64,000 nt of DNA from Methanoculleus frigidifontis (GTDB taxonomy: Archaea > Halobacteriota > Methanomicrobia > Methanomicrobiales > Methanoculleaceae): contig NZ_VCYH01000004.1 in assembly GCF_030464345.1 (NCBI RefSeq), forward strand, positions 186,001 to 250,000. The letters are read 5' to 3'. The notes under the pieces are model-generated. The model was not told the origin of the DNA. It made no database searches and saw only the letters and a list, made by a program, of their open reading frames with translations. Every line of letters begins with the position of its first letter. Positions within the stretch are counted from its first letter, which is position 1. Below are positions 1 through 64,000 of the stretch, one piece after another. The translations under genes were made by a program, and so were the position numbers.

Positions 1-674
1 GCGATCGGTGAGAGGACGACGTCGTACCGGCCGGTCAGGATCTCCTGCCCGCCGACCGAGTGGGATGCCAGAAACGCCGCCTGCTCGCCGACGCTCCGCG
101 GATCGATATCAGCGGTGAACGGAGATGCGGCAAACTCGTATCCGGTGGAATGCTCCCGGATTGCCTCGAGCGAGACGCTGGCGCTCGTCCGCTCCATGCC
201 GTAGAGCACGCCGCTGCTGTTTGCGATGGTGAGATGCGATCGGGCAAGGTCCGCGCCGCCGCCGGCCACATCGACCGGATACTCCGCCGCTCCCTCGAGA
301 AGCCTGGCGATGAGATCGGCAGCGCCCCCGGCATCGACGACCAGCTCCCGGTCGGCCGACGGAGCGGTGCTGACGATATCGGCGGGCTTCGGGAGGCCGT
401 GCCATTCCTGCGGCGTGGCGATACGCCCGCTGGCGAGGGCGGCGTCCAGGCACTCCCGCCACTTCGCAGGGTCGCTGGTGCTGGATATGCCGATCCGCCC
501 GTCCTTGATCGTGCGGATGGCGACCGCCCATTCCCGCGAGGCTTCGGCGGCACCGATGATCGACTGCTTGATCTCGGCGGAGATGCTGCTCCCCCGTACG
601 TAGAAGACCTCGACCTCGTCTGCGTGGTGCCGGCCCTCCCGGATGATGTCGTCGATCAGGTACTCGCCCTTCAT
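1..674 (-). CDS. tldE: TldE/PmbA-family protein, partial (C-terminus outside window)
   Basis: This is the partner of TldD. TldD/TldE heterodimers are metalloproteases that degrade or mature peptides; TldE is the subunit without the zinc site. The open frame starts at 674 (MKGEYLIDDIIREGRHHADE) and runs 224 codons off the left edge without a stop, so the C-terminal half is missing here. A stretch reading TIANSSGVLYGMERTSAS is typical of the family's central beta-rich region. Its ATG overlaps the stop of the upstream tldD (ATGA), so the two are translationally coupled. The identification rests mainly on this pairing plus family-like sequence. Confidence 0.85.
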   Translation of the reverse strand, partial: MKGEYLIDDIIREGRHHADEVEVFYVRGSSISAEIKQSIIGAAEASREWAVAIRTIKDGRIGISSTSDPAKWRECLDAALASGRIATPQEWHGLPKPADIVSTAPSADRELVVDAGGAADLIARLLEGAAEYPVDVAGGGADLARSHLTIANSSGVLYGMERTSASVSLEAIREHSTGYEFAASPFTADIDPRSVGEQAAFLASHSVGGQEILTGRYDVVLSPI

Positions 675-1996
675 GATCCGCGTCCTCCGAGCATTGCGTT
701 TTTGAGGAGGAGGTGCGGCGCACCGTCGCTCACCGGCACGCTCTGCCCGCCTTTCCCGCAGTATCCGGGATGCATCTTCCTATCGTTCCCGATGAGGACG
801 ATGTCGTGGAGTGTCCGCAGGATCTCTCCCGAGAGCGAGACGTCCCGGACCATCCGGGTCTTCTCGCCGTTCTCGATGAGGTAGCCGTACTCCGCGTTGA
901 ACTGGAAGACACCGCGGCCGGGATCGACCTGGCCGCCGCGTGACCCGATCAGCAGGATGCCGTCTCTGCACTCGTCCATGATCTCCTCGTAGGTCGCATC
1001 ACCGTTCTCGATGAAGGTGTTGCTCATCCTGACCTGCGGAGCGGCGCCGTGTTCGGCGCGGGCGTGCCCGGCGATGCCGTCGCCGACGGCGGCGAGCGTC
1101 TCCCGGTTGTGGAGATACGCCTGCAGGACGCCGCCGCTGATGATCTCGGTCCTCTCCGGCTTCACGCCCTCGGCGTCAACCGGGTCGAACCCGAACCCGG
1201 GGAGGGAAGGATCATCCACGATGACGAGACCCTCGCAGCCGATCGTCTCACCGATCTTCCCTTTCAGGACGGAGTTACCTTCCCGGACGAGGTCGCCCTC
1301 GCTCGCGTGCCCGACCGCCTCGTGGGTGAAGACCCCGGCGAGCTCGGGGTCGAGGACGGCCTTCGTCGCCCCGCCCTTCGCAAGCCCCGCACCGAGCAGG
1401 TCGACCGCAGTCTCCCCGGCTTTTTGCCCGAGACCCTGTTTGTCCCGGAGATTAAACCCACCGGTGATATGATCGCGTTCGCTCCCCATCTGCATCACCC
1501 CGTTCCGGGAGGCGACCGCAACCACCGAAAAACCGCTCCTGACAGTCTCGTACGACATCTCGCTCCCGCTGGAGTCCATGAACCGGACGTGGTCGATCCC
1601 CTCCGTATACCGGGCACGGGTGTTCACCACCTCGGGGAGGCGGGCAGCGGCCTCGATCTCGGCAAGGAGACGGGTCTTCTCCTCGAGATCGACGTTCCGG
1701 GGGTCTTCCCGGAGCGGCGGGGACGCGAGGAGTCCCCGGGGGGCGGGAGCAAGATCGACCCGGTCCTCCGTGATCCCGGCAAGCGGCACGGCCTCGGCGA
1801 CGATCGCTTCGACCGCCCTGCGGGAATCGAGATCGACGTGGTCGAGGACGAGAATACCCCATCCCGCTGGCCCGAGCACCCGGACGACGGTCTTGTCAAA
1901 AAAGGATGTGCCTGCGGATTCGACCACCCCGTCGTCGACTTCTATCTGGGTGACCTCGCCCCGCACGCACCGTATATCATAGTAGCGTGGCTCCAT
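671..1996 (-). CDS. tldD: TldD metalloprotease subunit
   Basis: This is the zinc-bearing subunit of the TldD/TldE protease. The 441-residue protein carries the diagnostic HExxxH motif (HEAVGH, residues about 225-230) inside FTHEAVGHASEGD, and the family's glycine-rich C-terminal sheet (GSRGGQVDPGRGVFQF). Its length is slightly under the bacterial 480. The known role is cytoplasmic cleavage of modified peptides; the substrate in this organism is unknown. The stop overlaps the tldE start by 4 nt. lonB follows on the same strand, 6 nt upstream of the start codon, so lonB-tldD-tldE probably form one operon for protein quality control. Confidence 0.93.
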   Translation of the reverse strand: MEPRYYDIRCVRGEVTQIEVDDGVVESAGTSFFDKTVVRVLGPAGWGILVLDHVDLDSRRAVEAIVAEAVPLAGITEDRVDLAPAPRGLLASPPLREDPRNVDLEEKTRLLAEIEAAARLPEVVNTRARYTEGIDHVRFMDSSGSEMSYETVRSGFSVVAVASRNGVMQMGSERDHITGGFNLRDKQGLGQKAGETAVDLLGAGLAKGGATKAVLDPELAGVFTHEAVGHASEGDLVREGNSVLKGKIGETIGCEGLVIVDDPSLPGFGFDPVDAEGVKPERTEIISGGVLQAYLHNRETLAAVGDGIAGHARAEHGAAPQVRMSNTFIENGDATYEEIMDECRDGILLIGSRGGQVDPGRGVFQFNAEYGYLIENGEKTRMVRDVSLSGEILRTLHDIVLIGNDRKMHPGYCGKGGQSVPVSDGAPHLLLKNAMLGGRGS

Positions 1997-2002
1997 ACGG
2001 CA

Positions 2003-3946
2003 TCAGACCGGAGAATGCCCGACGTTCTGGTCGAAGAGTCCCGGGGCGGAGTGAACCGCCGCCATCTTTCGGAGCTTCGCAAGGAACCCTTCCCGGTTCT
2101 CGGGCACGAGAGCGTTCTGCAGCACCTCTTCGATATGCGCGACCGGCACGATCTCCACCATCTGCCGGTAGCTGTCCTCGATGAGGACGTCTTCCAGGTT
2201 CGACTGCGGGATGATCACCTTCTTGATGCCGGCCTTGGCCGCGGCCTCGATCTTGTAGGTGACGCCGCCGATCGGGAGGACGTCGCCCCGCACCGAGAGC
2301 GACCCGGTCATCGCGACGTCCTGCCGGACCGGAATGTTCTCGATGGCACTGATCACAGCTGTTGCGACGCTGACCGAGGCGGAGTCGCCCTCGACACCCT
2401 GGTAGGTACCGATGAACTGGATGTGAATATCCATGTTCCTGATGTCTCTGCCGGTGAACTTCTTGATGAGTGCACTGACGTTCTTGATCGACTCCTGTGC
2501 AATCTCTTTCAGGAGGCCCGTGGCGATGACGCTGCCGTTGGCCCCCTGGCTCGGGGTGACCTCCGCCATGATCGGGAGCACCGAACCGCTGTCGGACCCC
2601 ATCACCGCAAGCCCGTTCACCCGTCCGACCTGGGCACCTTCGACGATCGTGATGTCGTAGTCGCGGCTTCTGCGGATGTATTCGTCAGAGATCTGATCCT
2701 CGATCGAGCGGGCGGAAGACTTTGCGGCGAGCACGTGCCTGGCGGTGGTGAGCTCTGCGCTCTCCTGCCGGGCGAGGTCGCCCGCCACCCGGATAAGCCC
2801 GCCCATGTCACGGAGCTTCAGGGTCAGGTGACCTTTCCGGTTCGACCTGCGGCGCGCCTCGCGGAGAACCTCCACAATGGCGCTGCGGTCGAAGTGCGGG
2901 ATCTTCCCGTCGTTCTTGACCTCCTGCGCGATGAACCTGATGAACTTGCGGCGGTTCTCCGCTGTGTCCTCCATCGTCTCCTTCATGTAGATCTCGTAGC
3001 CGTATCCACGGATACGCGACCTGAGCGCCGGGTGCATCCCCTGGACGGCGTCGAGATTTCCTGCAGCCACCATCACGAACCGGCACGGCACCGGCTCGGT
3101 CCGCACCATCGCACCACTCGACCGCTCGCTCTGGCCGGTGATCGGGAACGCCCCCTCCTGCAGAGCGGTCAGCAGGTTCTGCTGGGAGTGGGGGGTCAGA
3201 GTGTTGATCTCATCGATGAAGAGCACGCCGCCGTGCGCACGGTGAATGGCGCCGGACTCGACGCGGTCGTGCGAGGGGGTCTCGAGACCGCCGCTCTGGA
3301 ATGGGTCGTGCCGGACATCGCCGAGGAGCGCTCCGGCATGCGAGCCGGTCCCGTCGATGAAGGGGGCTATCGAGTCCGATTCGTGGTTGAGGAGCAGCTT
3401 CGGCACCATCGTCTCTTCACGCGGCGTGGAGTACCGGAGCGCCATGAAGATGAACGCCGCTGCGATAATCCCCATCAGCCACTGATAGGTGATGAGTGCA
3501 TACCCGACAATACCGATGATGAGGAGCATGATGAGGGTGTTTCTCATCTGGAGCTTCTTGCGCGCCTCCATCTTGTGAGCGTTGACGATCTGTTTTCCGC
3601 GGCCGGCGGGCACGGTTCGAATTATTGGGTTATTGGAATCTTCAGGATTCGGATAAACAAGGATGTCCTGCATCTCCTCTTTGGGGAGAAGCTCGGCCAT
3701 CGCTTTTGCAAGCATGGACTTTCCAGTTCCCGGAGTACCGATCATCATCACGTGCCGCCGTTGCGTGGCGGCTTTGCGCATCACCTCGGCGGCATGCTCC
3801 TGACCGATGACCTGATCGATAAGCTTGGGAGGAACTTCGATATCGGACGACGTACTCAGATCGAGACCGGCGAAGACATCGATGTCCTCCATCTCGTCGG
3901 CCGTGATCTCAATGTCAGGGATATCTTTCGTTGTTGTTGAATCCAT
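2003..3946 (-). CDS. lonB: Archaeal membrane-anchored Lon protease (LonB)
   Basis: This is an ATP-dependent serine protease that degrades misfolded and membrane proteins. In the 647-residue product I see Walker A GTPGTGKS at about 70-77, two adjacent membrane segments at about 137-171 inserted in the AAA+ domain (the archaeal LonB hallmark), Walker B VLFIDEIN at about 241-248, and a C-terminal Lon protease domain with the catalytic Ser (EGDSAS, about 522) and Lys (VTYKIEAA, about 565). I chose the ATG at 3946 because a longer in-frame start (3994) lies upstream of the TATA box. A GAGGT lies about 10 nt before the chosen start. It is divergent from prs. Confidence 0.95.
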
Positions 3947-3977
3947 CGTCGAGTTTACCTCTTTGCTGCCATGGTAC

Positions 3978-3985
3978 TTATATAA
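3978..3985. promoter_or_regulatory. Symmetric TATA box shared by lonB and prs
   Basis: The octamer TTATATAA is a perfect palindrome in the 80-bp divergent gap. Counting about 25 nt in each direction gives transcription starts near 3956 (leftward, lonB) and 4006 (rightward, prs). Both agree with the chosen start codons and with GAGGT and GGGTGAGG ribosome sites. Orientation would be set by flanking BRE bases. Confidence 0.6.
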
Positions 3986-4026
3986 TTTATTCATGATAGT
4001 TTAAGTACTTTCAGCAAGGGTGAGGA

Positions 4027-4875
4027 ATGAAGATTATCAGTACTGAACGATCCCAGGTTCTTGCAGCGAGGATTTCGGAAAGTGCGGGCATACAGCTCCT
4101 TGACACTAAGTTTTCCCGATTCCCGGACGGAGAGCTGTATCTGCGAACGGGAGAGACCGACGCCGAGACGGTCATCGTCAGCAGCATCGTTGACAGCGAC
4201 ACTCTGGTGCAGACGCTCCTGGCCGTTGATGCGTGCGACACGTCACGAAATACCCTCGTCATCCCGTACCTCGGCTACGCCAGGCAGGACAAACGGTTCA
4301 ACCCGGGCGAGCCGATCAGTGCACGGGCAATCGCCCGTGCACTCTCGCGAGGCGTCGACGAGATCTTCGTCGTCAACATCCACGACCCGGGCGTGCTGCA
4401 GTACTTCGATGCCCCGGCATCGAACATCTCAACCGCCCCGGCAATCGGGGAGTATATCAGGCAGAGCGGGATGGACGACCCGCTGGTGCTCGCACCCGAC
4501 GACGGCGCGGCTCGTTTCGCGGCGGATATCGCCCGGGTTGGCGGATGGGACACCGACCACCTGGAGAAGACCCGCATCTCGGGTGTCGAGGTGCGGATGG
4601 AGCCAAAACACCTCCCCGTCGACTCCCGCGAGGTGATCATCGTCGACGACATCATCTCCACCGGCGGCACCCTCGCAACCGCTGCAGGCATGCTCTCCCG
4701 GCAGGGAGCCGCCGCCGTCCACGCCGCCTGTGTCCACGGTGTCCTCTCGAGCGGTGCGTATGCCCGGCTCCGGGCGGCAGGCGTCGCCTCCGTCGCGTCC
4801 AGCGACACCTACGAGAACGCCACGAGCTGTATCTCTGCTGCAGATGCAATTGCAGAAAGGATCCGCCGATGCTGA
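4027..4875 (+). CDS. prs: Ribose-phosphate pyrophosphokinase (PRPP synthetase)
   Basis: This enzyme makes PRPP from ribose 5-phosphate and ATP for purine, pyrimidine, histidine and tryptophan synthesis. The 282-residue size is typical of the short archaeal (class III-like) enzymes. Visible motifs are the N-terminal SRFPDGELY region, YLGYARQDKRF (ATP/ribose-binding flexible loop) and the PRPP-binding motif VDDIISTGGT at about 205-215. A GGGTGAGG ribosome site precedes the ATG. The stop overlaps the rtcA start by 7 nt, so prs heads a prs-rtcA-nob1 operon that joins nucleotide supply to RNA processing. Confidence 0.95.
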   Translation: MKIISTERSQVLAARISESAGIQLLDTKFSRFPDGELYLRTGETDAETVIVSSIVDSDTLVQTLLAVDACDTSRNTLVIPYLGYARQDKRFNPGEPISARAIARALSRGVDEIFVVNIHDPGVLQYFDAPASNISTAPAIGEYIRQSGMDDPLVLAPDDGAARFAADIARVGGWDTDHLEKTRISGVEVRMEPKHLPVDSREVIIVDDIISTGGTLATAAGMLSRQGAAAVHAACVHGVLSSGAYARLRAAGVASVASSDTYENATSCISAADAIAERIRRC

Positions 4876-5855
4876 TCGTCGACGGATCGCACCTCGAAGG
4901 CGGCGGGCAGATCCTCCGCACCGTCGTCGCACTCTCGGCACTCTCCGAAACTCCGGTGACGATCGACCGGATCCGTGCAGGGAGGAAGAATCCCGGGCTT
5001 GCCCCCCAGCATATCGCTGCGGTAGAAGCCGTGGCGGCGACGGCTGACGCGAGGGTCGAAGGGCTCGCCCCGGGCAGCGAGAGGCTCATCTTCTCCCCCG
5101 CCGCACCGTCCCAAAAAGATGTCTCGGTCAAGATCCCGACGGCAGGGAGCATCCCGCTTGTCCTGCAGGCCTGGCTGCCGGTGGCGCTCCGTGCCGGCGG
5201 CACCCTGACCGTCACGGGCGGGACCGAGGTCGCACTGAGCCCGACGATCGACTACGTCGACCACGTGCTTGCGGAGCAGCTCCGCCGCCACGGCGCATCC
5301 ATTGCAATCGACGTAGTGCAGCGGGGCTACTTCCCCCGCGGCGGTGGAGAGGTGACGGTCAGGGTCGAGCCGTCACGCCTCTCGCCGATCGTCGTCGACG
5401 CCGAGATCCGCTCCTGCGGCGTCGCCTCCTGCTCGGGCGATCTGCCGGATCATGTCGTCCGCCGCCAGGCCGAGACCGCCCTGCAGACACTCGACGAGGC
5501 GGGGCTGCCGGAATTTCCGGCCACCTTCGACGCACGGACAGGCGGAGCGGGTCCAGGGAGTTCAGTCACGGCCTGGGCCGGCGCAAAGGGCGGCATCGCA
5601 CTCGGAAGACCCGGGCTCCCCGCGGAGGATGTGGGGAGAACCGCTGCCAAACGGCTGCTCCGGGAGATGGAACTGCCCGGAACCGTGGACGTCTACCTCG
5701 CCGACCAGCTGCTCATCTACCTGGCGACCAGCGGCGGCGAGTACAGCACCCACACGCTCTCGCTCCACGCAGAGACGGTCTGCTGGCTTCTCGCCGAGTT
5801 CGGATATCCGGTTCGCTGCCGCCGGAACACCACGCACGTTGAGTTTGCCGTATGA
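4869..5855 (+). CDS. rtcA: RNA 3'-terminal phosphate cyclase
   Basis: It converts RNA 3'-phosphates to 2',3'-cyclic phosphates through a covalent adenylyl-histidine intermediate. The 328-residue protein opens with the family signature DGSHLEGGGQILRT and has RGYFPRGGGEV in the middle. The C-terminal HTLSLHAETV aligns with the SCHLLTN segment of the E. coli enzyme; its second His is the probable nucleophile. The start at 4869 is fixed by overlap with the prs stop and by the signature starting within three residues. The gene overlaps nob1 by ATGA. Archaeal substrates are not established. Confidence 0.93.
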   Translation: MLIVDGSHLEGGGQILRTVVALSALSETPVTIDRIRAGRKNPGLAPQHIAAVEAVAATADARVEGLAPGSERLIFSPAAPSQKDVSVKIPTAGSIPLVLQAWLPVALRAGGTLTVTGGTEVALSPTIDYVDHVLAEQLRRHGASIAIDVVQRGYFPRGGGEVTVRVEPSRLSPIVVDAEIRSCGVASCSGDLPDHVVRRQAETALQTLDEAGLPEFPATFDARTGGAGPGSSVTAWAGAKGGIALGRPGLPAEDVGRTAAKRLLREMELPGTVDVYLADQLLIYLATSGGEYSTHTLSLHAETVCWLLAEFGYPVRCRRNTTHVEFAV

Positions 5856-6307
5856 TGCTCGTCCTCGACGCCTCGGTCTTCTTCTCCGACTTTCCCGTAA
5901 TGGAGAAGGCATGCACCACTCCGTCCGTCGTCGCCGAACTTGTCGACCTCCGGTCGAAAGGCCGTCTTGAAGCCCTGCTCGCCGAAGGGCTCTCGGTCAG
6001 GGAGCCGGATGTCCGGTTCCTCGAGGAGGTGGAAGCGGCGGCGAAACGCTCGGGGGACGCCGAGAAGATCTCCCGGACCGACCGGGATATTCTCGCCCTT
6101 GCACTCGAGGTGCAGGCCGTCCTCGTCACCGACGACTTCGCGGTCCAGAACGTCGCCCATTCCCTGAAGGTGCAAACCCGGAGCATCCAGCAGCGTGCGG
6201 CACGGCAGATCCGGTGGCGATTCCGGTGCAGCGGCTGCGGGCGATACTACAGAGAGGTCGGCGAGTGTCCCGTCTGCGGAGCGGCAATTAAAAGAAAACT
6301 TAAATAG
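5852..6307 (+). CDS. nob1: rRNA maturation endonuclease Nob1 (PIN domain plus zinc ribbon)
   Basis: Nob1 cleaves the 3' end of pre-16S rRNA in the last step of small-subunit assembly. The 151-residue protein has a PIN nuclease domain whose acidic residues are visible (VLDASVFF at the start, [13 protein letters not shown] near 75, [11 protein letters not shown] near 95). It ends in a four-cysteine zinc ribbon ([18 protein letters not shown]). Start and stop fit tight coupling to rtcA. A TATA-like CTTAAATAGA overlaps its 3' end and probably drives the next gene. Confidence 0.92.
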
Positions 6308-6327
6308 ATCGCCGGAAATCTTTTTCC

Positions 6328-6930
6328 ATGCCCCCGCTCGACGAGCTGATGAAGAAGGCCAAAGCACTCCAGGCAGAAGCACATACGCCGAGCCAGATTG
6401 CCGACGAACTGAGCCTCTCCGTAGAGACGGTCACCTGGCTGCTCACCCAGCCGAAGGATGCCGAAATACCCAAAGACGTCCATATCGACTGGACGACGGT
6501 GAGCAGTCACGCCACGCTGCTCGGCGACACCGCGGAGATGATGCTCAAGCGTTTCCTCCCTCCCGGCGAGGACGGAGGAGACTACCCCGATGTCGTCGTC
6601 GGCGTCGAACTCTCGGGCGTCCCGCTGGCAACACTCATCGCCGCCGAGGAGGGGCTACATCTCGCCATCTACCACCCGGCAAAGCACAGCCGCAGCGAAA
6701 GCCCCATCGGCTCGATCAGCGCCACATTCTCCGGGGTAAACGGTCATCGGTGCATCATCATCGACGATGTGATCACCACCGGAAAGACCGTGACCGAGGC
6801 CGTCGAGTATCTTCGCAGGCACGGGGCGACACCGCTCGCGATCTGGGTTCTCTTCGACAAACGCGGCATACGGGAGGTCGACGGGGTGCCGGTGCATTCG
6901 CTCTTCAGGATCTCCCGGCTGGACGGGTAA
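6328..6930 (+). CDS. PyrE-like phosphoribosyltransferase with N-terminal helix-turn-helix (GfcR family)
   Basis: The 200-residue protein joins an N-terminal HTH (about 1-50, [20 protein letters not shown]) to a type I phosphoribosyltransferase fold with the PRPP loop [12 protein letters not shown] at about 147-158. Relatives annotated orotate phosphoribosyltransferase-like include GfcR, a DNA-binding regulator of sugar metabolism in Haloferax, so a regulatory rather than enzymatic role is likely. It sits 20 nt after nob1. TTAAATAG about 25 nt upstream suggests its own near-leaderless transcript. A T-run follows 16 nt after the stop. Confidence 0.85.
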
Positions 6931-6946
6931 ACCGGGTTCTCAATAC

Positions 6947-6952
6947 TTTTTT
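6947..6952 (+). terminator. Oligo-T terminator after the PyrE-like gene
   Basis: Six consecutive T residues lie 17 nt after the stop codon, the usual archaeal termination signal. No hairpin is apparent. Confidence 0.5.
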
Positions 6953-7153
6953 GCCGCCCAGCGGCGGTACATGGCCGCGGCGGCAGGTTCTTCGGCTGGA
7001 TCATTCTGAAGATCGGTTTTTCAGCCCTTGCCCGGGGCACTACCGGCCACCACGGTCGCAGCGAAGAAACCGTGGCCGGCAAAGACACATTCGGGGCATC
7101 CGCCGGTTCGCGCCCGGCATGGGATCGCGATACTGAAACCCCCTATCGATCAC

Positions 7154-7194
7154 TATATATAGAACCTCAATTCAAACCTTACAGGAAAAGGAGG
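7154..7194 (+). promoter_or_regulatory. Thermosome promoter and ribosome site
   Basis: TATATATAG at 7154-7162 is a strong TATA box, placing the start of transcription near 7183. GGAGG at 7190-7194 is a clear Shine-Dalgarno site, 8 nt before the ATG at 7203. The strength of both fits a highly expressed chaperonin. I cannot identify a heat-shock operator. Confidence 0.7.
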
Positions 7195-7202
7195 ACTCAT
7201 TG

Positions 7203-8795
7203 ATGCTTGCTGGACAACCCATTATCATTTTACGGGACAATGTGGAGCGCACTCGCGGCCACGAGGCTCAGCGCTCGAACATTATGGCAGCCAAAGCTCT
7301 CGCTGCCGCTGTACGCACAACACTCGGCCCCCGCGGCATGGATAAGATGCTCGTAAGCCCCTCCGGCGACGTTGTGATCACGAACGACGGCGCGACGATC
7401 CTGCACGAGATCTCGGTGCAACACCCGGCAGCAAAGCTTGTTGTCGAGGTTGCAGAGACCCAGGACGACGAGGTCGGCGACGGCACCACCACCGCGACCG
7501 TGCTCGTCGGTTCCCTGATGGAAGAGGCTGAAAGGCTCCTGTCACAGGAGATTCACGCCACCGTCATCGGGCAGGGCTACCTTCTCGGCATGCACAAGGC
7601 CATGGAGATCTTGGGCGACCTCGCCATCGCGATCGGCATCGATGACCGTGAAGACCTCGTCAAGATCGCCGACACCGCCATGACCGGTAAGTCCATCGAA
7701 GCGGTGAAGGACAAGCTCCGTGAGATCGTCGTGGACGCCGTCACGCAGGTCGCCGAGACGACCGATTCCGGGAAGGTCGTCGTCGATGAAGACGACGTGA
7801 TGATCAAGACGCAGGTCGGCGAACGGATGGACGACGCAGAACTGATCCGCGGCGTCGTCATCGACAAGAGCCGTGTCAGCGAACAGATGCCCCGGACGGT
7901 CACGGACGCACGGGTTGCCCTCCTCGCAACCCCACTCGAGATCACCAAGACCCAGATGAAGGCCAAGATCAAGATCACCTCCTCTGACCAGGTCAAGGCC
8001 TTCTCCGAGCAGGAGCAGGCAGTCTTGAAGGGTCTCGCCGACACGATCGTCGCGACCGGCGCGAACGTCGTGCTCTGTCAGAAGGGCATCGCCGACGCCG
8101 TGCAGTTCTACCTGGCAAAGCAGGGCGTCTACGCCCTTGAGAATGTCCCTGAGAAGGACATGAAGTATGCTGCCCGTGCGCTCTGCGCCACCATCGTCAA
8201 CAAACCCGACGAACTGACCGCCGAGACACTCGGCCGGGCAGAGAAGGCGGAAGAGCTCGCTGACGCCGACCTCACCGTCCTCTCCGGCTGCCAGAACGCA
8301 AAGGCCGTCACCATCCTGCTCCGGGGCAGCACCCAGCTCCTGGTCGACGAGCTCGAGCGTGCCGTCTACGACGCAGCCCGTGTCGTGCAGGACGTCCTTG
8401 AGGACGGAAAGTTCGTTGTCGGCGGCGGTTCGGTGGAGACCGAGCTTCTGCTCCGCATCCGCGACTATGCAGCAAGCGTCGGCGGCCGTGTCCAGCTGGC
8501 AATCGAGGCATTTGCATCCGCGTTCGAGGTCATCCCCCGCACGCTCGCTGAGAACTCCGGTTTCGACCCGATCGACAAGCTGGTGGCGCTGAAGACCGCA
8601 CACAGCGAAGGGAACCGGTATGCCGGCCTCGACGTCTTCTCCGGCGAGATCGTCAACATGAAGGATGCCGGTGTCATCGAGCCCCTCCGGGTGAAGACCC
8701 AGGCGATCAAGAGCGGCGCCGAGACGGCAAGCCTGCTGATCCGTGTCGACGATATGATGATCACGCAGTCCGGCGGCGCTCCGGGAATGGAATAA
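7203..8795 (+). CDS. ths: Thermosome subunit (group II chaperonin)
   Basis: This subunit forms the eight-membered double ring that folds cytosolic proteins using ATP. The 530-residue protein has the full chaperonin layout: N-terminal equatorial [11 protein letters not shown], phosphate loop [10 protein letters not shown], apical domain in the middle, and the C-terminal [13 protein letters not shown] equatorial segment. I chose the ATG at 7203 over a TTG at 7200 because of SD spacing. Unlike many thermosomes it ends [11 protein letters not shown] with only a short GGM-type tail. It converges on the small beta-grasp gene with 4 nt between stops. Confidence 0.97.
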
Positions 8796-8799
8796 GCCC

Positions 8800-9018
8800 C
8801 TATCCGCGTGATCCGGTCAGGAAGATACGAACTTCGTCTTCCTCAATTTTTTTATCCTGCGCAAGGCTTCTGCCGTCAAAGAAGATCAGCACCGTATCCG
8901 GGTTGATCCCAAGCGACAGCAACGCGTCTTCGTAGGTGTCGCCGGCAGTTCCCTGGTAGAGCAGCACGTTTCCGTCAGGGATTATGGTGAACCTGCAGAT
9001 CATCTGATTCGATACCAT
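8800..9018 (-). CDS. Small beta-grasp (MoaD/ThiS/ubiquitin-like) protein
   Basis: This is a 72-residue protein with strand-turn spacing of a ubiquitin-like fold: RFTIIPDGNVLLYQG, then TYEDALLSLGINPDTVLIFFDG, then EEDEVRIFLTGSRG. Small archaeal modifiers (SAMPs) and MoaD/ThiS proteins end in GG; this one ends SRG, so sulphur transfer or conjugation through a C-terminal glycine would need variation from the classical form. Start at 9018 (or an internal ATG at 9003, which would give the TATA-like element near 9032-9041 better spacing). Fold assignment is by eye. Confidence 0.6.
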   Translation of the reverse strand: MVSNQMICRFTIIPDGNVLLYQGTAGDTYEDALLSLGINPDTVLIFFDGRSLAQDKKIEEDEVRIFLTGSRG

Positions 9019-9031
9019 TATAGGCGTCGAC

Positions 9032-9041
9032 GATAAATATT
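9032..9041 (+). promoter_or_regulatory. Box A of the tRNA-Ser gene
   Basis: GATAAATATT lies 16-25 nt upstream of the tRNA 5' end, as expected for a stable RNA promoter. It is also just upstream of the leftward beta-grasp gene and could serve both directions. Confidence 0.45.
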
Positions 9042-9056
9042 CTAGGCTATTTCTAT

Positions 9057-9141
9057 GCCGAGGTAGTCTAGTCCGGGAAGGCGGCGGCCTCGAAAGCCGC
9101 TGGTGCTCGGCACCACGGGAGTTCAAATCTCCCCCTCGGCG
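9057..9141 (+). tRNA. tRNA-Ser (anticodon CGA)
   Basis: Acceptor arms GCCGAGG (9057-9063) and CCTCGGC (9134-9140) pair perfectly, with discriminator G at 9141. The anticodon stem GCGGC/GCCGC encloses loop CTCGAAA, giving anticodon CGA, which reads UCG serine. A long variable arm (TGGTGCTCGGCACCA) confirms a class II tRNA. The T loop TTCAAAT is present. CCA is not encoded; TTTT follows directly. The accessory region to the right begins at this tRNA. Confidence 0.97.
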
Positions 9142-9217
9142 TTTTGATCGTTTGCCTGCATGCCGTCGGCGTATTTTTCGCACGGAAGAGGCGTGTTTAT
9201 CCGTCTTCTTTCGAGTT

Positions 9218-9740
9218 ATGTTTGCCGTTGCACATCCGAACGGTGCCGCCCCGCATCACGTAGACCACCGCCGGCCATCCGTCGCCCCGTTCGCGGTGCG
9301 TGGCGGGACGTTCGACGCGGTCACTATCGTCGTCCACACCGACCCGGACGAGGGCCCCCGGGGAGAACGAAGCCCTCGACGCCATGGTGGCGTACGCCCG
9401 CGGGGCGTACGCCACAGAGCGGGACTTCGTTGTCATAGGCGACCGGAACGCCGACTGGTCTTACTTCGACAAGGATAACGCCAACGAAGAACATGGACGT
9501 CACCTCCGACCGGATGATCACACCGACGGTGCCGACTATGCGGGCGAGGCCGGGGTCTTCCGGTTCGGCACGGTCTCCGGGTTGAACCAGACGATGAAGG
9601 AAGGTATCTCCGGCCACTGCCCGATGTACGCGGTCTTCCGGACGGGAGAGAAACGGGGACCGACGAGACACTCTTTTTGTGATGCGATACCGGGCGTGCG
9701 GGTTCTCAGGCAGCATCACGCACCGTCAACCAGGGGATGA
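9218..9740 (+). pseudogene. Frameshifted remnant of an endonuclease/exonuclease/phosphatase-fold protein
   Basis: Three frames must be joined to recover one protein. Frame 2 gives VRGGTFDAVTIVVHTDPDE. Frame 3 gives DAMVAYARGAYATERDFVVI, then GDRNADWSYFDKD, where the second block resembles the LGDFNAD metal-binding motif of DNase I-like proteins. Frame 1 gives TSDRMITPTVP, and frame 3 returns with DYAGEAGVFRF, LNQTMKEGIS, GHCPMYAVF (the usual SDHxP is changed to SGHCP). Breaks lie near 9355, 9490 and 9535. The N-terminal half of the domain is absent. At least two frameshifts plus a deletion mean it cannot make a functional enzyme. Confidence 0.72.
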
Positions 9741-9973
9741 GCGGGCGTCGGAGTCGGCATACAGCAGGAGAGGCGAAGAACCCCTGGTTGGAATTTCTGG
9801 TGCCTGCAGATCGCTGTGGGGTTGCGCTTCAGTCAGGTTCTCCCCTGCCAAGCAACCTCGCCGGGGTTGCACCGCGGATGAAGAATCTCTCCCTCGCGGG
9901 GCGGGCGGCAAAACGGACAGAAATGACAACTCTTTTCAGGCCGGCAAAGAAAAACAGACACGGAGAACACTCG

Positions 9974-10822
9974 ATGAAGAAAATAACGATTCTGGCAGCA
10001 GCGTTCATGCTGGCACTCTGCCTCATCATCTCCTGCGGGTGCACCGCAGCGCCTGCAGCGCCTCCTGTGACGCCGGATACCGCACTTCCAACCCTCTCGT
10101 ATGCGGACACGCCGGTGCAGTATGCCGACGTAAACGGCGTCACGCTCGGATACCGCGAATTCGGGACCGGAAATACGGAACCGCTCCTGATGCTCATGGG
10201 CTTTTCCGGGACGATGGATACGTGGAACACCACGTTCCTCGGCATCCTTGCAGAGAACTACCACGTCTACATCTATGATCACCGCGGCATGGGTGAGAGC
10301 ACCGACGGCGAAGCGCAGTTCACGGTTGCCGACCTTGCGGACGATGCGGCAGGTCTGATAACCACGCTCGGCTACGACAGCATGCACATCTACGGCGTCT
10401 CGATGGGCTCGACCGTCTCGCAGCAGCTCCTGATCGATCACCCGGAGAAGGTGCGAAAGGCCGTCCTCTCCTCCGCCACCTATAGCACTGCGACCCCGGA
10501 GACCGGGAAACTGCACGATCTCCTCCAGGCGAGTGCGGACGACCCGGCCGGGCAGACCGGGGTGCGGAAAGAGGCCGTCGCAAACCTTGCATGGGAAGGG
10601 AGCTACGACGATCTCCCGGGTATCACAAGCGACGTCATGCTGATCACCGGGACCGCCGACGACCTGACCCCGGAGTCGGTCGCAGTCGAGATGGCAGGCC
10701 GGATCGACGGGTCCTGGCTTGTCCGGTTCAAAGGCATCCCCCACGCGGGTTCGAGCTACGCTCCCGTCGAGTACGGAACGATCGTGACGACGTTCCTGAA
10801 GATGGACGAATCTCCCGCATAA
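9974..10822 (+). CDS. Alpha/beta-hydrolase lipoprotein
   Basis: This is a 282-residue secreted hydrolase. It has a lipoprotein signal peptide (MKKITILAAAFMLALCLIIS then CGC lipobox), a Pro/Ala linker, then an alpha/beta-hydrolase domain with LMGFSGTMDTW (oxyanion region), the nucleophile elbow GVSMGS at about 141, an acid loop ITGTADDLTP and the catalytic His in KGIPHAGSS. The substrate is unknown. The start at 9974 is chosen because the signal peptide begins there and GGAG precedes it; the open frame extends further upstream without meaning. A seven-T terminator follows. Confidence 0.85.
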   Translation: MKKITILAAAFMLALCLIISCGCTAAPAAPPVTPDTALPTLSYADTPVQYADVNGVTLGYREFGTGNTEPLLMLMGFSGTMDTWNTTFLGILAENYHVYIYDHRGMGESTDGEAQFTVADLADDAAGLITTLGYDSMHIYGVSMGSTVSQQLLIDHPEKVRKAVLSSATYSTATPETGKLHDLLQASADDPAGQTGVRKEAVANLAWEGSYDDLPGITSDVMLITGTADDLTPESVAVEMAGRIDGSWLVRFKGIPHAGSSYAPVEYGTIVTTFLKMDESPA

Positions 10823-10824
10823 CC

Positions 10825-10831
10825 TTTTTTT
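10825..10831 (+). terminator. Oligo-T terminator after the lipoprotein hydrolase
   Basis: Seven T residues begin 3 nt after the stop codon. Confidence 0.55.
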
Positions 10832-11094
10832 GGCAGAGGCTGTACGCCGGCGGGGACTGAAGAGTTGCTCTTTTTCAAGAAGGAGTCCTGGCGTGCAGTT
10901 CGCTCTGCGATCTGTTCCGGTGCCCCGGGGTGGGGACTGCCGCCCCCACGCCCCGCCAACGCGAGCGGCGGTCACAAAGCACCGGAAACGCTCGGAAGGA
11001 CGCCCAGGTTCCGGCCACAAGAGTCAGGGCTATAGTCTGCCACGACCACCGGGAGGAGAAAATCTCGCCCGGCCACGCCGCCCGAAAAAGAAGA

Positions 11095-11345
11095 AACCTC
11101 CTCTCCACTCCCGGCGAGACAGTCCACCGCGGTTCGGATCATATCGGCCGCCGACCCATCGCGGATCTGCCGGAGCCACCCCGGGCGTCGGCGGGCTGCC
11201 CGGTTCCCGGGCACCAGCAGATCGGTGCTGGTCATTGCGCAGAGGAATGCGAGAGATCCTCTTCGCCGCCAGTTCCTCGCGGCTGTACTGCCCGCTGCCG
11301 AACCAGAGCGGCACCGTCCCGTTCCGTATCCCCGTGCCCGGCGGC
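11095..11345 (-). pseudogene. Remnant A of an ArdC-type zincin (C-terminal part)
   Basis: The 567-bp gap 10823-11389 has no intact gene. Leftward translation gives LWFGSGQYSREELAA in one frame, then after a shift AFLCAMTSTDLLVPGNRAA and GWLRQIRDGSAADMIR. This order matches the end of ArdC/zincin-like antirestriction proteins (FGSxxYxREELVAE, AAFLCxxxGI, NxAAYxxxWLRxLR). The same peptide motif recurs in remnant B (16650-16885). The HExxH part is absent or unrecognisable here. ArdC genes usually travel on plasmids and integrated elements, so this marks an old mobile insertion. The family call is from memory of the motif pattern. Confidence 0.55.
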
Positions 11346-11389
11346 GTGGTTAACAATCCTTATCGCGCCCGTGGGTACATACACACTGG

Positions 11390-11701
11390 ATGGCTGCGAT
11401 AACCGCTGGACAGGTGAGGGAGGCGGCAGACGTGCTCGGCATCCGTGACCGGGCCAGCCTGAACGAGATCCGTGCCCGCTATCACGAGCAGATCAAAGAA
11501 TGGCACCCCGACATCTCGCGGAAGGATCCGGCAGAGTCCCATGAGATGACCCTGCGCCTGCAGGAATCGTACAGTCTTCTGGTCGAGTACTGCATGAACT
11601 GTCCCGTTTCATTCCGGATGGAGGACCTGGCAGCGGATCTGGAGCAGAGCCCCGCCGATTACTGGATGGAACGGTTCGGCGACGATCCGATCTGGCGGTG
11701 A
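11390..11701 (+). CDS. Small J-domain protein
   Basis: This 103-residue protein has a recognisable J domain: AADVLGIRDRASLNEIRARY, helix II EQIKEWHPDIS with the HPD tripeptide that stimulates Hsp70 ATPase, and a third helix LQESYSLLVEYCM. There is no zinc-finger or C-terminal substrate domain, so it is not canonical DnaJ but a short co-chaperone or a J-like protein of unknown partner. Its stop overlaps a GTG that opens the truncated MFS frame. The surroundings are decayed, but this frame itself looks intact. Confidence 0.8.
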   Translation: MAAITAGQVREAADVLGIRDRASLNEIRARYHEQIKEWHPDISRKDPAESHEMTLRLQESYSLLVEYCMNCPVSFRMEDLAADLEQSPADYWMERFGDDPIWR

Positions 11702-12234
11702 CGGATCGCCCCTCCGCACTGTCGAAAGATATCGGTGTCACGGGCTGCGCCGCCTCTGTAGCAGGGAGCTCGGGGCGCTCTTCCTCGCTCATCGGCATCT
11801 TGTACGGGAGAATCGCCTGCAGGCTCCACCGGCATGCCATCCTCGCCATCGCCTTCGTCTGCTTCGGGGTCGGCCTGTGCGGTCTCGGGTTTGCGACGTC
11901 GCTTCTCACCGTCGGGCTCGCAGTGATCTTCGTCGGTGTCGGCGAAGGCATTCTGATGCCGACCATTCTGAACTGGATCGCCGCGATCACGCCGAAACAG
12001 TATCTCGGCAGGGCATCGGGCGGGTTCTCGGTGGCCTTAAACCTCGGCCAGTTCGCGTCCGCTCTTGCCATCGTGCCGGTCGTCGCCGTCGCTATGACCT
12101 ATAGCAATCTCTTCCTCGCGTTCGGATCGGCGGCGTTTGTTCTCGCCCTGCCGTTCCTTCTCGCGGTGGTGGCGGAGAAGTACACCCTCACGCAGGTCGT
12201 CGAAGGGATCTGTCAGGATACGGGCTTGCGGTAG
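11698..12234 (+). pseudogene. N-terminally truncated MFS transporter
   Basis: Only the last part of a major facilitator protein remains: about five membrane segments (HAILAIAFVCFGVGLCGLGF, LTVGLAVIFVGVGEGILMP, FSVALNLGQFASALAIV, NLFLAFGSAAFVLAL) out of the usual twelve. The MPTILNWIAAITP and GRASGGFSVALNLGQF blocks are typical of the C-terminal half. The first 40 residues have no MFS character and look like read-through of unrelated DNA. No upstream half is present in the window, so this is a decayed fragment. Confidence 0.72.
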
Positions 12235-12322
12235 CCCCGGGTGAAGGATACCTCCCGCTCCCCGTGCCGCCATCGCGGGGCATGCGGAGATGCACCCTCC
12301 ACCGGCCTCGAACAAAGGCCGG

Positions 12323-12580
12323 ATTGCCCCTCTTTTTCGATTTTAACGACGGTTCCGGATCGCGATCTCCGGCATAATGATTCGGCGAAGAATATCGCCC
12401 CAATTGCCGAAAAACGGCAGTATCGCAGGGTAATAGCGGCGATATGCGGCCAAGTAATTTTGAGACGATATCTGGTATGGGTCGCCCCGGGATCGGCCGT
12501 CTGATGGCTTCTGTGAGGGTCGATTTCCCGGAGGATTGGGCCGGAATTAAGGGCATTTAAAGGTTACTTGACCGAAATGG
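12323..12580. repeat. 258-bp dispersed element, copy 1
   Basis: This segment pairs with 17359-17616: both are 258 bp, begin ATTGCC and end CGAAA(T/C)GGC. They share blocks such as CGATTTTAACGA, GGATCGCGATCT, GGCGATATGCGGC, GTAATTTTGAGACGAT and CTGTGAGGGTCG. By eye roughly three quarters of bases match without net gaps. Weaker similarity continues about 60 bp to the left. No ORF is convincingly conserved between the copies. The rest of the gap 12235-12622 shows nothing else. Confidence 0.75.
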
Positions 12581-12622
12581 CTGCCCGGGCAGCAGTCCCA
12601 AAAAGATCGCCGGAAAAAGAGG

Positions 12623-15600
12623 TTATTGATGCTTCTTCTCCATGAAGAAGAAGGCTGCTCCCGCGACGATCAGGATCGCGACGATTGCGACGATGATGTA
12701 CAGGAACGGGAGTGCTTCGGGCGTCGGCGTCACCGGCGCTGCGGGGGTCGTCGCGGCCCCTGTCGGAACGGCCGTCGTGATCTCCGTCGGGGTGGCCGTC
12801 GGCAGGGTGCCGGTCGTGTAGACGACCGCGAACGTACTGAAGTGCGTGACGGTGGCGGTCAGCGTTCTGGTAGCCGTGTTGACCCTGGTCGTGACGTTCT
12901 CCCAGATGCCGGTTGTTGTATTGTACCACGTGATCGTCGGCACCTCTCCGCCGGCGGTCACCCGGTTCCAGTCATCCTCGGTGAGCGTGACGGAGAGGCT
13001 GATGCCCGGGTCGAAGGTGGCGCCCGCGGGACTGCACTCATAGACGTAGCCCGAGATGCTGAAGAGGGCACCTGCCGAAGCGGGCGGCACCCCGCCGGCA
13101 TCTTCAATCCGCTGGAGGGCGATGCTGCCGAGGGCGCTGCCGTCCGCGTCGAGAGCCCGCACGCCTGCGTTCAGGGTGAGTTTGCCGGTGTCGTCACCCG
13201 TAACGACGGCGATCGAACGGGTCACGATACCGCTGTCGCTGACCGTCAGCGCGCCGCTTCCGTGATAGGTGGTGACGCTGCGGCTGCTGCCGCCACTGCC
13301 ACCGCTCCTGCCGCCGCCCGGGGCGGTGACGACGACCGGGCTCGGGGCGGTCACCGTGCTGAACCCGTAGGCGTTGCTGGCGTTCAGGGTAACCGTGTAG
13401 CTCCCTGCGGCGGTGTAGGTGTGGGTCGCGTTCCGGTCGGTCGAGGTTGTGCCGTCGCCGAAGGTCCATGCCCAGGCGGTGACGATGCCGGTGGAGGTGT
13501 CGGTGAACTGCACCGCAAGAGGAGCGTTGCCTTCGCCGGGGGCGTGGGTGAAGCCCGCCACCGGCGGCGAAGGCACGAGGGCGAAGGAGACCGGCGTCGT
13601 GGCGTTCCGCGAGACCGTCACCGACTCGTTCACGGCGGGCTCGTAGCCGTCCAGCACCACGGTGACGTTATAGGTTCCGGTGTCGAGATCGCTCAGGGTC
13701 GCGTTCGTGACCGAGGCGTTCAGGACGCCGTCGAGATAGATCCCCGCCCCCGCGGGCGTCGAGTTCACCTGAAGCGTGCCGGTGAAGTGGACGAGAGTCA
13801 GTGCCACGACCTCTGTCTCACCGGCGGTCAGGACGACCTCCCGGCCGGCGGGTTCGCACTCTGCATGGACGACCGTGACGTTGTACTCGCCTTCCGGCAG
13901 ACCGAAGACCGTTGCGTTGGTCGTCCTCCCGGTGGCAACGCCGTTGAAGGAAACGTTCGCGCCTGCCGGAACCGAGGTTACGGTAATCGTGCCGGTGCCA
14001 AACGACTGCCACTGGAAGATCGGATACTGGACTTTGTAGGGAGATACCCGCCAGATCTTTGCGGGATCTGCATCGGTGCTGATGATACTCGTAGACCAGT
14101 GCAGGCCGGGATCGCCGGTGAGGAAGGCAATGTCCCTGAATTTGGTGGGATCGGAGACATAGGTGCCGGCAGAACAATCGCCGCCGTTATAGTGCCGGTA
14201 ACAGTTGGTGATGGTGCCACGGTTATGCCCAACAAGACCCCCGGCATACTGATTGGTGGCAGTGGCACTCCCGATTGCATAGCAGCTTGTGATGGTGCCA
14301 AACTCGTTCTGCCCAACAAGACCCCCGGCATACTGATTGGTGGCAGTGGCACTCCCGGTTGCATAGCACCCCGTGATGGGGCCCAACTCGTTAAAACCAA
14401 CAAGACCGCCGGCCCCCCTAATCCCGGCAGTGGCAGTCCCGGTTGCATAACAGTTGGTGATGGTGCCCACACCGTTCCGACCAACAAGACCGCCGGCCTC
14501 CGTCATCCCGGCAGCGGCAGTCCCGGTTGCATAGCACCCCGTGATGGTGCCCACACCGTTCTTACCAACAAGACCGCCGGCACTAAAACCGACGGCAGCG
14601 GCACTCCCGGTTGCATAGCAGCTCGTGATGGTGCCCTGGTTCAGACCAACAAGACCGCCGGCATCAGAACTCCCGGCAGTGGCATTTCCGGTTGCAGAAC
14701 AGTTGGTGATGGTGCCATAGTTTGCACTGGCAAGGACACCTACATATCTCCGTCCGGATACACCGGCGTCCCCGGCCGCGATTTGAAGATTCCGGATCTC
14801 CGCACCTGAACCGTGAAAGCCGAGAAAGCCAAAGAAGCCGACACCATCAACACCGCTCTTATCCATCACAAAATCGCTGATGGTATGCCCCTGGCCGTCG
14901 AAAGTGCCGGTGAATTGGGTACTCCCATTCCCGATCGTCTCCGTCGGGCTCCCGGCAGAAAGGGAGATGTTATTGGTCACGATGAAATGGTTGTCCCAGT
15001 GTGCGGAATCGGTGGAAAGATAGATGACGTCATCCCGGGTGCTGATCCGGTAGGGATCGCCTGCTGTGCCAGTGCCGCCGCTGTACAGCGGAACCATGGT
15101 AAATGCAACGGTTTCCGTTCCGCCCGCCGCAAGGGTTACCACCGAAAAGGCCGGTGAGAAGGTGTTGTCTTCATCTTCAACCGTGACGTTGTACTCGCCT
15201 TCCGGCAGACCGGAGACCGTTGCGTTGGTCGTCCTCCCGGTGGCAACGCCGTTGAAGGAAACGTTCGCGCCTGCCGGAACCGAGGTTACGGTAATCGTGC
15301 CGGTGCCGAAAGACTGCCACTGGAAGATTGGATACTGGCCTTTGTAGGGAGATACCCGCCAGATCTTTGCGGGATCTGCATCGGTGCTGATGCTATCAGC
15401 AGACCAGTGCAGGCCGTCACCGGGTGTCGTGCCGGTGAGGAACGCGATGTCCCTGAATTTGGTGCGATCGGACACATAGGTGCCGGCAGAACAATCGCCG
15501 CCGTTATAGTGCCGGTAACCGTTCGTAATGGTGCCAGAGTTGTAACCAACAAGACCGCCGGCACAATGCGTGGCAGTAGTGGCACTCCCGGTTGCATAGC

Positions 15601-16498
15601 AGTTCGTGATGGTGCCCCCATGGTTCACACCAACAAGGCCGCCGGCAGAAGTATCGGCAGTGACACTCCCGGTTGCATAGCAGCTCGTGATGGTGCCATC
15701 ATAGTTGTAACCAACAAGACCGCCGGCATGAACAGCGCCGGCAGCGGCACTCCCGGTTGCATAGCAGTTTGTTATGGTGCCATATTTGGTGCGACCAACA
15801 AGACCGCCGGCATCACAATCGGCAGTGGCACTCCCGGTTGCAGAACAGTTTGTTATGGTGCCATGTTCGGTGTAACCAACAAGACCGCCGGCATACCTAT
15901 CACCAGCAGTGGCATTCCCGGTTGCAGAACAGTTTGTTATGGTGCCATGTTCGGTGTAACCAACAAGACCGCCGGCATGGTATCCCCCGGCAGTGGCACT
16001 CCCGGTTGCAGAACAGCTCGTGATGGTACCATCATAGTTGTAACCAACAAGGACACCTACAAGATTGAATCCAGATACGCCGGCGTCCCCGGCCGCAATT
16101 TGGAGATTCCGGATCTTCGCACCCGAACCAAGCAAGCCAAAGAAGCCGACACGATCAACACCGCTCTTATCCATCACAAAATCGCTGATGGTATGTCCCT
16201 GGCCGTCGAAAGTGCCGGTGAATCCGGTGCTGCCATTCCCGATCGTCTCCGTCGGGCTTCCGGCAGCGAGGGAGATGTGATTGGTCATAATGAACTGTTT
16301 GCTCCAGTTTGCAGCATCGGTGGAGAGAGCGATGACGTCATCCCGGGTGCCGATCTGGTAGGGATCGCCCGCTGTGCCGGTGCCGCCGCTGTACGCAGCG
16401 GCCGGCAGCACCAGGCACATGCCAAACAGGAGCGCTCCAAGAAGAAGAAGCCGAAAGGGCGATATATTGGTGCAGATACAGCCAGAGGTGTACCGCAT
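12623..16498 (-). CDS. Giant secreted surface protein: GLUG repeats, PEGA domains, PKD domain, C-terminal anchor
   Basis: This is a 1291-residue cell-surface protein. Order: signal peptide (ISPFRLLLLGALLFGMCLVL, cleavage after AAA), first GLUG beta-helix (AGGLVGYTEHGTITNCSATG-type units, about seven), cap RHYNGGDCSAGTYVS, PEGA domain (TSVPAGANVSFNG), second GLUG helix (about seven units) with the same cap and PEGA, a third PEGA (NSTPAGAGIYLDG), PKD domain (WTFGDGTTSTDRNATHTYT), a Gly/Ser hinge, an uncharacterised beta domain, a Thr/Pro stalk and a C-terminal membrane helix ending MEKKHQ. GLUG/PEGA/PKD proteins act in adhesion and cell-envelope structure. I start at 16498; an in-frame ATG at 16525 is possible. 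Confidence 0.88.
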   Translation of the reverse strand: MRYTSGCICTNISPFRLLLLGALLFGMCLVLPAAAYSGGTGTAGDPYQIGTRDDVIALSTDAANWSKQFIMTNHISLAAGSPTETIGNGSTGFTGTFDGQGHTISDFVMDKSGVDRVGFFGLLGSGAKIRNLQIAAGDAGVSGFNLVGVLVGYNYDGTITSCSATGSATAGGYHAGGLVGYTEHGTITNCSATGNATAGDRYAGGLVGYTEHGTITNCSATGSATADCDAGGLVGRTKYGTITNCYATGSAAAGAVHAGGLVGYNYDGTITSCYATGSVTADTSAGGLVGVNHGGTITNCYATGSATTATHCAGGLVGYNSGTITNGYRHYNGGDCSAGTYVSDRTKFRDIAFLTGTTPGDGLHWSADSISTDADPAKIWRVSPYKGQYPIFQWQSFGTGTITVTSVPAGANVSFNGVATGRTTNATVSGLPEGEYNVTVEDEDNTFSPAFSVVTLAAGGTETVAFTMVPLYSGGTGTAGDPYRISTRDDVIYLSTDSAHWDNHFIVTNNISLSAGSPTETIGNGSTQFTGTFDGQGHTISDFVMDKSGVDGVGFFGFLGFHGSGAEIRNLQIAAGDAGVSGRRYVGVLASANYGTITNCSATGNATAGSSDAGGLVGLNQGTITSCYATGSAAAVGFSAGGLVGKNGVGTITGCYATGTAAAGMTEAGGLVGRNGVGTITNCYATGTATAGIRGAGGLVGFNELGPITGCYATGSATATNQYAGGLVGQNEFGTITSCYAIGSATATNQYAGGLVGHNRGTITNCYRHYNGGDCSAGTYVSDPTKFRDIAFLTGDPGLHWSTSIISTDADPAKIWRVSPYKVQYPIFQWQSFGTGTITVTSVPAGANVSFNGVATGRTTNATVFGLPEGEYNVTVVHAECEPAGREVVLTAGETEVVALTLVHFTGTLQVNSTPAGAGIYLDGVLNASVTNATLSDLDTGTYNVTVVLDGYEPAVNESVTVSRNATTPVSFALVPSPPVAGFTHAPGEGNAPLAVQFTDTSTGIVTAWAWTFGDGTTSTDRNATHTYTAAGSYTVTLNASNAYGFSTVTAPSPVVVTAPGGGRSGGSGGSSRSVTTYHGSGALTVSDSGIVTRSIAVVTGDDTGKLTLNAGVRALDADGSALGSIALQRIEDAGGVPPASAGALFSISGYVYECSPAGATFDPGISLSVTLTEDDWNRVTAGGEVPTITWYNTTTGIWENVTTRVNTATRTLTATVTHFSTFAVVYTTGTLPTATPTEITTAVPTGAATTPAAPVTPTPEALPFLYIIVAIVAILIVAGAAFFFMEKKHQ
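13874..14105. repeat. Intragenic direct repeat, copy 1 (PEGA/cap module)
   Basis: It is nearly identical to 15182-15413 at a constant offset of 1308 bp (436 codons) with only scattered substitutions, for example over TTGGTCGTCCTCCCGGTGGC and GATACCCGCCAGATCTTTGC. It encodes the PEGA domain and the end of the preceding GLUG module. Confidence 0.85.
14190..14720. repeat. Tandem GLUG-coding repeats, array 2
   Basis: About seven degenerate units of roughly 72-84 nt. Each is recognised on the + strand by CCGGTTGCATAGCA(C/G) followed by GTGATGGTGCC and AACAAGACCGCCGGC. They encode the second GLUG helix of the surface protein. Confidence 0.8.
15182..15413. repeat. Intragenic direct repeat, copy 2
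   Basis: Partner of 13874-14105. The identity is much higher than between neighbouring GLUG units, pointing to a recent module duplication or ongoing gene conversion. Confidence 0.85.
15525..16050. repeat. Tandem GLUG-coding repeats, array 1
   Basis: About seven units of roughly 75-84 nt with the same core as array 2. Two units near 15840 and 15920 are almost identical (CAGAACAGTTTGTTATGGTG, then CCATGTTCGGTGTAACCAAC). Confidence 0.8.
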
Positions 16499-16548
16499 GG
16501 AGAACAAATGGGGATCTGCAGACATAAATGCGTATTTTTGCGCATGCC

Positions 16549-16557
16549 GATATAAGA
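16549..16557 (-). promoter_or_regulatory. TATA box of the surface protein gene
   Basis: CTTATATCG on the minus strand lies about 25 nt before the ATG at 16525 and 50 nt before that at 16498, so transcription should start near 16527. Confidence 0.45.
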
Positions 16558-16649
16558 ATTTGTATTTCTCAACCGGGCAATCGGCGAATCCCCCGCAAAA
16601 TAAGAGATTTCTCTCATTCACCTCCCCCAAAAGGCCCGTATGCCGGCGA

Positions 16650-16885
16650 TTCCCGGAAGGGCAGTTGCACCCGGGGGAAGAGGCAGGAACCCCGCCGGGC
16701 GTTGCCAGATCGCCCGGTTCCCGGGCACCGGCAGATCGGTGCCGGTCATCGCGCAGAGGAACGCAAGGCCCAGCTCTTCGCGGCTGTACTCCTCGCTGCC
16801 GAACCGGATCGCCCGGGGATCCCCGGCCGGTCGAGCCGGGAGGCGTGCCCGGCCCGGTGCGTGCGCTCGTGGAAGTAGGCCGCGT
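16650..16885 (-). pseudogene. Remnant B of an ArdC-type zincin, with HExxH
   Basis: Leftward translation gives AAYFHERTHRAGHASRLDRP, holding an exact HExxH zinc motif in the usual ArdC context (YFHELxHxTGHxSRL). After a frameshift it gives IRFGSEEYSREEL directly joined to LAFLCAMTGTDLPVPGNRAI; the normal VAEMxA link has been deleted. The upstream single-stranded-DNA-binding domain of ArdC is absent. It shares the TDLxVPGNRA stretch with remnant A, so the two descend from one ancestor. At least one frameshift and both ends missing make it non-functional. Confidence 0.62.
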
Positions 16886-16908
16886 GGCAGGCCTCGGCCG
16901 GAGACGAT

Positions 16909-16959
16909 TTGCAACGGTTGCAAACAGGGTTGCAAAGGGGGTTGCAATAGTGGTTGCAA
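16909..16959. repeat. TTGCAA array, left cluster
   Basis: TTGCAA occurs at 16909, 16918, 16930, 16942 and 16954: steps of 9, 12, 12 and 12 bp. The hexamer is palindromic. Units read roughly GGGTTGCAAAGG. The 12-bp step puts successive sites a little over one helical turn apart. Two single copies follow at 17052 and 17154. Confidence 0.85.
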
Positions 16960-17238
16960 AGAGATCGCGGACCGCGTTCCTCGACGATACAAAGATAATT
17001 CAGGATAATAAGATATTCCAAAAGAGATCGATCACAACGATCCAAGATCGTTTGCAACAATTTCCGGATCACACAGTTCGCCCGTTCCGGCTCCACCGGA
17101 AGAGTACCCCGATCGCGTGCACGAACCCGCGATTGTGTGTGTTTTCGGATCGATTGCAAACAAGAAAATCGAAAACTCCGATTCGGCTGCGAATTGGAAA
17201 TTACTCAGCACAACAGAGATTTCGCAGGCAAAAAGTGT

Positions 17239-17268
17239 TTGCAACCATGTTTGCAACCCCCTTTGCAA
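17239..17268. repeat. TTGCAA array, right cluster
   Basis: TTGCAA at 17239, 17251 and 17263 with exact 12-bp steps, followed by decayed units GTACAA (17275) and TTGCAG (17286). Together with the left cluster it brackets about 280 bp of unusually AT-rich sequence without a recognisable gene. Confidence 0.82.
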
Positions 17269-17358
17269 CTCCAGGTACAACCGTGTTGCAGCCGGTGTCC
17301 GGTCGCCGGCTCCGGGGTGCGGAGACCCGCCCTCCCATCGCCCCTGAAAGAAGGGAGA

Positions 17359-17616
17359 ATTGCCGCTCTTTTCCGATTTTAACGAAGGTTCAGGATCGCG
17401 ATCTTCAGCAAACGGATTCACCGAAGCATATGCCCCCGATTTCAGAACGACGCCAGAAACGCAGGGCCATATCGGCGATATGCGGCAGGGTAATTTTGAG
17501 ACGATGTTTTGTATGGCCCGCCCCGCGATCGTCCGTCTGAGGGCTCCTGTGAGGGTCGTTTTCTCGAAGTAGAGGGTCGGAATTCCCGATATTTAATGTT
17601 TGCTTGACGAAACGGC
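17359..17616. repeat. 258-bp dispersed element, copy 2
   Basis: Direct-orientation partner of 12323-12580 (offset 5036 bp). It lies between the TTGCAA arrays and the modA promoter. The rest of the gene-poor stretch 16499-17817 holds only the surface-gene promoter, zincin remnant B and the arrays described separately. Confidence 0.75.
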
Positions 17617-17738
17617 AGAACCGGCGCTACGGGCACACGCTCAGCAGCAGCCACGCCCTCCGGTACCCAGGTTTACTTAACTCGAACAACACCACGAATA
17701 GCTGGCGAGAGACGTTAATAATAATTAATTTACAACAC

Positions 17739-17753
17739 CAATTTGTTAAATTG
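17739..17753. promoter_or_regulatory. Candidate operator: CAATTT-GTT-AAATTG inverted repeat
   Basis: A perfect 6-bp inverted repeat with a 3-bp spacer lies in an AT-rich stretch 65 bp before the modA start. It is a plausible site for a dimeric regulator sensing molybdate or tungstate; no regulator gene is adjacent. Confidence 0.4.
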
Positions 17754-17817
17754 AAATCTCAAACTTAATATGCGCCGTCGACGAACTGAAAGAGTACAAT
17801 CGATATCATACGACGTG

Positions 17818-18639
17818 ATGCACATGCAACGACAGAACATTCTTGCCATCCTCACACTCGTCCTCGCCGGCTGTATCCTCTTCACCGGCTGCACCGGGAC
17901 GCAGTCCACGACCGTTACCGAACCCGCCGACGAAACCCTCTTCGTTTACTCCGGCGCCGGGCTGAAAGCCCCGATGCAGGAGATCGGAACCGTCTTCGGT
18001 GAAAAATACGGCGTTACCGTCGAGTACACCTACGCAGGCTCCGGAGCGCTCATCACCCAGATGGAACTTGCGCAGAAAGGCGACGTCTTCATTCCCGGCG
18101 GCACGCCCGACTACGCCATCGCAGTGAACAAAGGTCTCGTCAGCGACGACCCGCAGTACGTCGCCTACCACGTTCCCGTGATCGCCGTGGCGAAGGGCAA
18201 CCCGAAGAAGATCACCTGCGTCGAGGACTTCACGAAGTCCGGCGTCAAGGTCGCGCTCGGGGGCATCAATGAGACCGCCATCGGCAAGGCGGGAGACAAG
18301 CTCTTCAAGAAGCACGGCATCGCCGACGCAGTCGAGGAGAACGTCGTCCTCCGCGCACCCACCATCAACGAACTCATCGTGGCAATGAACATGGGCACCG
18401 CCGACGCCACGCTCATCACCATCGATAAGATGAACGTCCAGACGATGGAGGCCATAGAGCTCCCGCTGGAGGACAACATGGCGCTGATCGTCCCCATCGG
18501 CACGACCACCTTCACGAAGAAGGCGGATCTTGCCGGGCAGTACATTGACTTCGTCGCCTCGGACGAAGGAAAAGCGATATTCGCCAGACACGGTTTCCCC
18601 ACCTACCCCGACCCGACGTACGCAGGGATCATGCCATGA
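17818..18639 (+). CDS. modA: Molybdate/tungstate ABC transporter, substrate-binding lipoprotein
   Basis: This extracytoplasmic protein captures the oxyanion for the importer. The 273-residue product has a lipoprotein signal (ILAILTLVLAGCILFTGC) and then the ModA-like opening ETLFVYSGAGLKAPMQEIGT, with further family blocks FGEKYGVTVEYTYAGSGALI and VALGGINETAIGKAGD. Whether molybdate, tungstate or both are bound cannot be read from sequence. Start is uncertain: 17818 or 17824 fit the signal peptide, while 17770 would add a basic tail. The permease and ATPase genes follow, giving a complete importer. Confidence 0.85.
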   Translation: MHMQRQNILAILTLVLAGCILFTGCTGTQSTTVTEPADETLFVYSGAGLKAPMQEIGTVFGEKYGVTVEYTYAGSGALITQMELAQKGDVFIPGGTPDYAIAVNKGLVSDDPQYVAYHVPVIAVAKGNPKKITCVEDFTKSGVKVALGGINETAIGKAGDKLFKKHGIADAVEENVVLRAPTINELIVAMNMGTADATLITIDKMNVQTMEAIELPLEDNMALIVPIGTTTFTKKADLAGQYIDFVASDEGKAIFARHGFPTYPDPTYAGIMP

Positions 18640-18702
18640 GCGGCAGGGATCGCCATCGCCGCACGGTTACCGAGCAGAACGGCATGCAGCAGGGCTAAAC
18701 GC

Positions 18703-19515
18703 ATGGGCAGATTACACCGGAGATTCTCCGGCACAACCATCTTTTCGGCGACGTTCCTTGCGATCTCGGCCGCCCTGTTCATTTTTATGGTCGCCGTCAT
18801 CGCCGGACTCGTCCTCTATCCGTCTCTGCCGGAGCTCATCGCAAGCCTCACCTCTCAGGAGATCATCTTTGCCGTCCAGCTCTCGCTGATCACCTCGGCG
18901 GTCTCCACTGCGCTCTGCGTCGTCGTGGCAGTCCCGGTCGCCTATGCGATGACCAGGTTCTCCTTCCCCGGCAAATCGCTCGCCAACGTCATCGTGAACC
19001 TGCCCCTCTCCCTCCCGCCGCTCGTGGCGGGTGTCGCCCTGCTGATCTTCTTCGGCCCGTCCCTCGTCGGCACGGTGCTGCGGGCGTCGGGCATCGATAT
19101 CGTGTATACCGTCACCGCGATAATCGTGGCGCAGTTCTTCGTGAACGTCCCCTACATGATCCGGGTCACCCGCTCCGCCTTCGAGATGATCAATCCCCGC
19201 TACGAATACGTTGCCCGGACGCTCGGGTGTACCGAGTGGGCCGCATTCCGGCAGGTCACCCTCCCCCTTGCATCGCAGGGGCTGATTGCAGGGCTGGTCA
19301 TCACCTGGTCGAAGTCCATCGGGGAGTTCGGGGCGGTGCTCCTCCTTGCGGGCGCGACGGTGATGAAGACCGAGACCCTGCCGATCGCCGTCTACCTGAA
19401 CATCTCCACCGGCGAACTGAACGAGGCCATCGCCGCTTCGGTCATCCTCATCGGGATCGCCCTCGTCTCGCTCCTGGTCTTCGAGCGCTACGGCGACGGG
19501 AAGCGGATAGTCTAG
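18703..19515 (+). CDS. modB: Molybdate/tungstate ABC transporter, permease
   Basis: This 270-residue membrane protein has about six transmembrane helices. The EAA loop that docks to the ATPase is visible as YEYVARTLGCTEWAAFRQVT followed by LPLASQGLIAG. The pattern matches ModB/CysT/WtpB permeases. It is 63 nt after modA; modC follows 9 nt after its stop, so translation is probably coupled. The final segment GEFGAVLLLAGATVMKTETL is typical of oxyanion permeases. Confidence 0.9.
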   Translation: MGRLHRRFSGTTIFSATFLAISAALFIFMVAVIAGLVLYPSLPELIASLTSQEIIFAVQLSLITSAVSTALCVVVAVPVAYAMTRFSFPGKSLANVIVNLPLSLPPLVAGVALLIFFGPSLVGTVLRASGIDIVYTVTAIIVAQFFVNVPYMIRVTRSAFEMINPRYEYVARTLGCTEWAAFRQVTLPLASQGLIAGLVITWSKSIGEFGAVLLLAGATVMKTETLPIAVYLNISTGELNEAIAASVILIGIALVSLLVFERYGDGKRIV

Positions 19516-19524
19516 GAGGAACCA

Positions 19525-20577
19525 ATGCTGCAGATCACAGGCCTTGCCAAGACGCTCGGCAGTTTCTCGCTCAAGGGCGTGAACCTCTCCATCGAGGACG
19601 GCGAGTATTTCATCGTCCTCGGGCCTACCGGTGCCGGAAAGACCATTCTCCTCGAGACGATCGCAGGGATCCACACGCCCGATACGGGGAGTATCAGCAT
19701 GAACGGGATTGAGATCTCCCGGATGGATCCGAAGGAGCGGGGAGTGGGGATGGTCTACCAGGACTACATGCTCTTCCCGCACCTGACGGTCGGGGAGAAC
19801 ATCGGATTCGGCCTCAAGCAGCGGAGTATCGATCCGGCGGCAGTCCGGGAGCAGGTCCGGGACGTCGCTGAGATGCTCGGCATCGGACACCTGCTGGAGC
19901 GCTCCCCGGAAACGCTCTCCGGCGGCGAACAGCAGCGGGCGGCGATCGCCCGCGCCCTCATCATCAAACCCCGGATCCTCCTCCTCGACGAACCACTCTC
20001 GGCCCTCGACGTCACCACCCGGGAGCGGCTGCGCCGGGAACTCGCGACGATCCACCGGATGATGAAGACCACCATCATCCACATCACCCACCACTTCGAG
20101 GACCTCTTCGCCCTCGCAGACCGGGTGGCGATCATGCAGGACGGCACGGTCGTCCAGGTAGGGACGCCGGAGGAGATCTTCCAGACACCCGCCACCGAGT
20201 TCGTCGCCTCGTTCACCGGCATGGAGAACGTCTTCCATGGCAGGGCGCGGATCAGGGACGGGGAGGCACGGATTGAACTCGGCCCGATCAGCCTCCGGAC
20301 CGTCGCCGAGATCGAGGGCGATGTCTACGTCGGCATCAGGCCCGAAGAGGTGATCGTCTCTCGCGAGCCGTTCGAGTCAAGCGCCGTCAACACCTTCCAG
20401 GGCAGCGTGACGGAGATCCGGCAGAACGGGATGTTCTCGCGGATCGTGGTCGATGCCGGAGGCGTTCCGTTCGTCTGCGCCCTGACGCGGCAGAGCATCA
20501 GACGACTCGGGCTTGCGGAGGGAGAGGCGGTCTACCTCACCTTCAAAGCGTCGGCGGTGCATGCCTTCCCCCGGTAG
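19525..20577 (+). CDS. modC: Molybdate/tungstate ABC transporter, ATP-binding protein
   Basis: The ATPase subunit of the importer, 350 residues. Motifs in order: Walker A GPTGAGKT (about 33-40), Q-loop MVYQDYMLFPHLT, signature LSGGEQQR (about 132), Walker B ILLLDEPLSALD and the switch His in THHFEDLF. The C-terminal 110 residues (YVGIRPEEVIVS onward) look like a TOBE-type oxyanion-sensing domain that can shut the transporter when substrate is plentiful. AGGAGG 5-10 nt before the ATG is the strongest ribosome site of the operon. Confidence 0.92.
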   Translation: MLQITGLAKTLGSFSLKGVNLSIEDGEYFIVLGPTGAGKTILLETIAGIHTPDTGSISMNGIEISRMDPKERGVGMVYQDYMLFPHLTVGENIGFGLKQRSIDPAAVREQVRDVAEMLGIGHLLERSPETLSGGEQQRAAIARALIIKPRILLLDEPLSALDVTTRERLRRELATIHRMMKTTIIHITHHFEDLFALADRVAIMQDGTVVQVGTPEEIFQTPATEFVASFTGMENVFHGRARIRDGEARIELGPISLRTVAEIEGDVYVGIRPEEVIVSREPFESSAVNTFQGSVTEIRQNGMFSRIVVDAGGVPFVCALTRQSIRRLGLAEGEAVYLTFKASAVHAFPR

Positions 20578-20630
20578 GGGAAGGGGGCGCCGCCCGGTGG
20601 ATTTATGGCATCGCCCGGCCGAGGAGCGGC

Positions 20631-21155
20631 ATGGCGGACGGCGATGAGATCCGAAAACAACTCGCTTTTCTTGCGGCAGAGACCGATCTCCCCGCCCGAT
20701 TCGGCATCCCCACCGATGCGTTCCTCCCACTCTTCTTCTCGCTGCGGTTCGGGGGCGACTGGAGTTATAGGGCGGAGTCGATCGCCACCGTCTCGGTCGT
20801 GAAGAAGACAACCGTCTACGACGGGGAGAGGGGGCTCGGCCACACCCGGGAAGAGATAAATCTCCTGGTCAACCCGGTGCTGCGACGCCGCGATGGGACG
20901 GTACACCGGCTCGAGAAGTGCGGCGAAGAGCCGGAACGGCTGCTGGTGCAACGCCCCTACCGGGTGGCGGTCAGTGCCGAGCGGATCATCCGGATGACGG
21001 TTCACCCGCTCGAAAAAGAGATCAGAACCGAAGAACTCGACGCCGGGGAGATAATCTTTGAGGGGCAGGCCGCCTACGGCATCGACCACGAACTGGAGCA
21101 CCTCTCGGAAGCGAAGATATCCGGAGAGAACCTCTGGGAGTTCCGGTTTGTGTAA
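20631..21155 (+). CDS. Peptide-deformylase-like metalloprotein
   Basis: This 174-residue protein shows two of the three deformylase motifs: NLLVNPVL followed by EKCGEE (a variant of EGCLS that keeps the metal-ligand Cys), and YGIDHELEHL, an HExxH site. Motif 1 (GxGLAAPQ) is not recognisable. Archaea do not start proteins with formylmethionine, so N-formyl-Met is unlikely to be the natural substrate; another amide hydrolase role is possible. A TATA-like GATTTATGG lies about 30 nt upstream. It is separate from the mod operon by spacing. Confidence 0.6.
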   Translation: MADGDEIRKQLAFLAAETDLPARFGIPTDAFLPLFFSLRFGGDWSYRAESIATVSVVKKTTVYDGERGLGHTREEINLLVNPVLRRRDGTVHRLEKCGEEPERLLVQRPYRVAVSAERIIRMTVHPLEKEIRTEELDAGEIIFEGQAAYGIDHELEHLSEAKISGENLWEFRFV

Positions 21156-21225
21156 CGAGCCGTGGATTCCGAGCCCAACCGTTATATCCAGGAGAGTATG
21201 AGTTCTCACGAAGCGGGGCGGACGG

Positions 21226-22065
21226 ATGGAGACGGTGCTGTACTTCTTCTCAGGAACGGGCAATACCCTGGCGCTGGCAAAGTACGTGCAGGAGAAGACG
21301 GCGGCAACAATGCTGCCGATCGCAGCAATGCGGGATGCGGATGCAGTCGCGGTGCAGAGCGAGGCCATCGGGATAGTAACCCCCGTGTACTACGGCGACC
21401 TGCCGAATATCGTGAAGGATTTTCTCCGGAAACTCCGGAATATCGAGGAGAGGTATATTTTCCTCGTCGTCAACTACGGCGGAGGGACAGGGACGTCGGT
21501 TGCGACCGCAAAGAAGCTCGTACGGGAGAACGGCGGCAGGGTTTCGGCAGTTTACAGCATCCATATGCCGCAGAACTCCTTCGCAAAATCTGCAGAAACA
21601 CCGACCGGCCTGTACGCGGCGGCCGAGCGTGTGCTCTCCGATATCCGGCAGACTGTACTGCAGCAGAAGGAGGGGACCTTTTCGACGAACAGATATGCAG
21701 ATGCATTGCAGGGCATCCTGTACGCGATCCTGAAGCCCATGTACCGAAAGCACCTGCTGCGCCTCTCATCGCTCGATGCGGATGCTTCCATCGAGGCTGC
21801 GATCGCTGCGGCGGACAGGACGTTCTCGGTGAACGAAAGCTGTACCGGCTGCGGGATATGCGCACGGGTATGCCCGGTCGACAATATCGACCTCGCAAGC
21901 GGCAGACCCGGGTGGCTGCACCACTGCGAGAACTGCCTGGCCTGCTACACCTGGTGCCCGGAGAAGGCGATCCGCGGCCCTCTCGTGGAGGAGAACTATT
22001 ACTACCGGCACCCGGGTGTAAGGCTGCAGGATCTGGCAGGGCAGAAGATGGGCAGCATTCCATAA
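21226..22065 (+). CDS. EFR1-type flavodoxin-ferredoxin fusion
   Basis: This 279-residue electron carrier has an N-terminal flavodoxin domain (LYFFSGTGNTLALAKYV binds FMN phosphate; PVYYGDLPNIV follows). A C-terminal 2[4Fe-4S] ferredoxin domain begins near residue 205: CTGCGICARVCP and CENCLACYTWCP give two complete four-cysteine sets. Such proteins shuttle electrons between flavin and iron-sulphur partners in anaerobes; the actual partner is unknown. TTATATCC about 40 nt upstream is the likely TATA box. It converges with the lipoprotein gene on the other strand. Confidence 0.9.
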   Translation: METVLYFFSGTGNTLALAKYVQEKTAATMLPIAAMRDADAVAVQSEAIGIVTPVYYGDLPNIVKDFLRKLRNIEERYIFLVVNYGGGTGTSVATAKKLVRENGGRVSAVYSIHMPQNSFAKSAETPTGLYAAAERVLSDIRQTVLQQKEGTFSTNRYADALQGILYAILKPMYRKHLLRLSSLDADASIEAAIAAADRTFSVNESCTGCGICARVCPVDNIDLASGRPGWLHHCENCLACYTWCPEKAIRGPLVEENYYYRHPGVRLQDLAGQKMGSIP

Positions 22066-22132
22066 AGAGGAGCGTCGGAACGCCGCGCCGCCGGCTCACA
22101 TCCCGCGGGAGGGGACATGAAAGAACCCTTTG

Positions 22133-22594
22133 CTAGTCTCTCCGCATCTCCCGGGTGCTCTCCACCGTGAAGTTCTCTGCGCCCACGCCGCTCCGCACAG
22201 CAATCCGGCTCATATGCACCTCCACACCGTCTGCGTTCACGACGGTGATCGCAATCTCAACAGCGTCGCCGGGCCCACGCTCCACGGTGAATTCGATGGG
22301 ACCGCTCCGAACGACGCCCTCATAGACGGCCTGCACCTCGGACGTCACCGTATTGCCGTTCCGGGTAATATCATACGTCACGAAGTAGGTCGCCGGCTGC
22401 GACGTATCCGGGATGAAACGAAAGACCACCCGGTCGTCGTATCCCACCGACTCGGAGCGGAACTCGGGCGTCGGCGCAGGCGGCGGCTGCACCTGGGGCA
22501 CGGTGCAGCCGGAGGCGGCAAGGAGCAGCATGAGCAGCAGGGAAACGACCAGCCCGATCGTCACGCCCGCTGCCGGGCGACTGCCGGCCGTCAT
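22133..22594 (-). CDS. Small lipoprotein of unknown function
   Basis: This 153-residue protein has a long hydrophobic signal and lipobox (LLLMLLLAASGC), a proline-rich linker, then a beta-rich domain (RVVFRFIPDTSQPATYFVTY, IEFTVERGPGDAVEIAITVV) resembling an Ig-like or fibronectin-like fold. I recognise no family and no catalytic residues. It ends 2 nt upstream of the rubredoxin gene region on the same strand, so it is probably cotranscribed with rubredoxin. Cell-surface location is inferred from the lipobox. Confidence 0.75.
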   Translation of the reverse strand: MTAGSRPAAGVTIGLVVSLLLMLLLAASGCTVPQVQPPPAPTPEFRSESVGYDDRVVFRFIPDTSQPATYFVTYDITRNGNTVTSEVQAVYEGVVRSGPIEFTVERGPGDAVEIAITVVNADGVEVHMSRIAVRSGVGAENFTVESTREMRRD

Positions 22595-22595
22595 C

Positions 22596-22763
22596 TCATT
22601 TCGGCGCTTTCTTCACAAATTTATTCTTGCCAACACCGCACCGCGGACATTTCCAGGCCTCGGGCAGGTCCTCGAACGCGGTCCCCGGTGCGATCCCGCC
22701 GTCCCGGTCGCCGTACTGCGGGTCGTAGACGTAGCCGCACTTGGAGCATTTCCACCGGTCCAT
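22596..22763 (-). CDS. Rubredoxin
   Basis: A one-iron electron carrier of 55 residues. The two knuckles [12 protein letters not shown] and [11 protein letters not shown] supply the four iron-binding cysteines, and the [18 protein letters not shown] loop is canonical. I start at MDRWKC; in-frame ATGs at 22784 and 22793 would add ten residues. A TTTATC element near 22816-22821 could be its TATA box. It is likely an electron donor to oxygen- and peroxide-reducing proteins such as the rubrerythrin at 57 kb. Confidence 0.93.
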
Positions 22764-22848
22764 ACTTCCGGTTTCCGATCGCATCTCATCCATGACACGG
22801 AGTGTGCCGTATTCCCAGATAAAGGATCGGGTCGGCCTGCTCCTCCCG

Positions 22849-24447
22849 CTATACGGACGAGAGCGGCAGATCCCTCCCGGAGATGCCGTCCAGGTAGAGG
22901 CGGCGCTCGCCGTCCTCGGCGGCAAGGACAACCTCATAAACCGGGTAATAGACCGTCCTCCACCCCGCGATCTCTAGGGTCGGTTCGATGGCTTTGAGAA
23001 GAGAACGCAGGTCCGACTCCCGGATCTTCTGCGGACGGGGCGAACCGCGGAGCGGTTCGGTCTTCACCTGCAGGCTCTGCCGGAGCGACTGCAGCCGTGG
23101 GATCTCGTGCAGCAGAAGCGGCATGAAGACCGTCGCCTTCCCGGCGGTCTTCACCTCGGTGACGAGCTTGCGCTTTTCGAGATCTTTCACCGCCCTCTTC
23201 ACCGTCTCCGGCGCTTCGCGGGTATCCGCCTCGATCTCGGGGAGCGTCGATCCTCCGGGCGGCAGCCGGGCGATGATCTTCACCGCCGTCTCATCGAGCC
23301 CGAAGAGCTCCGAGAAGCCCGGCTTCATCTTCATCCCGCGGTTCACGTCCACCAGGCGGCCGGCGACCAGGTCGAGAACGAACGACGCCGTCTTCGTCGT
23401 CTTGCGCAGAAGGCCGCCGATGTACTTCACCTCGACCTGAGCCAGCGGCCAGTAGACGGCGTCCGCGGCGACGATCCGCTCCTCCGGATCCAGAAACGGA
23501 AACTTTCGCCGCCGCCTGGATTTCGCGATGTCGATCGCCTCCTCCCGGATCAGGACCGGTACGATCGCCTCGTCCACCCCTTCGTCGGCCGGTGTGGGGC
23601 GCGGGGCGGGGGGCTGCGGAGGTTGTGGCGGTGGGTGCGCCCGGGGCGTGCGGGGCGTACTCTGCCGTGCCGGCTTTCCGGGCGCGAGCTTCGGCGTCAG
23701 CCCCCGGTGTTCGGTCTCTCTCCGGCCGAACCGCATCTTCACCTTCTCCCGCGCAAGACTGCCCATCACGAAGAACTCGCCCGGTTCGAGGGCGGAGAGC
23801 TCTTCGACCTCCTTGCGCGATCCGAAGAAGACGCCGACCGCCTTGAGGTCGTTTTCAATGGAGAGTTTCCCGATGATCTGGCTGTTGCACTGGGAGAGGA
23901 CGTTCTTGACCACAAGTGACGGGCGCTGCGTGGCGACGAGGATCCCGAGCCCGCGTTTCCGGCCGCGGCGCGAGATCTCCTCGATCTTCTTGATCGACTC
24001 ACCCGACTGCGGGATGAACTTGTCCGCCTCCTCTACAATGAGCAGATAGGGTTTCCGGAGCTCCGATTCGAGGTCGTAGAGCACGGTCGTCAGCTCCGTA
24101 ACCTTCTCCTGCATCTGCGTCTCGGAGACGTCGTAGATGACCGGTGTGCCGGATTTGATGGCGTTTCGCATCAGCTCCGCAAGATCGACCCGCTCGATGT
24201 CGACGTCGCAGTCGTCGCCGGAACCGACCCAGCAGAGTTCGAACCGGTCTTTCAGCGAGAAGTACTCACCCTCCGTATCGATGAGGCAGAACCCGATACG
24301 GGCCTTGCAGAGCTGTTCGCAGAGGACCGCAATGCTCCAGCTCTTGCCGGCGCCGGACTGTGCGATGATGCAGGTGCGTCCCGTCACCAGCTCCTGGGCG
24401 TCGACCACAAGGTCGCGGTCTCCGGTCTTTCCGATCGCGAGTTCCAT
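22849..24447 (-). CDS. HerA-like (DUF87) ATPase with C-terminal winged-helix region
   Basis: About 532 residues. N-terminal ATPase: [18 protein letters not shown], Walker [13 protein letters not shown], Walker [13 protein letters not shown], sensor VATQRPS, all typical of HerA/FtsK-like DNA translocases of the DUF87 group. A proline-rich linker near residue 260-290 ([13 protein letters not shown]) separates it from a second half with a winged-helix block ([20 protein letters not shown], then [12 protein letters not shown]). Unlike HerA in DNA-end resection operons, no nurA, mre11 or rad50 is nearby. Start at 24447 fits the family's MExxIG opening and a TTAAAC element 30 nt upstream; 24468 is the alternative. 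Confidence 0.82.
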
Positions 24448-24563
24448 TCCGTACCGATCACACAACATCCAGAGGTTTAATCATTCCTATTCGGAATTCC
24501 GAAACCAGGACTGTTGTTCGGGATTTTTCCGGCAGATCAATCCTGAAGAAGGCGTCGCCGTCT

Positions 24564-26009
24564 TCACCGGGCTTCTATCTCTTCGTCCGTCCGGTTCCGC
24601 TGCAGAGAGAGAAAGATCCCGAGAACGGTGAGGATGAAGAAGACGGCGAAACTCACCTGCACGCTCACCAGAAACTCCGGGAAGATATCGGGGTTCACCG
24701 TCGTCGCACCCATGATCACGGCGAAGATCACCATGACTGTGCCCATGCTCACCATCATCCCGAGCGACCGCATGGCCGCAACCATCGCGGATGCGCTCCC
24801 GTAGAGGTGGGGCTCCACGCTGCTCATAATGGCATTGGTATTCGGGGAGGAGAAGAGGCCGAGGCCGATACCGACGACCAGGAGCAGGGCGGCGATCACC
24901 GCAACCGGTGTCGCCGGGGTGAGGAACGTGAAGCCCAGGAGACCGACGGCGGAGACGGTAAGGCCGGCAGAGGCGACGTAGCCCGGCAGTATCCGATCCG
25001 AGAGGCGGCCGGCGACGGGGGCGACGAAGACCTGCACGACCGGCTGGATCAGGAGGAGGGTGCCTGCCGCTGCCGGCTCAAGCCCCCGGATGTACTGGAG
25101 GTAGAGCGAAAGAAGGAAAGCCACTGCAAAGGTAGCGCTGTAGTTAATCAGTGCAGCTGCGTTGGAGAACGCGAATACCCGGTTTTTTTCGAGCGTTGTC
25201 ACCGGGAGGAGCGGGGACGGCTGCCGCTTTTCGGTGAGATAGAAGGCGATGCCGAGGACGAGCGACACGGCGAGGAGCAGCATCCCCATGGGCGTGGTGG
25301 CCTGGGTAAGCCCGATGAAGAAGCAGAAGAGGAAGACCGACGAGAGGAGCAGACCGGGGACGTCGAAGCGGTCCTGGTGCCGCTCGTTTAAGAAGGCAGG
25401 GAACTTTCCGCCGTAGAGCAGCACCGGTACCGCCAGCGCGGCGGTGACGAAGAAGATGCTCCGCCACCCAAAGAACTGGGTGAGAAGACCGCCGAGAAAC
25501 GGCCCGAGGGAGAGCCCCGCATAGACTGCGGTGACGTTGATCCCGATGGCGTATCCCCGCTCACCGGGCGGATAGAGGTGGGTGATGAGCGCCACGCTGT
25601 TTGCATAGATCAGTGCACCCCCGATCCCCTGCAGAAACCGGAAGACGAGAAGCATCTCTATCGACGCGGTGAAGACCGTCAGCAGGGAGCCTGCCATGTA
25701 CACGAAGGTTCCGAGGATGAATATCCGGATCCGTCCCCGGGAGTCGCCGAGCCGGCCCGCAGGGAGGAGAAAGATGACCGAAGCAAGGAGGTACGCACTG
25801 GAGACCCATGCAAGAGTGGTGGCGTCGACGGAGAACTCAGAACCGATTGCCGGAAGGGCAAGGTTGATTGCGGAACCGGTGAACGGGTTTAAAAACGTGG
25901 CGACGGTGACGAGAGCCAGAATAACGCTGCGCGAATATGATGGTGCTCTGCTCTGATCCGTACGCCTTCTCCTCCTGATAGCAACAATCCCATGCCGCAG
26001 GGGATCCAT
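24564..26009 (-). CDS. MFS multidrug exporter, 14-TM (DHA2) type
   Basis: This 481-residue transporter has about fourteen hydrophobic segments. The MFS loop GRLGDSRGRIRIF follows TM2, and the exporter motif C region reads AVYAGLSLGPFLGG, typical of proton-driven drug efflux (EmrB/QacA group). The substrate is unknown. The start at 26009 gives a basic 25-residue tail before TM1; a TATA box 35 nt upstream supports it. A run of nine C residues lies directly before that TATA box on the coding strand. Confidence 0.87.
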   Translation of the reverse strand: MDPLRHGIVAIRRRRRTDQSRAPSYSRSVILALVTVATFLNPFTGSAINLALPAIGSEFSVDATTLAWVSSAYLLASVIFLLPAGRLGDSRGRIRIFILGTFVYMAGSLLTVFTASIEMLLVFRFLQGIGGALIYANSVALITHLYPPGERGYAIGINVTAVYAGLSLGPFLGGLLTQFFGWRSIFFVTAALAVPVLLYGGKFPAFLNERHQDRFDVPGLLLSSVFLFCFFIGLTQATTPMGMLLLAVSLVLGIAFYLTEKRQPSPLLPVTTLEKNRVFAFSNAAALINYSATFAVAFLLSLYLQYIRGLEPAAAGTLLLIQPVVQVFVAPVAGRLSDRILPGYVASAGLTVSAVGLLGFTFLTPATPVAVIAALLLVVGIGLGLFSSPNTNAIMSSVEPHLYGSASAMVAAMRSLGMMVSMGTVMVIFAVIMGATTVNPDIFPEFLVSVQVSFAVFFILTVLGIFLSLQRNRTDEEIEAR

Positions 26010-26045
26010 CCTGCGGGTATCCCAATCAGATATGCCCTTCGCCGG

Positions 26046-26061
26046 TATAAAAGGGGGGGGG
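26046..26061 (-). promoter_or_regulatory. TATA box preceded by a nine-base C tract
   Basis: On the minus strand the sequence reads CCCCCCCCCTTTTATA. The TATA box is about 38 nt from the exporter start, and the homopolymer occupies the BRE position where TFB binds. Confidence 0.5.
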
Positions 26062-26122
26062 ACGAACAGACGGCTGGCTGCCGCACGAAAACACCGGATG
26101 CACGGAATGGAGCAGAACTCCT

Positions 26123-26485
26123 CTACCGGCTGCCGACCCTCCATTCTTTCAGGGCTCCGCCGATCGCGCCGCCGACGGCACCGAGGACACCGAAGTAGAG
26201 AGCCAGCGCAAAGAGAACCACGGCGATACCAAGGCCGATCAGGAATCCGAGCGCCCCGAGGAAGGCGGCACCCCCGACGACAGCAAGTATCGAGAGGACG
26301 GCCGCGACGATGAGCCCGTCCAGAAGCCCGGCGACGGCGCCCCGCACGGCTCCCGGAGGGCCGAGATACCCGGCGATGATCCCTCCGAGAATCGGGCCTC
26401 CAACCGGGAAAAACGGACTGACAAAGAGCATGAAGAAGAGCCCGACCAGGGCGGAGCGCCAGTATAAACCGGATATGGGTGCCAT
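26123..26485 (-). CDS. DUF5518-like small membrane protein (paralogue 1)
   Basis: This 120-residue protein is almost entirely hydrophobic and glycine/alanine-rich, with four membrane segments: ALVGLFFMLFVSPFFPVG, GGPILGGIIAGYLGPPGAV, GLIVAAVLSILAVVGGAAFL and GALGFLIGLGIAVVLFALAL. GPxxGGxxAGY is shared with the neighbouring gene and with archaeal DUF5518-type proteins (assignment from memory). No catalytic residues are visible. Start at 26485 is the first ATG in frame before TM1. Function unknown. Confidence 0.65.
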   Translation of the reverse strand: MAPISGLYWRSALVGLFFMLFVSPFFPVGGPILGGIIAGYLGPPGAVRGAVAGLLDGLIVAAVLSILAVVGGAAFLGALGFLIGLGIAVVLFALALYFGVLGAVGGAIGGALKEWRVGSR

Positions 26486-26532
26486 GAAACCGCGTCTCCA
26501 GGAAAAGAAAGGGAATGGAATGTCCCTCCCGC

Positions 26533-26880
26533 CTACCGGCGGAGCGCCCCTGCAATAAGGCCGCCGATGAACGAGAGGACGCCCTGGTAGATGAACGCAC
26601 CTACGATGATGATGATCGTTGCTCCGAGTCCGGTGATGAACCCAAGCGCCCCGAGGAGGAACGTCGCCCCGAGCAGGATCAGGATCGCAATAACGATCGC
26701 CCCGAGGATACCTGCAAGCAGCCCCGCCCATCCCGCATTCCAGACACCGGCACGGGCGATCCACCCTGCAACGAACCCGCCGACGAGCGGGCCGATGATC
26801 GGAAGGAAAAGGCCGAGGATGAGCCCCACGATCCACCCGACGATGACGCCGGTCCAGAAATTACCCTGCACATCCGCCAT
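26533..26880 (-). CDS. DUF5518-like small membrane protein (paralogue 2)
   Basis: A 115-residue membrane protein parallel to its neighbour: VGLILGLFLPIIGPLVGGFV, then GWAGLLAGILGAIVIAILIL, LLGALGFITGLGATIIIIVG and GVLSFIGGLIAGALRR. The shared block LGALGFxxGLG shows the two genes arose by tandem duplication. GGTTTATAACC at 26914-26924 on the minus strand is a good TATA box. Function unknown; such proteins may affect membrane properties or anchor partners. Confidence 0.65.
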   Translation of the reverse strand: MADVQGNFWTGVIVGWIVGLILGLFLPIIGPLVGGFVAGWIARAGVWNAGWAGLLAGILGAIVIAILILLGATFLLGALGFITGLGATIIIIVGAFIYQGVLSFIGGLIAGALRR

Positions 26881-26947
26881 TTACTCTCACCGGAGCGGCT
26901 GTATAGGGTACCGGGGTTATAAACCTTCGGCAGATCTCCTGCGGACA

Positions 26948-27892
26948 CTACCGTGCAATGACTGTTCCCGCCTCTCCGGCGAGTGCATCGCGTGCCCGAT
27001 CCAGCGACGAGACGATCGCACGCTCTCCGCCCGATTCGATGAACCGGATCACCGCCTCGATCTTCGGCGCCATGGTTCCGGGCGGGAACTGCCCGTCTGC
27101 GAGATATCTTTTGGCCTCGGCGACCGTCAGCGAGTCCAGGTCGACCTGGTCGGGCCTCCCGAAGTGCAGCGCCACCTTCTCTACATCGGTAAGGATCAGC
27201 AGGTCGTCGGCACCGATGAGGCCGGCGAAGAGCGCTGCGGTATGATCCTTGTCCACGACCGCCTCGACCCCCTGCAGCCATCCGTCCTCGCCCGCGACGA
27301 CCGGGATCCCGCCCCCGCCGCAGGCGATGACGATCGAACCACGGTCGAAGAGGAACCGGACGCTCTCCGCCTCCAGGATGGCGACCGGCTCCGGAGAGGG
27401 GACGACCCTCCGGTATCCCCGTCCGGGTTCGTTCTCAAGCCGCCATCCCTTCTCCTTCGCAAGGTTCGAGGCCTGCATCGCCGTGTAGTAGGGGCCGATC
27501 GGCTTTGCCGGGTGCTCGAACGCCGGGTCGTCCCGGTGAACGAGGGTCTGCGACAGCACGGTGACGACCGGGCGGGCGTATCCTGCCGCCTGCAGCTCGC
27601 AGGAGAGCGACTGCTGGAGCATGTAGCCGATCATGCCCTGGCTCTCGGCGCCGCAGACGTCGAGCGGCATCGGTGGGAGCGTATCGCGGGCGATCTCGTT
27701 CTTGAGCAGGATGTCCCCGACCTGCGGCCCGTTGCCGTGCGTGACGGCGACGGTATACCCGTCCGCGACGATCTCCGCGATATGCCGGCATGTCCTTCTG
27801 ACGGTGGAGAACTGCTCCTCCGCCGTGCCGGTATCCTGGTGCCGCAGGATGGCGTTCCCCCCGAGGGCAATCAGTACGCGCCGCTCCGTCAT
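26948..27892 (-). CDS. arcC: Carbamate kinase
   Basis: Transfers phosphate between carbamoyl phosphate and ADP, making ATP in the arginine deiminase route. The 314-residue protein has ALGGNAIL, VTHGNGPQVGD, MPLDVCGAESQGMIGYM and ACGGGGIPVV, all canonical, with KDHTAALFA near the nucleotide site. I start at MTERRVLIALGGN (27892), preceded by GGGGATGAG; a TTG 15 nt upstream is less likely. It starts 2 nt after the arcA stop, so the two are cotranscribed. Confidence 0.95.
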   Translation of the reverse strand: MTERRVLIALGGNAILRHQDTGTAEEQFSTVRRTCRHIAEIVADGYTVAVTHGNGPQVGDILLKNEIARDTLPPMPLDVCGAESQGMIGYMLQQSLSCELQAAGYARPVVTVLSQTLVHRDDPAFEHPAKPIGPYYTAMQASNLAKEKGWRLENEPGRGYRRVVPSPEPVAILEAESVRFLFDRGSIVIACGGGGIPVVAGEDGWLQGVEAVVDKDHTAALFAGLIGADDLLILTDVEKVALHFGRPDQVDLDSLTVAEAKRYLADGQFPPGTMAPKIEAVIRFIESGGERAIVSSLDRARDALAGEAGTVIAR

Positions 27893-27893
27893 C

Positions 27894-29195
27894 TCATCCC
27901 CTCTCAAGCACGCAGGTCATGCAGTGCGGGCCGCCGTAGCCGCCGGTCAGATTTTCGAGCATCACGGGATATGCCTCGATGTCGTGCTGGTAGATCTCTT
28001 TTTTGTGCGGGAAGAACTGCCCGGCGGTGCGGATGCGCCGGTAGTCCTGCTGCGCCTGATAAAGGAGTCTTCCGTAACGTTCGGGGTCGGTGGCGGCTTT
28101 CCTCTCCAGGTTTTTCAGGACGGTCTTCATGATCCGCTCCCCCTCGACGGTGAGGATCGTCCCGTCACGGACACAGAGCACGTTCGGGGCATACGAGAGC
28201 TGTTCAAGCGTCGAGAGGCCGATGACGGCGAACCCCTTCTCCCGGATGTAGTCGTAGAGGTTGGTCGCCGGAAGGCTGCACTCGTAGGCGCCTGGCCCGG
28301 TGCGGTGACAGACCTCCACCTCCGCCCCCTTCAGGAGCAGTTCCGACCCGATGACCACCCCGCTCGATGCGACGTTGAAGTAGGTGTCGAGGTGCATGTC
28401 GATCATCGGATCGGGGCGGGAGGTCGGGATGAGCGGGTGCCCCGGCTGGTGAACGATTGCCACCTCGTCAAAGCCGGGATCGGAGGCGAGAAACTGCTCT
28501 ATCCCTGCACGGTCAGTCCGGTTGCCGAGGCCGAGGAGCGCGAACGTCCCCATCGGCATGTAGTCGCCCCCTTCCAGGGTCCCCGGCTCCTGCACCTCGC
28601 AGAAGACCGGCAGGTCGAGGACCTGCCAGAGGAGCCGGGTGATCTGCGGCTCGCGGCGGCGCTGGTGCTTGGCCATCCTGGAGACGACAACGCCCCGGGG
28701 CGTTACCGCCTGCTGATCGCGCATGAAGTAGAGGTTCGCGAGCGGCTGGCGCCCCGTCACGTCCACCCGGATCCCGCGCTCTTCGCCGCCCCGCCCCATC
28801 TCGATGAGCGGATGCATGAGGAGGATGGTAAAGAAGTGCTGGGAGTCTAACGCATCGGCGTTCCGGAAGAACATCTCCCTGGCTGCAGTGACTTCTTTCG
28901 GGTCACCGCTGAAGGCGATGGTCTCGTGCGCCAGCTCGATGAGCTTCCGTCGCATGACGGGGTCGCGATCGGCGGCATCGAGAACCGTCTCCTTCAGCCG
29001 CATCACGGTCGCGCCGAACTCACGCCCGAGGACGTATTCCAGCTGCTCATGCTCGCGCCGCGCCTCGTAGCGGCTGAACGCCCGTTCATACAGCGCTTCA
29101 TACGGTTCCAGAAGCCCGAAGAACATCTCCATTCCCGGACGGTGCACCACCACCGTCCGTGCCCGCTCCCACTCTGCCCTGACTCTGCCAAGCAC
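27894..29195 (-). CDS. arcA: Arginine deiminase
   Basis: Hydrolyses arginine to citrulline and ammonia. The 433-residue protein has the guanidino-group-modifying fold with EGGDYMPMG, DMHLDTYFNVAS (catalytic Asp/His region) and the C-terminal GGPHCMTC, whose first cysteine (about 425) is the nucleophile. Family length is about 410. It is followed directly by carbamate kinase. The catabolic ornithine carbamoyltransferase that would link them, and an arginine/ornithine antiporter, are not in this window. Arginine use for ATP or nitrogen is inferred. Confidence 0.95.
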   Translation of the reverse strand: MLGRVRAEWERARTVVVHRPGMEMFFGLLEPYEALYERAFSRYEARREHEQLEYVLGREFGATVMRLKETVLDAADRDPVMRRKLIELAHETIAFSGDPKEVTAAREMFFRNADALDSQHFFTILLMHPLIEMGRGGEERGIRVDVTGRQPLANLYFMRDQQAVTPRGVVVSRMAKHQRRREPQITRLLWQVLDLPVFCEVQEPGTLEGGDYMPMGTFALLGLGNRTDRAGIEQFLASDPGFDEVAIVHQPGHPLIPTSRPDPMIDMHLDTYFNVASSGVVIGSELLLKGAEVEVCHRTGPGAYECSLPATNLYDYIREKGFAVIGLSTLEQLSYAPNVLCVRDGTILTVEGERIMKTVLKNLERKAATDPERYGRLLYQAQQDYRRIRTAGQFFPHKKEIYQHDIEAYPVMLENLTGGYGGPHCMTCVLERG

Positions 29196-29279
29196 GACGT
29201 AATCCTCCTGCCCGAAGTTTCTTCCAGCCCTCTGAAAAACGTTTCTCCACGCTCCCGGCCGGGACAGAACTCCGCCGTA

Positions 29280-29444
29280 TCACTGCGCCTGGCGGACGGA
29301 GACGAAGTAGTACGCAAGCATGACACCGATAGCGGTGCCGACGGCCACCACCCAGTTTACCCGCCCCCCGACCCAGAAGCTGACACCGGAATAGACACCG
29401 AGTGCGATGATGCCGTAGAGGAGCAGACGCAGATACCGATTCAT
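29280..29444 (-). CDS. Small two-helix membrane protein
   Basis: A 54-residue frame: MNRYLRLLLYGIIALGVYSG then VSFWVGGRVN and a second helix WVVAVGTAIGVMLAYYFVSV, ending RQAQ. Two membrane segments and a short loop are clear. An AGGAGG lies about 33 nt upstream and a TATTTAT-type box further out, so expression is plausible but the ribosome site is not ideally spaced. I do not recognise the family. Confidence 0.5.
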   Translation of the reverse strand: MNRYLRLLLYGIIALGVYSGVSFWVGGRVNWVVAVGTAIGVMLAYYFVSVRQAQ

Positions 29445-29765
29445 GCGGACGACTTCCCGGATCCCATGACATACCAGCAGCCTCCTGCATCAATAAATCT
29501 ATCGTATCTGCCGCCTGAAACGGCCCTCCGGCGATCCGGAGATCGGCGCGGCCGAAACCTGCGGCCACCACCTCAATCAGCCAGGAATGCACACCTTTCG
29601 GAAGCAACAGGACGGATCGCCCGGTATTTGACTGGTACCGGAGTCCGAAGGAGATCCCGTTACGCCAAGGCATTTATAGCTGTACGGAGAAAAGGTCAAG
29701 TAAGATACCCACGTCTGAGAGGGGACAGCTCCCCGGTCTCGGTACTGCATGGAGGTGAAACGAGC
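29445..29765. other. Intergenic region with promoters only
   Basis: Apart from a short hairpin (CTCCGG-CGAT-CCGGAG near 29525), a leftward TATA-like element near 29490 and a rightward ATTTATAGC near 29671, I see nothing in this stretch. No conserved-looking ORF is present. Confidence 0.5.
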
Positions 29766-29969
29766 ATGGTCAAGATCAAGCGGTACAAACCTGCCATCTC
29801 GCCGACGGTAAAGCCGGTGCGGGCGGTGCGGCGTCTGCACCTCAACCCGACGTACAACCAGGTGCTGCTCGGCCCGGTTCTGAACTGCATCACCCTGGCG
29901 GCGCTCTCCGCCACCACGGCGATGTCAGGGCTGCTTTTCGGGGCATGCCTGCGCATCGTCGGGCTGTAG
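29766..29969 (+). CDS. Small hypothetical membrane-associated protein
   Basis: This 67-residue protein has a strongly basic N-terminus (MVKIKRYKPAISPTVKPVRA) and a hydrophobic C-terminal half (VLNCITLAALSATTAMSGLL). GGAGGTGA, 7 nt before the ATG, is among the best ribosome sites in the window, and ATTTATAGC lies about 95 nt upstream, so it is probably expressed. I recognise no family. Charge and hydrophobic pattern suggest one membrane helix with a cytoplasmic, nucleic-acid- or lipid-binding tail. Confidence 0.5.
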   Translation: MVKIKRYKPAISPTVKPVRAVRRLHLNPTYNQVLLGPVLNCITLAALSATTAMSGLLFGACLRIVGL

Positions 29970-30317
29970 GCAAGACATCCCCAAAAACCTGCACCTCTTT
30001 TCGCATTGCCCGTCCGGCGACTGGTCCAGACGGCTCTGAAGGAACGGCGAGACCATATGCAGTGCTCCCCGAAAACTTCGTCCTGCCATTTATATTCATT
30101 TCAGCCGGAGGTTCAGCCCGGGAGAGGCGTGCAGGCACCCGGCACCGCCGTATCGGACACACATCTCTGAGAGAAGATTTTATCACCACCGACCGGAAAG
30201 GGGGGCGACCCGGAGCGTGGGAGATGAACCCGGGGGTTCGAGCGTATATCCCTGCTTTCGTCTCTTTTTGCCGGCTGCTGTCCGCGATCCGGCAGGCCGG
30301 GAACGCCAGGAGGGAAA
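29970..30317. other. Intergenic region upstream of the ferritin-like gene
   Basis: The stretch contains a good TATA box (CATTTATATTC near 30087-30097), which would give a leader over 200 nt, and a second weaker TTTTATC near 30178. AGGAGGG at 30308-30314 serves the next gene. I see no other gene; the long leader could hold regulatory structure but I cannot identify one. Confidence 0.4.
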
Positions 30318-31568
30318 ATGAGTATGGCGCAGTTCAAACCCTTTGAGATGGACGGGATACCGATGGAAGAGCAGTTCATGAGCTGGAACGAGATGATCAA
30401 AGACCCGTACAACAAGCGGTCGGTCGACGCCTACACCAGGACACGGGTCATCCTCATGAACGGCATTGAGAATAACGCGGTGCTCACCTCACACGCCATG
30501 GAGCGGATGATCGAGGAGCCCGAGATAAAACGGGCTCTCGCCCTCATCCGGCGTGCTGACTCACAGCAGCAGCAGACGGTAAACTGGCTCAACCCCGCCG
30601 ACCAGTCCGTCCTCGAGACGACGATCGGTTACGAACAGGTGGCCGTCGACCTCACCGCCAACCTGGCGAAGAACGAGTCCGACCCGTATGTCAAGTCGGT
30701 GCTCGACTATGCCCTGATCGAGGACTTCGATCACCTCTACCGCTACGGCTGCCTCTTAGAGGTGCTCGAGGGGAACGACCCGGACTCGATCACCCAGGGA
30801 AAGACCGAAGCAAAGCCGGGGAGGCCGACGAGCATCGAGCACCGCCACCCCGACGATTCCATGCGCAAGCACTACGACAAAGACACGGCGGATGCCAAGA
30901 CGAAGATGAACTCCATCACCATCGTTGCGGGCGAGCAGCAGACCGAGCTCTTCTATAAGTCGCACGGGTTCATGTATCCCGATGATCTTGCCCGCAAGCT
31001 CTACGCCGAGATCGCCGAGATCGAAGAGCAGCACGTGACCCAGTACGGCCTCCTCGGCGATCCGCGCGAGACGATGCTCGAGAAGATGGCGCTCATCCAG
31101 CTCGCTGAGGCCTACAACTACTTCTCCTGCGCAGCGACGGAGACCGACTCGCGAATAAAAAGCATCTGGGAGCAGTTCGCCAGAATGGAGATCACGCACT
31201 TTTCCATCTGCAACAACCTCCTGCAGAAGTACGAGAAGCGCGACATGCGGGAGGTCCTGCAGACCGACGTCATCGAGCCGCTGATCGTCTTTGAGCCGAA
31301 CAAGGACTACGTCAGGCGGATCGTCGATGAGCAGCTCGACCTGATGCCGCGGAACATGATGTTCGAGCGGCTCAGCGACCTCCCGGGCGACTGGGCGACC
31401 TTCGGCTACCAGCGTGCGGTCAACACCGGAGGCGTGCCGAGCGAGATCGTGGTGCAGCAGGTCGGCGGCGAGATGGCGCAGCGCGACCAGGCCGAGAATA
31501 TCCGGCGGGTGAAGATGGAGATGGCGCGGCGGGCGCAGGTCGAGCTCGCGGCCGCTCCCGCCCGGTAA
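30318..31568 (+). CDS. Large ferritin-like-fold protein of unknown function
   Basis: This 416-residue acidic protein is rich in alpha helix. Two helical stretches carry Glu/His patterns like rubrerythrin-type di-iron sites: YEQVAVDLTANLAKNE with ALIEDFDHLYRYGCLLE, and KLYAEIAEIEEQHVTQYGLL followed by MALIQLAEAYNYFSC and FARMEITHFSICNNLL. That is enough for one or two four-helix bundles. No signal peptide or rubredoxin domain. The start has AGGAGGG 3 nt upstream. A T-run terminator follows. Iron storage or peroxide/oxygen reduction is inferred; I do not know a named family. Confidence 0.7.
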   Translation: MSMAQFKPFEMDGIPMEEQFMSWNEMIKDPYNKRSVDAYTRTRVILMNGIENNAVLTSHAMERMIEEPEIKRALALIRRADSQQQQTVNWLNPADQSVLETTIGYEQVAVDLTANLAKNESDPYVKSVLDYALIEDFDHLYRYGCLLEVLEGNDPDSITQGKTEAKPGRPTSIEHRHPDDSMRKHYDKDTADAKTKMNSITIVAGEQQTELFYKSHGFMYPDDLARKLYAEIAEIEEQHVTQYGLLGDPRETMLEKMALIQLAEAYNYFSCAATETDSRIKSIWEQFARMEITHFSICNNLLQKYEKRDMREVLQTDVIEPLIVFEPNKDYVRRIVDEQLDLMPRNMMFERLSDLPGDWATFGYQRAVNTGGVPSEIVVQQVGGEMAQRDQAENIRRVKMEMARRAQVELAAAPAR

Positions 31569-31607
31569 CGTCCCCGAATCCTCCGGCTGCAGACTCAAAA
31601 CCGAACC

Positions 31608-31613
31608 TTTTTT
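31608..31613 (+). terminator. Oligo-T terminator after the ferritin-like gene
   Basis: Six T residues lie 40 nt after the stop codon. Confidence 0.5.
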
Positions 31614-31697
31614 CTCCGGCGCCCGACTACTCCTTTTCGGAAACCGACCGGCGGTCTGCCGCAGAACCGGCGGATACCGGCCGGAGAGGCCAGTCCC

Positions 31698-32705
31698 ATG
31701 GCGAACCATTCAGCGAAGGTGATACTCATACTCAGTGCGTGCGGCATCGGTCTGCTGCTCGCCGGTGCCGTGTTCCTGACGTCCGGCGCCGGAGAGGAGG
31801 TGCAGAAAGAAGAGAGTGTACAGGGAGACCGGGAGGGGTTCATCCCGGTCCCCGGCGGGAACATCTGGTACCGGATCGTCGGTGCCGACGCGCCGGGAAC
31901 CCCACTGCTGGTGCTCCACGGCGGACCGGGGGCGTCCTCCGACTACCTCGAACCGCTCAAAGCCCTTGCGGACGAGCGGCCGGTCATCTTCTACGACCAG
32001 CTCGGCGGCGGCAACTCTGACCGCCCGGGCGACCCGTCGCTCTGGACGGTGAACCGCTCCGTCGCGGAGATCGATGCCGTCTGCACGGCTCTCGACCTTG
32101 ACCGGGTGCATATCCTCGGGCAGTCCTGGGGCACGGCGCTCGCGGTGGAGTATACCCTCACGGCCGGCCGGGACAGGGCGCGGAGCCTGGTCCTCTCCGC
32201 CCCCTGCCTCAGCGCAGGCCGCTGGGCGGCAGACCAGCAGGCGCACATCGCAGACCTGCCGGAGGACGTCCGGGCGGCGATACGGGAGGGCGAGGCGTCG
32301 GGCGATTTTGCGTCTCCGGAGTACCAGGAGGCGATGATGGTCTTCTACAACCGGCACGTCTGCCGGCTGGAGCCCTGGCCCGACTGCCTGAACAGGACGT
32401 TCGAGAAACTCGGGTTTCCGGTCTACGAGCGGATGTGGGGGCCGAGCGAGTTTACGGTGACCGGCACCCTGCGGGACTACGACTGCACGCCGCGGCTCGG
32501 CGGGATCGCCGTCCCGGTGCTCTTCACCTGCGGGGAGCATGACGAGGCGTCGCCGGTGACGACCGCGTACTATGCAGGCCTGGTGCCGGGGGCAAAGATC
32601 GCGGTCTTCCCGGACGCCTCGCACGAGCACCATCTCGAGAAGAGCGAGGAGTACCTTAAAACCGTCCGGGAGTTTCTCAGGCTCGCGGAGAGCGGCGAAC
32701 GATAG
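31698..32705 (+). CDS. Secreted or membrane-anchored alpha/beta hydrolase (proline iminopeptidase-like)
   Basis: The 335-residue protein has an N-terminal hydrophobic anchor (VILILSACGIGLLLAGAVFL), then an S33 peptidase-like domain. HGGPGASSDY is the oxyanion motif of proline iminopeptidases, GQSWGTALA holds the nucleophile Ser, CGEHDEASP the acid and DASHEHHLEK the His. A cap insertion lies between. It likely releases N-terminal residues from small peptides outside the membrane, but ester substrates cannot be excluded. It stands alone, with a terminator region behind and the MFS promoter just after it. Confidence 0.85.
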   Translation: MANHSAKVILILSACGIGLLLAGAVFLTSGAGEEVQKEESVQGDREGFIPVPGGNIWYRIVGADAPGTPLLVLHGGPGASSDYLEPLKALADERPVIFYDQLGGGNSDRPGDPSLWTVNRSVAEIDAVCTALDLDRVHILGQSWGTALAVEYTLTAGRDRARSLVLSAPCLSAGRWAADQQAHIADLPEDVRAAIREGEASGDFASPEYQEAMMVFYNRHVCRLEPWPDCLNRTFEKLGFPVYERMWGPSEFTVTGTLRDYDCTPRLGGIAVPVLFTCGEHDEASPVTTAYYAGLVPGAKIAVFPDASHEHHLEKSEEYLKTVREFLRLAESGER

Positions 32706-32758
32706 CTCCGCCGTGAGGCCGGAAAGATATATCACCCCTCCCGGCATCAGCGCCGTCG

Positions 32759-34162
32759 ATGCCGCTGCTGCCAGAGCCCCCGAGATCGCCCGAACGGTTC
32801 ACGGGACGGGCACTCGTTCCCCTCTACGCCGTCACGTTCATCGGGACGCTGGGGTTTGGGATCGTCCTCACGTTCCTGATCTTCCTGGTGGAGGAGTGGG
32901 GCGGAAACGCCCTCGTCTACGGGCTGCTGGCCTCCACCTACCCGGCTTTCCAGCTTCTGGGGGCGCCGGTCCTCGGGCGCTGGTCCGATATCCACGGCAG
33001 GCGGAAGGTGCTCTTCCTCTCCCAGGTGGGCACCCTCGTCGCCTGGGGGATCTTTATCACCGCCTTCTTCATGCCGCTCCTGCCGGTGGCGACGGTAAAC
33101 TCGGCGCTGCTTGGCATCTTCGTCCTTACCCTGCCGCTCCTCGTCCTCTTCGTCGCCCGGGCGCTCGACGGGCTCACCGGCGGAAACGTCTCGGTGGCGA
33201 ACGCCTACCTCGCCGACGTCACCGACGATGTGGAGCGGAACCAAAACTTCGGCAGGATGTCGGTCGCCTCGAACATGGGCTACATCGTCGGCCCCGCCCT
33301 CGCCGGCGTCCTCGGCGCCACGGTCTACGGTGAGATCCTCCCGGTGATCGCGGCGTTCCTGATCTCGGTCGCCGGCACCCTGATCATCGCTTTCTGGCTG
33401 CCGGAGTCGAACCGGTGCGCCATCGACCGGAGCCTCGAAGAGGGGAGCGTCAGAAAGGTATTCGGGCAGGAGCACCGCGACTGCTACTTCGCCGGGGGCG
33501 AAGAGCAGCTCTCCTTCCGGGGGGCCTTCCGGCTCGCCCATGTCCCGTTCCTCCTCGGACTTTACTTCCTCATCTTCCTCGGGTTCAACATCTACTACAC
33601 CGCGTTTCCGGCCTTTGCCGCAGGCGGCCTCGCCTGGACGGCGGCGGAGCTCGGGATCTACTACTCCGCCATCAGCGTGATGATGGTGGCGGTGCAGGGG
33701 CCGGTGCTCGCCAGGCTTTCGAAGCGCTACGCCGAGGCTGTCCTGATCATCGCTGGGACCATTATCCTCGGCGCCGGGTTCGCCATCCTCGTGACCGGGA
33801 ACCTGCTGCTCATCTACGCGAGCGCCGTGCTCTTTGCCGTCGGCAACGGGCTGATGTGGCCGTCGTTCCTCTCGCTCCTCTCAAAACTTGCCGGGAAGAC
33901 CTACCAGGGCTCGGTGCAGGGGTTTGCCGGGAGCGCCGGGAGTCTGGCGAGCATCGTCGGGCTGATCCTCGGTGGCGTACTCTACGAGGCGATAGGAGCC
34001 GTTGCCTTCCTCATCTCGGCCGGCACCATCCTCGCGGTCTTCTTCCTTGCACTCCGGACACTCCGGTTCCAGCCGCCGACTTCCCGGCAGCCGCCGGAGG
34101 TGACCGCTCCCGGGATGCCGTCTGGGCCGGCCGAGACCGAGGATGCGATGCAGCCGGGGTGA
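32759..34162 (+). CDS. MFS transporter (TetA-like), tandem paralogue 1
   Basis: A 467-residue, twelve-helix transporter. The MFS loop GRWSDIHGRRKVLFL after TM2 and GLTGGNVSVANAYLADVTDD in the N-half match tetracycline/sugar exporter families. The central loop is long and charged (VFGQEHRDCYFAGGEEQ). AGATATATCAC about 30 nt before the ATG is a clear TATA box. The next gene is a close paralogue with the same promoter layout. The substrate is unknown. Confidence 0.88.
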   Translation: MPLLPEPPRSPERFTGRALVPLYAVTFIGTLGFGIVLTFLIFLVEEWGGNALVYGLLASTYPAFQLLGAPVLGRWSDIHGRRKVLFLSQVGTLVAWGIFITAFFMPLLPVATVNSALLGIFVLTLPLLVLFVARALDGLTGGNVSVANAYLADVTDDVERNQNFGRMSVASNMGYIVGPALAGVLGATVYGEILPVIAAFLISVAGTLIIAFWLPESNRCAIDRSLEEGSVRKVFGQEHRDCYFAGGEEQLSFRGAFRLAHVPFLLGLYFLIFLGFNIYYTAFPAFAAGGLAWTAAELGIYYSAISVMMVAVQGPVLARLSKRYAEAVLIIAGTIILGAGFAILVTGNLLLIYASAVLFAVGNGLMWPSFLSLLSKLAGKTYQGSVQGFAGSAGSLASIVGLILGGVLYEAIGAVAFLISAGTILAVFFLALRTLRFQPPTSRQPPEVTAPGMPSGPAETEDAMQPG

Positions 34163-34398
34163 TGAAACTCACCGCCGCTTCACCGGCCGGATAAACGTCT
34201 CCCCGCCCGCCACGCGAAGAACCCGTCGGCCGGGATCAGGCAGCGGTTCTGCCCAGGCATCGCCTCAAGCTGCCGCCCGCACATACCGCTTCACGGAAAG
34301 AGGTTTCCGCGACAATCCTATGTTCACCTTCCGCATCCCCGCCGGCGCACGCCAAAGGCTATATGAACCCGCACCGGGTATGGCGGTGCGACGCCGCC

Positions 34399-35748
34399 AT
34401 GCCTCCGCCGCCAGACAGCCCCGGAAGAGTGCCCGCAAAGACGCTCTACCCGCTCTTTGCGGTGAGCTTCATCGGCAGCCTCGGGTTTTCGATCGTCCTC
34501 CCGTTCCTGGTCTTCCTGGTGAACGATTTCGGGGGAAACGCCCTCATCTATGGGCTGCTCGGCTCCACCTACCCGGCGTTCCAGCTTGCCGGCGCCCCGC
34601 TCCTCGGCCGGGCGTCCGACCTCTACGGGCGCAAGAGGATCCTCCTCCTCTCGCAGGCCGGGACATTCATATCCTGGTGCATCTTCCTTGCCGCACTCTT
34701 CCTCCCGGTCACCGTGCTCGCCGCCGTCGACTCCGGGATTCTCGGCGCCTTCACTCTCACCCTGCCGCTCCTCGTCCTCTTCATCGCCCGGGCGCTCGAC
34801 GGGATCACCGGCGGCAACGTCTCGGTGGCGAACGCCTACCTCGCCGACATCACCGAAGAGGCGGAGCGGAACCGCAACTACGGCCGGATGTCGGTCGCAT
34901 CGAACGTCGGGTTCATCCTCGGCCCGGCGCTTGCGGCGCTGCTCGGCGGCACCCGCTACGGGCAGGTCCCGCCCGTCCTCGCGGCGCTCATCATCGCCCT
35001 GATCGGCGTGATCGTCGTCGCGGTCTGGCTTCCTGAGCGGCGCCCCTGCCGCATCACCGAAAAACCGGAGAAGCCTGGCATCAGGACAGTCTTCGGGCAG
35101 GAGCAGAAGGAGTGCTACCGGATCGAGGGCGAAGAGGAGGACGCGGGGCTCTCCTTCCGCGGTGTCTTCACCCTTCGCCACGTCCCCTACATCCTGCTCC
35201 TCTACTTCCTCATCTACCTCGGATTCAACATCTTCTACACCGCCTTCCCAGTCTATGCCGCAGGCCCGCTCGCGTGGACCTCCACCACACTCGGCCTCTA
35301 CCTCGCGGCGCTCAGCGGCATGATGGCCTTCGTCCAGGGGCCGGTGCTCTCGCGGCTCTCTGACCGGATCGCCGAAGGCTACCTGATCGTCGCCGGGAGC
35401 GCCGTCCTCGGGGTGAACTTCATCCTCCTCGCCACCGGCAACCTGCTGCTCATCTACCTGGCCGCCGTCTTCATCGCCGTCGGCAACGGGCTGATGTGGC
35501 CGTCGACCCTCTCGGCGCTCTCAAAGTTTGCGGGGAAGCGCTACCAGGGAGCGGTGCAGGGATTTGCGAGCAGCGCCGGGAGCCTCGCGAGCATCGTCGG
35601 GCTGATCGCCGGCGGACTCCTCTACGAGCAGCTGGGCGCCGTCACCTTCCTGGTCACCGCAGGCGTCATCTACCTCGTCTTCGTCCTCTCGCTCCGGGTG
35701 CTCGGCTTCCGGCGGGTGCAGGAAGGCGGGGCGAAGACGGGCACCTGA
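34399..35748 (+). CDS. MFS transporter (TetA-like), tandem paralogue 2
   Basis: 449 residues, very similar to the preceding gene throughout: GRASDLYGRKRILLL, DGITGGNVSVANAYLADITE, VFGQEQKECYRIEGEEED and GNGLMWPSTLSALSKFAGKR all have direct counterparts. GGCTATATGAA about 40 nt upstream is its TATA box; it would place transcription after the longer ATG at 34363, so I start at 34399 (MPPPPDSPG). A tandem duplication with separate promoters suggests divergence in substrate or regulation. Confidence 0.87.
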   Translation: MPPPPDSPGRVPAKTLYPLFAVSFIGSLGFSIVLPFLVFLVNDFGGNALIYGLLGSTYPAFQLAGAPLLGRASDLYGRKRILLLSQAGTFISWCIFLAALFLPVTVLAAVDSGILGAFTLTLPLLVLFIARALDGITGGNVSVANAYLADITEEAERNRNYGRMSVASNVGFILGPALAALLGGTRYGQVPPVLAALIIALIGVIVVAVWLPERRPCRITEKPEKPGIRTVFGQEQKECYRIEGEEEDAGLSFRGVFTLRHVPYILLLYFLIYLGFNIFYTAFPVYAAGPLAWTSTTLGLYLAALSGMMAFVQGPVLSRLSDRIAEGYLIVAGSAVLGVNFILLATGNLLLIYLAAVFIAVGNGLMWPSTLSALSKFAGKRYQGAVQGFASSAGSLASIVGLIAGGLLYEQLGAVTFLVTAGVIYLVFVLSLRVLGFRRVQEGGAKTGT

Positions 35749-35793
35749 CGGAAAGGGAGATATGCCGCGAGCAAGAGTAGGGAGCAGGATCGC

Positions 35794-36759
35794 ATGGGCG
35801 GAGACATCATCGAAGTCGAGAACCTCACGCACGCGTTCGACGGCTTTCAGGCGGTGAAAGGGATCAGTTTCTCGGTTCGGGAGGGCGAGATCTTCTCGTT
35901 CCTGGGGCCGAACGGGGCGGGGAAGAGCACCACCATTAACGTGCTGATCACCCTCCTCCCCCTGCAGAGCGGGAGGGTGCGGATCGCCGGCTACGACGTG
36001 GCGCGGGAGCCTGCGCGGGTGCGGGAATCGATCGGCGTCGTCTTCCAGAACGAGGTGCTCGACCGCGACCTCACGGTCCGGGAGACGATGGAGTTTCACG
36101 GCCGGCTCTACGGGATCCCGCGGGACGAGCGGCGGGCGAAGATCGAGGAGATGCTCGGTATCGTGAAACTGACCGGGAAACGGGACGAGCGGACGAAGAA
36201 CCTCTCAGGAGGGATGAAGCGAAGGCTCGAGATCGCCCGCGGCCTGATGACACAGCCGCAGGTGCTCTTCCTCGACGAGCCGACGATCGGCCTCGACCCC
36301 CAGACGCGCCTGAAGATGTGGGACTACATCGAGCAGGTCAACGAAGCAGGGACGACGATCTTTCTCACCACGCACTACATGGACGAGGCGGACACCCTCT
36401 CCGACCGGATCAGCATCATCGATCACGGGGAGATCGTCACCACCGGCACCCCCGACAGCCTGAAGAACGCCCTCGGCGAGGACGTCATCTACCTGGAGAC
36501 GACCGACAACCGGGCGGCGGAGAAGGCGCTCGGCAGCCTCAAAAGCGTTCGGAACACCATGGCATCGCCGCGCGGCCTCGTCGTCACCATCACCGAGGAC
36601 GGCAGCCGCTGCCTCCCGGCCGTCATAGACCGGGTGCGGGGAGAGGGGATCGCCATCCGGAGCGTCAACCTCAAAAAACCCTCCATGGACGACGTCTTCG
36701 TCCACTACACCGGCAGGGAGCTCCGGGATACCGGCGAAGCAGGGAGGGGCGGGTCGTGA
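35794..36759 (+). CDS. ABC-2 type exporter, ATP-binding protein
   Basis: This 321-residue ATPase resembles daunorubicin-resistance DrrA. Walker A GPNGAGKS (about 44-51), Q-loop VVFQNEVLDRDLT, signature LSGGMKRR, Walker B QVLFLDEPTIGLDP, H-loop THYMDEAD, and the DrrA C-terminal tail that docks to the permease (SVNLKKPSMDDVFVHYTGRE). It powers export through the adjacent permease. The permease start overlaps or directly follows its stop. Confidence 0.92.
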   Translation: MGGDIIEVENLTHAFDGFQAVKGISFSVREGEIFSFLGPNGAGKSTTINVLITLLPLQSGRVRIAGYDVAREPARVRESIGVVFQNEVLDRDLTVRETMEFHGRLYGIPRDERRAKIEEMLGIVKLTGKRDERTKNLSGGMKRRLEIARGLMTQPQVLFLDEPTIGLDPQTRLKMWDYIEQVNEAGTTIFLTTHYMDEADTLSDRISIIDHGEIVTTGTPDSLKNALGEDVIYLETTDNRAAEKALGSLKSVRNTMASPRGLVVTITEDGSRCLPAVIDRVRGEGIAIRSVNLKKPSMDDVFVHYTGRELRDTGEAGRGGS

Positions 36760-36761
36760 GG

Positions 36762-37592
36762 ATGGCGTTTTTGACCATCTACTGGCGGGACATGATCCGG
36801 TTTGTCCGGTTCCGGGCGCTGCTTTTTTCGTCGCTGCTCCAGCCCGCGCTCTGGATGGCCTTCTTCGGCGTCGCGATGTCCAGCAACTTCGACCGGCTGA
36901 CGAGCGCCGTCCCGGTCCCGGCGGGCGCCTTTTCCGTGGAGTACCTCACCTTCATGGCCGCCGGGGTGATCGCGATGACGACACTCTTCACCAGCCTCTT
37001 CGGCGGGATCAGCCTCCTCTTCGATAAGAACTGGGGGCTGATGCGGGAGATGATGGCGAGCCCCATACCGCGGACCGATATCATGATCGGGATCAGCCTC
37101 TCTGGGATGACCAAGTCCTTCATCCAGGTGCTGATCATCATGGTCTTCGGCCTGCTCATCGGGGTGAACTTCTTCCCCGGCTACCCGCCGCTGCAGATAG
37201 CCTACTCGGTGCTCGGCCTGCTCCTCTTCGTCGGCGTCTTCTCGCTCGGGTTTCTCTTCCTCTCCTCCACCATCTCCATGCGGATGGAGAGCCCCGAAGG
37301 GCTGCAGGGAGTGATAACCCTCCTGACGCTCCCGCTCTTCTTCGTCTCGAACGCACTCTACCCAATTCAGGCGTTCCCTCCCTTTCTCCAGGCCCTCTCC
37401 GTGCTCAACCCGCTCACCTACCTGGTCACCGGCATCCGCTACTTCACCATCGGCAGTGATTTCTTTGCTATCGGCACCCATTACTCCTACACGGCGATCG
37501 ATATCCTGATCGCATTCGGCGCGCTGGCGACCTTCACAACGGTGATGTACGCCGTCGCCTGGCAGACCTTCCGCAAAGCGGTGATCACATGA
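36762..37592 (+). CDS. ABC-2 type exporter, permease
   Basis: 276 residues with six membrane segments. The ABC-2 signature region reads NWGLMREMMASPIPRTDIMI, and the last helices contain LFFVSNALYPIQAFPPFLQA, typical of DrrB-like permeases. The start could also be the in-frame GTG at 36756 that overlaps the ATPase stop; AGGGGCGGG precedes both. Its stop overlaps the following lipoprotein gene (ATGA). The exported compound is unknown. Confidence 0.9.
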   Translation: MAFLTIYWRDMIRFVRFRALLFSSLLQPALWMAFFGVAMSSNFDRLTSAVPVPAGAFSVEYLTFMAAGVIAMTTLFTSLFGGISLLFDKNWGLMREMMASPIPRTDIMIGISLSGMTKSFIQVLIIMVFGLLIGVNFFPGYPPLQIAYSVLGLLLFVGVFSLGFLFLSSTISMRMESPEGLQGVITLLTLPLFFVSNALYPIQAFPPFLQALSVLNPLTYLVTGIRYFTIGSDFFAIGTHYSYTAIDILIAFGALATFTTVMYAVAWQTFRKAVIT

Positions 37593-38524
37593 CGATACTG
37601 AACGGAAAACCCGAAGCAGCGGCCATCCTGCTGCTGGTGCTGACGACGGCGCTCGTCTGCTCTTCCGGCTGCACCGTCCCGCCGCTCTTCGGCGGAGGCG
37701 CGACAGAAGAGGTCAACCTGACGGTTCCCGTAACGCCCGGAACAGCCCTCTTCGTGCAGAACCGCAACGGGGACGTGCACCTCACCACCGGGAACATGAG
37801 TGCCGTCTCGATCAGCGCGGTCAAACAAACGCCGCTTGCACAAGAGGAACTCTCGCTCGTCGAGATCATCGTCCGCGAGGAAGAACCCCTCCGGGTCGAG
37901 ACCGTGCGGGCGCGGGACACCGTGCAGGTCTCGGTCGACGAGCGGATCCGGATTCCCGCGTCGGTCGCCGTCGATACCGTCTCGACGACCAACGGCGATA
38001 TCGTCCTCGCAGGCACCGGAGGCGACGCACGGCTCATCACCTCGAACGGAAATATCACCGCAACCGGGGCGGGGGTCGTCCTCGCCCGGACGTCGAACGG
38101 ACAGGTTGCGGTGACGGATACGACGGGCGATCTCGCGGCGACCTCCACGAACGGCGGGATCACGCTCCGGAACGTGACCGGCTACGTCTCAGCGGTGACG
38201 AGCAACGCCGAGATTGCGATCCAGAACCCCGGGGGGATCGATACCATCAGGAGCACCAACGCGAGGATATCTGCAGACATCCCCGCGATCCGGGACAACG
38301 TCTCGGTCACCACCAGCAACGGCGACATCCGCCTGAAGATAGCACCCGATCTGAACGCAACCATCGTCGCCGGAACGAGCGGCGGCAGGATCGTCGCCAC
38401 CGATCTCCCTATCACGGTCGAAGAGACCGGGGAGACGACCCTGCAGGGAAGACTCGGGAGCGGAGGAGCGACCATCACGATCCTCACCTCGAACGGGGAT
38501 ATCGTCCTCTCTCCCCTCCCGTAG
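37589..38524 (+). CDS. DUF4097-type beta-helical lipoprotein
   Basis: 311 residues: lipoprotein signal (LLLVLTTALVCSSGC), then a right-handed beta-solenoid made of repeated TSNGDIxL-like units (TNGDIVLAGTGGDARLITSN, TSNGNITATG, TSNGDIRLKI, TSNGDIVLSP). This matches DUF4097/adhesin-like domains. Translational coupling to an ABC-2 exporter suggests it works with that transporter at the membrane surface, for example binding the exported molecule or sensing envelope state; that role is inference. Confidence 0.8.
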   Translation: MTILNGKPEAAAILLLVLTTALVCSSGCTVPPLFGGGATEEVNLTVPVTPGTALFVQNRNGDVHLTTGNMSAVSISAVKQTPLAQEELSLVEIIVREEEPLRVETVRARDTVQVSVDERIRIPASVAVDTVSTTNGDIVLAGTGGDARLITSNGNITATGAGVVLARTSNGQVAVTDTTGDLAATSTNGGITLRNVTGYVSAVTSNAEIAIQNPGGIDTIRSTNARISADIPAIRDNVSVTTSNGDIRLKIAPDLNATIVAGTSGGRIVATDLPITVEETGETTLQGRLGSGGATITILTSNGDIVLSPLP

Positions 38525-38579
38525 TTACCTTTATCGGGCACACGGCCCCCATCCAGTGGTACAGGAGTACATCGCTTTC

Positions 38580-39686
38580 ATGACAGCAGACGTCTACTTT
38601 GCCGATATTCGGGCACGGAGCAGCAGCGAGAGCAGAATTGCCAAACTCCGGCGCCTCTTCGACGCCGCCGGGTTCCCGGCCCTCGTCCGGCCGGGCGATC
38701 TGACCGCCGTCAAACTCCATTTCGGCGAGCGGGGCTGCGACACCTTCGTAAAGCCCGTCTTCGTCAGGCAGATCGTCGACCGGCTGAAGGAACAGGGGGC
38801 AAAACCCTTCCTCACCGACACCGGCACGCTGTATGCGGGCAGCAGGTCGAACGCGCTCGACCATATCGTCACCGCCGTCGAGCACGGGTTCGACTACGCT
38901 GTGGCGGGTGCCCCGGTGATCATCGCGGACGGGCTGCGGGGCGGCCACTTCACCGAGGTGAACGTCGGAAAACAGCACTTCGCCTCGGTCAGGATCGCCG
39001 GGGATATAGCAGCCGCCGACAGCATGATCGTCCTCTCGCACGTCAAGGGCCACGACCTCGCGGGGTTCGGTGGGGCGATCAAGAACCTCGCGATGGGGTG
39101 CGCACCGCCCGTCGGCAAGGCTGAGCAGCACGCAGGCCGCCCGCTCCTCGACGAAGCGGCGTGCACGGGCTGCGGGAAATGCACCGAGGTCTGCCCGTGG
39201 GCGGCGATGACGATGACCGGGGAACGCGCACGGTTCAACCCCGAACACTGCGTCGGCTGCGGCGACTGCATGCGCTCGTGCCCTGCAGGGGCGATCGAGT
39301 TCGACTGGACGACGGAGATCCGGCCGTTTCTCGAGCGGATGGTCGAGTATGCCTTCGGCGCCACGGTCGGAAAAGAGCGGCGGATCGGCTATGTCAACCT
39401 CCTGATGGACATCACCCCGGACTGCGACTGCGTTCCCTGGAGCGACGCTGCAGTCGTCCCCGATATCGGCATACTCGCATCCACCGATCCGGTGGCAATC
39501 GATCATGCGAGTTACGATCTCGTCAACAGCCAGACGGGGTTCCGGCAATCGCTCCTGAAACAGCACCACGCACCGGGCGGGGACAAGTTCCAGGGAACGT
39601 GGAGCTATACGGACGGGCGCTACCAGATCGCCTACGCAGCAGAGATCGATCTCGGCGAGAGCGACTACCGGCTGATCGAGATCTGA
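38580..39686 (+). CDS. DUF362 protein with 2[4Fe-4S] ferredoxin domain
   Basis: 368 residues. The N-terminal DUF362 region shows TAVKLHFGERGCDTFVKPVF and LSHVKGHDLAGFGGAIKNLA; a ferredoxin insertion near 195-245 has CTGCGKCTEVCP and CVGCGDCMRSCP; the C-terminal DUF362 segment ASTDPVAIDHASYDLV follows. Such proteins are widespread in anaerobes and their biochemistry is largely open; electron transfer is implied. A further CDCVPW motif may add a metal ligand. I start at 38580 (ATG); the open frame has a GTG 24 nt upstream. Confidence 0.88.
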   Translation: MTADVYFADIRARSSSESRIAKLRRLFDAAGFPALVRPGDLTAVKLHFGERGCDTFVKPVFVRQIVDRLKEQGAKPFLTDTGTLYAGSRSNALDHIVTAVEHGFDYAVAGAPVIIADGLRGGHFTEVNVGKQHFASVRIAGDIAAADSMIVLSHVKGHDLAGFGGAIKNLAMGCAPPVGKAEQHAGRPLLDEAACTGCGKCTEVCPWAAMTMTGERARFNPEHCVGCGDCMRSCPAGAIEFDWTTEIRPFLERMVEYAFGATVGKERRIGYVNLLMDITPDCDCVPWSDAAVVPDIGILASTDPVAIDHASYDLVNSQTGFRQSLLKQHHAPGGDKFQGTWSYTDGRYQIAYAAEIDLGESDYRLIEI

Positions 39687-39855
39687 GGGGGAGACGCCTC
39701 CTCACACCTCTCCCGGACGGCGTGGGAGTTGGTGGAAACCGGAGAATCCGACAGAAAACTCTTTGAAATCCGGATGCGGCAACACTGCAGGAGCGGATCG
39801 GAATCAAAGACACAATACCGGAGGGTTTATTGATTAATGCCCCCTATGTAGGGCT

Positions 39856-41235
39856 ATGGGGTGTTCGTCCCTCTCCGCATGGCGATATCTCTCGGACAGA
39901 TGGCTCATAGCCGTCCTGGTACTGTCGGTAGTTACCCTCCTCATCACGGCATATAGCCTGTGGCACCAGATCACCGGCATCTTTCCGCACCTCTTCTATA
40001 TCCCCATCCTCCTTGCCATATACCGGCACCCGCAGCGAGGGTTCGTCCTCGCCGTCGTCCTCGCCTCGCTCTACGCCATGATGGTCTACTTCTTCACGTA
40101 CCCCGACATGCTCGCGATAACGGAAGGGACGATCCGCTTTATCGTCATGGTCGGGATATCCGGGATCATCGCCTACCTGGTCGGCCGCCTGCGCGACCAG
40201 GAGAAGAAGTACCACAGCATCTTCGGCAATTCACAGGCCGGGATCTTTCTCGTCGACCTGCGCAGCCTGCAGATCACCGAGGTGAACCGGCGATGCGCCG
40301 AGATGCTGGGCTATATGTCCGATGAACTGACGGGGACCGCCATCAAGAGCGTCTGGAGGAAGAACGACGAACTCAAACAGTTCCTCTACCTGCTCGAGAA
40401 GGAGAACACCATCGATAACTACGAAGGAACATTCACCACCAGGGACGGGTCCATGCGCTACATGGTGCTCTCTGCAGGCGCGCTCTCTCCGTCGACCGCG
40501 GTCTGCACCGTGGTCGATATGACCGAGCGGCGGGAGGCCGAGCTGATGCTCCGGGGCGCCAGCGAGTTCGGCGGCATCCTCGTGCGGGAGCGGGACGAAC
40601 ATAGCCTCCTCCGCAAGGCCTGCTACCGGCTCGGTCATATCCGGGAGGGGCTGATCGTGTCGATCTGGCTCGGAAAGAGCGAGAAGGTCTCCCTCTTCGC
40701 CATCTCCGACGAGCACTACACCATCGTTGCGCACCACCGTCCGCTGCGCCGCCTCATCGAATCCGCCTACAAGACAGGCAGCATCGTATCGCGGCAGGCG
40801 GCCGATGCCGAATCCCGCGACAGGTGGCCGGACTCCATCGGCGATGTCCGCGCAATCCCCATGATCGCCGGGATTGAACCGGTCGGCGTCATCGCCGTCG
40901 CACGCACCGACGGCGGCAGCTTCACCGCAGAAGAGACCAATCTGCTTGCAACCCTCGCAAACGATCTCGGATCCGCCCTGAAACTCTCGGAGCTCGAGGA
41001 GGAGAAGCGCGAGGCCTACGGGCAGATTGACCGGAATATCGAGCAGTTTGCAATCCTCGGCGACCATATCAGAAACCCGCTGCAGGTGATCGTCGGCCTC
41101 GCGTGCCTCGAGGAGAACCCGGCATCCGGCAAGATCATCGAGCAGGCCTATACCATCCAGGGGATCGTGAACCGGCTGGACAGCGGCTGGATCGAATCTG
41201 CGATGATCCGGGAGTTCCTGCGGCGCCACTACTAG
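39856..41235 (+). CDS. Membrane PAS/GAF sensor with degenerate histidine-kinase tail
   Basis: 459 residues: three to four N-terminal membrane helices (LIAVLVLSVVTLLITAYSLW, PHLFYIPILLAIY, GFVLAVVLASLYAMMVYFF, FIVMVGISGIIAYLVG), a PAS domain (YHSIFGNSQAGIFLVDLRSL), a GAF-like domain (about 235-380), and a final segment FAILGDHIRNPLQVIVGLA resembling an H-box. No HATPase domain follows, so it cannot autophosphorylate by itself. It may be a truncated kinase, a decoy or a scaffold. The TATA box is not obvious. Confidence 0.8.
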   Translation: MGCSSLSAWRYLSDRWLIAVLVLSVVTLLITAYSLWHQITGIFPHLFYIPILLAIYRHPQRGFVLAVVLASLYAMMVYFFTYPDMLAITEGTIRFIVMVGISGIIAYLVGRLRDQEKKYHSIFGNSQAGIFLVDLRSLQITEVNRRCAEMLGYMSDELTGTAIKSVWRKNDELKQFLYLLEKENTIDNYEGTFTTRDGSMRYMVLSAGALSPSTAVCTVVDMTERREAELMLRGASEFGGILVRERDEHSLLRKACYRLGHIREGLIVSIWLGKSEKVSLFAISDEHYTIVAHHRPLRRLIESAYKTGSIVSRQAADAESRDRWPDSIGDVRAIPMIAGIEPVGVIAVARTDGGSFTAEETNLLATLANDLGSALKLSELEEEKREAYGQIDRNIEQFAILGDHIRNPLQVIVGLACLEENPASGKIIEQAYTIQGIVNRLDSGWIESAMIREFLRRHY

Positions 41236-41244
41236 CCGGCCGCT

Positions 41245-42198
41245 CTACAACCAGACCCAGGCAAGGAGAAAGATCACCGCCAGGGTGATGCCGTCGCGCA
41301 GAAGGGTTGAGTAGAGCATAATCTCCGTCCCGAGCTTCGGGCCGAAGATGGCGACGTAGAACGAACCGAACCACCGGAAGGCCAGGACAACGCTGGAGAG
41401 GAGGTTTCCGACGAGCAGCGTGACGATCACCTCTTTCCCTGAGATCTCACCAGCCGCGAGCAGGGCGGAGGCAACGCTCGCAGCGGCGACGAACGACCCG
41501 AACTTGGCGGCGATGATGCTGATCCCCTCGACCGGGACAGGGAAGTAGGCACTGATGCCGCTGAAGTACGCCGAGAACGCATCGAAGACCCCGAGCTCGA
41601 TGAGAAACGCCACGATGATGAGCGTCGGGATCATGATCGGGAGGATGCGCCGGAGCGTCCCTTTCGAGGACTGCCATGCTTCGGTAACGGTCTCTCTCCA
41701 CGGCCCGCGCTCCCTGCCGGAAGGGGCGGCGTCTCCATCATCGGTCGGGGGCGGAAGGAGCACTCTCCCTGCCACCGCCACGATACCGGTCTTGACAAAT
41801 CCGATCCCCATCAGGATAATAAAGTAAGCGACCCCGACCGTGCCGAGGAGCGGGACGTAGACCGGGAGCAGGTAGCGCCAGTGCATGACGATGCCGGGGA
41901 ACGAGTTCATCAGCGCGGCGATGATGAGCTCCCGCCGCCCGATCCGGTCGTTATGGTAGAAATCAACCAGCATTGCGTCCGCCGCGTGCGACGAGAGGAA
42001 AGCCATCAGAAAACTCGTGCCGCAGGCATCGGGGAGGTGCGCGAACGACGTGATCGGGCGGGCAAACCGGGCTATCGCATCCGTGACCCGCAGCGCAATC
42101 AGCACCTCTGCGATGAAGACACCGAAGATCACCACCGGCACCGTCCGGACGAGAAGATCGAGCGCAAGCTCTGCCGTCCCTTCAACGATACCGGTCAT
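41245..42198 (-). CDS. Nucleoside-recognition (Gate-domain) membrane protein
   Basis: 317 residues with about eight membrane segments. The N-terminal half (PITSFAHLPDACGTSFLMAF, LSSHAADAMLVDFYHN, ALMNSFPGIVMHWRYLLP) matches the nucleoside-recognition/Gate domain shared by FeoB, SpmA/B and concentrative nucleoside transporters. A second Gate-like region lies near the end (GISIIAAKFGSFVAAASVAS). Archaeal homologues are uncharacterised; transport of a small solute is the best guess. It converges with the sensor gene (9-nt gap). Confidence 0.75.
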   Translation of the reverse strand: MTGIVEGTAELALDLLVRTVPVVIFGVFIAEVLIALRVTDAIARFARPITSFAHLPDACGTSFLMAFLSSHAADAMLVDFYHNDRIGRRELIIAALMNSFPGIVMHWRYLLPVYVPLLGTVGVAYFIILMGIGFVKTGIVAVAGRVLLPPPTDDGDAAPSGRERGPWRETVTEAWQSSKGTLRRILPIMIPTLIIVAFLIELGVFDAFSAYFSGISAYFPVPVEGISIIAAKFGSFVAAASVASALLAAGEISGKEVIVTLLVGNLLSSVVLAFRWFGSFYVAIFGPKLGTEIMLYSTLLRDGITLAVIFLLAWVWL

Positions 42199-42344
42199 AC
42201 CATCACCACAGGCGCCCTCTCCTGTGCCGAACTGTTGGCTCTCCTATCAGAAAAAGGCCATTCGTTGCCGTGAACCCGCGCACCCTCCGGATGCGCCGTG
42301 CGGCCGGCCCGGAGAACTGCGATAAACAACCGTTAAATATCAGG

Positions 42345-42356
42345 TGCGTATACGCA
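42345..42356. promoter_or_regulatory. Perfect 12-bp palindrome TGCGTATACGCA downstream of a TATA box
   Basis: TTAAATAT at 42332-42339 is a TATA-like box; transcription would start near 42362. The palindrome lies between box and start, where a bound repressor would block initiation. It heads the symporter region. Confidence 0.5.
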
Positions 42357-42372
42357 TATCGGGAATTCACCT

Positions 42373-42447
42373 ATGGCGCATCTTTGCGTGAACCCCGATT
42401 GCACCGACGTGCAGAACGCATTCGCCTTTTTCTTCAGCTTTAGATAG
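42373..42447 (+). CDS. Possible 24-residue leader peptide
   Basis: A short frame MAHLCVNPDCTDVQNAFAFF ending FSFR lies just after the predicted transcription start and 65 nt before the symporter accessory gene. It has no clear ribosome site, so leaderless translation would be needed. It might be a regulatory upstream ORF or chance; I recognise no family. Confidence 0.2.
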   Translation: MAHLCVNPDCTDVQNAFAFFFSFR

Positions 42448-42512
42448 GGAACCGGCACGACGCCCGCGTTCCCGTGTATTGAACCGGTAATCCGTTACCG
42501 GGAGGACTATTT

Positions 42513-42638
42513 ATGCTCGGAATTACTGATCCCGCGATCTGGTTTGCATACGTGCTTGCGATTGGTCTTACGCTTGCGTGTATCCTGTACGGCCTTCTGA
42601 ACTGGAATATAGGGCTGGATGATAGTCATGGCAGTTGA
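42513..42638 (+). CDS. Symporter small accessory protein
   Basis: A 41-residue protein: MLGITDPAIWFAYVLAIGLT then LACILYGLLNWNIGLDD, forming a single membrane helix. GGAGG lies 7 nt before its ATG. Its stop overlaps the symporter start by 11 nt. Tiny proteins of this form (MLGIxDPxIWxAY...YGLxNWN) are known upstream of archaeal and bacterial sodium:solute symporters and are thought to be a structural subunit. Recognition is by motif and position. Confidence 0.78.
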   Translation: MLGITDPAIWFAYVLAIGLTLACILYGLLNWNIGLDDSHGS

Positions 42639-44205
42639 TACCCTCACGTTCGCCCTGGTGACCGTCGTGTACCTCCTGATGGTCATCTGCCTCGGCTATC
42701 TCGGCTACCGGAAGACCCGGGGACACGACGACTACATGGTCGCCGGGAGGAAGATCCACCCGGTCGTCCTCGCACTCTCCTACGGCGCCACCTTCATCTC
42801 CACCTCAGCGATCATCGGTTTCGGCGGTGCGGCGGCGCAGCTCGGGATGGGACTGATGTGGCTGACCGTCCTCTGCATCGGCGTCGGCGTCCTCATCGCC
42901 TTCGTGATCTTCGGAAAGAGAACCCGGCGGATCGGGCAGCGCGTCAGCGCAGTCACCTTCCCGGATCTGATAGGGAAGTGCTACGGCTCGCCCTTCTTAC
43001 AGACCTTCACCGGCATTCTGATTGTCGTCGGCATGCCGCTCTATACCGCCGCAATCCTGATTGGCGGAGCGCAGTTCATCACCAGTACGCTCCAGATCCC
43101 GTACGATACGGCGCTGCTCGCTTTCGCCGCAGTCGTCGCACTCTACGTCGTGATCGGAGGCCTCATCGCCGTCATGTACACCGACGCCCTCCAGGGCGCG
43201 ATCATGCTCGTCGGCATGACGGCGCTGCTCGTGCTCACCTACACGCTCCTCGGGGGCGTTATAAACGCCCACGCAGCACTAGACGCGCTCTCGGGTCAGG
43301 TGCCCTCCGCGCTTGCGGCCGCCGGGATGACCGGGTGGGCGTCGATGCCGGAGCTCGGGTCTCCGATCTGGTATACCCTGATAACCACCCTCGTCCTCGG
43401 CGTCGGGATCGGTGTCCTCGCCCAGCCGCAGCTCGCCGTCAGATTCATGACGGTCAAGGATAGCAGGGCGCTCAACAGGGCGGTGCTGGTCGGCGGACCG
43501 TTCATCCTGATGATGACCGGTGTCGCCTTCACGGTCGGGCCGCTGACCAACGTCTACTTCTACCAGACCGAAGGCGTCATTGCCCTGCAGGCGGCGACGA
43601 ACGGGAACATCGATACGATCATCCCAAACTACATCAACACGGCGATGCCGGACCTCTTCGTCATCGTCTTCATGCTGGCGCTCCTCGCCGCCGCCATGTC
43701 GACCTTAAGCTCGCTCTTCCACACCATGGGGACGAGTCTCGGGTACGATATCTGGCGGCATACCCGGCGCGAGAAGCCGTCGATGCGGACGATCCAGCTC
43801 GCCACCATAGCCATGATCGTCGTCTCGGTCCTGCTCGCCTACGTCATGCCCGGCAGCATCATCGCCCGGGCGACGGCGATGTTCATGGGTCTTGGCGCCG
43901 CCGCGTTCCTCCCGGCCTATGTCCAGGCGCTCTTCTCGGAGCGGCCGTCGCTGCGGGCCGCGAAGTACAGCATGGTGACGGGTGCCGTCGTCTGGTTTGT
44001 CTGGACGGCCTTTATCCACGTAAAAGAGTCTGCAGTGCTCGGCCTTGCAGAGCTCCTCTTCGGTGCGGAGAGCCTCCTCCCGATGCCGTGGCCGGTCATC
44101 GACCCGCTGGTCATCGCCCTGCCCCTCTCGGCCGCTGCGCTGGGAGTGGGCTGGCTGGTCGATCGGAACCTGGCGCCGGCTCCGGGTTCAACCGACGCAT
44201 CCTAA
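42628..44205 (+). CDS. Sodium:solute symporter (SSS family)
   Basis: 525 residues with about thirteen membrane helices. The N-terminal GYLGYRKTRGHDDYMVAGRK and YGATFISTSAIIGFGGAAAQ blocks are the SSS signature; VALYVVIGGLIAVMYTDALQ and AALLAAAMSTLSSLFHTMGT are also diagnostic. It imports a small solute (sugar, proline, pantothenate or carboxylate class) with sodium; the substrate is not resolvable. I start at 42628, 5 nt after GGATGAT; an ATG at 42619 is in frame. A long T-run terminates it. Confidence 0.9.
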   Translation: MAVDTLTFALVTVVYLLMVICLGYLGYRKTRGHDDYMVAGRKIHPVVLALSYGATFISTSAIIGFGGAAAQLGMGLMWLTVLCIGVGVLIAFVIFGKRTRRIGQRVSAVTFPDLIGKCYGSPFLQTFTGILIVVGMPLYTAAILIGGAQFITSTLQIPYDTALLAFAAVVALYVVIGGLIAVMYTDALQGAIMLVGMTALLVLTYTLLGGVINAHAALDALSGQVPSALAAAGMTGWASMPELGSPIWYTLITTLVLGVGIGVLAQPQLAVRFMTVKDSRALNRAVLVGGPFILMMTGVAFTVGPLTNVYFYQTEGVIALQAATNGNIDTIIPNYINTAMPDLFVIVFMLALLAAAMSTLSSLFHTMGTSLGYDIWRHTRREKPSMRTIQLATIAMIVVSVLLAYVMPGSIIARATAMFMGLGAAAFLPAYVQALFSERPSLRAAKYSMVTGAVVWFVWTAFIHVKESAVLGLAELLFGAESLLPMPWPVIDPLVIALPLSAAALGVGWLVDRNLAPAPGSTDAS

Positions 44206-44206
44206 C

Positions 44207-44251
44207 TTTTTTTTCAAAAAAAGCGATCTCTGATGCGGCAGGCATCAGAGA
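44207..44251. terminator. Bidirectional terminator between symporter and thioredoxin genes
   Basis: Rightward: eight T residues right after the symporter stop. Leftward: a 10-bp perfect hairpin (arms 44227-44236 and 44242-44251, loop GGCAG on the + strand), then TCGC and seven T residues, which looks like a bacterial intrinsic terminator overlapping the thioredoxin stop. Confidence 0.75.
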
Positions 44252-44664
44252 GAGGCGAAAGAGCGCTCCATGCGTGCCAGGATGACGGATTTCGGCTGCA
44301 CCCCGATGATCCGCTCGACCAGCTGGCCGTTCGCAAAGAACAGGATCGTCGGAATCGCAGATATCCCGAAGCTTGCAGCAGTGCGGTTGTTCTCATCGAC
44401 GTTGCACTTGCCGAACGTAACCCTTCCCGCATACTCGCCGGCCAGCTCTTCGATCGTCGGGGCAACCATCCGGCACGGACCGCACCACTCCGCCCAGAAG
44501 TCGACGACAACGTAGGCATGTTTGCGGATGGTCTCGGCAAAATTCATATCGGTGAGCTCCAGCACACCACCCTCCGGCTGTTTCATCGCAGCCTCCTGCA
44601 TCTGACGGAGCCGCTGCTGCCGCAGGCGTTCCAGTTCATCATCTTCAAGTTTCTTCTCCTCCAT
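44245..44664 (-). CDS. trxA: Thioredoxin with N-terminal charged helix
   Basis: 139 residues. The C-terminal 105 residues are a normal thioredoxin: VVVDFWAEWCGPCRMVAP (active-site CGPC near 62-65), cis-Pro in SAIPTILFF. The first 30 residues (EEKKLEDDELERLRQQRLRQ) form a charged helix closely resembling the N-terminus of PDCD5-like proteins and unusual for thioredoxin. It reduces disulfides and is likely served by the glutaredoxin-thioredoxin reductase fusion at 55.7 kb. GATATATACC about 25 nt before the start is its TATA box. Confidence 0.93.
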   Translation of the reverse strand: MEEKKLEDDELERLRQQRLRQMQEAAMKQPEGGVLELTDMNFAETIRKHAYVVVDFWAEWCGPCRMVAPTIEELAGEYAGRVTFGKCNVDENNRTAASFGISAIPTILFFANGQLVERIIGVQPKSVILARMERSFASL

Positions 44665-44685
44665 AGAAGTGAGGTTAGTGAGGAG

Positions 44686-44696
44686 GAGGTATATAT
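44686..44696 (-). promoter_or_regulatory. TATA box of the thioredoxin gene
   Basis: GATATATACC on the minus strand is centred about 26 nt before the ATG, implying a leaderless or nearly leaderless mRNA. Confidence 0.55.
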
Positions 44697-44791
44697 CGGT
44701 GTTGCGATCGGCAGCCGTCCCGGAGAAAAAACGGCATGCAAACGTATATATGGTCCCACATACAATGAAGTATAGCTCTCATACTATGAGG

Positions 44792-44866
44792 AGCGAGGTG
44801 GGGTAGTCAGGAAATCCCGACGGGCTCATAACCCGTAGATCGATGGTTCAAATCCATCCCTCGCTA
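44792..44866 (+). tRNA. Initiator tRNA-Met (anticodon CAT)
   Basis: Acceptor AGCGAGG (44792-44798) pairs with CCTCGCT (44859-44865), discriminator A. The anticodon loop CTCATAA is closed by ACGGG/CCCGT, giving three consecutive G:C pairs next to the loop. These pairs and the A1:U72 end are initiator features. The T loop TTCAAAT is present. CCA is not encoded. GTATAG about 20 nt upstream is the likely promoter. Confidence 0.93.
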
Positions 44867-45082
44867 TAGAGATTGTTCTTCTTCTTCGTCCCTGTTTCAC
44901 CGTTGCATCAGACCTTTCTGCGCCCTGTCCGGCAGATGTTTCGAGAGCCCCCATGACCAGAACTGCACATGGGATGGCAGAAGAATCGGTAGCGCCCTAC
45001 GAAACAACTGATGCTACCTTTGTTGAGATCGTCTCCGGGCATTCCCGATCGGTTGCAATCCGGGGCACGGCGTTCCATTGGG

Positions 45083-45218
45083 TATCGCCATGACTGCCCC
45101 GTCCCTGGGGGCGGGGGAGGAGGCCGGAGGCCGGGTGAGGTGGGGGGTGAGGTGTGCGGATCTTTTGCGTAAGACGGGGGAGGGGGAGACCCCTGTCAGC
45201 CCCACCCCCATGGCGATA
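45083..45218. repeat. 136-bp element with 10-bp inverted ends
   Basis: TATCGCCATG (45083-45092) and CATGGCGATA (45209-45218) are perfect inverted copies. The interior is purine-skewed (GGTGAGGTGGGGGGTGAGG, GACGGGGGAGGGGGAGACCC). It could be a miniature mobile element or a structured RNA. Confidence 0.5.
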
Positions 45219-45409
45219 GCCACCACAGTCCGCGGCATGAGGGCATGCGTGAGAGAAAAGGCCGAACTTCGGGAACAGGCCCGGTTCGGCACCAATCTCG
45301 TCAGGGAAGAATGACAGCCGGAAGAGAGCTTCACCAAAGCCCGATCATGGAAATCTTCTCCCCAGGGTATTTTTTATCATGAATGCCGGTTGGTGCGCAA
45401 ACGTAATTT

Positions 45410-45471
45410 CGGTCGGATTCTCTGAGATCACTATCAGTGATATGCTGGAGCACTACCGAAGAATCCGACCG
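45410..45471. repeat. Nested inverted repeats downstream of purF
   Basis: Outer arms CGGTCGGATTCT (45410-45421) and AGAATCCGACCG (45460-45471) are perfect 12-bp inverted copies. Inside, ATCACT-ATC-AGTGAT (45427-45441) is a second perfect inverted repeat. Confidence 0.7.
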
Positions 45472-45554
45472 GATCTGCGTTGACAATTTCGGGGAGATTC
45501 AGCCGATCCGTGAGGGATCTCCTCGTATATCACGGTTCACGCCCGGAATCGGTG

Positions 45555-45560
45555 AAAAAA
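45555..45560 (-). terminator. Oligo-T terminator after purF
   Basis: Six T residues on the minus strand begin 3 nt after the purF stop codon. Confidence 0.55.
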
Positions 45561-45562
45561 GA

Positions 45563-46999
45563 TCAGGAGGTTTCCTGCTCGGTCCCGAACCGTTTGAGGT
45601 TCGACTGGTATGTGCCGTCGACGTAGGTGACGGCGCGGCGGCAGGACTTCTCTCCCGGGATCTCAACCGGATAGTGGCCGGTCAGGCAGCCGGTGCAGAG
45701 GTTGGACGCATCGATCCCGATCGCCTCCACCAGGTCCTCAAGAGAGATGTAGGTGAGGGACGTCGCTGCAATGCTGTCTCTGACCGCCTCCTCTTCTTTC
45801 CCGCTCGCAATCAGCTCCGTCCGTGTGGGCATATCGACACCCAGGTAGCAGGGGGCTATGATGGGAGGCGAGCCCACCCGCACGTGCACCTCATCGGCGC
45901 CTGCCTCCCGGATCATCTCCACGATCCGCCGCGAGGTCGTCCCGCGGACGATCGAGTCGTCGACCAGCACCACCTTCCGGTCTTTGAGGTTGCCCCGGAT
46001 CGGGTTTAGTTTGATCCTGACCGCCTGCTCCCGCTGCCTCTGGGTCGGCATGATGAACGTCCTGCCCATGTAGCGGTTCTTCATCAGGCCTTCGAGGAAC
46101 GGGCAGCCCGAACGCACGGCATACCCGGCCGCATAGGCCGTGCCCGAGTCGGGCACCGGGCAGACGATGTCGGGCTTGAGGCGGTCCGACTCGTAGAGTT
46201 TCTGCCCGATACTCTGCCGCACATCGTAGACGAGGATGCCGTCCATGACGGAATCAGCCCGGGCAAAGTAGACGTACTCGAAGATGCAGTGCGCCGTATG
46301 GCTTGCAACCGCAATCTGCGTCGACGAAAAACCGCTTTCGTTCAGGGTGACGAGTTCGCCGGGTCTGATGTCCCGGACAAACGTTCCCCCGAGTGCATCC
46401 ACCGCCACGCTCTCCGAGGCGACGACGTATCCCTGCTCCGTCTTCCCAATGCAGAGCGGTTTGATACCCATCGGATCGCGGAAGGCGTACAGCGTGTCGT
46501 TCAGCATGATGACGACGGAGTACGAACCCTGCAGGCGCCGCATGCAGAGAAGCACCGCGTCCTCCATACTGTTTGAGACACGGAGCTCGTCGGCGATGAT
46601 GTTTGCGATGACCTCGGTATCGGTGGTCGTGCAGAAGATCTGCCCGCGCTGTTCGTACTCCTGCCGGAGAGCGGGCGTGTTGACCAGGTTGCCGTTATGA
46701 ATGATCGCAAGGTGCCGTCCGGCGTACCTGAAGTTGAAGGGCTGAACGTTCTCGGGAATCTTTGCGCCGGTGGTCGGATACCGGACGTGCCCGACACCGA
46801 CGCTCCCTTTCAGGCTGCAGAGAATCTCCTCGTCGAACACCTCGGCAACGAGCCCCTGCCCTTTGTGTTTATAGAGTGTTTTCCCGTCAAAAGTGGAGAG
46901 CCCTGCGCTCTCCTGCCCGCGGTGCTGGAGAGCGTACAGGGCATAATACAGCTGGAACGAAACACCGCCAGCATCGACGATGCCAACGATACCACACAT
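45563..46999 (-). CDS. purF: Amidophosphoribosyltransferase
   Basis: Makes phosphoribosylamine from PRPP and glutamine, the first committed step of purine synthesis. 478 residues. MCGIVGIVD places the catalytic N-terminal Cys right after Met; LQHRGQESAGLS and GHVRYPTTG complete the glutaminase domain. The PRTase domain has VVLVDDSIVRGTTSRRIVEM. C-terminal cysteines (LCTGCLTGHYP) may bind an iron-sulphur cluster as in the Bacillus-type enzyme. The ribosomal L37e gene lies 9 nt before its start, so it is probably cotranscribed with the RNA genes upstream. Confidence 0.96.
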   Translation of the reverse strand: MCGIVGIVDAGGVSFQLYYALYALQHRGQESAGLSTFDGKTLYKHKGQGLVAEVFDEEILCSLKGSVGVGHVRYPTTGAKIPENVQPFNFRYAGRHLAIIHNGNLVNTPALRQEYEQRGQIFCTTTDTEVIANIIADELRVSNSMEDAVLLCMRRLQGSYSVVIMLNDTLYAFRDPMGIKPLCIGKTEQGYVVASESVAVDALGGTFVRDIRPGELVTLNESGFSSTQIAVASHTAHCIFEYVYFARADSVMDGILVYDVRQSIGQKLYESDRLKPDIVCPVPDSGTAYAAGYAVRSGCPFLEGLMKNRYMGRTFIMPTQRQREQAVRIKLNPIRGNLKDRKVVLVDDSIVRGTTSRRIVEMIREAGADEVHVRVGSPPIIAPCYLGVDMPTRTELIASGKEEEAVRDSIAATSLTYISLEDLVEAIGIDASNLCTGCLTGHYPVEIPGEKSCRRAVTYVDGTYQSNLKRFGTEQETS

Positions 47000-47008
47000 G
47001 ATACAACT

Positions 47009-47191
47009 CTAGTGGGTCGGTACCTTCGCTTTCTTGTCGGTCCAGTTGTAGCTGCGCATCCTGCTGCTCCGCCCGAAACCGCAGGAGGAGCAGACCTTGT
47101 GCCGTGCGTGGTAGGAGATCCTCCCACACCGCCTGCATGCGATGTGCGTCTTCTTATTCCGCTTTCCCATTGAAGGTGTGCCTTTACTCAT
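47009..47191 (-). CDS. rpl37e: Large-subunit ribosomal protein L37e
   Basis: 60 residues with the zinc-binding pattern [20 protein letters not shown] and the conserved opening [16 protein letters not shown]. It is archaeal/eukaryotic-specific and sits near the exit tunnel. It lies between the LSm gene (14 nt upstream) and purF (9 nt downstream). The LSm-L37e pairing is a classic conserved archaeal gene pair. Confidence 0.97.
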
Positions 47192-47205
47192 GTCGTATCA
47201 CCTGA

Positions 47206-47547
<342 letters not shown>

Positions 47548-47555
47548 CTGCAACA

Positions 47556-48053
47556 ATGTCCAGGATAACCGTAAAAAAGCGCCACACCATCAGGAAATCG
47601 CATCTCACCGAGCTGAAGGCCAATCTCCAGGATCAGATCGGTGATGCAGCCGCACTCTTCGTCACCGACCGCATCGAACGCGTGGAGACCGATACCGACC
47701 TCAATATCTACCTGGTCGACAGAAAGCCGCAGCTGATGCGGCACGGAACGTGGGTCTTTCCGACCGTGCGGGGGCTCGTCGAGCACCCCCTCTCCGCCCG
47801 GAAGGTCGTCGTCGACCAGGGTGCAATCAGGTTCGTCGTGAACGGAGCGGATATTATGCGTCCCGGCATTGTGGAGATCGGGGACGACGTCCGGGCGGGA
47901 GCGCCGGTGCAGATCGTCGAAGAGCGCCACGGCAAACCGCTCGCCGTGGGGGTCGCACTCCTCGATGCCGCAGAGATGAGGGGACAGGAGAAAGGAAAAT
48001 CCGTCAAAAACATCCACTATGTCGGGGACGACATCTGGAACCTGGAGATATAG
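47556..48053 (+). CDS. PUA-domain RNA-binding protein
   Basis: 165 residues. The N-terminal part (ITVKKRHTIRKSHLTELKAN) is a small basic domain; the C-terminal 80 residues are a PUA domain (HPLSARKVVVDQGAIRFVVN, GADIMRPGIVEIGDDVRAGA). This two-domain form resembles archaeal relatives of the translation factor MCT-1/DENR-type density-regulated proteins. A role in ribosome or tRNA binding is likely. I start at 47556 because of GAGGT and TATA spacing; in-frame ATGs at 47541 and 47475 are less likely. Confidence 0.85.
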   Translation: MSRITVKKRHTIRKSHLTELKANLQDQIGDAAALFVTDRIERVETDTDLNIYLVDRKPQLMRHGTWVFPTVRGLVEHPLSARKVVVDQGAIRFVVNGADIMRPGIVEIGDDVRAGAPVQIVEERHGKPLAVGVALLDAAEMRGQEKGKSVKNIHYVGDDIWNLEI

Positions 48054-48102
48054 CGCGGAAAATAAAGATACTATTAAATAAAATTCATTCAACATTTTTT
48101 TC

Positions 48103-48480
48103 ATGGTTAAGAAGATATTCGATAGCATCCTCGGCAAGGGCAGCCAGAAAAGCGACGAAGACTATATGGAACTCGATCTGGCGTCCTACGAGGGGACGAG
48201 CGAAGGAGAACCGGCCTCGATGTATGTCAAGATTGCAACGATCGCCGATCTCAAGGATACCCCGCGCGTGAAGGACGAAGTCTACAACGGCAACGTCGTC
48301 ATCGTCGATATCGGGCGGCTGAAGATGGACAAGATCACCTTCGAGCGTGTCTTAAAGGATCTCCGGGACGTTGCCCGCGACGTCAACGGTGATATCATCG
48401 GGCTCGGCGACCAGAAGTACGTTGTGATCACCCCCATGTCCGTGAAGGTCTCCCGCGAGAAGATCGGCGGAGGACTGTAG
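48103..48480 (+). CDS. sepF: Archaeal cell-division protein SepF
   Basis: 125 residues. It has an N-terminal amphipathic helix for membrane binding (MVKKIFDSILGKG), a linker, and a C-terminal SepF domain (SMYVKIATIADLKDTPRVKD, VVIVDIGRLKMDKITFERVL). In FtsZ-dividing archaea SepF tethers FtsZ to the membrane. The conserved GDIIGLGDQKYVVITP strand is present. CTATTAAATAA about 30 nt upstream is a TATA box. The next gene starts at its last base. Confidence 0.9.
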   Translation: MVKKIFDSILGKGSQKSDEDYMELDLASYEGTSEGEPASMYVKIATIADLKDTPRVKDEVYNGNVVIVDIGRLKMDKITFERVLKDLRDVARDVNGDIIGLGDQKYVVITPMSVKVSREKIGGGL

Positions 48481-49007
48481 TGCGGAACAGGTATCAGGGC
48501 ACCTGCCCCGGGTGCGGAGAAGAGATCGAGCTCGTCCACCATCGCCTCGAGATCCCGCATTTCTCCGACATCCTGCTCGTGAGCATCGGCTGTGCCAGAT
48601 GCGGCTACCGCCACATCGACACGATCATCCTCGGCGAAGGCGATCCCGTCATGTGGGCAGTGCCGGTCGATGCGCCGGAAGACCTCGCCATCCGGGTCGT
48701 GCGGAGCACCACAGGCACAATAGAGATCCCCGAACTCGGGCTGAAGGTTGAACCCGGCACCGCCTGCGAGGGGTTCGTCACAAATATCGAGGGGGTGCTG
48801 AACCGCTTTGAACAGGCGGTGGCAAACATCCTGATGAACCCTGAGACGGAGGAAGAGCGTACGCAGGCGGAAGGCGTTTTGAGCAGGATACTCGATGCAA
48901 AGAACGGCAGCATCCCGTTTACCCTGATCCTCACGGATCCGGCCGGGAACAGTGCGCTCATCAGCGATAAGGCCCAAAAGACACTCCTGGACTCTTCCGA
49001 GACCTGA
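48480..49007 (+). CDS. ZPR1-type zinc-finger protein
   Basis: 175 residues. The zinc finger CPGCGEEIELVHHRLEIPHF with CARCGYRH is the ZPR1 C4 finger, followed by the ZPR1 beta-rich domain (GLKVEPGTACEGFVTNIEGV). It begins with GTG at the final base of the sepF stop codon, so it is translationally coupled to sepF. Eukaryotic ZPR1 is a dedicated folding chaperone for translation factor eEF1A; archaeal single-domain forms may do the same for aEF1A. Confidence 0.88.
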   Translation: MRNRYQGTCPGCGEEIELVHHRLEIPHFSDILLVSIGCARCGYRHIDTIILGEGDPVMWAVPVDAPEDLAIRVVRSTTGTIEIPELGLKVEPGTACEGFVTNIEGVLNRFEQAVANILMNPETEEERTQAEGVLSRILDAKNGSIPFTLILTDPAGNSALISDKAQKTLLDSSET

Positions 49008-49083
49008 TCTCATTTTTCCCCGGATGCGGGGTTACCATAAAATAGGTGCTCTGCCCACATACGGCCACCGTGAGGTATGAGAA

Positions 49084-49320
49084 ATGGCGCGAACGATAAC
49101 CGTAACCAGGTGGGAGAATGAACAGGATGTCGACAACGCCGTGCACACGATCCGGGCGGAGATGGCGGGGGGACGAGGGCTCTCGCAAGAGACGGAGCGG
49201 GAGATGCAGCACTCCCTCCGCATCGCCGACGCGCACCTCACCGATATGTTCCTGCGGGAGGTCCGGAATCACGTCCCCGAAGCGATGCACTACTTCGAGG
49301 AGCACGGCGGGGGTTCGTAA
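49084..49320 (+). CDS. Small hypothetical protein
   Basis: A 78-residue soluble, predominantly helical protein: TVTRWENEQDVDNAVHTIRA, then REMQHSLRIADAHLTDMFLR and EVRNHVPEAMHYFEEHGGGS. No cysteines, membrane segments or known motif. Base composition and codon use look coding. It stands between ZPR1 and the convergent purM. I do not recognise the family. Confidence 0.6.
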   Translation: MARTITVTRWENEQDVDNAVHTIRAEMAGGRGLSQETEREMQHSLRIADAHLTDMFLREVRNHVPEAMHYFEEHGGGS

Positions 49321-49337
49321 TAGAGACAGGATGCAAT

Positions 49338-49343
49338 AAAAAA
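49338..49343 (-). terminator. Oligo-T terminator after purM
   Basis: Six T residues on the minus strand begin about 37 nt after the purM stop codon. Confidence 0.5.
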
Positions 49344-49379
49344 TACGGGCAGCGGGGGACGTTCGTCCCCTTCCGGCAG

Positions 49380-50372
49380 TTACCGGACCCCGGTTCCCTC
49401 GATCCAGGTGCCGTGCTCGCGCACGACCTCGCCGACGACCCGGGCGTCCGGGATGACCGACCGGATAGCGGGAACGCTCTCCTCGGGAGCGATGAGGGCG
49501 TAGCCCATACCCATGTTGAAGGTGCGGTACATCTCCACCGTCCCGATCTTCCCGGTCTCCTGCAGCCACCGGAAGATCTCCGGGACATCCAGCGGATCGG
49601 TGATCGAAAACCCGAGATCGGAGAGCCGCAGGAAGTTCAGAAGCCCGCCGCCGGTGATGTGGCACATCCCGTGAACGGTGCAGACGTCCGTCACCGCCAG
49701 AACCTCGGCATAGATCCGGGTCGGGGTCAGGAGCTCCTCGCCGATCGTCTTCCCGTTTGCAAGCTCGGTCGCGTACGAGGCGTATGCATCGACGACTCTC
49801 CTGGCGAGGGTCAGCCCGTTGCTGTGCACCCCGCTTGAGGGGACGCCGACGATGCAGTCGCCCGGGGCGATCGCTTCGCCGGTGACGACCTTCTCCTTCT
49901 TCTGGACGCCGAGGCAGGTCCCAGCAAGGTCAAGGCCGTTCACGAGGCCCTGTAAGGTGGCGGTCTCGCCGCCGACGATGTTCATGTTGGCACGACGCGC
50001 ACCCTCGTTGAGCCCCTCGCCTATCTGCTCCATCTTCTCGACGGAGAGCGAATCGGTGGCGATATAGTCGACGAACGCAACCGGCTCCATATTCATGACG
50101 TAGAGGTCGTTGACGTTCATGGCGATGCAGTCGATCCCGACCGTCCGCCAGTCACGGAGCTCGTCTGCGATCAGCATCTTCGTCCCGACGCCGTCGACCG
50201 CAAGGGCGAGCGCGTACTCGCCGAAGTCAATCAGCCCGGCGAAGTGCCCCGCCTTCCCGAGCATCGGGAAAGCGCCTTCCCGCCGGTAGGCGAGCTGCCC
50301 GATCAGGGCACGGACCGCCTGCGCCTCGAGGTCGATGTCCACGCCCGCCTCGCGGTAGGTGTGTTCAGTCAT
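49380..50372 (-). CDS. purM: Phosphoribosylformylglycinamidine cyclo-ligase
   Basis: Makes aminoimidazole ribotide, the fifth step of purine synthesis. 330 residues, normal length. YALALAVDGVGTKMLIADEL, DCIAMNVNDLYVMNMEPVAF, VGGETATLQGLVN and GVHSNGLTLARRV are signature blocks of the AIR synthase fold. Its start lies within the 3' end of the aspartokinase gene (8-nt overlap), so it is cotranscribed with that gene although the pathways differ. Confidence 0.96.
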   Translation of the reverse strand: MTEHTYREAGVDIDLEAQAVRALIGQLAYRREGAFPMLGKAGHFAGLIDFGEYALALAVDGVGTKMLIADELRDWRTVGIDCIAMNVNDLYVMNMEPVAFVDYIATDSLSVEKMEQIGEGLNEGARRANMNIVGGETATLQGLVNGLDLAGTCLGVQKKEKVVTGEAIAPGDCIVGVPSSGVHSNGLTLARRVVDAYASYATELANGKTIGEELLTPTRIYAEVLAVTDVCTVHGMCHITGGGLLNFLRLSDLGFSITDPLDVPEIFRWLQETGKIGTVEMYRTFNMGMGYALIAPEESVPAIRSVIPDARVVGEVVREHGTWIEGTGVR

Positions 50373-51753
50373 CGCAGTCCTCCGAGAGACGGAACTCGTC
50401 GTGGAGCACCTGCAGGGCGCGTTTGCCGTCGCCGCCCTTCACCACGAAGGAGACGTTCACCTCGGACGAGCCCTGCGAGATCATCATGGCGTTGATCCCG
50501 GCTTTCCCAAGAGCAGTGAAGATCCGGCCGCCGGTGCCGGGTGTGCCGGCCATGCCCGCCCCCACGACCGCGGCCGCCACGACGTCGCGGTCGTAGGTCA
50601 CCTCACGCACGACGCCCTCGCGTGCCAGGGGTGAGAGTCCGTCCATGGCCTCCTCAAGGTGCGCCTCGTCGATGATGAGCGAGATGTTCGCCTCGGACGA
50701 GCCCTGCGAGATCATCATGACGTTGACCTCCCGCTCGGCGAGCGCCGAGAAGATCGCCTTCGCAACGCCCGGCCGGCCGATCATCTGGGCGCCGGTGATA
50801 TTTATCAGCGCCACCTTCTCAATGAACGAGATCGCCTTTACGACCCGCTTCTCCCGGTGCTCCTTGCGCAGGATCGAGGTGCCCGGGTGGCCCGGGTTGA
50901 AGGTGTTCTTCACCCGCACCAGGATATCCTTCTGCATCGCCGGTTCGACCGAACGCGGGTGGAGGACTTTGGCGCCGAAATAGGAGAGCTCCATCGCTTC
51001 GAGGTAGGAGACGTCGGAGAGCACCCGGGCGTCTCTGATGATCCGGGGATCGGAGGTCATGACGCCGTCGACGTCGGTCCAGATCCAGATCTCGTCCGCA
51101 TCGATCCCGCTGCCGATGACGGCGGCCGAGTAGTCCGAACCGCTCCGGCCGAGCGTCGTGATGAACCCTTCCTCGGTCGCCCCCATAAAGCCCATGACCA
51201 CCGGGACCGTCTCGGAGAGCATCGGCACGACCCGGCTCTTGATGTGGTTTTCACTTGCAGGAAGGGCACGTGCATCGCCGTGGTTCGAAGTGGTGATGAT
51301 CCCTGCCTCGACGCCGTCGAGGGCGACCGACGGGACGCCCCGCTGGCGAAGCGCTGCACTCAGCAGCGGTGCCGAAAACCGCTCACCGAAGGTCATAATG
51401 TAGTCCTGTGACCGGGGCGTGAGCTCTTTGAGCGTGAAGACCGCGTTGAGGATATTCCGGAGCTGGCAGAGCCGGTCGTCGAAGACGGCGGTCACCTCCG
51501 GGATATAATCGGGAGCCACCTGCTCCAGGGTCTTCATGTGCCGGGTACGCATGGCGTGGATGAACGACTCGATTGCTGCGTTGTCCCTGCTGTTCACCAC
51601 TTCGCGTGCCACCGAGACGAGCTGATCGGTGATCCCGGAGCATGCCGATACGACAACAGCCAGCTCGACACCCTCCGCACGATGCGACTCAAGGATGTCT
51701 GCGACCCGCTGTATGCATTCACCATCCGCGACGGATGTGCCGCCAAATTTCAT
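50365..51753 (-). CDS. Aspartate kinase
   Basis: Phosphorylates aspartate for lysine, threonine and methionine synthesis. 462 residues: MKFGGTSVADGECIQRVADI at the N-terminus, GRSGSDYSAAVIGSG and WTDVDGVMTSDPRII in the kinase domain, and two C-terminal ACT domains (INITGAQMIGRPGVAKAIFS and VVGAGMAGTPGTGGRIFTAL) for allosteric feedback. I start at 51753 rather than 51765 because GAGGC lies 6 nt upstream and MKFGGTS is the canonical opening. It is divergent from tfrA. Confidence 0.94.
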   Translation of the reverse strand: MKFGGTSVADGECIQRVADILESHRAEGVELAVVVSACSGITDQLVSVAREVVNSRDNAAIESFIHAMRTRHMKTLEQVAPDYIPEVTAVFDDRLCQLRNILNAVFTLKELTPRSQDYIMTFGERFSAPLLSAALRQRGVPSVALDGVEAGIITTSNHGDARALPASENHIKSRVVPMLSETVPVVMGFMGATEEGFITTLGRSGSDYSAAVIGSGIDADEIWIWTDVDGVMTSDPRIIRDARVLSDVSYLEAMELSYFGAKVLHPRSVEPAMQKDILVRVKNTFNPGHPGTSILRKEHREKRVVKAISFIEKVALINITGAQMIGRPGVAKAIFSALAEREVNVMMISQGSSEANISLIIDEAHLEEAMDGLSPLAREGVVREVTYDRDVVAAAVVGAGMAGTPGTGGRIFTALGKAGINAMMISQGSSEVNVSFVVKGGDGKRALQVLHDEFRLSEDCDD

Positions 51754-51825
51754 TAAAAGCCTCATTCTGGCTCACTCATGTCCTGCAATTATTTTATGAT
51801 AGTATACAACGCACAGACTAATAAG

Positions 51826-53454
51826 ATGCTTGCTAGCGAGATTGTAGATTGCCACGTTCTGGTTATCGGAAGCGGCGGTGCCGGCGTCCGTGCCGCCATC
51901 GAGGCGTCCCGGTACGGTGATGTGGCGCTGGTCTCAAAATCCATCGCCGGAAAAGGAGGGTGCACGACGATGGCGGAGGGGGGCTATAACGCCGTCCTGC
52001 GGGAGGCCGACTCCTGCACCATTCACCGTGAGGATACGCTCCGCGGCGGTGCGTATCTGAACGATCCCGCTCTCGTGGACGCACTCGTCACGGAGGCGCC
52101 GGAGCGGATGGCCGACCTGATCCGGTGGGGAGCGGTCTTCGACGTCACCGGGGAACGCAAGATCGCCCAGCGCCCGTTCGGCGGGCAGCGGTTCCCGAGG
52201 ACCTGCTACGCCGGCGACCGTACCGGCCACGAGATAATGGCGACCCTGATGGAGCGGCTCGACGCCACCGGGGCGGAGGTGCTGAATGAGTACGCGGTCA
52301 TCGACCTCCTCACCGAGGGCGGCAGGGTCACCGGTGCGGCCGCCCTCGACACCCGGGGCGATCTCGTCCTGCTGCAGGCGGACAGCACCGTCCTCGCCAC
52401 CGGCGGCGGCACCCAGGTCTACGACATCTCCACAAACTCGGCCGCCGGAACCGGCGACGGGTTCGCCCTCGGCTACCGGGCGGGAGCCGAGCTGATCGAT
52501 ATGGAGATGGTGCAGTTCCACCCCACGGGAGCGGTCTACCCCTACGACGCCCGGGGGCGCCTGGTCACCGAGGCGGTCCGGGGAGAAGGGGGCTTTCTCC
52601 TCAACACCCGCGGCGAGCGGTTTATGGAGCGCTACGACCCGGAAAGGCTGGAGCTCTCGACCCGGGACGTGGTCGCCCGTGCGATCGCCACCGAGATCCT
52701 GGAGGGACGGGGCACGGACCAGGGCGGCGTCTACCTCGACGTCACCCACCTCGCGCCCGGGGAGATCGAGACCCGCCTGCCGGTGATGCTCGAGCAGTTC
52801 CTGGCCTTCGGCGTCGATATCAGGAAAGAACCGATGGTGGTGGCGCCGACCGCCCACCACATCATGGGCGGCCTTGCGATCACGCCGGAGTGCCGGACGA
52901 CCCTCCCCGGCCTCTTCGCCTGCGGCGAGGTGACCGGCGGGGTGCACGGCGCAAACCGCCTCGGCGGCAACGCCCTTGCCGACACCCAGGTCTTCGGGAA
53001 GCGTGCGGGCGAGGCGGCAGGGAAGGCGCCGAAACGGGAGAAGAAGATCGATCCAGAGCAGGTCGAGACGCTGAAGGGCATGCTGGACGCGTATCTCGCA
53101 GGCTCGGCAAACCCCGCCGCCGTCCGGCGGGAGCTGAAAATCGCCATGTGGAACGGCGCCGGGATCTTCCGGACCGCGGACGAACTCGGCGGCGCGCTCG
53201 CCACGATCGACCGCCTCGCCGGCCTGCCGCTCCGGGCGGCCTCGCCCCAAAACCTCATCGAGTGCTGCACCGTCCGGAACATGTGCACCACCGCATCCCT
53301 GGTGGTCAGGTCGGCGCTGCTCCGGCCCGAGAACCGCGGCGCCCACGTCAGAAAGGACGTGACTACGTCGTGGGAGCCTGCGGCCTCCCTCTACGGCCAC
53401 ACCCGCATCTCGCTGCAGGGTGCCCGGATCGAGCAGAGGGAGGGGACGGCATGA
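51826..53454 (+). CDS. tfrA: Thiol:fumarate reductase, flavoprotein subunit
   Basis: Reduces fumarate to succinate using coenzymes M and B as donors, forming CoM-S-S-CoB. 542 residues, close to SdhA/FrdA. The FAD-binding start is VIGSGGAGVRAAIEAS; the substrate-site block reads QFHPTGAVYPYDARGRLVTE; APTAHHIMGGLAI and GEVTGGVHGANRLGGNALAD are conserved. I start at 51826, about 35 nt after an AATTATTTTATG TATA box; 51778 would precede that promoter. Its stop overlaps the tfrB start. Known from Methanothermobacter; assignment as Tfr rests on the TfrB architecture. Confidence 0.9.
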   Translation: MLASEIVDCHVLVIGSGGAGVRAAIEASRYGDVALVSKSIAGKGGCTTMAEGGYNAVLREADSCTIHREDTLRGGAYLNDPALVDALVTEAPERMADLIRWGAVFDVTGERKIAQRPFGGQRFPRTCYAGDRTGHEIMATLMERLDATGAEVLNEYAVIDLLTEGGRVTGAAALDTRGDLVLLQADSTVLATGGGTQVYDISTNSAAGTGDGFALGYRAGAELIDMEMVQFHPTGAVYPYDARGRLVTEAVRGEGGFLLNTRGERFMERYDPERLELSTRDVVARAIATEILEGRGTDQGGVYLDVTHLAPGEIETRLPVMLEQFLAFGVDIRKEPMVVAPTAHHIMGGLAITPECRTTLPGLFACGEVTGGVHGANRLGGNALADTQVFGKRAGEAAGKAPKREKKIDPEQVETLKGMLDAYLAGSANPAAVRRELKIAMWNGAGIFRTADELGGALATIDRLAGLPLRAASPQNLIECCTVRNMCTTASLVVRSALLRPENRGAHVRKDVTTSWEPAASLYGHTRISLQGARIEQREGTA

Positions 53455-54911
53455 AGGAGATCACGGTTCGCGTCTCCCGGTTCGACCCGGCGACCGATAC
53501 GGCGCCGCACTTCGAGACCTATACCGTCCGGGTGAACGACGGCGCCCGGGTGCTCCACGCCCTGCACGCCATCCACGACGAACACGACCCGACGCTCGTC
53601 TACCGCTACTGCTGCGGCTCGGGCCAGTGCGGCAGCTGCGCCGTCCGCATCGACGGCGAACCGGGGCTCGCCTGTATGGAGGAGGCGCGGGACGGGATGA
53701 CCGTCGAGCCGCTGGCGCTCCCCGTGCAGAAAGATCTCGCGGTCGACATGGAGCCGGTGCTCAAACGGATCGCCCGCATCCGCCCCGCGGACGATGCCGT
53801 CCTCCCGTCACAGGAGGAGATCGAGGCGATAAAGCCGCTGCGGGACTGCATCGAGTGCCTCTCCTGCGTCTCCGCCTGCCCCGCACTGCAGGTCACCGAT
53901 TTTGCCGGGCCGACGGTGCTCCGGCAGCAGATGCGCCTCGCCCTCGACCCGCGCGATACGCAGAACCGGATCGACGAGGCGATCGAGAAAGGGCTCTTTT
54001 ACTGCACCACCTGCAAGCGGTGCGTGCAGGTCTGCCCGAAGGATATCGAGATCCCGGGAAAAGCGATCGAGAAACTCCGCGAAATCGCGAACCGCCGCGG
54101 GCTGACGCTGCCCCGCCACCAGGAGGTGGCGAAACTCGTGGAGGAGACGGGGCGGAGCGTCGCCCGGACAGAGCCCACCTTCCTCGAGCAGGTGCCCGAG
54201 GTGATCGAGCCGGAGGGGGAGGTCCGGGGTGAAGTGGGGTTCTTCGTCGGGTGCATGTTCAACGGCCGGGTGCCGCAGACGGCGCTCGACGCCATGGAGG
54301 TCATGAAGCGGAACGGCATCCGGGTGATTGTCCCCCACGACCAGGTCTGCTGCGGCTCTCCTCTCATCAGGACCGGGCAGACGTCGTTCATCAACGACCT
54401 GAAGCAGAAGAACATCGATGCATTCACCCGGCGAGGGATCGATACGGTGATGACGATCTGCGCCGGGTGCGGGGCGACGCTGAAGAACGACTACGAGACG
54501 CCGTTCGTCGTGAAAGACATCTCCGAAGTGCTCACCGAGTACGGCATCGAACCGCCGGCGAAGCTCGATATCACCGCCACCTACCACGACCCCTGCCACC
54601 TGCTGCGGGGGCAGGGGATCAGCAAGGAGCCCCGGGAACTTCTCCGGCAGGTCGTCCGGGAGTTTCGGGAGATGCCGACGCAGTGCTGCGGCGCCGGCGG
54701 CGGCGTCCGCTCCGGTGTCCCGGAGGAGGCGGCCGCACTCGGGGCGAAGCGGGACGAAGAGGTCAGAAAGACCGGCGCCGACGTCGTCACCACCATCTGT
54801 CCCTTCTGCGAGTTCCATATCGCCGACTGCACCGATGTTCCGGTGAAGAACCTGGCGACGCTGCTCCTCGAGGGATACCGGAAGAAGGATGCGGAGCGGT
54901 CCGACGAGTGA
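53451..54911 (+). CDS. tfrB: Thiol:fumarate reductase, iron-sulphur/CCG subunit
   Basis: 486 residues joining two modules. The N-terminal half is an SdhB-like electron chain: YCCGSGQCGSCAVRIDGEPG for [2Fe-2S], then CIECLSCVSACP and CTTCKRCVQVCP clusters. The C-terminal half is an HdrB-like domain with two CCG motifs (PHDQVCCGSPL with CAGCGATL, and PTQCCGAGGG with CPFCEFH), expected to handle the CoM/CoB thiols. This fusion is diagnostic of TfrB. ATGA overlap couples it to tfrA. A T6 run follows. Confidence 0.93.
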   Translation: MKEITVRVSRFDPATDTAPHFETYTVRVNDGARVLHALHAIHDEHDPTLVYRYCCGSGQCGSCAVRIDGEPGLACMEEARDGMTVEPLALPVQKDLAVDMEPVLKRIARIRPADDAVLPSQEEIEAIKPLRDCIECLSCVSACPALQVTDFAGPTVLRQQMRLALDPRDTQNRIDEAIEKGLFYCTTCKRCVQVCPKDIEIPGKAIEKLREIANRRGLTLPRHQEVAKLVEETGRSVARTEPTFLEQVPEVIEPEGEVRGEVGFFVGCMFNGRVPQTALDAMEVMKRNGIRVIVPHDQVCCGSPLIRTGQTSFINDLKQKNIDAFTRRGIDTVMTICAGCGATLKNDYETPFVVKDISEVLTEYGIEPPAKLDITATYHDPCHLLRGQGISKEPRELLRQVVREFREMPTQCCGAGGGVRSGVPEEAAALGAKRDEEVRKTGADVVTTICPFCEFHIADCTDVPVKNLATLLLEGYRKKDAERSDE

Positions 54912-54933
54912 TCGGGTCGCCGAAAGCTCCACC

Positions 54934-54939
54934 TTTTTT
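54934..54939 (+). terminator. Oligo-T terminator after tfrB
   Basis: Six T residues lie about 23 nt after the tfrB stop codon. Confidence 0.5.
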
Positions 54940-55067
54940 GGACGATTCGTTCGGGCAAGAAACATCGCTGCAGTGTTGCTGCGATATGCCGTGAAGATCA
55001 AAAGGGAGGACGGACAACCAGCGCCGGGCGTATGCACGGAAGAGAGCGATCCCGAAAGAGAACTTGT

Positions 55068-55211
55068 TCAGGGTGATATCCGTGCAACATCCGGGTTGTA
55101 CAGCGGGCAGTAGGTCCGGTGCTCGCATTTGATATCGCAATGGAGCATGTGCCGCTCGTAGTACCGGCACCAGTAATGCAGAACGCTGATTTCGGGCCCG
55201 ACGGTGAAGCC
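55068..55211 (-). other. Open frame for a Cys/His-rich peptide without a standard start
   Basis: The 424-bp gap 54912-55335 has no standard gene. On the minus strand the frame reads GFTVGPEISVLHYWCRYYER then HMLHCDIKCEHRTYCPLYNP and ends DVARISP. Four Cys and four His are spaced like a metal site. The frame stays open leftwards in translation to about 55310 but has no ATG, GTG or TTG near its beginning; the only ATG is internal. It may be a gene fragment or use an unusual start. Composition looks coding. Confidence 0.3.
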
Positions 55212-55335
55212 TTCCAGGTCCGGAGGGACTGCCTGCGCAGCGGGGCGAGTTGAAGGAAGTATCTTTCTACACCAATTAAAAATTCCCGTGTCTGCGGTAC
55301 CACCGCCAGACGCCGGAGAAGAGGAGTAGGAGCCT

Positions 55336-55671
55336 TCACCTGCCCGTCTCGAACCGCCTCGAGCCCCATACGGTCAGGAGGCTGACTGCCGGGACCGCAG
55401 CGAGGGCATAGACGGCAAAGAAGACCACCGCATAGGTGGGGAGGAGAAACTCAAGCGCGAGGATCACAAACGCACCCGCACCGAGCAGCAGGAGGTTCGT
55501 CCCGACGAAGCGTGCAAGCCCCTCCGGGTCGCGCACCTTCTTCTCATCATAGCCGGCGATCAGGTCGACCCGGCCCCGGTACCGGATGAGATAGCCGAGC
55601 GCGAGCATGACAAAGCCGACAAGTTCGGTGAGAATAAAGAGAACGTCCAACCGGTCACCTTCCGGGTACAC
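55336..55671 (-). CDS. DUF3784-like membrane protein
   Basis: 111 residues, three membrane segments: VLFILTELVGFVMLALGYLI, LARFVGTNLLLLGAGAFVIL and AVVFFAVYALAAVPAVSLLT. Between the first two lies RYRGRVDLIAGYDEKKVRDP, the conserved cytoplasmic loop of DUF3784-type proteins (from memory). No function is known for the family. It lies immediately downstream of the thioredoxin reductase gene (40-nt gap) and may be cotranscribed. Confidence 0.72.
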   Translation of the reverse strand: MYPEGDRLDVLFILTELVGFVMLALGYLIRYRGRVDLIAGYDEKKVRDPEGLARFVGTNLLLLGAGAFVILALEFLLPTYAVVFFAVYALAAVPAVSLLTVWGSRRFETGR

Positions 55672-55711
55672 CGTATGCTCCGTGAGATAATGAGTGTGCC
55701 GAGCGGGACGG

Positions 55712-56881
55712 TCACTCGCGCCGGTGCTTCAGGACGTGATCGTAGGCTTCGAGCGCCGCTTTCGCCCCGTCGCCCGCTGCGACGATGATCTGTTTGCTTT
55801 TGATGCAGGTGGCATCGCCGGCCGCGAAGACGCCTTCGGTGCTCGTATGTGCGTTCTCGTCGACGAGGATCTCATGGCACTCGTTCAGGTCGACGAGGTC
55901 GTGCAGGAACTCCGTATTCGGCTCAAGACCAATCTCAAGGAAGAGCCCGTCAACGGGAAAATCCGTCTCCTCGCCGGTCTTCCGGTCGATTACGGTGATC
56001 CCGGTGAGGAACTGGTCGCCGTGCAGCTCTGTCACCTCGTGGTGCAGGTACGTCGGGATCCCGAGTTTTTCGTACTGCTCCTGGTAGACCTCGTCGGCGC
56101 GGAGGGTGCTCCTGACGATGAGTACGACGGACTTTGCGATACGGGAAAGTCCGATCGCAGCCTGGAGCGCGGAGTTCCCGCCGCCGACCACCGCCACGTC
56201 CTTGTCCCGGTAGAGAGGGCCGTCGCAGATGGCGCAGACGCTGACACCCCGGCCCATCAACAGATTCTCCCGGGCAAGTCCCAGCGTCCGCGGCTGCTTG
56301 CCCGTCGCGATGATGACCGTCATCGCCCGGTAGACGCTGCCCGAGACCGTCCTGACGAGGAAGAGGTCGCCTTCCCGTGTGATCTCCCGGACACTGTCGA
56401 GCTCGAGGCTGACGTTCAGCCCCCGCACCTGCTCCTCAAACTTCTTAATGAGTTCCTCGCCCGTGATGACGCGAAACCCCATGTAGTTCTCGACCGACCA
56501 GCTCCAGGTCGCCTGACCCCCGATATTCTCCGAGATCACGATGGTCTTGAGGAGATGTCGGGTACAGTAGACAGCAGCCGTCAGCCCGGCAGGGCCTGCG
56601 CCGACGATGACGGTGTCGTAGACCTCCTCCCCCTTCGCCGTCCCGAAGAGTTCCTTCAGCCTCTTGGCGTCGAACCCGACGATCACCTCGTCGCCGACGG
56701 TCGTCACCGGCACCGCCCGCTGGCCGGAGGTGCGTATCATCTCCCGCGCAGCCTCGCGGTCATCCCCGACGTCGATGTTTCGGTAGGAAACCCCGTATTT
56801 GTCGAGGAATGCTTTGACCATATTGCAGTAAGGACAGCTCTTTGTCGAGTAGACCGTCACGGATGGCTCAACGGATGGCAT
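55712..56881 (-). CDS. Glutaredoxin-thioredoxin reductase fusion
   Basis: 389 residues. Residues 1-80 are a glutaredoxin/NrdH-like domain with active site SCPYCNMVKAFL (CPYC at 16-19) and the cis-Pro in AVPVTTVGD. The rest is a low-Mr thioredoxin reductase: FAD site DTVIVGAGPAGLTAAVYC, redox pair CAICDGP, NADPH site VVGGGNSALQAAIG and a second FAD block GVFAAGDATC. It would pass electrons from reductase to its own glutaredoxin or to the thioredoxin at 44.2 kb. GGTTAAATACGG about 30 nt upstream is the TATA box. ATG at 56881 begins the glutaredoxin domain exactly. Confidence 0.93.
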   Translation of the reverse strand: MPSVEPSVTVYSTKSCPYCNMVKAFLDKYGVSYRNIDVGDDREAAREMIRTSGQRAVPVTTVGDEVIVGFDAKRLKELFGTAKGEEVYDTVIVGAGPAGLTAAVYCTRHLLKTIVISENIGGQATWSWSVENYMGFRVITGEELIKKFEEQVRGLNVSLELDSVREITREGDLFLVRTVSGSVYRAMTVIIATGKQPRTLGLARENLLMGRGVSVCAICDGPLYRDKDVAVVGGGNSALQAAIGLSRIAKSVVLIVRSTLRADEVYQEQYEKLGIPTYLHHEVTELHGDQFLTGITVIDRKTGEETDFPVDGLFLEIGLEPNTEFLHDLVDLNECHEILVDENAHTSTEGVFAAGDATCIKSKQIIVAAGDGAKAALEAYDHVLKHRRE

Positions 56882-57011
56882 ATAATTCGAGTTTATCGCA
56901 AGATCCGTATTTAACCTTTGGGCGCGCGCGGAGCAGTTCTGCTGGCGAGCGGTTCGACCACCTCCGCTCTGCGGACGAAAGCACATACCGGGAAACCCGG
57001 CGGCCCGTACT

Positions 57012-57017
57012 AAAAAA
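57012..57017 (-). terminator. Oligo-T terminator after rubrerythrin
   Basis: Six T residues on the minus strand, 9 nt after the rubrerythrin stop codon. Confidence 0.5.
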
Positions 57018-57025
57018 GAGTGAAA

Positions 57026-57526
57026 TTATTCGATTGCGCGGAACATGCGCTGCGGGACGCCGCAGATCGGGCACTTCTCAGGCGCAGAGCCGATCTCGAT
57101 ATTGCCGCAGACCGGACAGAGATAGATACCCTCGGCCTCGAGGTCCTTCCCGGTTCTGACGCTCTCGAGTGCCTGCAGATACAGGTTTGCATGCACCTCT
57201 TCCGCCTTCATCGCGTGGGTGAAGACGATCGCCGCCTCGTTCTTCCGCTCCTCTTTTGCCTGCTGGACGAACTCGGGGTACATCGTGGTGAACTCGTAGT
57301 TTTCGCCCTCGACGCTCTTTTTCAGGTTCTCCTCGGTTGATCCGACCTGGCCCAGGATGAAGAGCAGGCGCTTGGCGTGCACTGCTTCGGCCTGCGACGC
57401 TGCACGGTAGAGCTTTGCAACGTTCGGATACCCGTCCGCATCAGCCTTTTCGGCAAAGACCGAATACTTCCGGTTTGCCTGCGACTCACCGGCATAGGCG
57501 TTCTGCGCATTCTCGTCGGTTGTCAT
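57026..57526 (-). CDS. rbr: Rubrerythrin
   Basis: A peroxide reductase of strict anaerobes. 166 residues: a ferritin-like di-iron domain (YAGESQANRKYSVFAEKADA, SQAEAVHAKRLLF, THAMKAEEVHANLYLQALE) and a C-terminal rubredoxin-like domain with two CPxC pairs (LCPVCGNIEI and KCPICGVP). It reduces hydrogen peroxide using electrons from rubredoxin. It lies between the thioredoxin reductase and a CDF exporter, within the redox cluster. Confidence 0.95.
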   Translation of the reverse strand: MTTDENAQNAYAGESQANRKYSVFAEKADADGYPNVAKLYRAASQAEAVHAKRLLFILGQVGSTEENLKKSVEGENYEFTTMYPEFVQQAKEERKNEAAIVFTHAMKAEEVHANLYLQALESVRTGKDLEAEGIYLCPVCGNIEIGSAPEKCPICGVPQRMFRAIE

Positions 57527-57642
57527 ACGATTCTACTTTCTGAGATGAACCTATTAAAGACTTTCATTCATCTCCGGCGCCCGGCGAGCCCCGCCGGACG
57601 GTCGGCCAAAACCCTCATATTGCACCGGGCGGTCACATTTAC

Positions 57643-58509
57643 ATGATGCATACCCCCCCGGTGCGGCGGACGCTCCTCCTGATATTCGTCCTGAATATCA
57701 CAGTCGCCCTGCTCAAGGCGGTGTTCGGGCTCCTCGCGGGATCGGTGAGCATGGTCGCGGACGCGCTCCACTCAGTATTTGACTCCTCCTCGAACGTCAT
57801 CGGGATCCTCGCCGTCACGGTCGCCCTGATGCCCCCCGACGAGACGCACCAGTACGGGCACGGAAAATTCGAGACGCTCGGGACACTCGTCATCGGCGCC
57901 ATGCTCCTCCTGACCGCCTACTGGATCGTCTCCGAGGGCTACGCACGGCTGGTAAACCCCGTTGCCCCCGATATTACGCCGATCACCGTCGGGGTGATGC
58001 TTACGACCCTGCTTGTCAACATCGGCGTCTCGCGGTATGAGCGGCGCAAGGGAGATGAGTATGCCAGCGAGATCCTCCTTGCCGATGCCGCCCATACACG
58101 GAGCGACGTCTACGTCTCCCTCTCCGTCCTTGCCGGATTTCTGGCCGTGCGCCTCGGCTACCCGCTGGCGGATCCGATCATTGCCTTCGCCATCGGAGCG
58201 CTGATCCTCCGGATGGGCCTTACAATCCTCTACAACGCCACCCAGATCCTCTCCGACGCCGCAAACCTCCCCTGCGACCCTGATGATGTCTACCAGATCG
58301 TCCGGTCGATCCCGGGCATCAGCGACTGCCACAACTTCCGGTGCCGGGGCAAACCCGGAGAGCTCTTCGCCGACATCCATGTCACCGTCGACCCGCAGCT
58401 CCCGGTCGACGCCGCCCACGCACTCACCGTCGAGGTCGAGCGGCGGCTCGCGCGGGAGATTCAAGGGCTCAGGGAGATCGTCGTCCACGTTGAACCGGCA
58501 GACCCCTAG
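57643..58509 (+). CDS. Cation diffusion facilitator (metal exporter)
   Basis: 288 residues with six membrane helices. Metal-site residues are visible in TM2 (SMVADALHSVFD) and TM5 (LLADAAHTRSDVYVSLSV). A cytoplasmic C-terminal domain (PGISDCHNFRCRGKPGELFA, DIHVTVDPQLPVDAAHAL) closes the protein. It exports divalent metal (iron, zinc or manganese) with proton exchange. Within an oxidative-defence cluster, iron export or manganese handling is plausible but not shown. Its stop overlaps the convergent flavin reductase stop (CCTAGG). Confidence 0.92.
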   Translation: MMHTPPVRRTLLLIFVLNITVALLKAVFGLLAGSVSMVADALHSVFDSSSNVIGILAVTVALMPPDETHQYGHGKFETLGTLVIGAMLLLTAYWIVSEGYARLVNPVAPDITPITVGVMLTTLLVNIGVSRYERRKGDEYASEILLADAAHTRSDVYVSLSVLAGFLAVRLGYPLADPIIAFAIGALILRMGLTILYNATQILSDAANLPCDPDDVYQIVRSIPGISDCHNFRCRGKPGELFADIHVTVDPQLPVDAAHALTVEVERRLAREIQGLREIVVHVEPADP

Positions 58510-59114
58510 GCACGCTCCTCTTCTGCCATCAGCAGGCTGCCAAGGCGATACCCTTTCTCGTAGGCAGCCTTCATAACGTCGGGTTTCGTCGTAATATCCC
58601 GGATGGTATCCATATCGTTCTGCAACACCTCGTCCCAGTACGGGCAGTCGATGATCTCCCCGAACGCCTTCGTCGTGATCTTGGCGCCTTCAAAGACGTT
58701 CGGGATGTTCATCCCCGAGATGGAGATGAAGAGCATCTTCCGCTCCTTGCGGTGTTCCGGTGAGATGAAGGAGGCGTTCCGGAAATATTTCGCCATGTAG
58801 AAGACCTGGAACCTGTCCATGAACATCTTCAGCTTCCCGGGGATACCCATCGTCATGACCGGGGCGGCGACGATCAGGCTGTCCATCTCCCGGAACTTCT
58901 GGTACATCCCGGTCATATCGTCCTTGATTTTGCACTCTTCGTTCTCCATACAGTGGAAGATCTCCATACAGGGCTTGAAATTCAGATGGAAGACCGGGAT
59001 CTTCTCGACGTCGCACCCGGCATCCTGCGCACCCTCGATAGCCTGTTCGAGCAGCTTTGCCGTGTTCCCCCCCATACGCGGGCTTCCGAGGAGCGCAATG
59101 ATCTTTTTGGCCAT
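58506..59114 (-). CDS. NAD(P)H-dependent FMN reductase/iron-sulphur flavoprotein family
   Basis: 202 residues. ALLGSPRMGGNTAKLLEQAI binds FMN phosphate. The next block KPCMEIFHCMENEECKIKDD has a Cys spacing resembling, but not matching, the CxxCxxC cluster motif of iron-sulphur flavoproteins (Isf). MTMGIPGKLKMFMDRFQVFY is the family's flavin-dimer loop. It likely reduces flavin or transfers electrons to oxygen/peroxide-reducing partners. It is divergent from the zinc-ribbon gene. Confidence 0.85.
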   Translation of the reverse strand: MAKKIIALLGSPRMGGNTAKLLEQAIEGAQDAGCDVEKIPVFHLNFKPCMEIFHCMENEECKIKDDMTGMYQKFREMDSLIVAAPVMTMGIPGKLKMFMDRFQVFYMAKYFRNASFISPEHRKERKMLFISISGMNIPNVFEGAKITTKAFGEIIDCPYWDEVLQNDMDTIRDITTKPDVMKAAYEKGYRLGSLLMAEEERA

Positions 59115-59232
59115 ACTACGGAATTACCCGGACACCTTATTAACCTGCGGGCATTTGGGTGCCCGGAACAGTGCAGCATGCATCCTGATTATCAGGAGAG
59201 GCCATTCCTGACCGCTGTGCCGCTGAGGGGAA

Positions 59233-59243
59233 CGATTATATAT
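59233..59243 (+). promoter_or_regulatory. TATA box of the peroxide-defence operon
   Basis: GATTATATATG lies about 25 nt before the predicted start of transcription (near 59262) of the zinc-ribbon/desulforedoxin/AhpD-like/peroxiredoxin genes. Confidence 0.6.
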
Positions 59244-59275
59244 GCAGAAATGAAATCACCGGTTCGGTGATATCC

Positions 59276-59515
59276 GTGACAGAGACAGGAGAGACAAAAC
59301 AGGCTAAAGCTGGAGAGAAGCCCGGACCCGGCAAGTACATCTGTGTCGACTGCGGCCGTGAGATCCGCCTCGGCAAGGTCGACGAGGATCTCGTCAGATG
59401 CCCGACCTGCGCCTGCGAGACCTACAACTGCTTTCCGATAACGCATATCAGGCCGGACATCAAGACGCCGGAAGACGTGGCGAACCCGCCCGAGAGGAAA
59501 AGCTATAAGAAGTAA
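59276..59515 (+). CDS. Rubredoxin-like/zinc-ribbon protein
   Basis: 79 residues: a charged N-terminal tail (TETGETKQAKAGEKPGPGKY), then ICVDCGREIRLGKVDEDLVR followed by CPTCACETYNC. The CxxC...CPxC spacing gives a zinc ribbon or rubredoxin-like knuckle. It is the first gene of the peroxide-defence operon; an iron site would make it an electron carrier. I choose the GTG at 59276, 5 nt after GGTGAT; a GTG at 59267 is in frame. Confidence 0.65.
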   Translation: MTETGETKQAKAGEKPGPGKYICVDCGREIRLGKVDEDLVRCPTCACETYNCFPITHIRPDIKTPEDVANPPERKSYKK

Positions 59516-59580
59516 CCGGGAGACATCCCGCCCGGTCACCCCTGGCGGGACCCACCCGGATTGTGAGGAAGTGATGGGCA

Positions 59581-59706
59581 ATGGTAAATGTGTCTGCTGT
59601 AGGGCAGGTCTACCTCTGTGAGATCTGCGGAAACGTTGTCGAAGTCAAAGAGGCCGGCGGCGGCGAGCTCGTCTGCTGCGGCGAACCGATGGTGCTGCAG
59701 GAGTGA
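59581..59706 (+). CDS. Desulforedoxin-like peptide
   Basis: 41 residues: [20 protein letters not shown] then [20 protein letters not shown] and E. CxxC followed by adjacent CC is the exact ligand pattern of desulforedoxin and the N-terminal domain of desulfoferrodoxin (rubredoxin-type Fe(Cys)4 centre). The catalytic neelaredoxin domain is absent, so it is a stand-alone electron carrier. It overlaps the next open frame by a GTGA and lies 65 nt after the zinc-ribbon gene. Confidence 0.85.
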
Positions 59707-59714
59707 GCAGAGTC

Positions 59715-60056
59715 ATGGAAGAGAATCTCAAAAGCCTTGAAGAGAAGATCGGAAAAGTCCCCGTGATCTTCAAAGAACTCAAGGAGATGAACCCGGAACT
59801 CTACGGAAAAGTGATGGGTCTTGACCAGATGATCTGGGACGACGGAGCGCTCTCGCGGCAGACGAAGAAGGTCATCGCCATCGCCATCGCCGCCGCCCTC
59901 CGCGACCGGCACGCCGTCCGGGCGCAGATGGCAGGCGCCCAGAACCTCGGCGTAAAGAAAGAGGAGATCGAAGAGGGGCTGCGGGTTGCCTTCCTGCTGG
60001 CCGGGATGCCGGCGTACGTCTACGGCAAGACGGCCCTCGAGGAGTACATAAAGTAG
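59715..60056 (+). CDS. AhpD/carboxymuconolactone-decarboxylase-like protein without the CxxC
   Basis: 113 residues, all helical. The fold pattern (VPVIFKELKEMNPELYGKVM, then LSRQTKKVIAIAIAAALRDR, HAVRAQMAGAQNLGVKKEEI) matches AhpD-like proteins, but the CxxC that precedes the conserved His is replaced by RDRHAV, so there are no cysteines at all. It therefore cannot act as a disulfide reductant. Position between desulforedoxin and peroxiredoxin genes suggests a peroxide-related role. Start at ATG 59715; a GTG at 59703 overlaps the upstream stop. Confidence 0.75.
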   Translation: MEENLKSLEEKIGKVPVIFKELKEMNPELYGKVMGLDQMIWDDGALSRQTKKVIAIAIAAALRDRHAVRAQMAGAQNLGVKKEEIEEGLRVAFLLAGMPAYVYGKTALEEYIK

Positions 60057-60075
60057 GGAGCGAGGTGCCGATACC

Positions 60076-60723
60076 ATGGAGCAACCCGAAGTACAGTACA
60101 CACTGCCGACGATCGGCGAGGCTGCGCCGGACTTTGAAGCCGTGACCACGCATGGACGGCTGAAACTCTCAAGCCTGAAAGGCCAGTGGGTGGTCCTCTT
60201 CTCGCATCCGGCGGACTTTACCCCGGTCTGCACGACGGAATTCATGGCGTTCGCGAAGATCGCCGACGACCTTGCGGCCCTGAACGTGCAGCTTCTCGGC
60301 CTCTCCATCGACAGCGTGCACTCGCACCTTGCATGGGTCAGGAACATCAAAGAGAAGATGGGCGTCGATATCCCGTTCCCGATCATCGCGGACCTGGACA
60401 TGAACGTCGCGCGGCGCTACGGCATGATCCACCCGGCACAGGGCACGACCGCCACCATCCGCACGGTCTTCATCATCGACGACCGCGGTATCATGCGGGC
60501 GATGCTCTACTACCCGATGAGCAACGGCCGCTACATGCCCGAGATCATCAGGCTCATCAAGGCGCTCCAGGTCTCGGACAAGCACGGTGTGGCCACGCCC
60601 GCCAACTGGCAGCCCGGCGACAAGGTCATCGTCCCGGCGCCGAAGACACCCGAGGAGATAGAGCGGCGCGCGAAAGAGGGATACGAGTGCAAGGACTGGT
60701 ATCTCTGCTTTAAAGAGATCTGA
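60076..60723 (+). CDS. Peroxiredoxin (Prx6/archaeal type)
   Basis: 215 residues. The peroxidatic Cys lies in HPADFTPVCTTEFMAF (about residue 50). PIIADLDMNVARRYGMIHPA and TIRTVFIIDDRGIMRAMLYY are Prx6-family blocks. The C-terminal extension YECKDWYLCFKE adds two cysteines, as in archaeal 1-Cys-derived 2-Cys enzymes, which could form the resolving disulfide. It reduces peroxides, with thioredoxin or the upstream carriers as donors. It is the last gene of the operon starting at 59276. Confidence 0.94.
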   Translation: MEQPEVQYTLPTIGEAAPDFEAVTTHGRLKLSSLKGQWVVLFSHPADFTPVCTTEFMAFAKIADDLAALNVQLLGLSIDSVHSHLAWVRNIKEKMGVDIPFPIIADLDMNVARRYGMIHPAQGTTATIRTVFIIDDRGIMRAMLYYPMSNGRYMPEIIRLIKALQVSDKHGVATPANWQPGDKVIVPAPKTPEEIERRAKEGYECKDWYLCFKEI

Positions 60724-60858
60724 ATCTCCACCTCTTTTTCCGCCGCCGCCCGGATTTTGGGGCAACCCTGAAACGAACGCAGCCTGCGGGCACTCTGATG
60801 CCGGGCAGACGGTCACCGTGCCGCTTGCTTTTTCTCATCTGCGGGGCATTCATTCAGT

Positions 60859-61479
60859 ATGCAGATCAAGGTCCTTGCCTTTGCCGCAAGCCCGCGGCGC
60901 CACGGCAACTCGGAAACCCTCCTTGACTGGGTGCTCGAGTCGATGGGCGCAGAAGAGGGCGTGGAGATCGACAAGCTTGCGCTCACCGACGTCGAGGTTA
61001 ATCCCTGCCGCGGATGCAACGCGTGCGAGCGGCTTAACCGGTGTGTTCAGCGCGATTACATGGACGTGATTCACGACAGGATCATCGAGGCGGACGCAAT
61101 CATCCTGGCATCCCCTATCTACTGCATGGGCCTCGCCTCCCAGGCAAAAGCATTGATCGACCGGACGCAGGTCTTCCGCTCCCGTAAATACGTCCTGAAA
61201 CTTCCTATCGTTCCTCCCGAGAAGAAAGGGAAGCGCATCGGCGTCTTCCTCGCCACCGCAGGCCAGGACTGGGACTACGTCTTCGACGCCGCGATTCCGT
61301 CGATAAAGTGCTTTTTCAACGTGATCGAGGTGAAGAATAAGGATACCAGACACCTCATGATCAATAACGTCGACGAGAAGGGTGCCATCGAAGGGCACCC
61401 CACCGCACGCGAAGACGCCTACCGGCTCGGGAAAGACGTCGTCAGCGAACTGCGGAGGATGAAGGCGGAGCAGACATGA
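60859..61479 (+). CDS. FMN reductase/iron-sulphur flavoprotein, paralogue 1
   Basis: 206 residues. FAASPRRHGNSETLLDWVLE binds FMN; NPCRGCNACERLNRCVQRDY has the CxxCxxC plus downstream Cys that binds a [4Fe-4S] cluster in Isf proteins; IIEADAIILASPIYCMGLAS is the flavin loop. Isf accepts electrons from ferredoxin and can reduce oxygen and peroxide in methanogens. The next gene is a paralogue with ATGA overlap. Confidence 0.88.
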   Translation: MQIKVLAFAASPRRHGNSETLLDWVLESMGAEEGVEIDKLALTDVEVNPCRGCNACERLNRCVQRDYMDVIHDRIIEADAIILASPIYCMGLASQAKALIDRTQVFRSRKYVLKLPIVPPEKKGKRIGVFLATAGQDWDYVFDAAIPSIKCFFNVIEVKNKDTRHLMINNVDEKGAIEGHPTAREDAYRLGKDVVSELRRMKAEQT

Positions 61480-62111
61480 CGCTCTCGGTCATCGGCATAT
61501 CGGGAAGCCCCCACCGGCGCGGCAACACCGAAACCCTGCTCGATACATTTTTAGAGGGAGCTGAAGGTGCGGGAGCCCGCGTCGAGAAGGTGGTGCTCAA
61601 GAGCCTCGACTACACCCCCTGCAGAGGCTGCAACGCCTGCCACCGCACCGGGCAATGCGTCGTCCGCGACGACCTCGACGACCTCTTTGAAAAGATCCTC
61701 GCCGCCGACTGCCTTGCCGTCGCATCGCCCATCTACTCGATGGGCATCACCGCCGAGCTGAAAGGCCTGATCGACCGGGCGCAGTACCTCTGGGCGCGCA
61801 AGTTTATGATAAAAGATCTCTACTTCACCCACGAGCATATCAAGCGGCATAAGGGCGTCTTCCTCTCGACGGCGGGACTCGGATGGGACAACGTCTTCGA
61901 TGCTGCGTTCCCGGCGATCACCGCATTCTTCAACACCGCCGGGTTTGAGTACTACGACAATATTATCGCAAACGATATGGATCGCTACGGGGGCATCCGT
62001 GGCCACCCGACTGCGCTTGCCGAGGCGCTGGAGAAGGGAAAGAAAGTTATCGATGTTCTGCAGCGGCTCGGCGAGGAGGAATCCGCACCGAAACCGGAAG
62101 ATTCGTCCTGA
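61476..62111 (+). CDS. FMN reductase/iron-sulphur flavoprotein, paralogue 2
   Basis: 211 residues, similar throughout to the preceding gene: GISGSPHRRGNTETLLDTFL, TPCRGCNACHRTGQCVVRDD, LAVASPIYSMGITAELKGLI and AGLGWDNVFDAAFPAITAFF. The cluster cysteines are kept. ATGA overlap with paralogue 1 suggests balanced translation and possibly a heterodimer (most family members are homo-oligomers). No partner domain is attached. Confidence 0.88.
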   Translation: MTLSVIGISGSPHRRGNTETLLDTFLEGAEGAGARVEKVVLKSLDYTPCRGCNACHRTGQCVVRDDLDDLFEKILAADCLAVASPIYSMGITAELKGLIDRAQYLWARKFMIKDLYFTHEHIKRHKGVFLSTAGLGWDNVFDAAFPAITAFFNTAGFEYYDNIIANDMDRYGGIRGHPTALAEALEKGKKVIDVLQRLGEEESAPKPEDSS

Positions 62112-62172
62112 AAACTCCCTGCGGGGCACAATAACAAACAGGACGAAAGACTCGCGCCCGGAGCCAACCCCC

Positions 62173-62183
62173 TATTTTATATA
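62173..62183 (+). promoter_or_regulatory. TATA box of the PAS sensor gene
   Basis: TATTTTATATA is centred about 60 nt before the sensor ATG, giving a leader of about 35 nt. Confidence 0.55.
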
Positions 62184-62239
62184 GATCAGCCGCACTCCTC
62201 CTATTATTCCGGACTGATAGCCAGACCGCGGGTGACGGA

Positions 62240-64000
62240 ATGCACCGGTTCGAGATCCCTGACAATATCCTTGCGGCGCTCAAACTCCTCGAAGCGTCGG
62301 ATAGCGACCCACTTCTTCTCATAGACGAATCCATGCGGGTCGTCTGGATGAGCGCCGCTATGGAACTGATTACGGGTATGAAAAGAGAAGATCTCATCGG
62401 GACGAACCTCGCGGCGCTTTCTGCTTGCGCAGACGCCCGATGGGCTGCAGCCGTATACACAGAGGTGCAGTCAGGTAGGGAGGCGTTCTCCGTGACGCCC
62501 GGGGCGGAGGCGTGCTACAGCCTTTCAGGGAAACGGGTCGAGATCGCGCCCGGCCGCCCATACTGGATCATCCGCGTCCTCAAAGAGCTGCACGAGAAGG
62601 GAACGGAAACGGACGATACAGGACGCAGGCTGCAAATCCCCGGCATCAGGGCAGAAAACACGGACAGGAGACAGACCGACGAATACCTGCGCATCCTTGA
62701 GGCGGCGCTGGGTGCAGCAACCATCGGTATCGTCATCACCGATCTTGCAGGAAGGATCGTCTACGTCAACCGCGCCCTGCTCAATATGGGAGGATACAGC
62801 GAGCCCGGCAAACTCATCGGAACGGACGGCCTGCAGTACTGGTCCGATGATGAGCGGAAGGCGGCGGCAGTTCGGGGGCTGCATGAGAAGGGGGAGTGGC
62901 TTGGAGAACTGCAGGGCAGGACGAGAGACGGCGAGCCGATGGACGTCCAGGTCGCCGTGCACAGAATAACCGATGATTCCGGCAACCCCATCTGCAGCCT
63001 GTCCTGCTGCACTGATATTACCGGGCGAAGACGGATGGAGGAGGCGCTCTCGGAGAGCGAGCGGCGATACCGGACGCTCGCGGAGGCATCACCCGACGTC
63101 ATCTCACTGACGCACCGGGACGGGACGCTGCTCTATCTCAATAGAAGGGGAGCGGAAGGCCTCGGGAAGAAGCCCGAAGAGATCATCGGAAAAAATATCC
63201 GGGAGCTCTTCCCCCCGGATGCGTGCCGGGAGCGGCTCCAGATCATCGATGCGGTGGTCACGTCGGGAAGACCGCAGAACCAGGAGATCACGTACCCACG
63301 CGACGGCAAGATGCACTACTACGACTCCCGGTCCATTCCACTCTTTGCTCCTGACGGGACGGTCGACCAGGTGCTCTCCATAGCCCGCGACCTCACCGAG
63401 CGGAAGAAGAGCGAAGAGCAGCTCCGCTTTCAGGCGCAGGTCCTCTCCCAGATAGACGATGCGGTGATGGCAATCGACGCCGACGGGCGGATCGCCTATT
63501 TCAACACCGCGGCAGAGCGCCTCTATGGGATTCCTGCCGCCGAGGCTCTCGGGAGACACAACCGTAAGATCGTCACCTGCGAATGGCTCTCCCCGGAGGA
63601 TGAAAAGACTGCCTGGGAGTCCCTGAACCAGACCGGCTCCTGGCGCGGGGTGGCCATCCACCGGAAGCGGGACGGCGAAGCGATATACGTGGATACCACG
63701 GTGAGTACGCTCCGGGACGAGCACGGCGAGATCACCGGACGGCTCGGCGTCATCCGCGACATTACCCGGCAGCGGCAGGCCGAGAAGGAACTCCGGATCA
63801 AGGATCTGGCGATTGCCTCTGCGCAGAACGCCATCACGCTTACGGACATTGCGGGACGCGTCACCTACATGAATCAGGCGACCCTCGACCTGTGGGGCTA
63901 CGGAGCAGAGGATGAAATGATAGGCAGCCCGGCGTCCCGGTTCTGGACAGATGCCGACAGATACAGGCGGGTTGCGGAGATTATCCGGGAGCGGGGGGGT
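62240..64000 (+). CDS. Multi-PAS sensor protein, partial (C-terminus outside window)
   Basis: 587 codons are open to the right edge with no stop. No membrane segment precedes the sensors, so it is cytoplasmic. At least five PAS units: LLLIDESMRVVWMSAAMELI near 27, ATIGIVITDLAGRIVYVNRA near 165, DVISLTHRDGTLLYLNRRGA near 290, AVMAIDADGRIAYFNTAAER near 415, NAITLTDIAGRVTYMNQATL near 535. PAC blocks (CTDITGRRRMEEAL, ARDLTERKKSEEQL, IRDITRQRQAEKEL) separate them. The output domain, probably a histidine kinase, lies beyond the window. Confidence 0.88.
   Translation, partial: MHRFEIPDNILAALKLLEASDSDPLLLIDESMRVVWMSAAMELITGMKREDLIGTNLAALSACADARWAAAVYTEVQSGREAFSVTPGAEACYSLSGKRVEIAPGRPYWIIRVLKELHEKGTETDDTGRRLQIPGIRAENTDRRQTDEYLRILEAALGAATIGIVITDLAGRIVYVNRALLNMGGYSEPGKLIGTDGLQYWSDDERKAAAVRGLHEKGEWLGELQGRTRDGEPMDVQVAVHRITDDSGNPICSLSCCTDITGRRRMEEALSESERRYRTLAEASPDVISLTHRDGTLLYLNRRGAEGLGKKPEEIIGKNIRELFPPDACRERLQIIDAVVTSGRPQNQEITYPRDGKMHYYDSRSIPLFAPDGTVDQVLSIARDLTERKKSEEQLRFQAQVLSQIDDAVMAIDADGRIAYFNTAAERLYGIPAAEALGRHNRKIVTCEWLSPEDEKTAWESLNQTGSWRGVAIHRKRDGEAIYVDTTVSTLRDEHGEITGRLGVIRDITRQRQAEKELRIKDLAIASAQNAITLTDIAGRVTYMNQATLDLWGYGAEDEMIGSPASRFWTDADRYRRVAEIIRERGG

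Follow-up and report, generated by a model that had tools for sequence, protein, structure and literature searches.

A dispersed non-coding repeat around a giant surface-protein gene of Methanoculleus frigidifontis and its possible part in the gain and loss of gene blocks

A giant surface-protein gene of Methanoculleus frigidifontis lies between two direct copies, e1 and e2, of a dispersed non-coding repeat that we call e. The pair is found in the stretch of 64,000 nucleotides analyzed here (the window), whose numbering is used in Table 1. We believe, with a probability of roughly 0.55, that e is a dispersed, non-autonomous element and that its direct copies flank blocks of genes that were gained or duplicated, which recombination between the copies helps to create or remove. 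At two loci, a single e in a relative corresponds to two copies of e and extra genes here, and at least one e site is empty in relatives. Taken together, mobility and recombination fit best as a reading of e. In our model, e would spread as a non-autonomous element that originated next to the 3' end of a separate gene, itself repeated, for which we coined the ad hoc name MADFV in this analysis. Direct copies would come to bound gained or duplicated gene blocks, recombination between them would help to create or remove those blocks, and the surface-protein gene would sit in one such e-bounded block beside tRNA-Ser(cga).

Table 1. Features around the surface-protein gene (window positions)
Feature	Position	Strand	Basis or remark
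tRNA-Ser(cga), left border of the extra block	9056..9142	+	
Remnant 1, upstream of e1 ("ArdC-like" in the earlier note)	11169..11310	-	DNA repeat
Element e1, copy 1 of the dispersed repeat	12274..12574	+	Repeat search and family profile
Variant of the right-end box in e1	12554-12573		CATTTAAA
Giant surface-protein gene between e1 and e2; GLUG, PEGA, PKD domains	12623..16630	-	Simple gene finder puts start at 16420
Remnant 2, upstream of e2	16683..16811	-	DNA repeat
Second dispersed repeat, unrelated to e, with inverted TTGCAA-rich arms; adjoins e2	16912..17306	.	Inverted repeat
Element e2, copy 2 of the dispersed repeat	17310..17609	+	Repeat search and family profile
Conserved sharp right end of e2; TATA-like TTAAATA on minus strand beside TTGCTTNAC	17590..17609	-	Alignment, end scan; putative promoter
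Solute-binding protein gene (modA-like), right border of the extra block	17818..18639	+	

The repeat pair and its family

A repeat search in the window aligned 12299-12572 with 17335-17608 on the same strand, over 274 ungapped nucleotides at 78% identity; e1 and e2 are 76 to 78% identical. The offset of 5036 equals that of the length-matched direct repeats which an earlier note, made from the letters of this DNA, had placed around the surface-protein gene, confirming them. Its 258-bp edges were close on the right (~7 nt past the repeat) but too short on the left (~25 to 50 nt inside it). Since BLASTN of e1 at E <= 1e-3 gave 42 matches in the window genome (G000), the pair is not a chance repeat; 16 further matches were found in G001, the sister species and the only other genome of the genus in the comparison set. 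Among the 67 copies compared for relatedness, e1 is closest to e2 and e2 to e1 (0.76). Both have an identity of only 0.57 to 0.58 to the single G001 copy at the same locus, and thus that copy need not be their direct ancestor. Their differences avoid the columns conserved in the family (10% versus 35%).

The remnants upstream of e1 and e2 are 76% identical, a divergence close to that of e1 and e2 themselves. This lends some support to the larger duplicated unit suggested earlier, but the stretch separating remnant from e differs between the two sites. The remnant pair is real as a DNA repeat, although the name ArdC found no support in Pfam. Apart from the remnant, the repeat search found no long common flank of e1 and e2. 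The TTGCAA-armed repeat (~395 bp) that adjoins e2 has more copies in the window genome and in G001, where it also adjoins an e copy (L045). The surface-protein gene contains an internal duplication at 13860-16394 with a period of ~1.31 kb and up to 94% identity.

A profile search found at least 44 copies in the window genome and at least 26 in G001, lower bounds given that 44 candidates were scored per genome. Across the family, 13 of 40 genomes had a match at E <= 1e-3. Ten of these, from a sister genus or from genera with a single genome, carry one to three copies each, of which several are partial, and a genome from another genus (G004) has nine weak matches. Phages, plasmids, and viral contigs gave no match, and we rejected a viral, phage, or plasmid source of e on that basis. 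Copies occur in both orientations and are spread over many unrelated spacers. None of the tallied copies overlaps a predicted gene by >60 nt (simple gene finder), placing e between genes. A further tally covers 58 copies that have a gene to either side. Copies within 1 kb of a tRNA numbered 2 of 47 in the window genome (1.3 expected) and 4 of 26 in G001 (0.8 expected), too weak an excess to claim tRNA-proximal insertion.

Length or edge filters left 54 copies for identity and gaps, 63 for the end scan, and 71 for the link to MADFV. The length of e is near constant at ~300 bp; 34 of the 54 long copies have no internal gap, and pairwise identity averages 64%. The right end is sharp, with information dropping from ~1.4 bits to mostly <0.4 within a few bases past TTGCTTAACC (63 copies), while the left end is gradual and starts at a G-rich/CCCTC hairpin. 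The right-end box is a degenerate TTAHATA on the minus strand. Upstream of 150 genes of the window genome, TTAHATA occurs 18 times in sense and 5 times in antisense, and the box may therefore act as a promoter; e1 holds only a variant of it.

Stops interrupt all six frames over 54 copies, in line with the earlier statement that no convincing ORF is shared. Nonsynonymous/synonymous-like ratios ran from 0.58 to 1.49, varying with frame and region (54 copies), and a 30-codon frame ending in the conserved right-end TAA had no distinct substitution pattern. We thus rejected e as a coding gene. The earlier proposal of a conserved non-coding element with more copies is borne out in the window genome and in a related one: further copies exist, no protein is conserved, and the right ends coincide sharply (63 copies).

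A structural role in the RNA sense, also suggested in that note, gained no support from covariation, consensus-structure, or folding-energy tests. Only 1 of 58 pairs had a two-sided change among six sequences, and nothing in 38 copies rose above column-shuffle controls. No consensus RNA structure emerged from 54 copies, and the folding energy of e equals that of the reversed sequence. Rfam gave no match at gathering level and two sub-threshold matches, neither within the core of e. With four null tests and no gathering-level Rfam match, e as a structured RNA family was rejected on structure.

The idea that e is mobile fared in a mixed way. Empty sites and scattered positions support it indirectly, but the analysis found neither a target-site duplication nor a terminal inverted repeat nor a transposase. 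The flanks of 63 copies, scanned for duplications of 4 to 12 nt against mismatched pairing, showed none at any fixed offset, the best value being ~4 SD among thousands of offsets. The alignment ends, read by eye, are not inverse to each other. No transposase or recombinase was linked to e, and none stood out among the neighbor genes listed.

Loci compared between relatives

The interval between tRNA-Ser(cga) and modA is 226 nt in Methanoculleus sp. SpSt-1212 (L155) and 750 nt in Methanomicrobiaceae archaeon M17C-73-02 (L151), two outgroups without e at this place. It is 792 nt with one e in G001. In the window, it is 8675 nt long and includes two copies of e that enclose the surface-protein gene, plus another 3 kb to the left of e1. 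At a second locus, the order MADFV-e-nuclease in G020 corresponds to MADFV-e-[7.1 kb]-e-nuclease in the window genome, and no second flank copy was seen there. The 7.1-kb block between the e copies encodes an N6-methylase and a CHAT protein, together with a protein that resembles type I specificity subunits. The seven-gene block (L052:4368-6247 and L027:28-4848), a candidate defense system, has these three together with four proteins lacking a Pfam match. At C2, two e dimers enclose an archaeal ATPase gene, and the related region of G001 (L045) contains a single e.

Adjacent copies <=20 kb apart share the same strand in 21 of 21 cases, versus 15 of 37 at >20 kb; such near neighbors frequently enclose additional genes. 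This tally covers 75 placements (44 from G000, 26 from G001, three partial G000 copies, and two of three from G023), with the nine weak G004 matches and the single matches of other genomes left out. Eight of the 21 near pairs come from the C7 and C2 clusters, partly by duplication; merging each cluster leaves about 15 groups, all same-strand. Local pairs are often mutual closest relatives, as are e1 and e2. In the C7 and C10 arrays, the flanks are duplicated along with e, and the same-strand pairs there were clearly made by segmental duplication. L028:1-19101 is occupied by an e array in which segments are duplicated; among its genes are, we assume, nucleotidyltransferase/HEPN toxin-antitoxin pairs. 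We tried and set aside inversion for the opposite-orientation copies in matching spacers (L104/L107, L041/L064): their identity of 57 to 58% ranks low, and they may equally well have been inserted independently or have diverged deeply.

The spacer next to a gene that we take to be ftr contains e in the window genome. BLASTN found no e in the same spacer of G001, and the profile found none in the eight sister-genus genomes examined. The window genome's spacer is longer by ~580 nt, more than e alone, and six of those eight genomes have other sequence of ~500 to 840 nt there. In these six (L121-L126), that sequence is repeat-like and partly common to several genomes.

Other copies are old. L030/L035 and L059/L036 occupy matching loci in both species at 76% identity and look inherited, as does, less surely, L054/L102, whose identity ranks only sixth. 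In the three pairs pooled, differences avoid conserved columns (37/288 versus 107/288), while L036/L059 alone shows no such avoidance. The pattern in several pairs suggests selection on the sequence of e itself, L036/L059 being without the effect. Separately, a 1060-aa gene at L031:5335-8514, presumably the replication factor C large subunit, has a stretch of ~1 kb, possibly an intein, that is missing in G001.

MADFV stop codons, where shown, are followed by a G-run/C-run hairpin. The profile placed a MADFV gene or its 3' remnant flush at the left end of 9 of 71 e copies. One further copy keeps 29 of 33 MADFV letters at the same offset (at most 23 after shuffling), and another has a MADFV remnant ~200 nt off. 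In all, MADFV is flush at about 10 of 71 copies, and the left end thus resembles the MADFV terminator hairpin, from which we infer that e arose beside the MADFV 3' end. Among the matches listed, sister-genus genomes repeat a two-gene unit of a small protein and MADFV, mostly without e. The unit (MADFV, 168 aa) recurs across the methanogen family among those matches, as at L052:3085-3947 and L089:5801-6735. The MADFV protein had no match in Pfam, NCBIfam, or PHROGs and no meaningful one among solved structures.

Explanations for paired copies

Segmental duplication at C7 and C10 raises the possibility, which we rate as rather doubtful, that e is a regulatory or chromosome-structural sequence carried along passively, with pairs arising only when ordinary duplications include it. 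The remnant upstream of e1 and e2, duplicated and diverged about as far as e, is consistent with this, as are the near-fixed length and the differences of several pairs, which avoid conserved columns; segmental duplication alone could yield same-strand pairs. However, e1 and e2 share no long flank past the remnant, and the block at the MADFV locus stands where a relative has a single e, with no second copy of a flank. Moreover, copies lie in many unrelated spacers, and one is missing in relatives. A small transcription unit is unlikely. It would have a TATA-like promoter at the right end and run leftward, giving a short RNA terminated at the left hairpin, as the sharp right end with its minus-strand TTAHATA and the sense bias of this motif (18 versus 5) would suggest; yet neither covariation, folding energy relative to the reversed sequence, nor Rfam at gathering level points to such an RNA, and e1 has only the variant box.

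The direct-orientation rule and the defense-like genes in blocks bracketed by e copies also bring to mind integrons, in which e copies would be attachment sites for gene cassettes cut by a putative integrase. This is very improbable, as e has no conserved attC-type inverted-repeat core and is longer than attC sites, and no integrase was noticed next to an array. A bolder extension of our own reading, in our view improbable, is that methanogens possess a gene-capture system: e copies would be its recombination sites, and a putative recombinase would insert and remove defense or surface-gene blocks, leaving single-e scars and e-block-e loci.

Known repeat classes and meaning

Like MITEs, e is short, non-coding, dispersed, multicopy, and intergenic, but it has neither terminal inverted repeats nor a target-site duplication, and no matching autonomous element is among the neighbors listed. 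REP/BIME elements, which are short and palindromic, are likewise intergenic, high in copy number, and often near gene 3' ends; e is much longer, not palindromic, and of near-fixed length. Integron attC sites are shorter than e. They resemble it in their direct orientation with genes between copies, but general structure tests found no paired core in e, and no integrase was noticed. Because e lacks the tested MITE and attC features, we filed it as neither. Archaeal integrons have been described (PMC9668308).

Dispersed non-coding repeats in archaea are little described, and our search of that literature, within the portions of text available, turned up none like e. If direct copies of e truly bound gained blocks, e would mark defense and surface genes that these methanogens acquired recently. 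The gain and loss of such genes could then be tested simply, through excision or loss between direct copies.

Follow-up and report, generated by a model that had tools for sequence, protein, structure and literature searches.

Hexamer clusters in the window

The 64-kb stretch of Methanoculleus frigidifontis DNA analyzed here (the window, taken at its whole length) has ten exact TTGCAA hexamers within 360 bp (16909-17268). The first-pass annotation had placed eight of the ten in two clusters with steps of 9/12/12/12 and 12/12 bp, the second continuing into two decayed units, and these positions are confirmed. It had also described the intervening DNA as AT-richer, and the two spacers adjoining the arrays are indeed 42% GC versus 62% for the window. 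Features of the locus are as follows.

16711..16908, minus strand: ArdC-like antirestriction gene fragment, directly left of the rep remnant; 83% DNA identity to C1:328534-328742
16907..17306, plus strand: rep gene remnant from the 3' part (linker and beginning of the C-terminal region), homologous to P0001 residues 769-918
16909..16959, plus strand: left iteron array, five TTGCAA (16909, 16918, 16930, 16942, 16954; steps 9/12/12/12), matching the left array in the intact rep genes L020, L021 and L043
16960..17051, no strand: AT-rich spacer, 42% GC
17052..17057, plus strand: inner-left iteron TTGCAA, in the F-A-T frame (an alanine codon), unlike the frame of the array hexamers; conserved in relatives
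17058..17153, no strand: dyad center between the inner hexamers, which are 102 bp apart start to start; spacing the same in the other mapped copies of the TTGCAA class
17154..17159, plus strand: inner-right iteron TTGCAA, in the I-A-N frame
17160..17238, no strand: AT-rich spacer (42% GC), a candidate for unwinding in the TTGCAA class
17239..17291, plus strand: right array, TTGCAA at 17239, 17251 and 17263 (steps 12/12), then decayed GTACAA at 17275 and TTGCAG at 17286

The array is a single dyad-symmetric and nearly palindromic structure, and the isolated hexamers at 17052 and 17154 are a fixed part of it. Across the window, TTGCAA occurs 19 times versus an expectation of 5.85 ± 2.63, an about threefold excess that 0 shuffles reached. 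A scan of the whole genome (3.17 Mb) for TTGCAA-N6-TTGCAA, the 12-bp spacing that the first-pass annotation had singled out for checking, recovered 12 places, each listed on both strands, and 0 places when the pattern was searched backwards as a control in the same scan. Window shuffles and the controlled genome-wide scan rule out a chance cluster. All 12 places are copies of one ~395-bp sequence, distributed over contigs C1, C2, C3 and C4. A noncoding dispersed element or MITE is ruled out as well, because copies sit within intact ORFs. In this genome, all clustered TTGCAA copies turn out to be rep genes or remnants of them, which supports the earlier guess that clusters coincide with integrated elements and replication origins.

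A remnant of a gene for a replication protein

The window copy is a degraded 3' remnant, the remaining gene having been lost, and is not itself an intact origin. In a tblastn comparison, window 16910-17368 aligns to P0001 residues 769-918 with 53% identity, and the remnant is interrupted by two in-frame stops (TAA at 17006 and TAA at 17009). Another locus, L013 (G000:C3:218975-219369), resembles it in keeping the iteron linker while helicase and winged helix have apparently been deleted. Because the array itself was the query used to find remnants, its retention in them is partly a matter of ascertainment and uninformative on whether remnants are under selection.

Elsewhere, copies of the array lie inside a long ORF of ~960 aa, in the same genome (L020, L021) and in relatives (L039, L043, L047, L040); the ORFs of L020, L021, L039, L043 and L047 are intact and, together with about 50 relatives, carry the iterons inside the initiator coding sequence. 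The gene product, Rep, is a replication protein of integrated mobile elements in Methanomicrobiales. Its domains are ordered as a primase-like N-terminal region, an MCM-like AAA+ domain, a winged helix, a disordered linker and a zinc finger. The primase-like label is given by analogy, from a distant phage relative annotated as a polymerase and the architecture described for Mpal_2033, rather than from a Pfam match. Fold comparison indicates that the helicase part resembles MCM AAA+ structures, and the C-terminal domain has four invariant cysteines, as a zinc finger. AlphaFold2 places the winged helix near residues 651-699 and its recognition helix at 681-689, with residues 682 and 683 inside this helix and 693 at the strand that follows, and gives the linker (754-904) a pLDDT of about 25, predicting it to be disordered.

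The scan of prokaryote genomes yielded 80 loci, overwhelmingly from metagenome-assembled genomes and isolates of Methanomicrobiales. Phylum-wide, 22 of 29 matching genomes are from the same order, and matches elsewhere span only part of Rep. Orc1/Cdc6-like genes adjoin rep in three loci (L112, L064, L129) and lie ~10 kb from the C1 copy. Searches of viral contigs gave no confirmed relative, those of phage and plasmid collections gave partial-domain matches only, and a sequence search of solved structures gave no informative match.

Linker arrays are constrained as DNA

The repeated hexamer varies over 55 distinct homologous linkers (TTGCAA, GTGCAA, CTGCAA, CTGCCA, CTGTCA, CTGTAA, CTGAAA, GTGAAA and ATGAAA). 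Its position in the gene does not: the arrays lie between winged helix and zinc finger, with hexamers in both orientations. The most frequent NTGNNA hexamer has a mean count of 6.3 per linker (n = 55) and at least 5 copies in 39 of the 55, as compared with 0 of 738 windows elsewhere in rep genes that have at least 5 copies of one such hexamer. Tested against synonymous-codon shuffles, counts are significantly high at p < 0.05 in 38 of 55 linkers for the NTGNNA hexamer and in 45 of 55 for any 7-mer counted in both orientations. Sixteen of the 55 are without five exact copies of one hexamer; some of these come from a subfamily whose recognition helix differs and whose repeat is of the GGAA type, and others look degenerate. 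Linkers of the 40 loci in which one hexamer stands out carry 318 hexamers in 22.3 kb, or 14.3/kb, as compared with 0.25/kb in the remaining gene and 0.41/kb in the flanks, and in all but one of these loci (39 of 40) the hexamers use two or three reading frames. In the linkers of L074, L076 and L152, the iteron block has apparently been enlarged by in-frame tandem duplication, with 14 CTGTCA in one linker.

Geometry is common to relatives although the hexamer sequence differs. The inner pair faces outward, with a spacing of 102 bp in the TTGCAA class and of 79 bp in loci that between them use five different hexamers. The AT-richest 60 bp of each examined rep gene falls in the linker. The loci show two of the features of iteron origins, multiple short, replicon-specific repeats and an adjacent AT-rich region. 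Since hexamer identity varies, frames are mixed and the dyad geometry is kept, the primary signal is at the level of DNA and is iteron-like. The initial reading of the clusters, as resembling iterons or a multisite regulator platform, is borne out in part: the signal is iteron-like, but the window copy itself is degraded.

The other initial reading, an eroded coding repeat, is correct in that the hexamers encode a CX3C peptide in intact genes of the TTGCAA class (GCKQECKGVCKGVCKE ... VCTHVCTPLCN), but it leaves the array unexplained and relatives differ. An intact homolog with such a tetrapeptide repeat is what the first-pass annotation had itself named as a refutation of its observation. Taken further, the coding-repeat reading would hold that the hexamers do nothing except encode a selected peptide, whether metal-binding or structural, and that the window has an eroded copy. 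Most steps within the TTGCAA class are multiples of three, as this predicts. Against it, the two inner TTGCAA are in another frame, with alanine replacing cysteine; CX3C arrays are limited to the TTGCAA-class clade, and relatives have different hexamers, encoding different peptides, in that position; copy numbers exceed those of synonymous shuffles; and the linker is predicted to be disordered. This peptide-only explanation is largely refuted and we consider it very improbable.

The winged helix covaries with the hexamer

Hexamers share the form x-TG-y-z-A, in which x, y and z are bases 1, 4 and 5. In an unbiased scan of all alignable columns (387), residue 693 best explains base 1, and residues 683 and 682 best explain base 4; base 5 tracks one clade only. 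When the tree is built from the helicase domain alone, leaving out the winged helix, all 6 branches on which base 1 changes also show a change at residue 693 (p = 1.7e-8, rank 1 of 480). For base 4, residue 683 changes on 5 of 8 such branches (p = 2e-4, rank 1 of 480), a result that by itself fails a 480-column correction. In both tests, independence among branches and parsimony states is incomplete. Within the recognition helix, what distinguishes sisters L080 and L115 is residue 682, Q and H, respectively, and their hexamers are CTGAAA and CTGCAA. The zinc finger was considered as the specificity domain and rejected, its columns being outside the top eight of the scan.

Predictions were scored in eight nonidentical genes that were fetched after the rule was derived and are scorable on all positions. 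The rule is right in seven (L147, L148, L150, L151, L153, L154, L157), including two (L148, L150) predicted correctly although their nearest relatives carry another hexamer. It is wrong for L149, a held-out gene in which no array was found though residues HQ/S predict one. One further gene, L156, agrees with the rule at base y only. A Rep subfamily (L139, L087, L089, L101, L155, L158-L162) has SN instead of SY in the recognition helix and, where measured, a GGAA-type linker repeat; it is possibly a second specificity family.

A candidate origin inside the initiator gene

We suggest, with a probability of roughly 0.83, that the arrays are what is left of a replication origin of the iteron type, located inside the initiator gene of an integrated mobile element and bound by that gene's own product. 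In intact copies, the initiator of ~960 aa would bind the hexamers via its winged helix, at a dyad of sites (left cluster, outward-facing inner pair and right cluster) flanking AT-rich DNA, which would then melt and allow the helicase to load. We infer direct binding, melting and origin firing; what the computations establish is homology, decay of the window copy, constraint on the DNA, dyad geometry and covariation. The DNA of the linker encodes a peptide predicted to be disordered, and Rep would therefore accept any peptide that its binding sites happen to encode; in the TTGCAA class, that peptide is the CX3C array. A change in winged-helix specificity would be accompanied by a concerted change of the sites.

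Two rival explanations keep the sites and change the role or the binding partner. The sites could be bound by the winged helix of the initiator for autoregulation, control of copy number or incompatibility, or partition, with the true origin elsewhere. Known iteron systems do use iterons for control too, and covariation speaks to recognition and says nothing of initiation. But the 300 bp upstream of the gene have 0 exact hexamers (7.8 kb pooled), so simple promoter repression is not indicated, and dyad sites, AT-rich DNA and a fused helicase suit initiation better; we regard control as unlikely. Alternatively, another factor, such as a neighboring Orc1/Cdc6-like protein, would recognize the sites and the correlation with the winged helix would reflect shared ancestry. 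Orc1/Cdc6 proteins bind archaeal chromosomal origins, and their genes are adjacent in several elements. However, winged-helix columns rank first even on a tree that leaves out this domain, and the hexamer is predicted correctly where that of the nearest relative differs, making recognition by another factor highly unlikely.

We lean toward a further reading in which, in a family of archaeal integrated elements, a single ORF is a self-contained initiator-origin unit. Winged helix and sites are ~90-220 codons apart, so that origin and specificity would move as one, and some ten sites, differing in reading frame, would switch in step with two or three residues, amounting to a readable specificity code. 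Remnants, which keep sites after the death of the gene, could be bound in trans by intact Reps of the same class in this genome. Few origins of integrated archaeal elements are known, and the literature library that we searched gave no description of an origin for the elements studied here. The rule locates a candidate origin in dozens of elements, with three residues predicting its hexamer, and opens the mapping of origins in methanogen elements to direct test. The loci also provide a natural data set in which one DNA-binding domain and some ten sites shift specificity together under coding constraint.

Comparison with known systems

Iterons are reported inside the rep coding sequence of RepA_N plasmids, whose DnaD-like initiator is not known to have a helicase domain; P0001 has no Pfam match to the RepA_N domain. 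At the lambda ori, the initiator binds inverted iterons that lie, together with an AT-rich opening region, inside the O coding sequence (PMC5043065). The likeness lies in having both sites and AT-rich DNA within an initiator coding sequence; the lambda iterons, however, are 19 bp, whereas those of the Rep linker are a dyad of hexamers whose identity varies with the recognition helix over many elements. PHROG, Pfam and phage searches gave no match of lambda O to Rep. To our knowledge, lambda O is without an MCM-like helicase domain. By analogy, the Rep-linker arrangement appears to work like the lambda ori, and it is not a member of the lambda O family.

Mobile elements SaPI (Rep-ori) and SCCmec (Cch2-ori) have an initiator helicase with a DNA-binding domain that recognizes short iterons (PMC7581432), but the origin is downstream of the helicase gene and not inside it as are the Rep arrays. 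Likewise, ORF904 of archaeal plasmid pRN1 is a single protein with prim-pol, helicase and winged helix, but the origin proposed for pRN1 is a stem-loop of ~100 nt located downstream of that gene (PMC4234260). A further counterpart is arCOG07809, with Mpal_2033 of Methanosphaerula palustris, a protein of integrated archaeal elements in which primase, helicase, HTH and zinc finger are united (PMC4158269). Rep and arCOG07809 are very likely the same protein family. The passage that describes Mpal_2033 calls the helicase superfamily I, whereas fold comparison of Rep gives an MCM-like AAA+ domain, and it describes no origin, whereas the Rep arrays are a candidate for one.

Neighborhood of the remnant

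The ArdC-like fragment to the left of the remnant has a counterpart on C1 with an intact frame near 328.5 kb, matching ArdcN and MPTase-PolyVal (a zincin domain), and a second ArdC-like fragment is at window 11198-11310, minus strand. No structured RNA was matched above the Rfam gathering score in window 15000-19000. The right edge of the remnant adjoins a ~315-bp dispersed repeat (window 17306-17620), for which an Rfam search gave no match. The repeat has a second copy in the window (12276-12581) and about 35 diverged copies in the genome, which are nearly constant in length and end near an ATTTAA...TTGCTTGACC block. Window 12623-16630, minus strand, encodes a 1335-aa surface-type protein with 14 GLUG motifs and PEGA and PKD domains.
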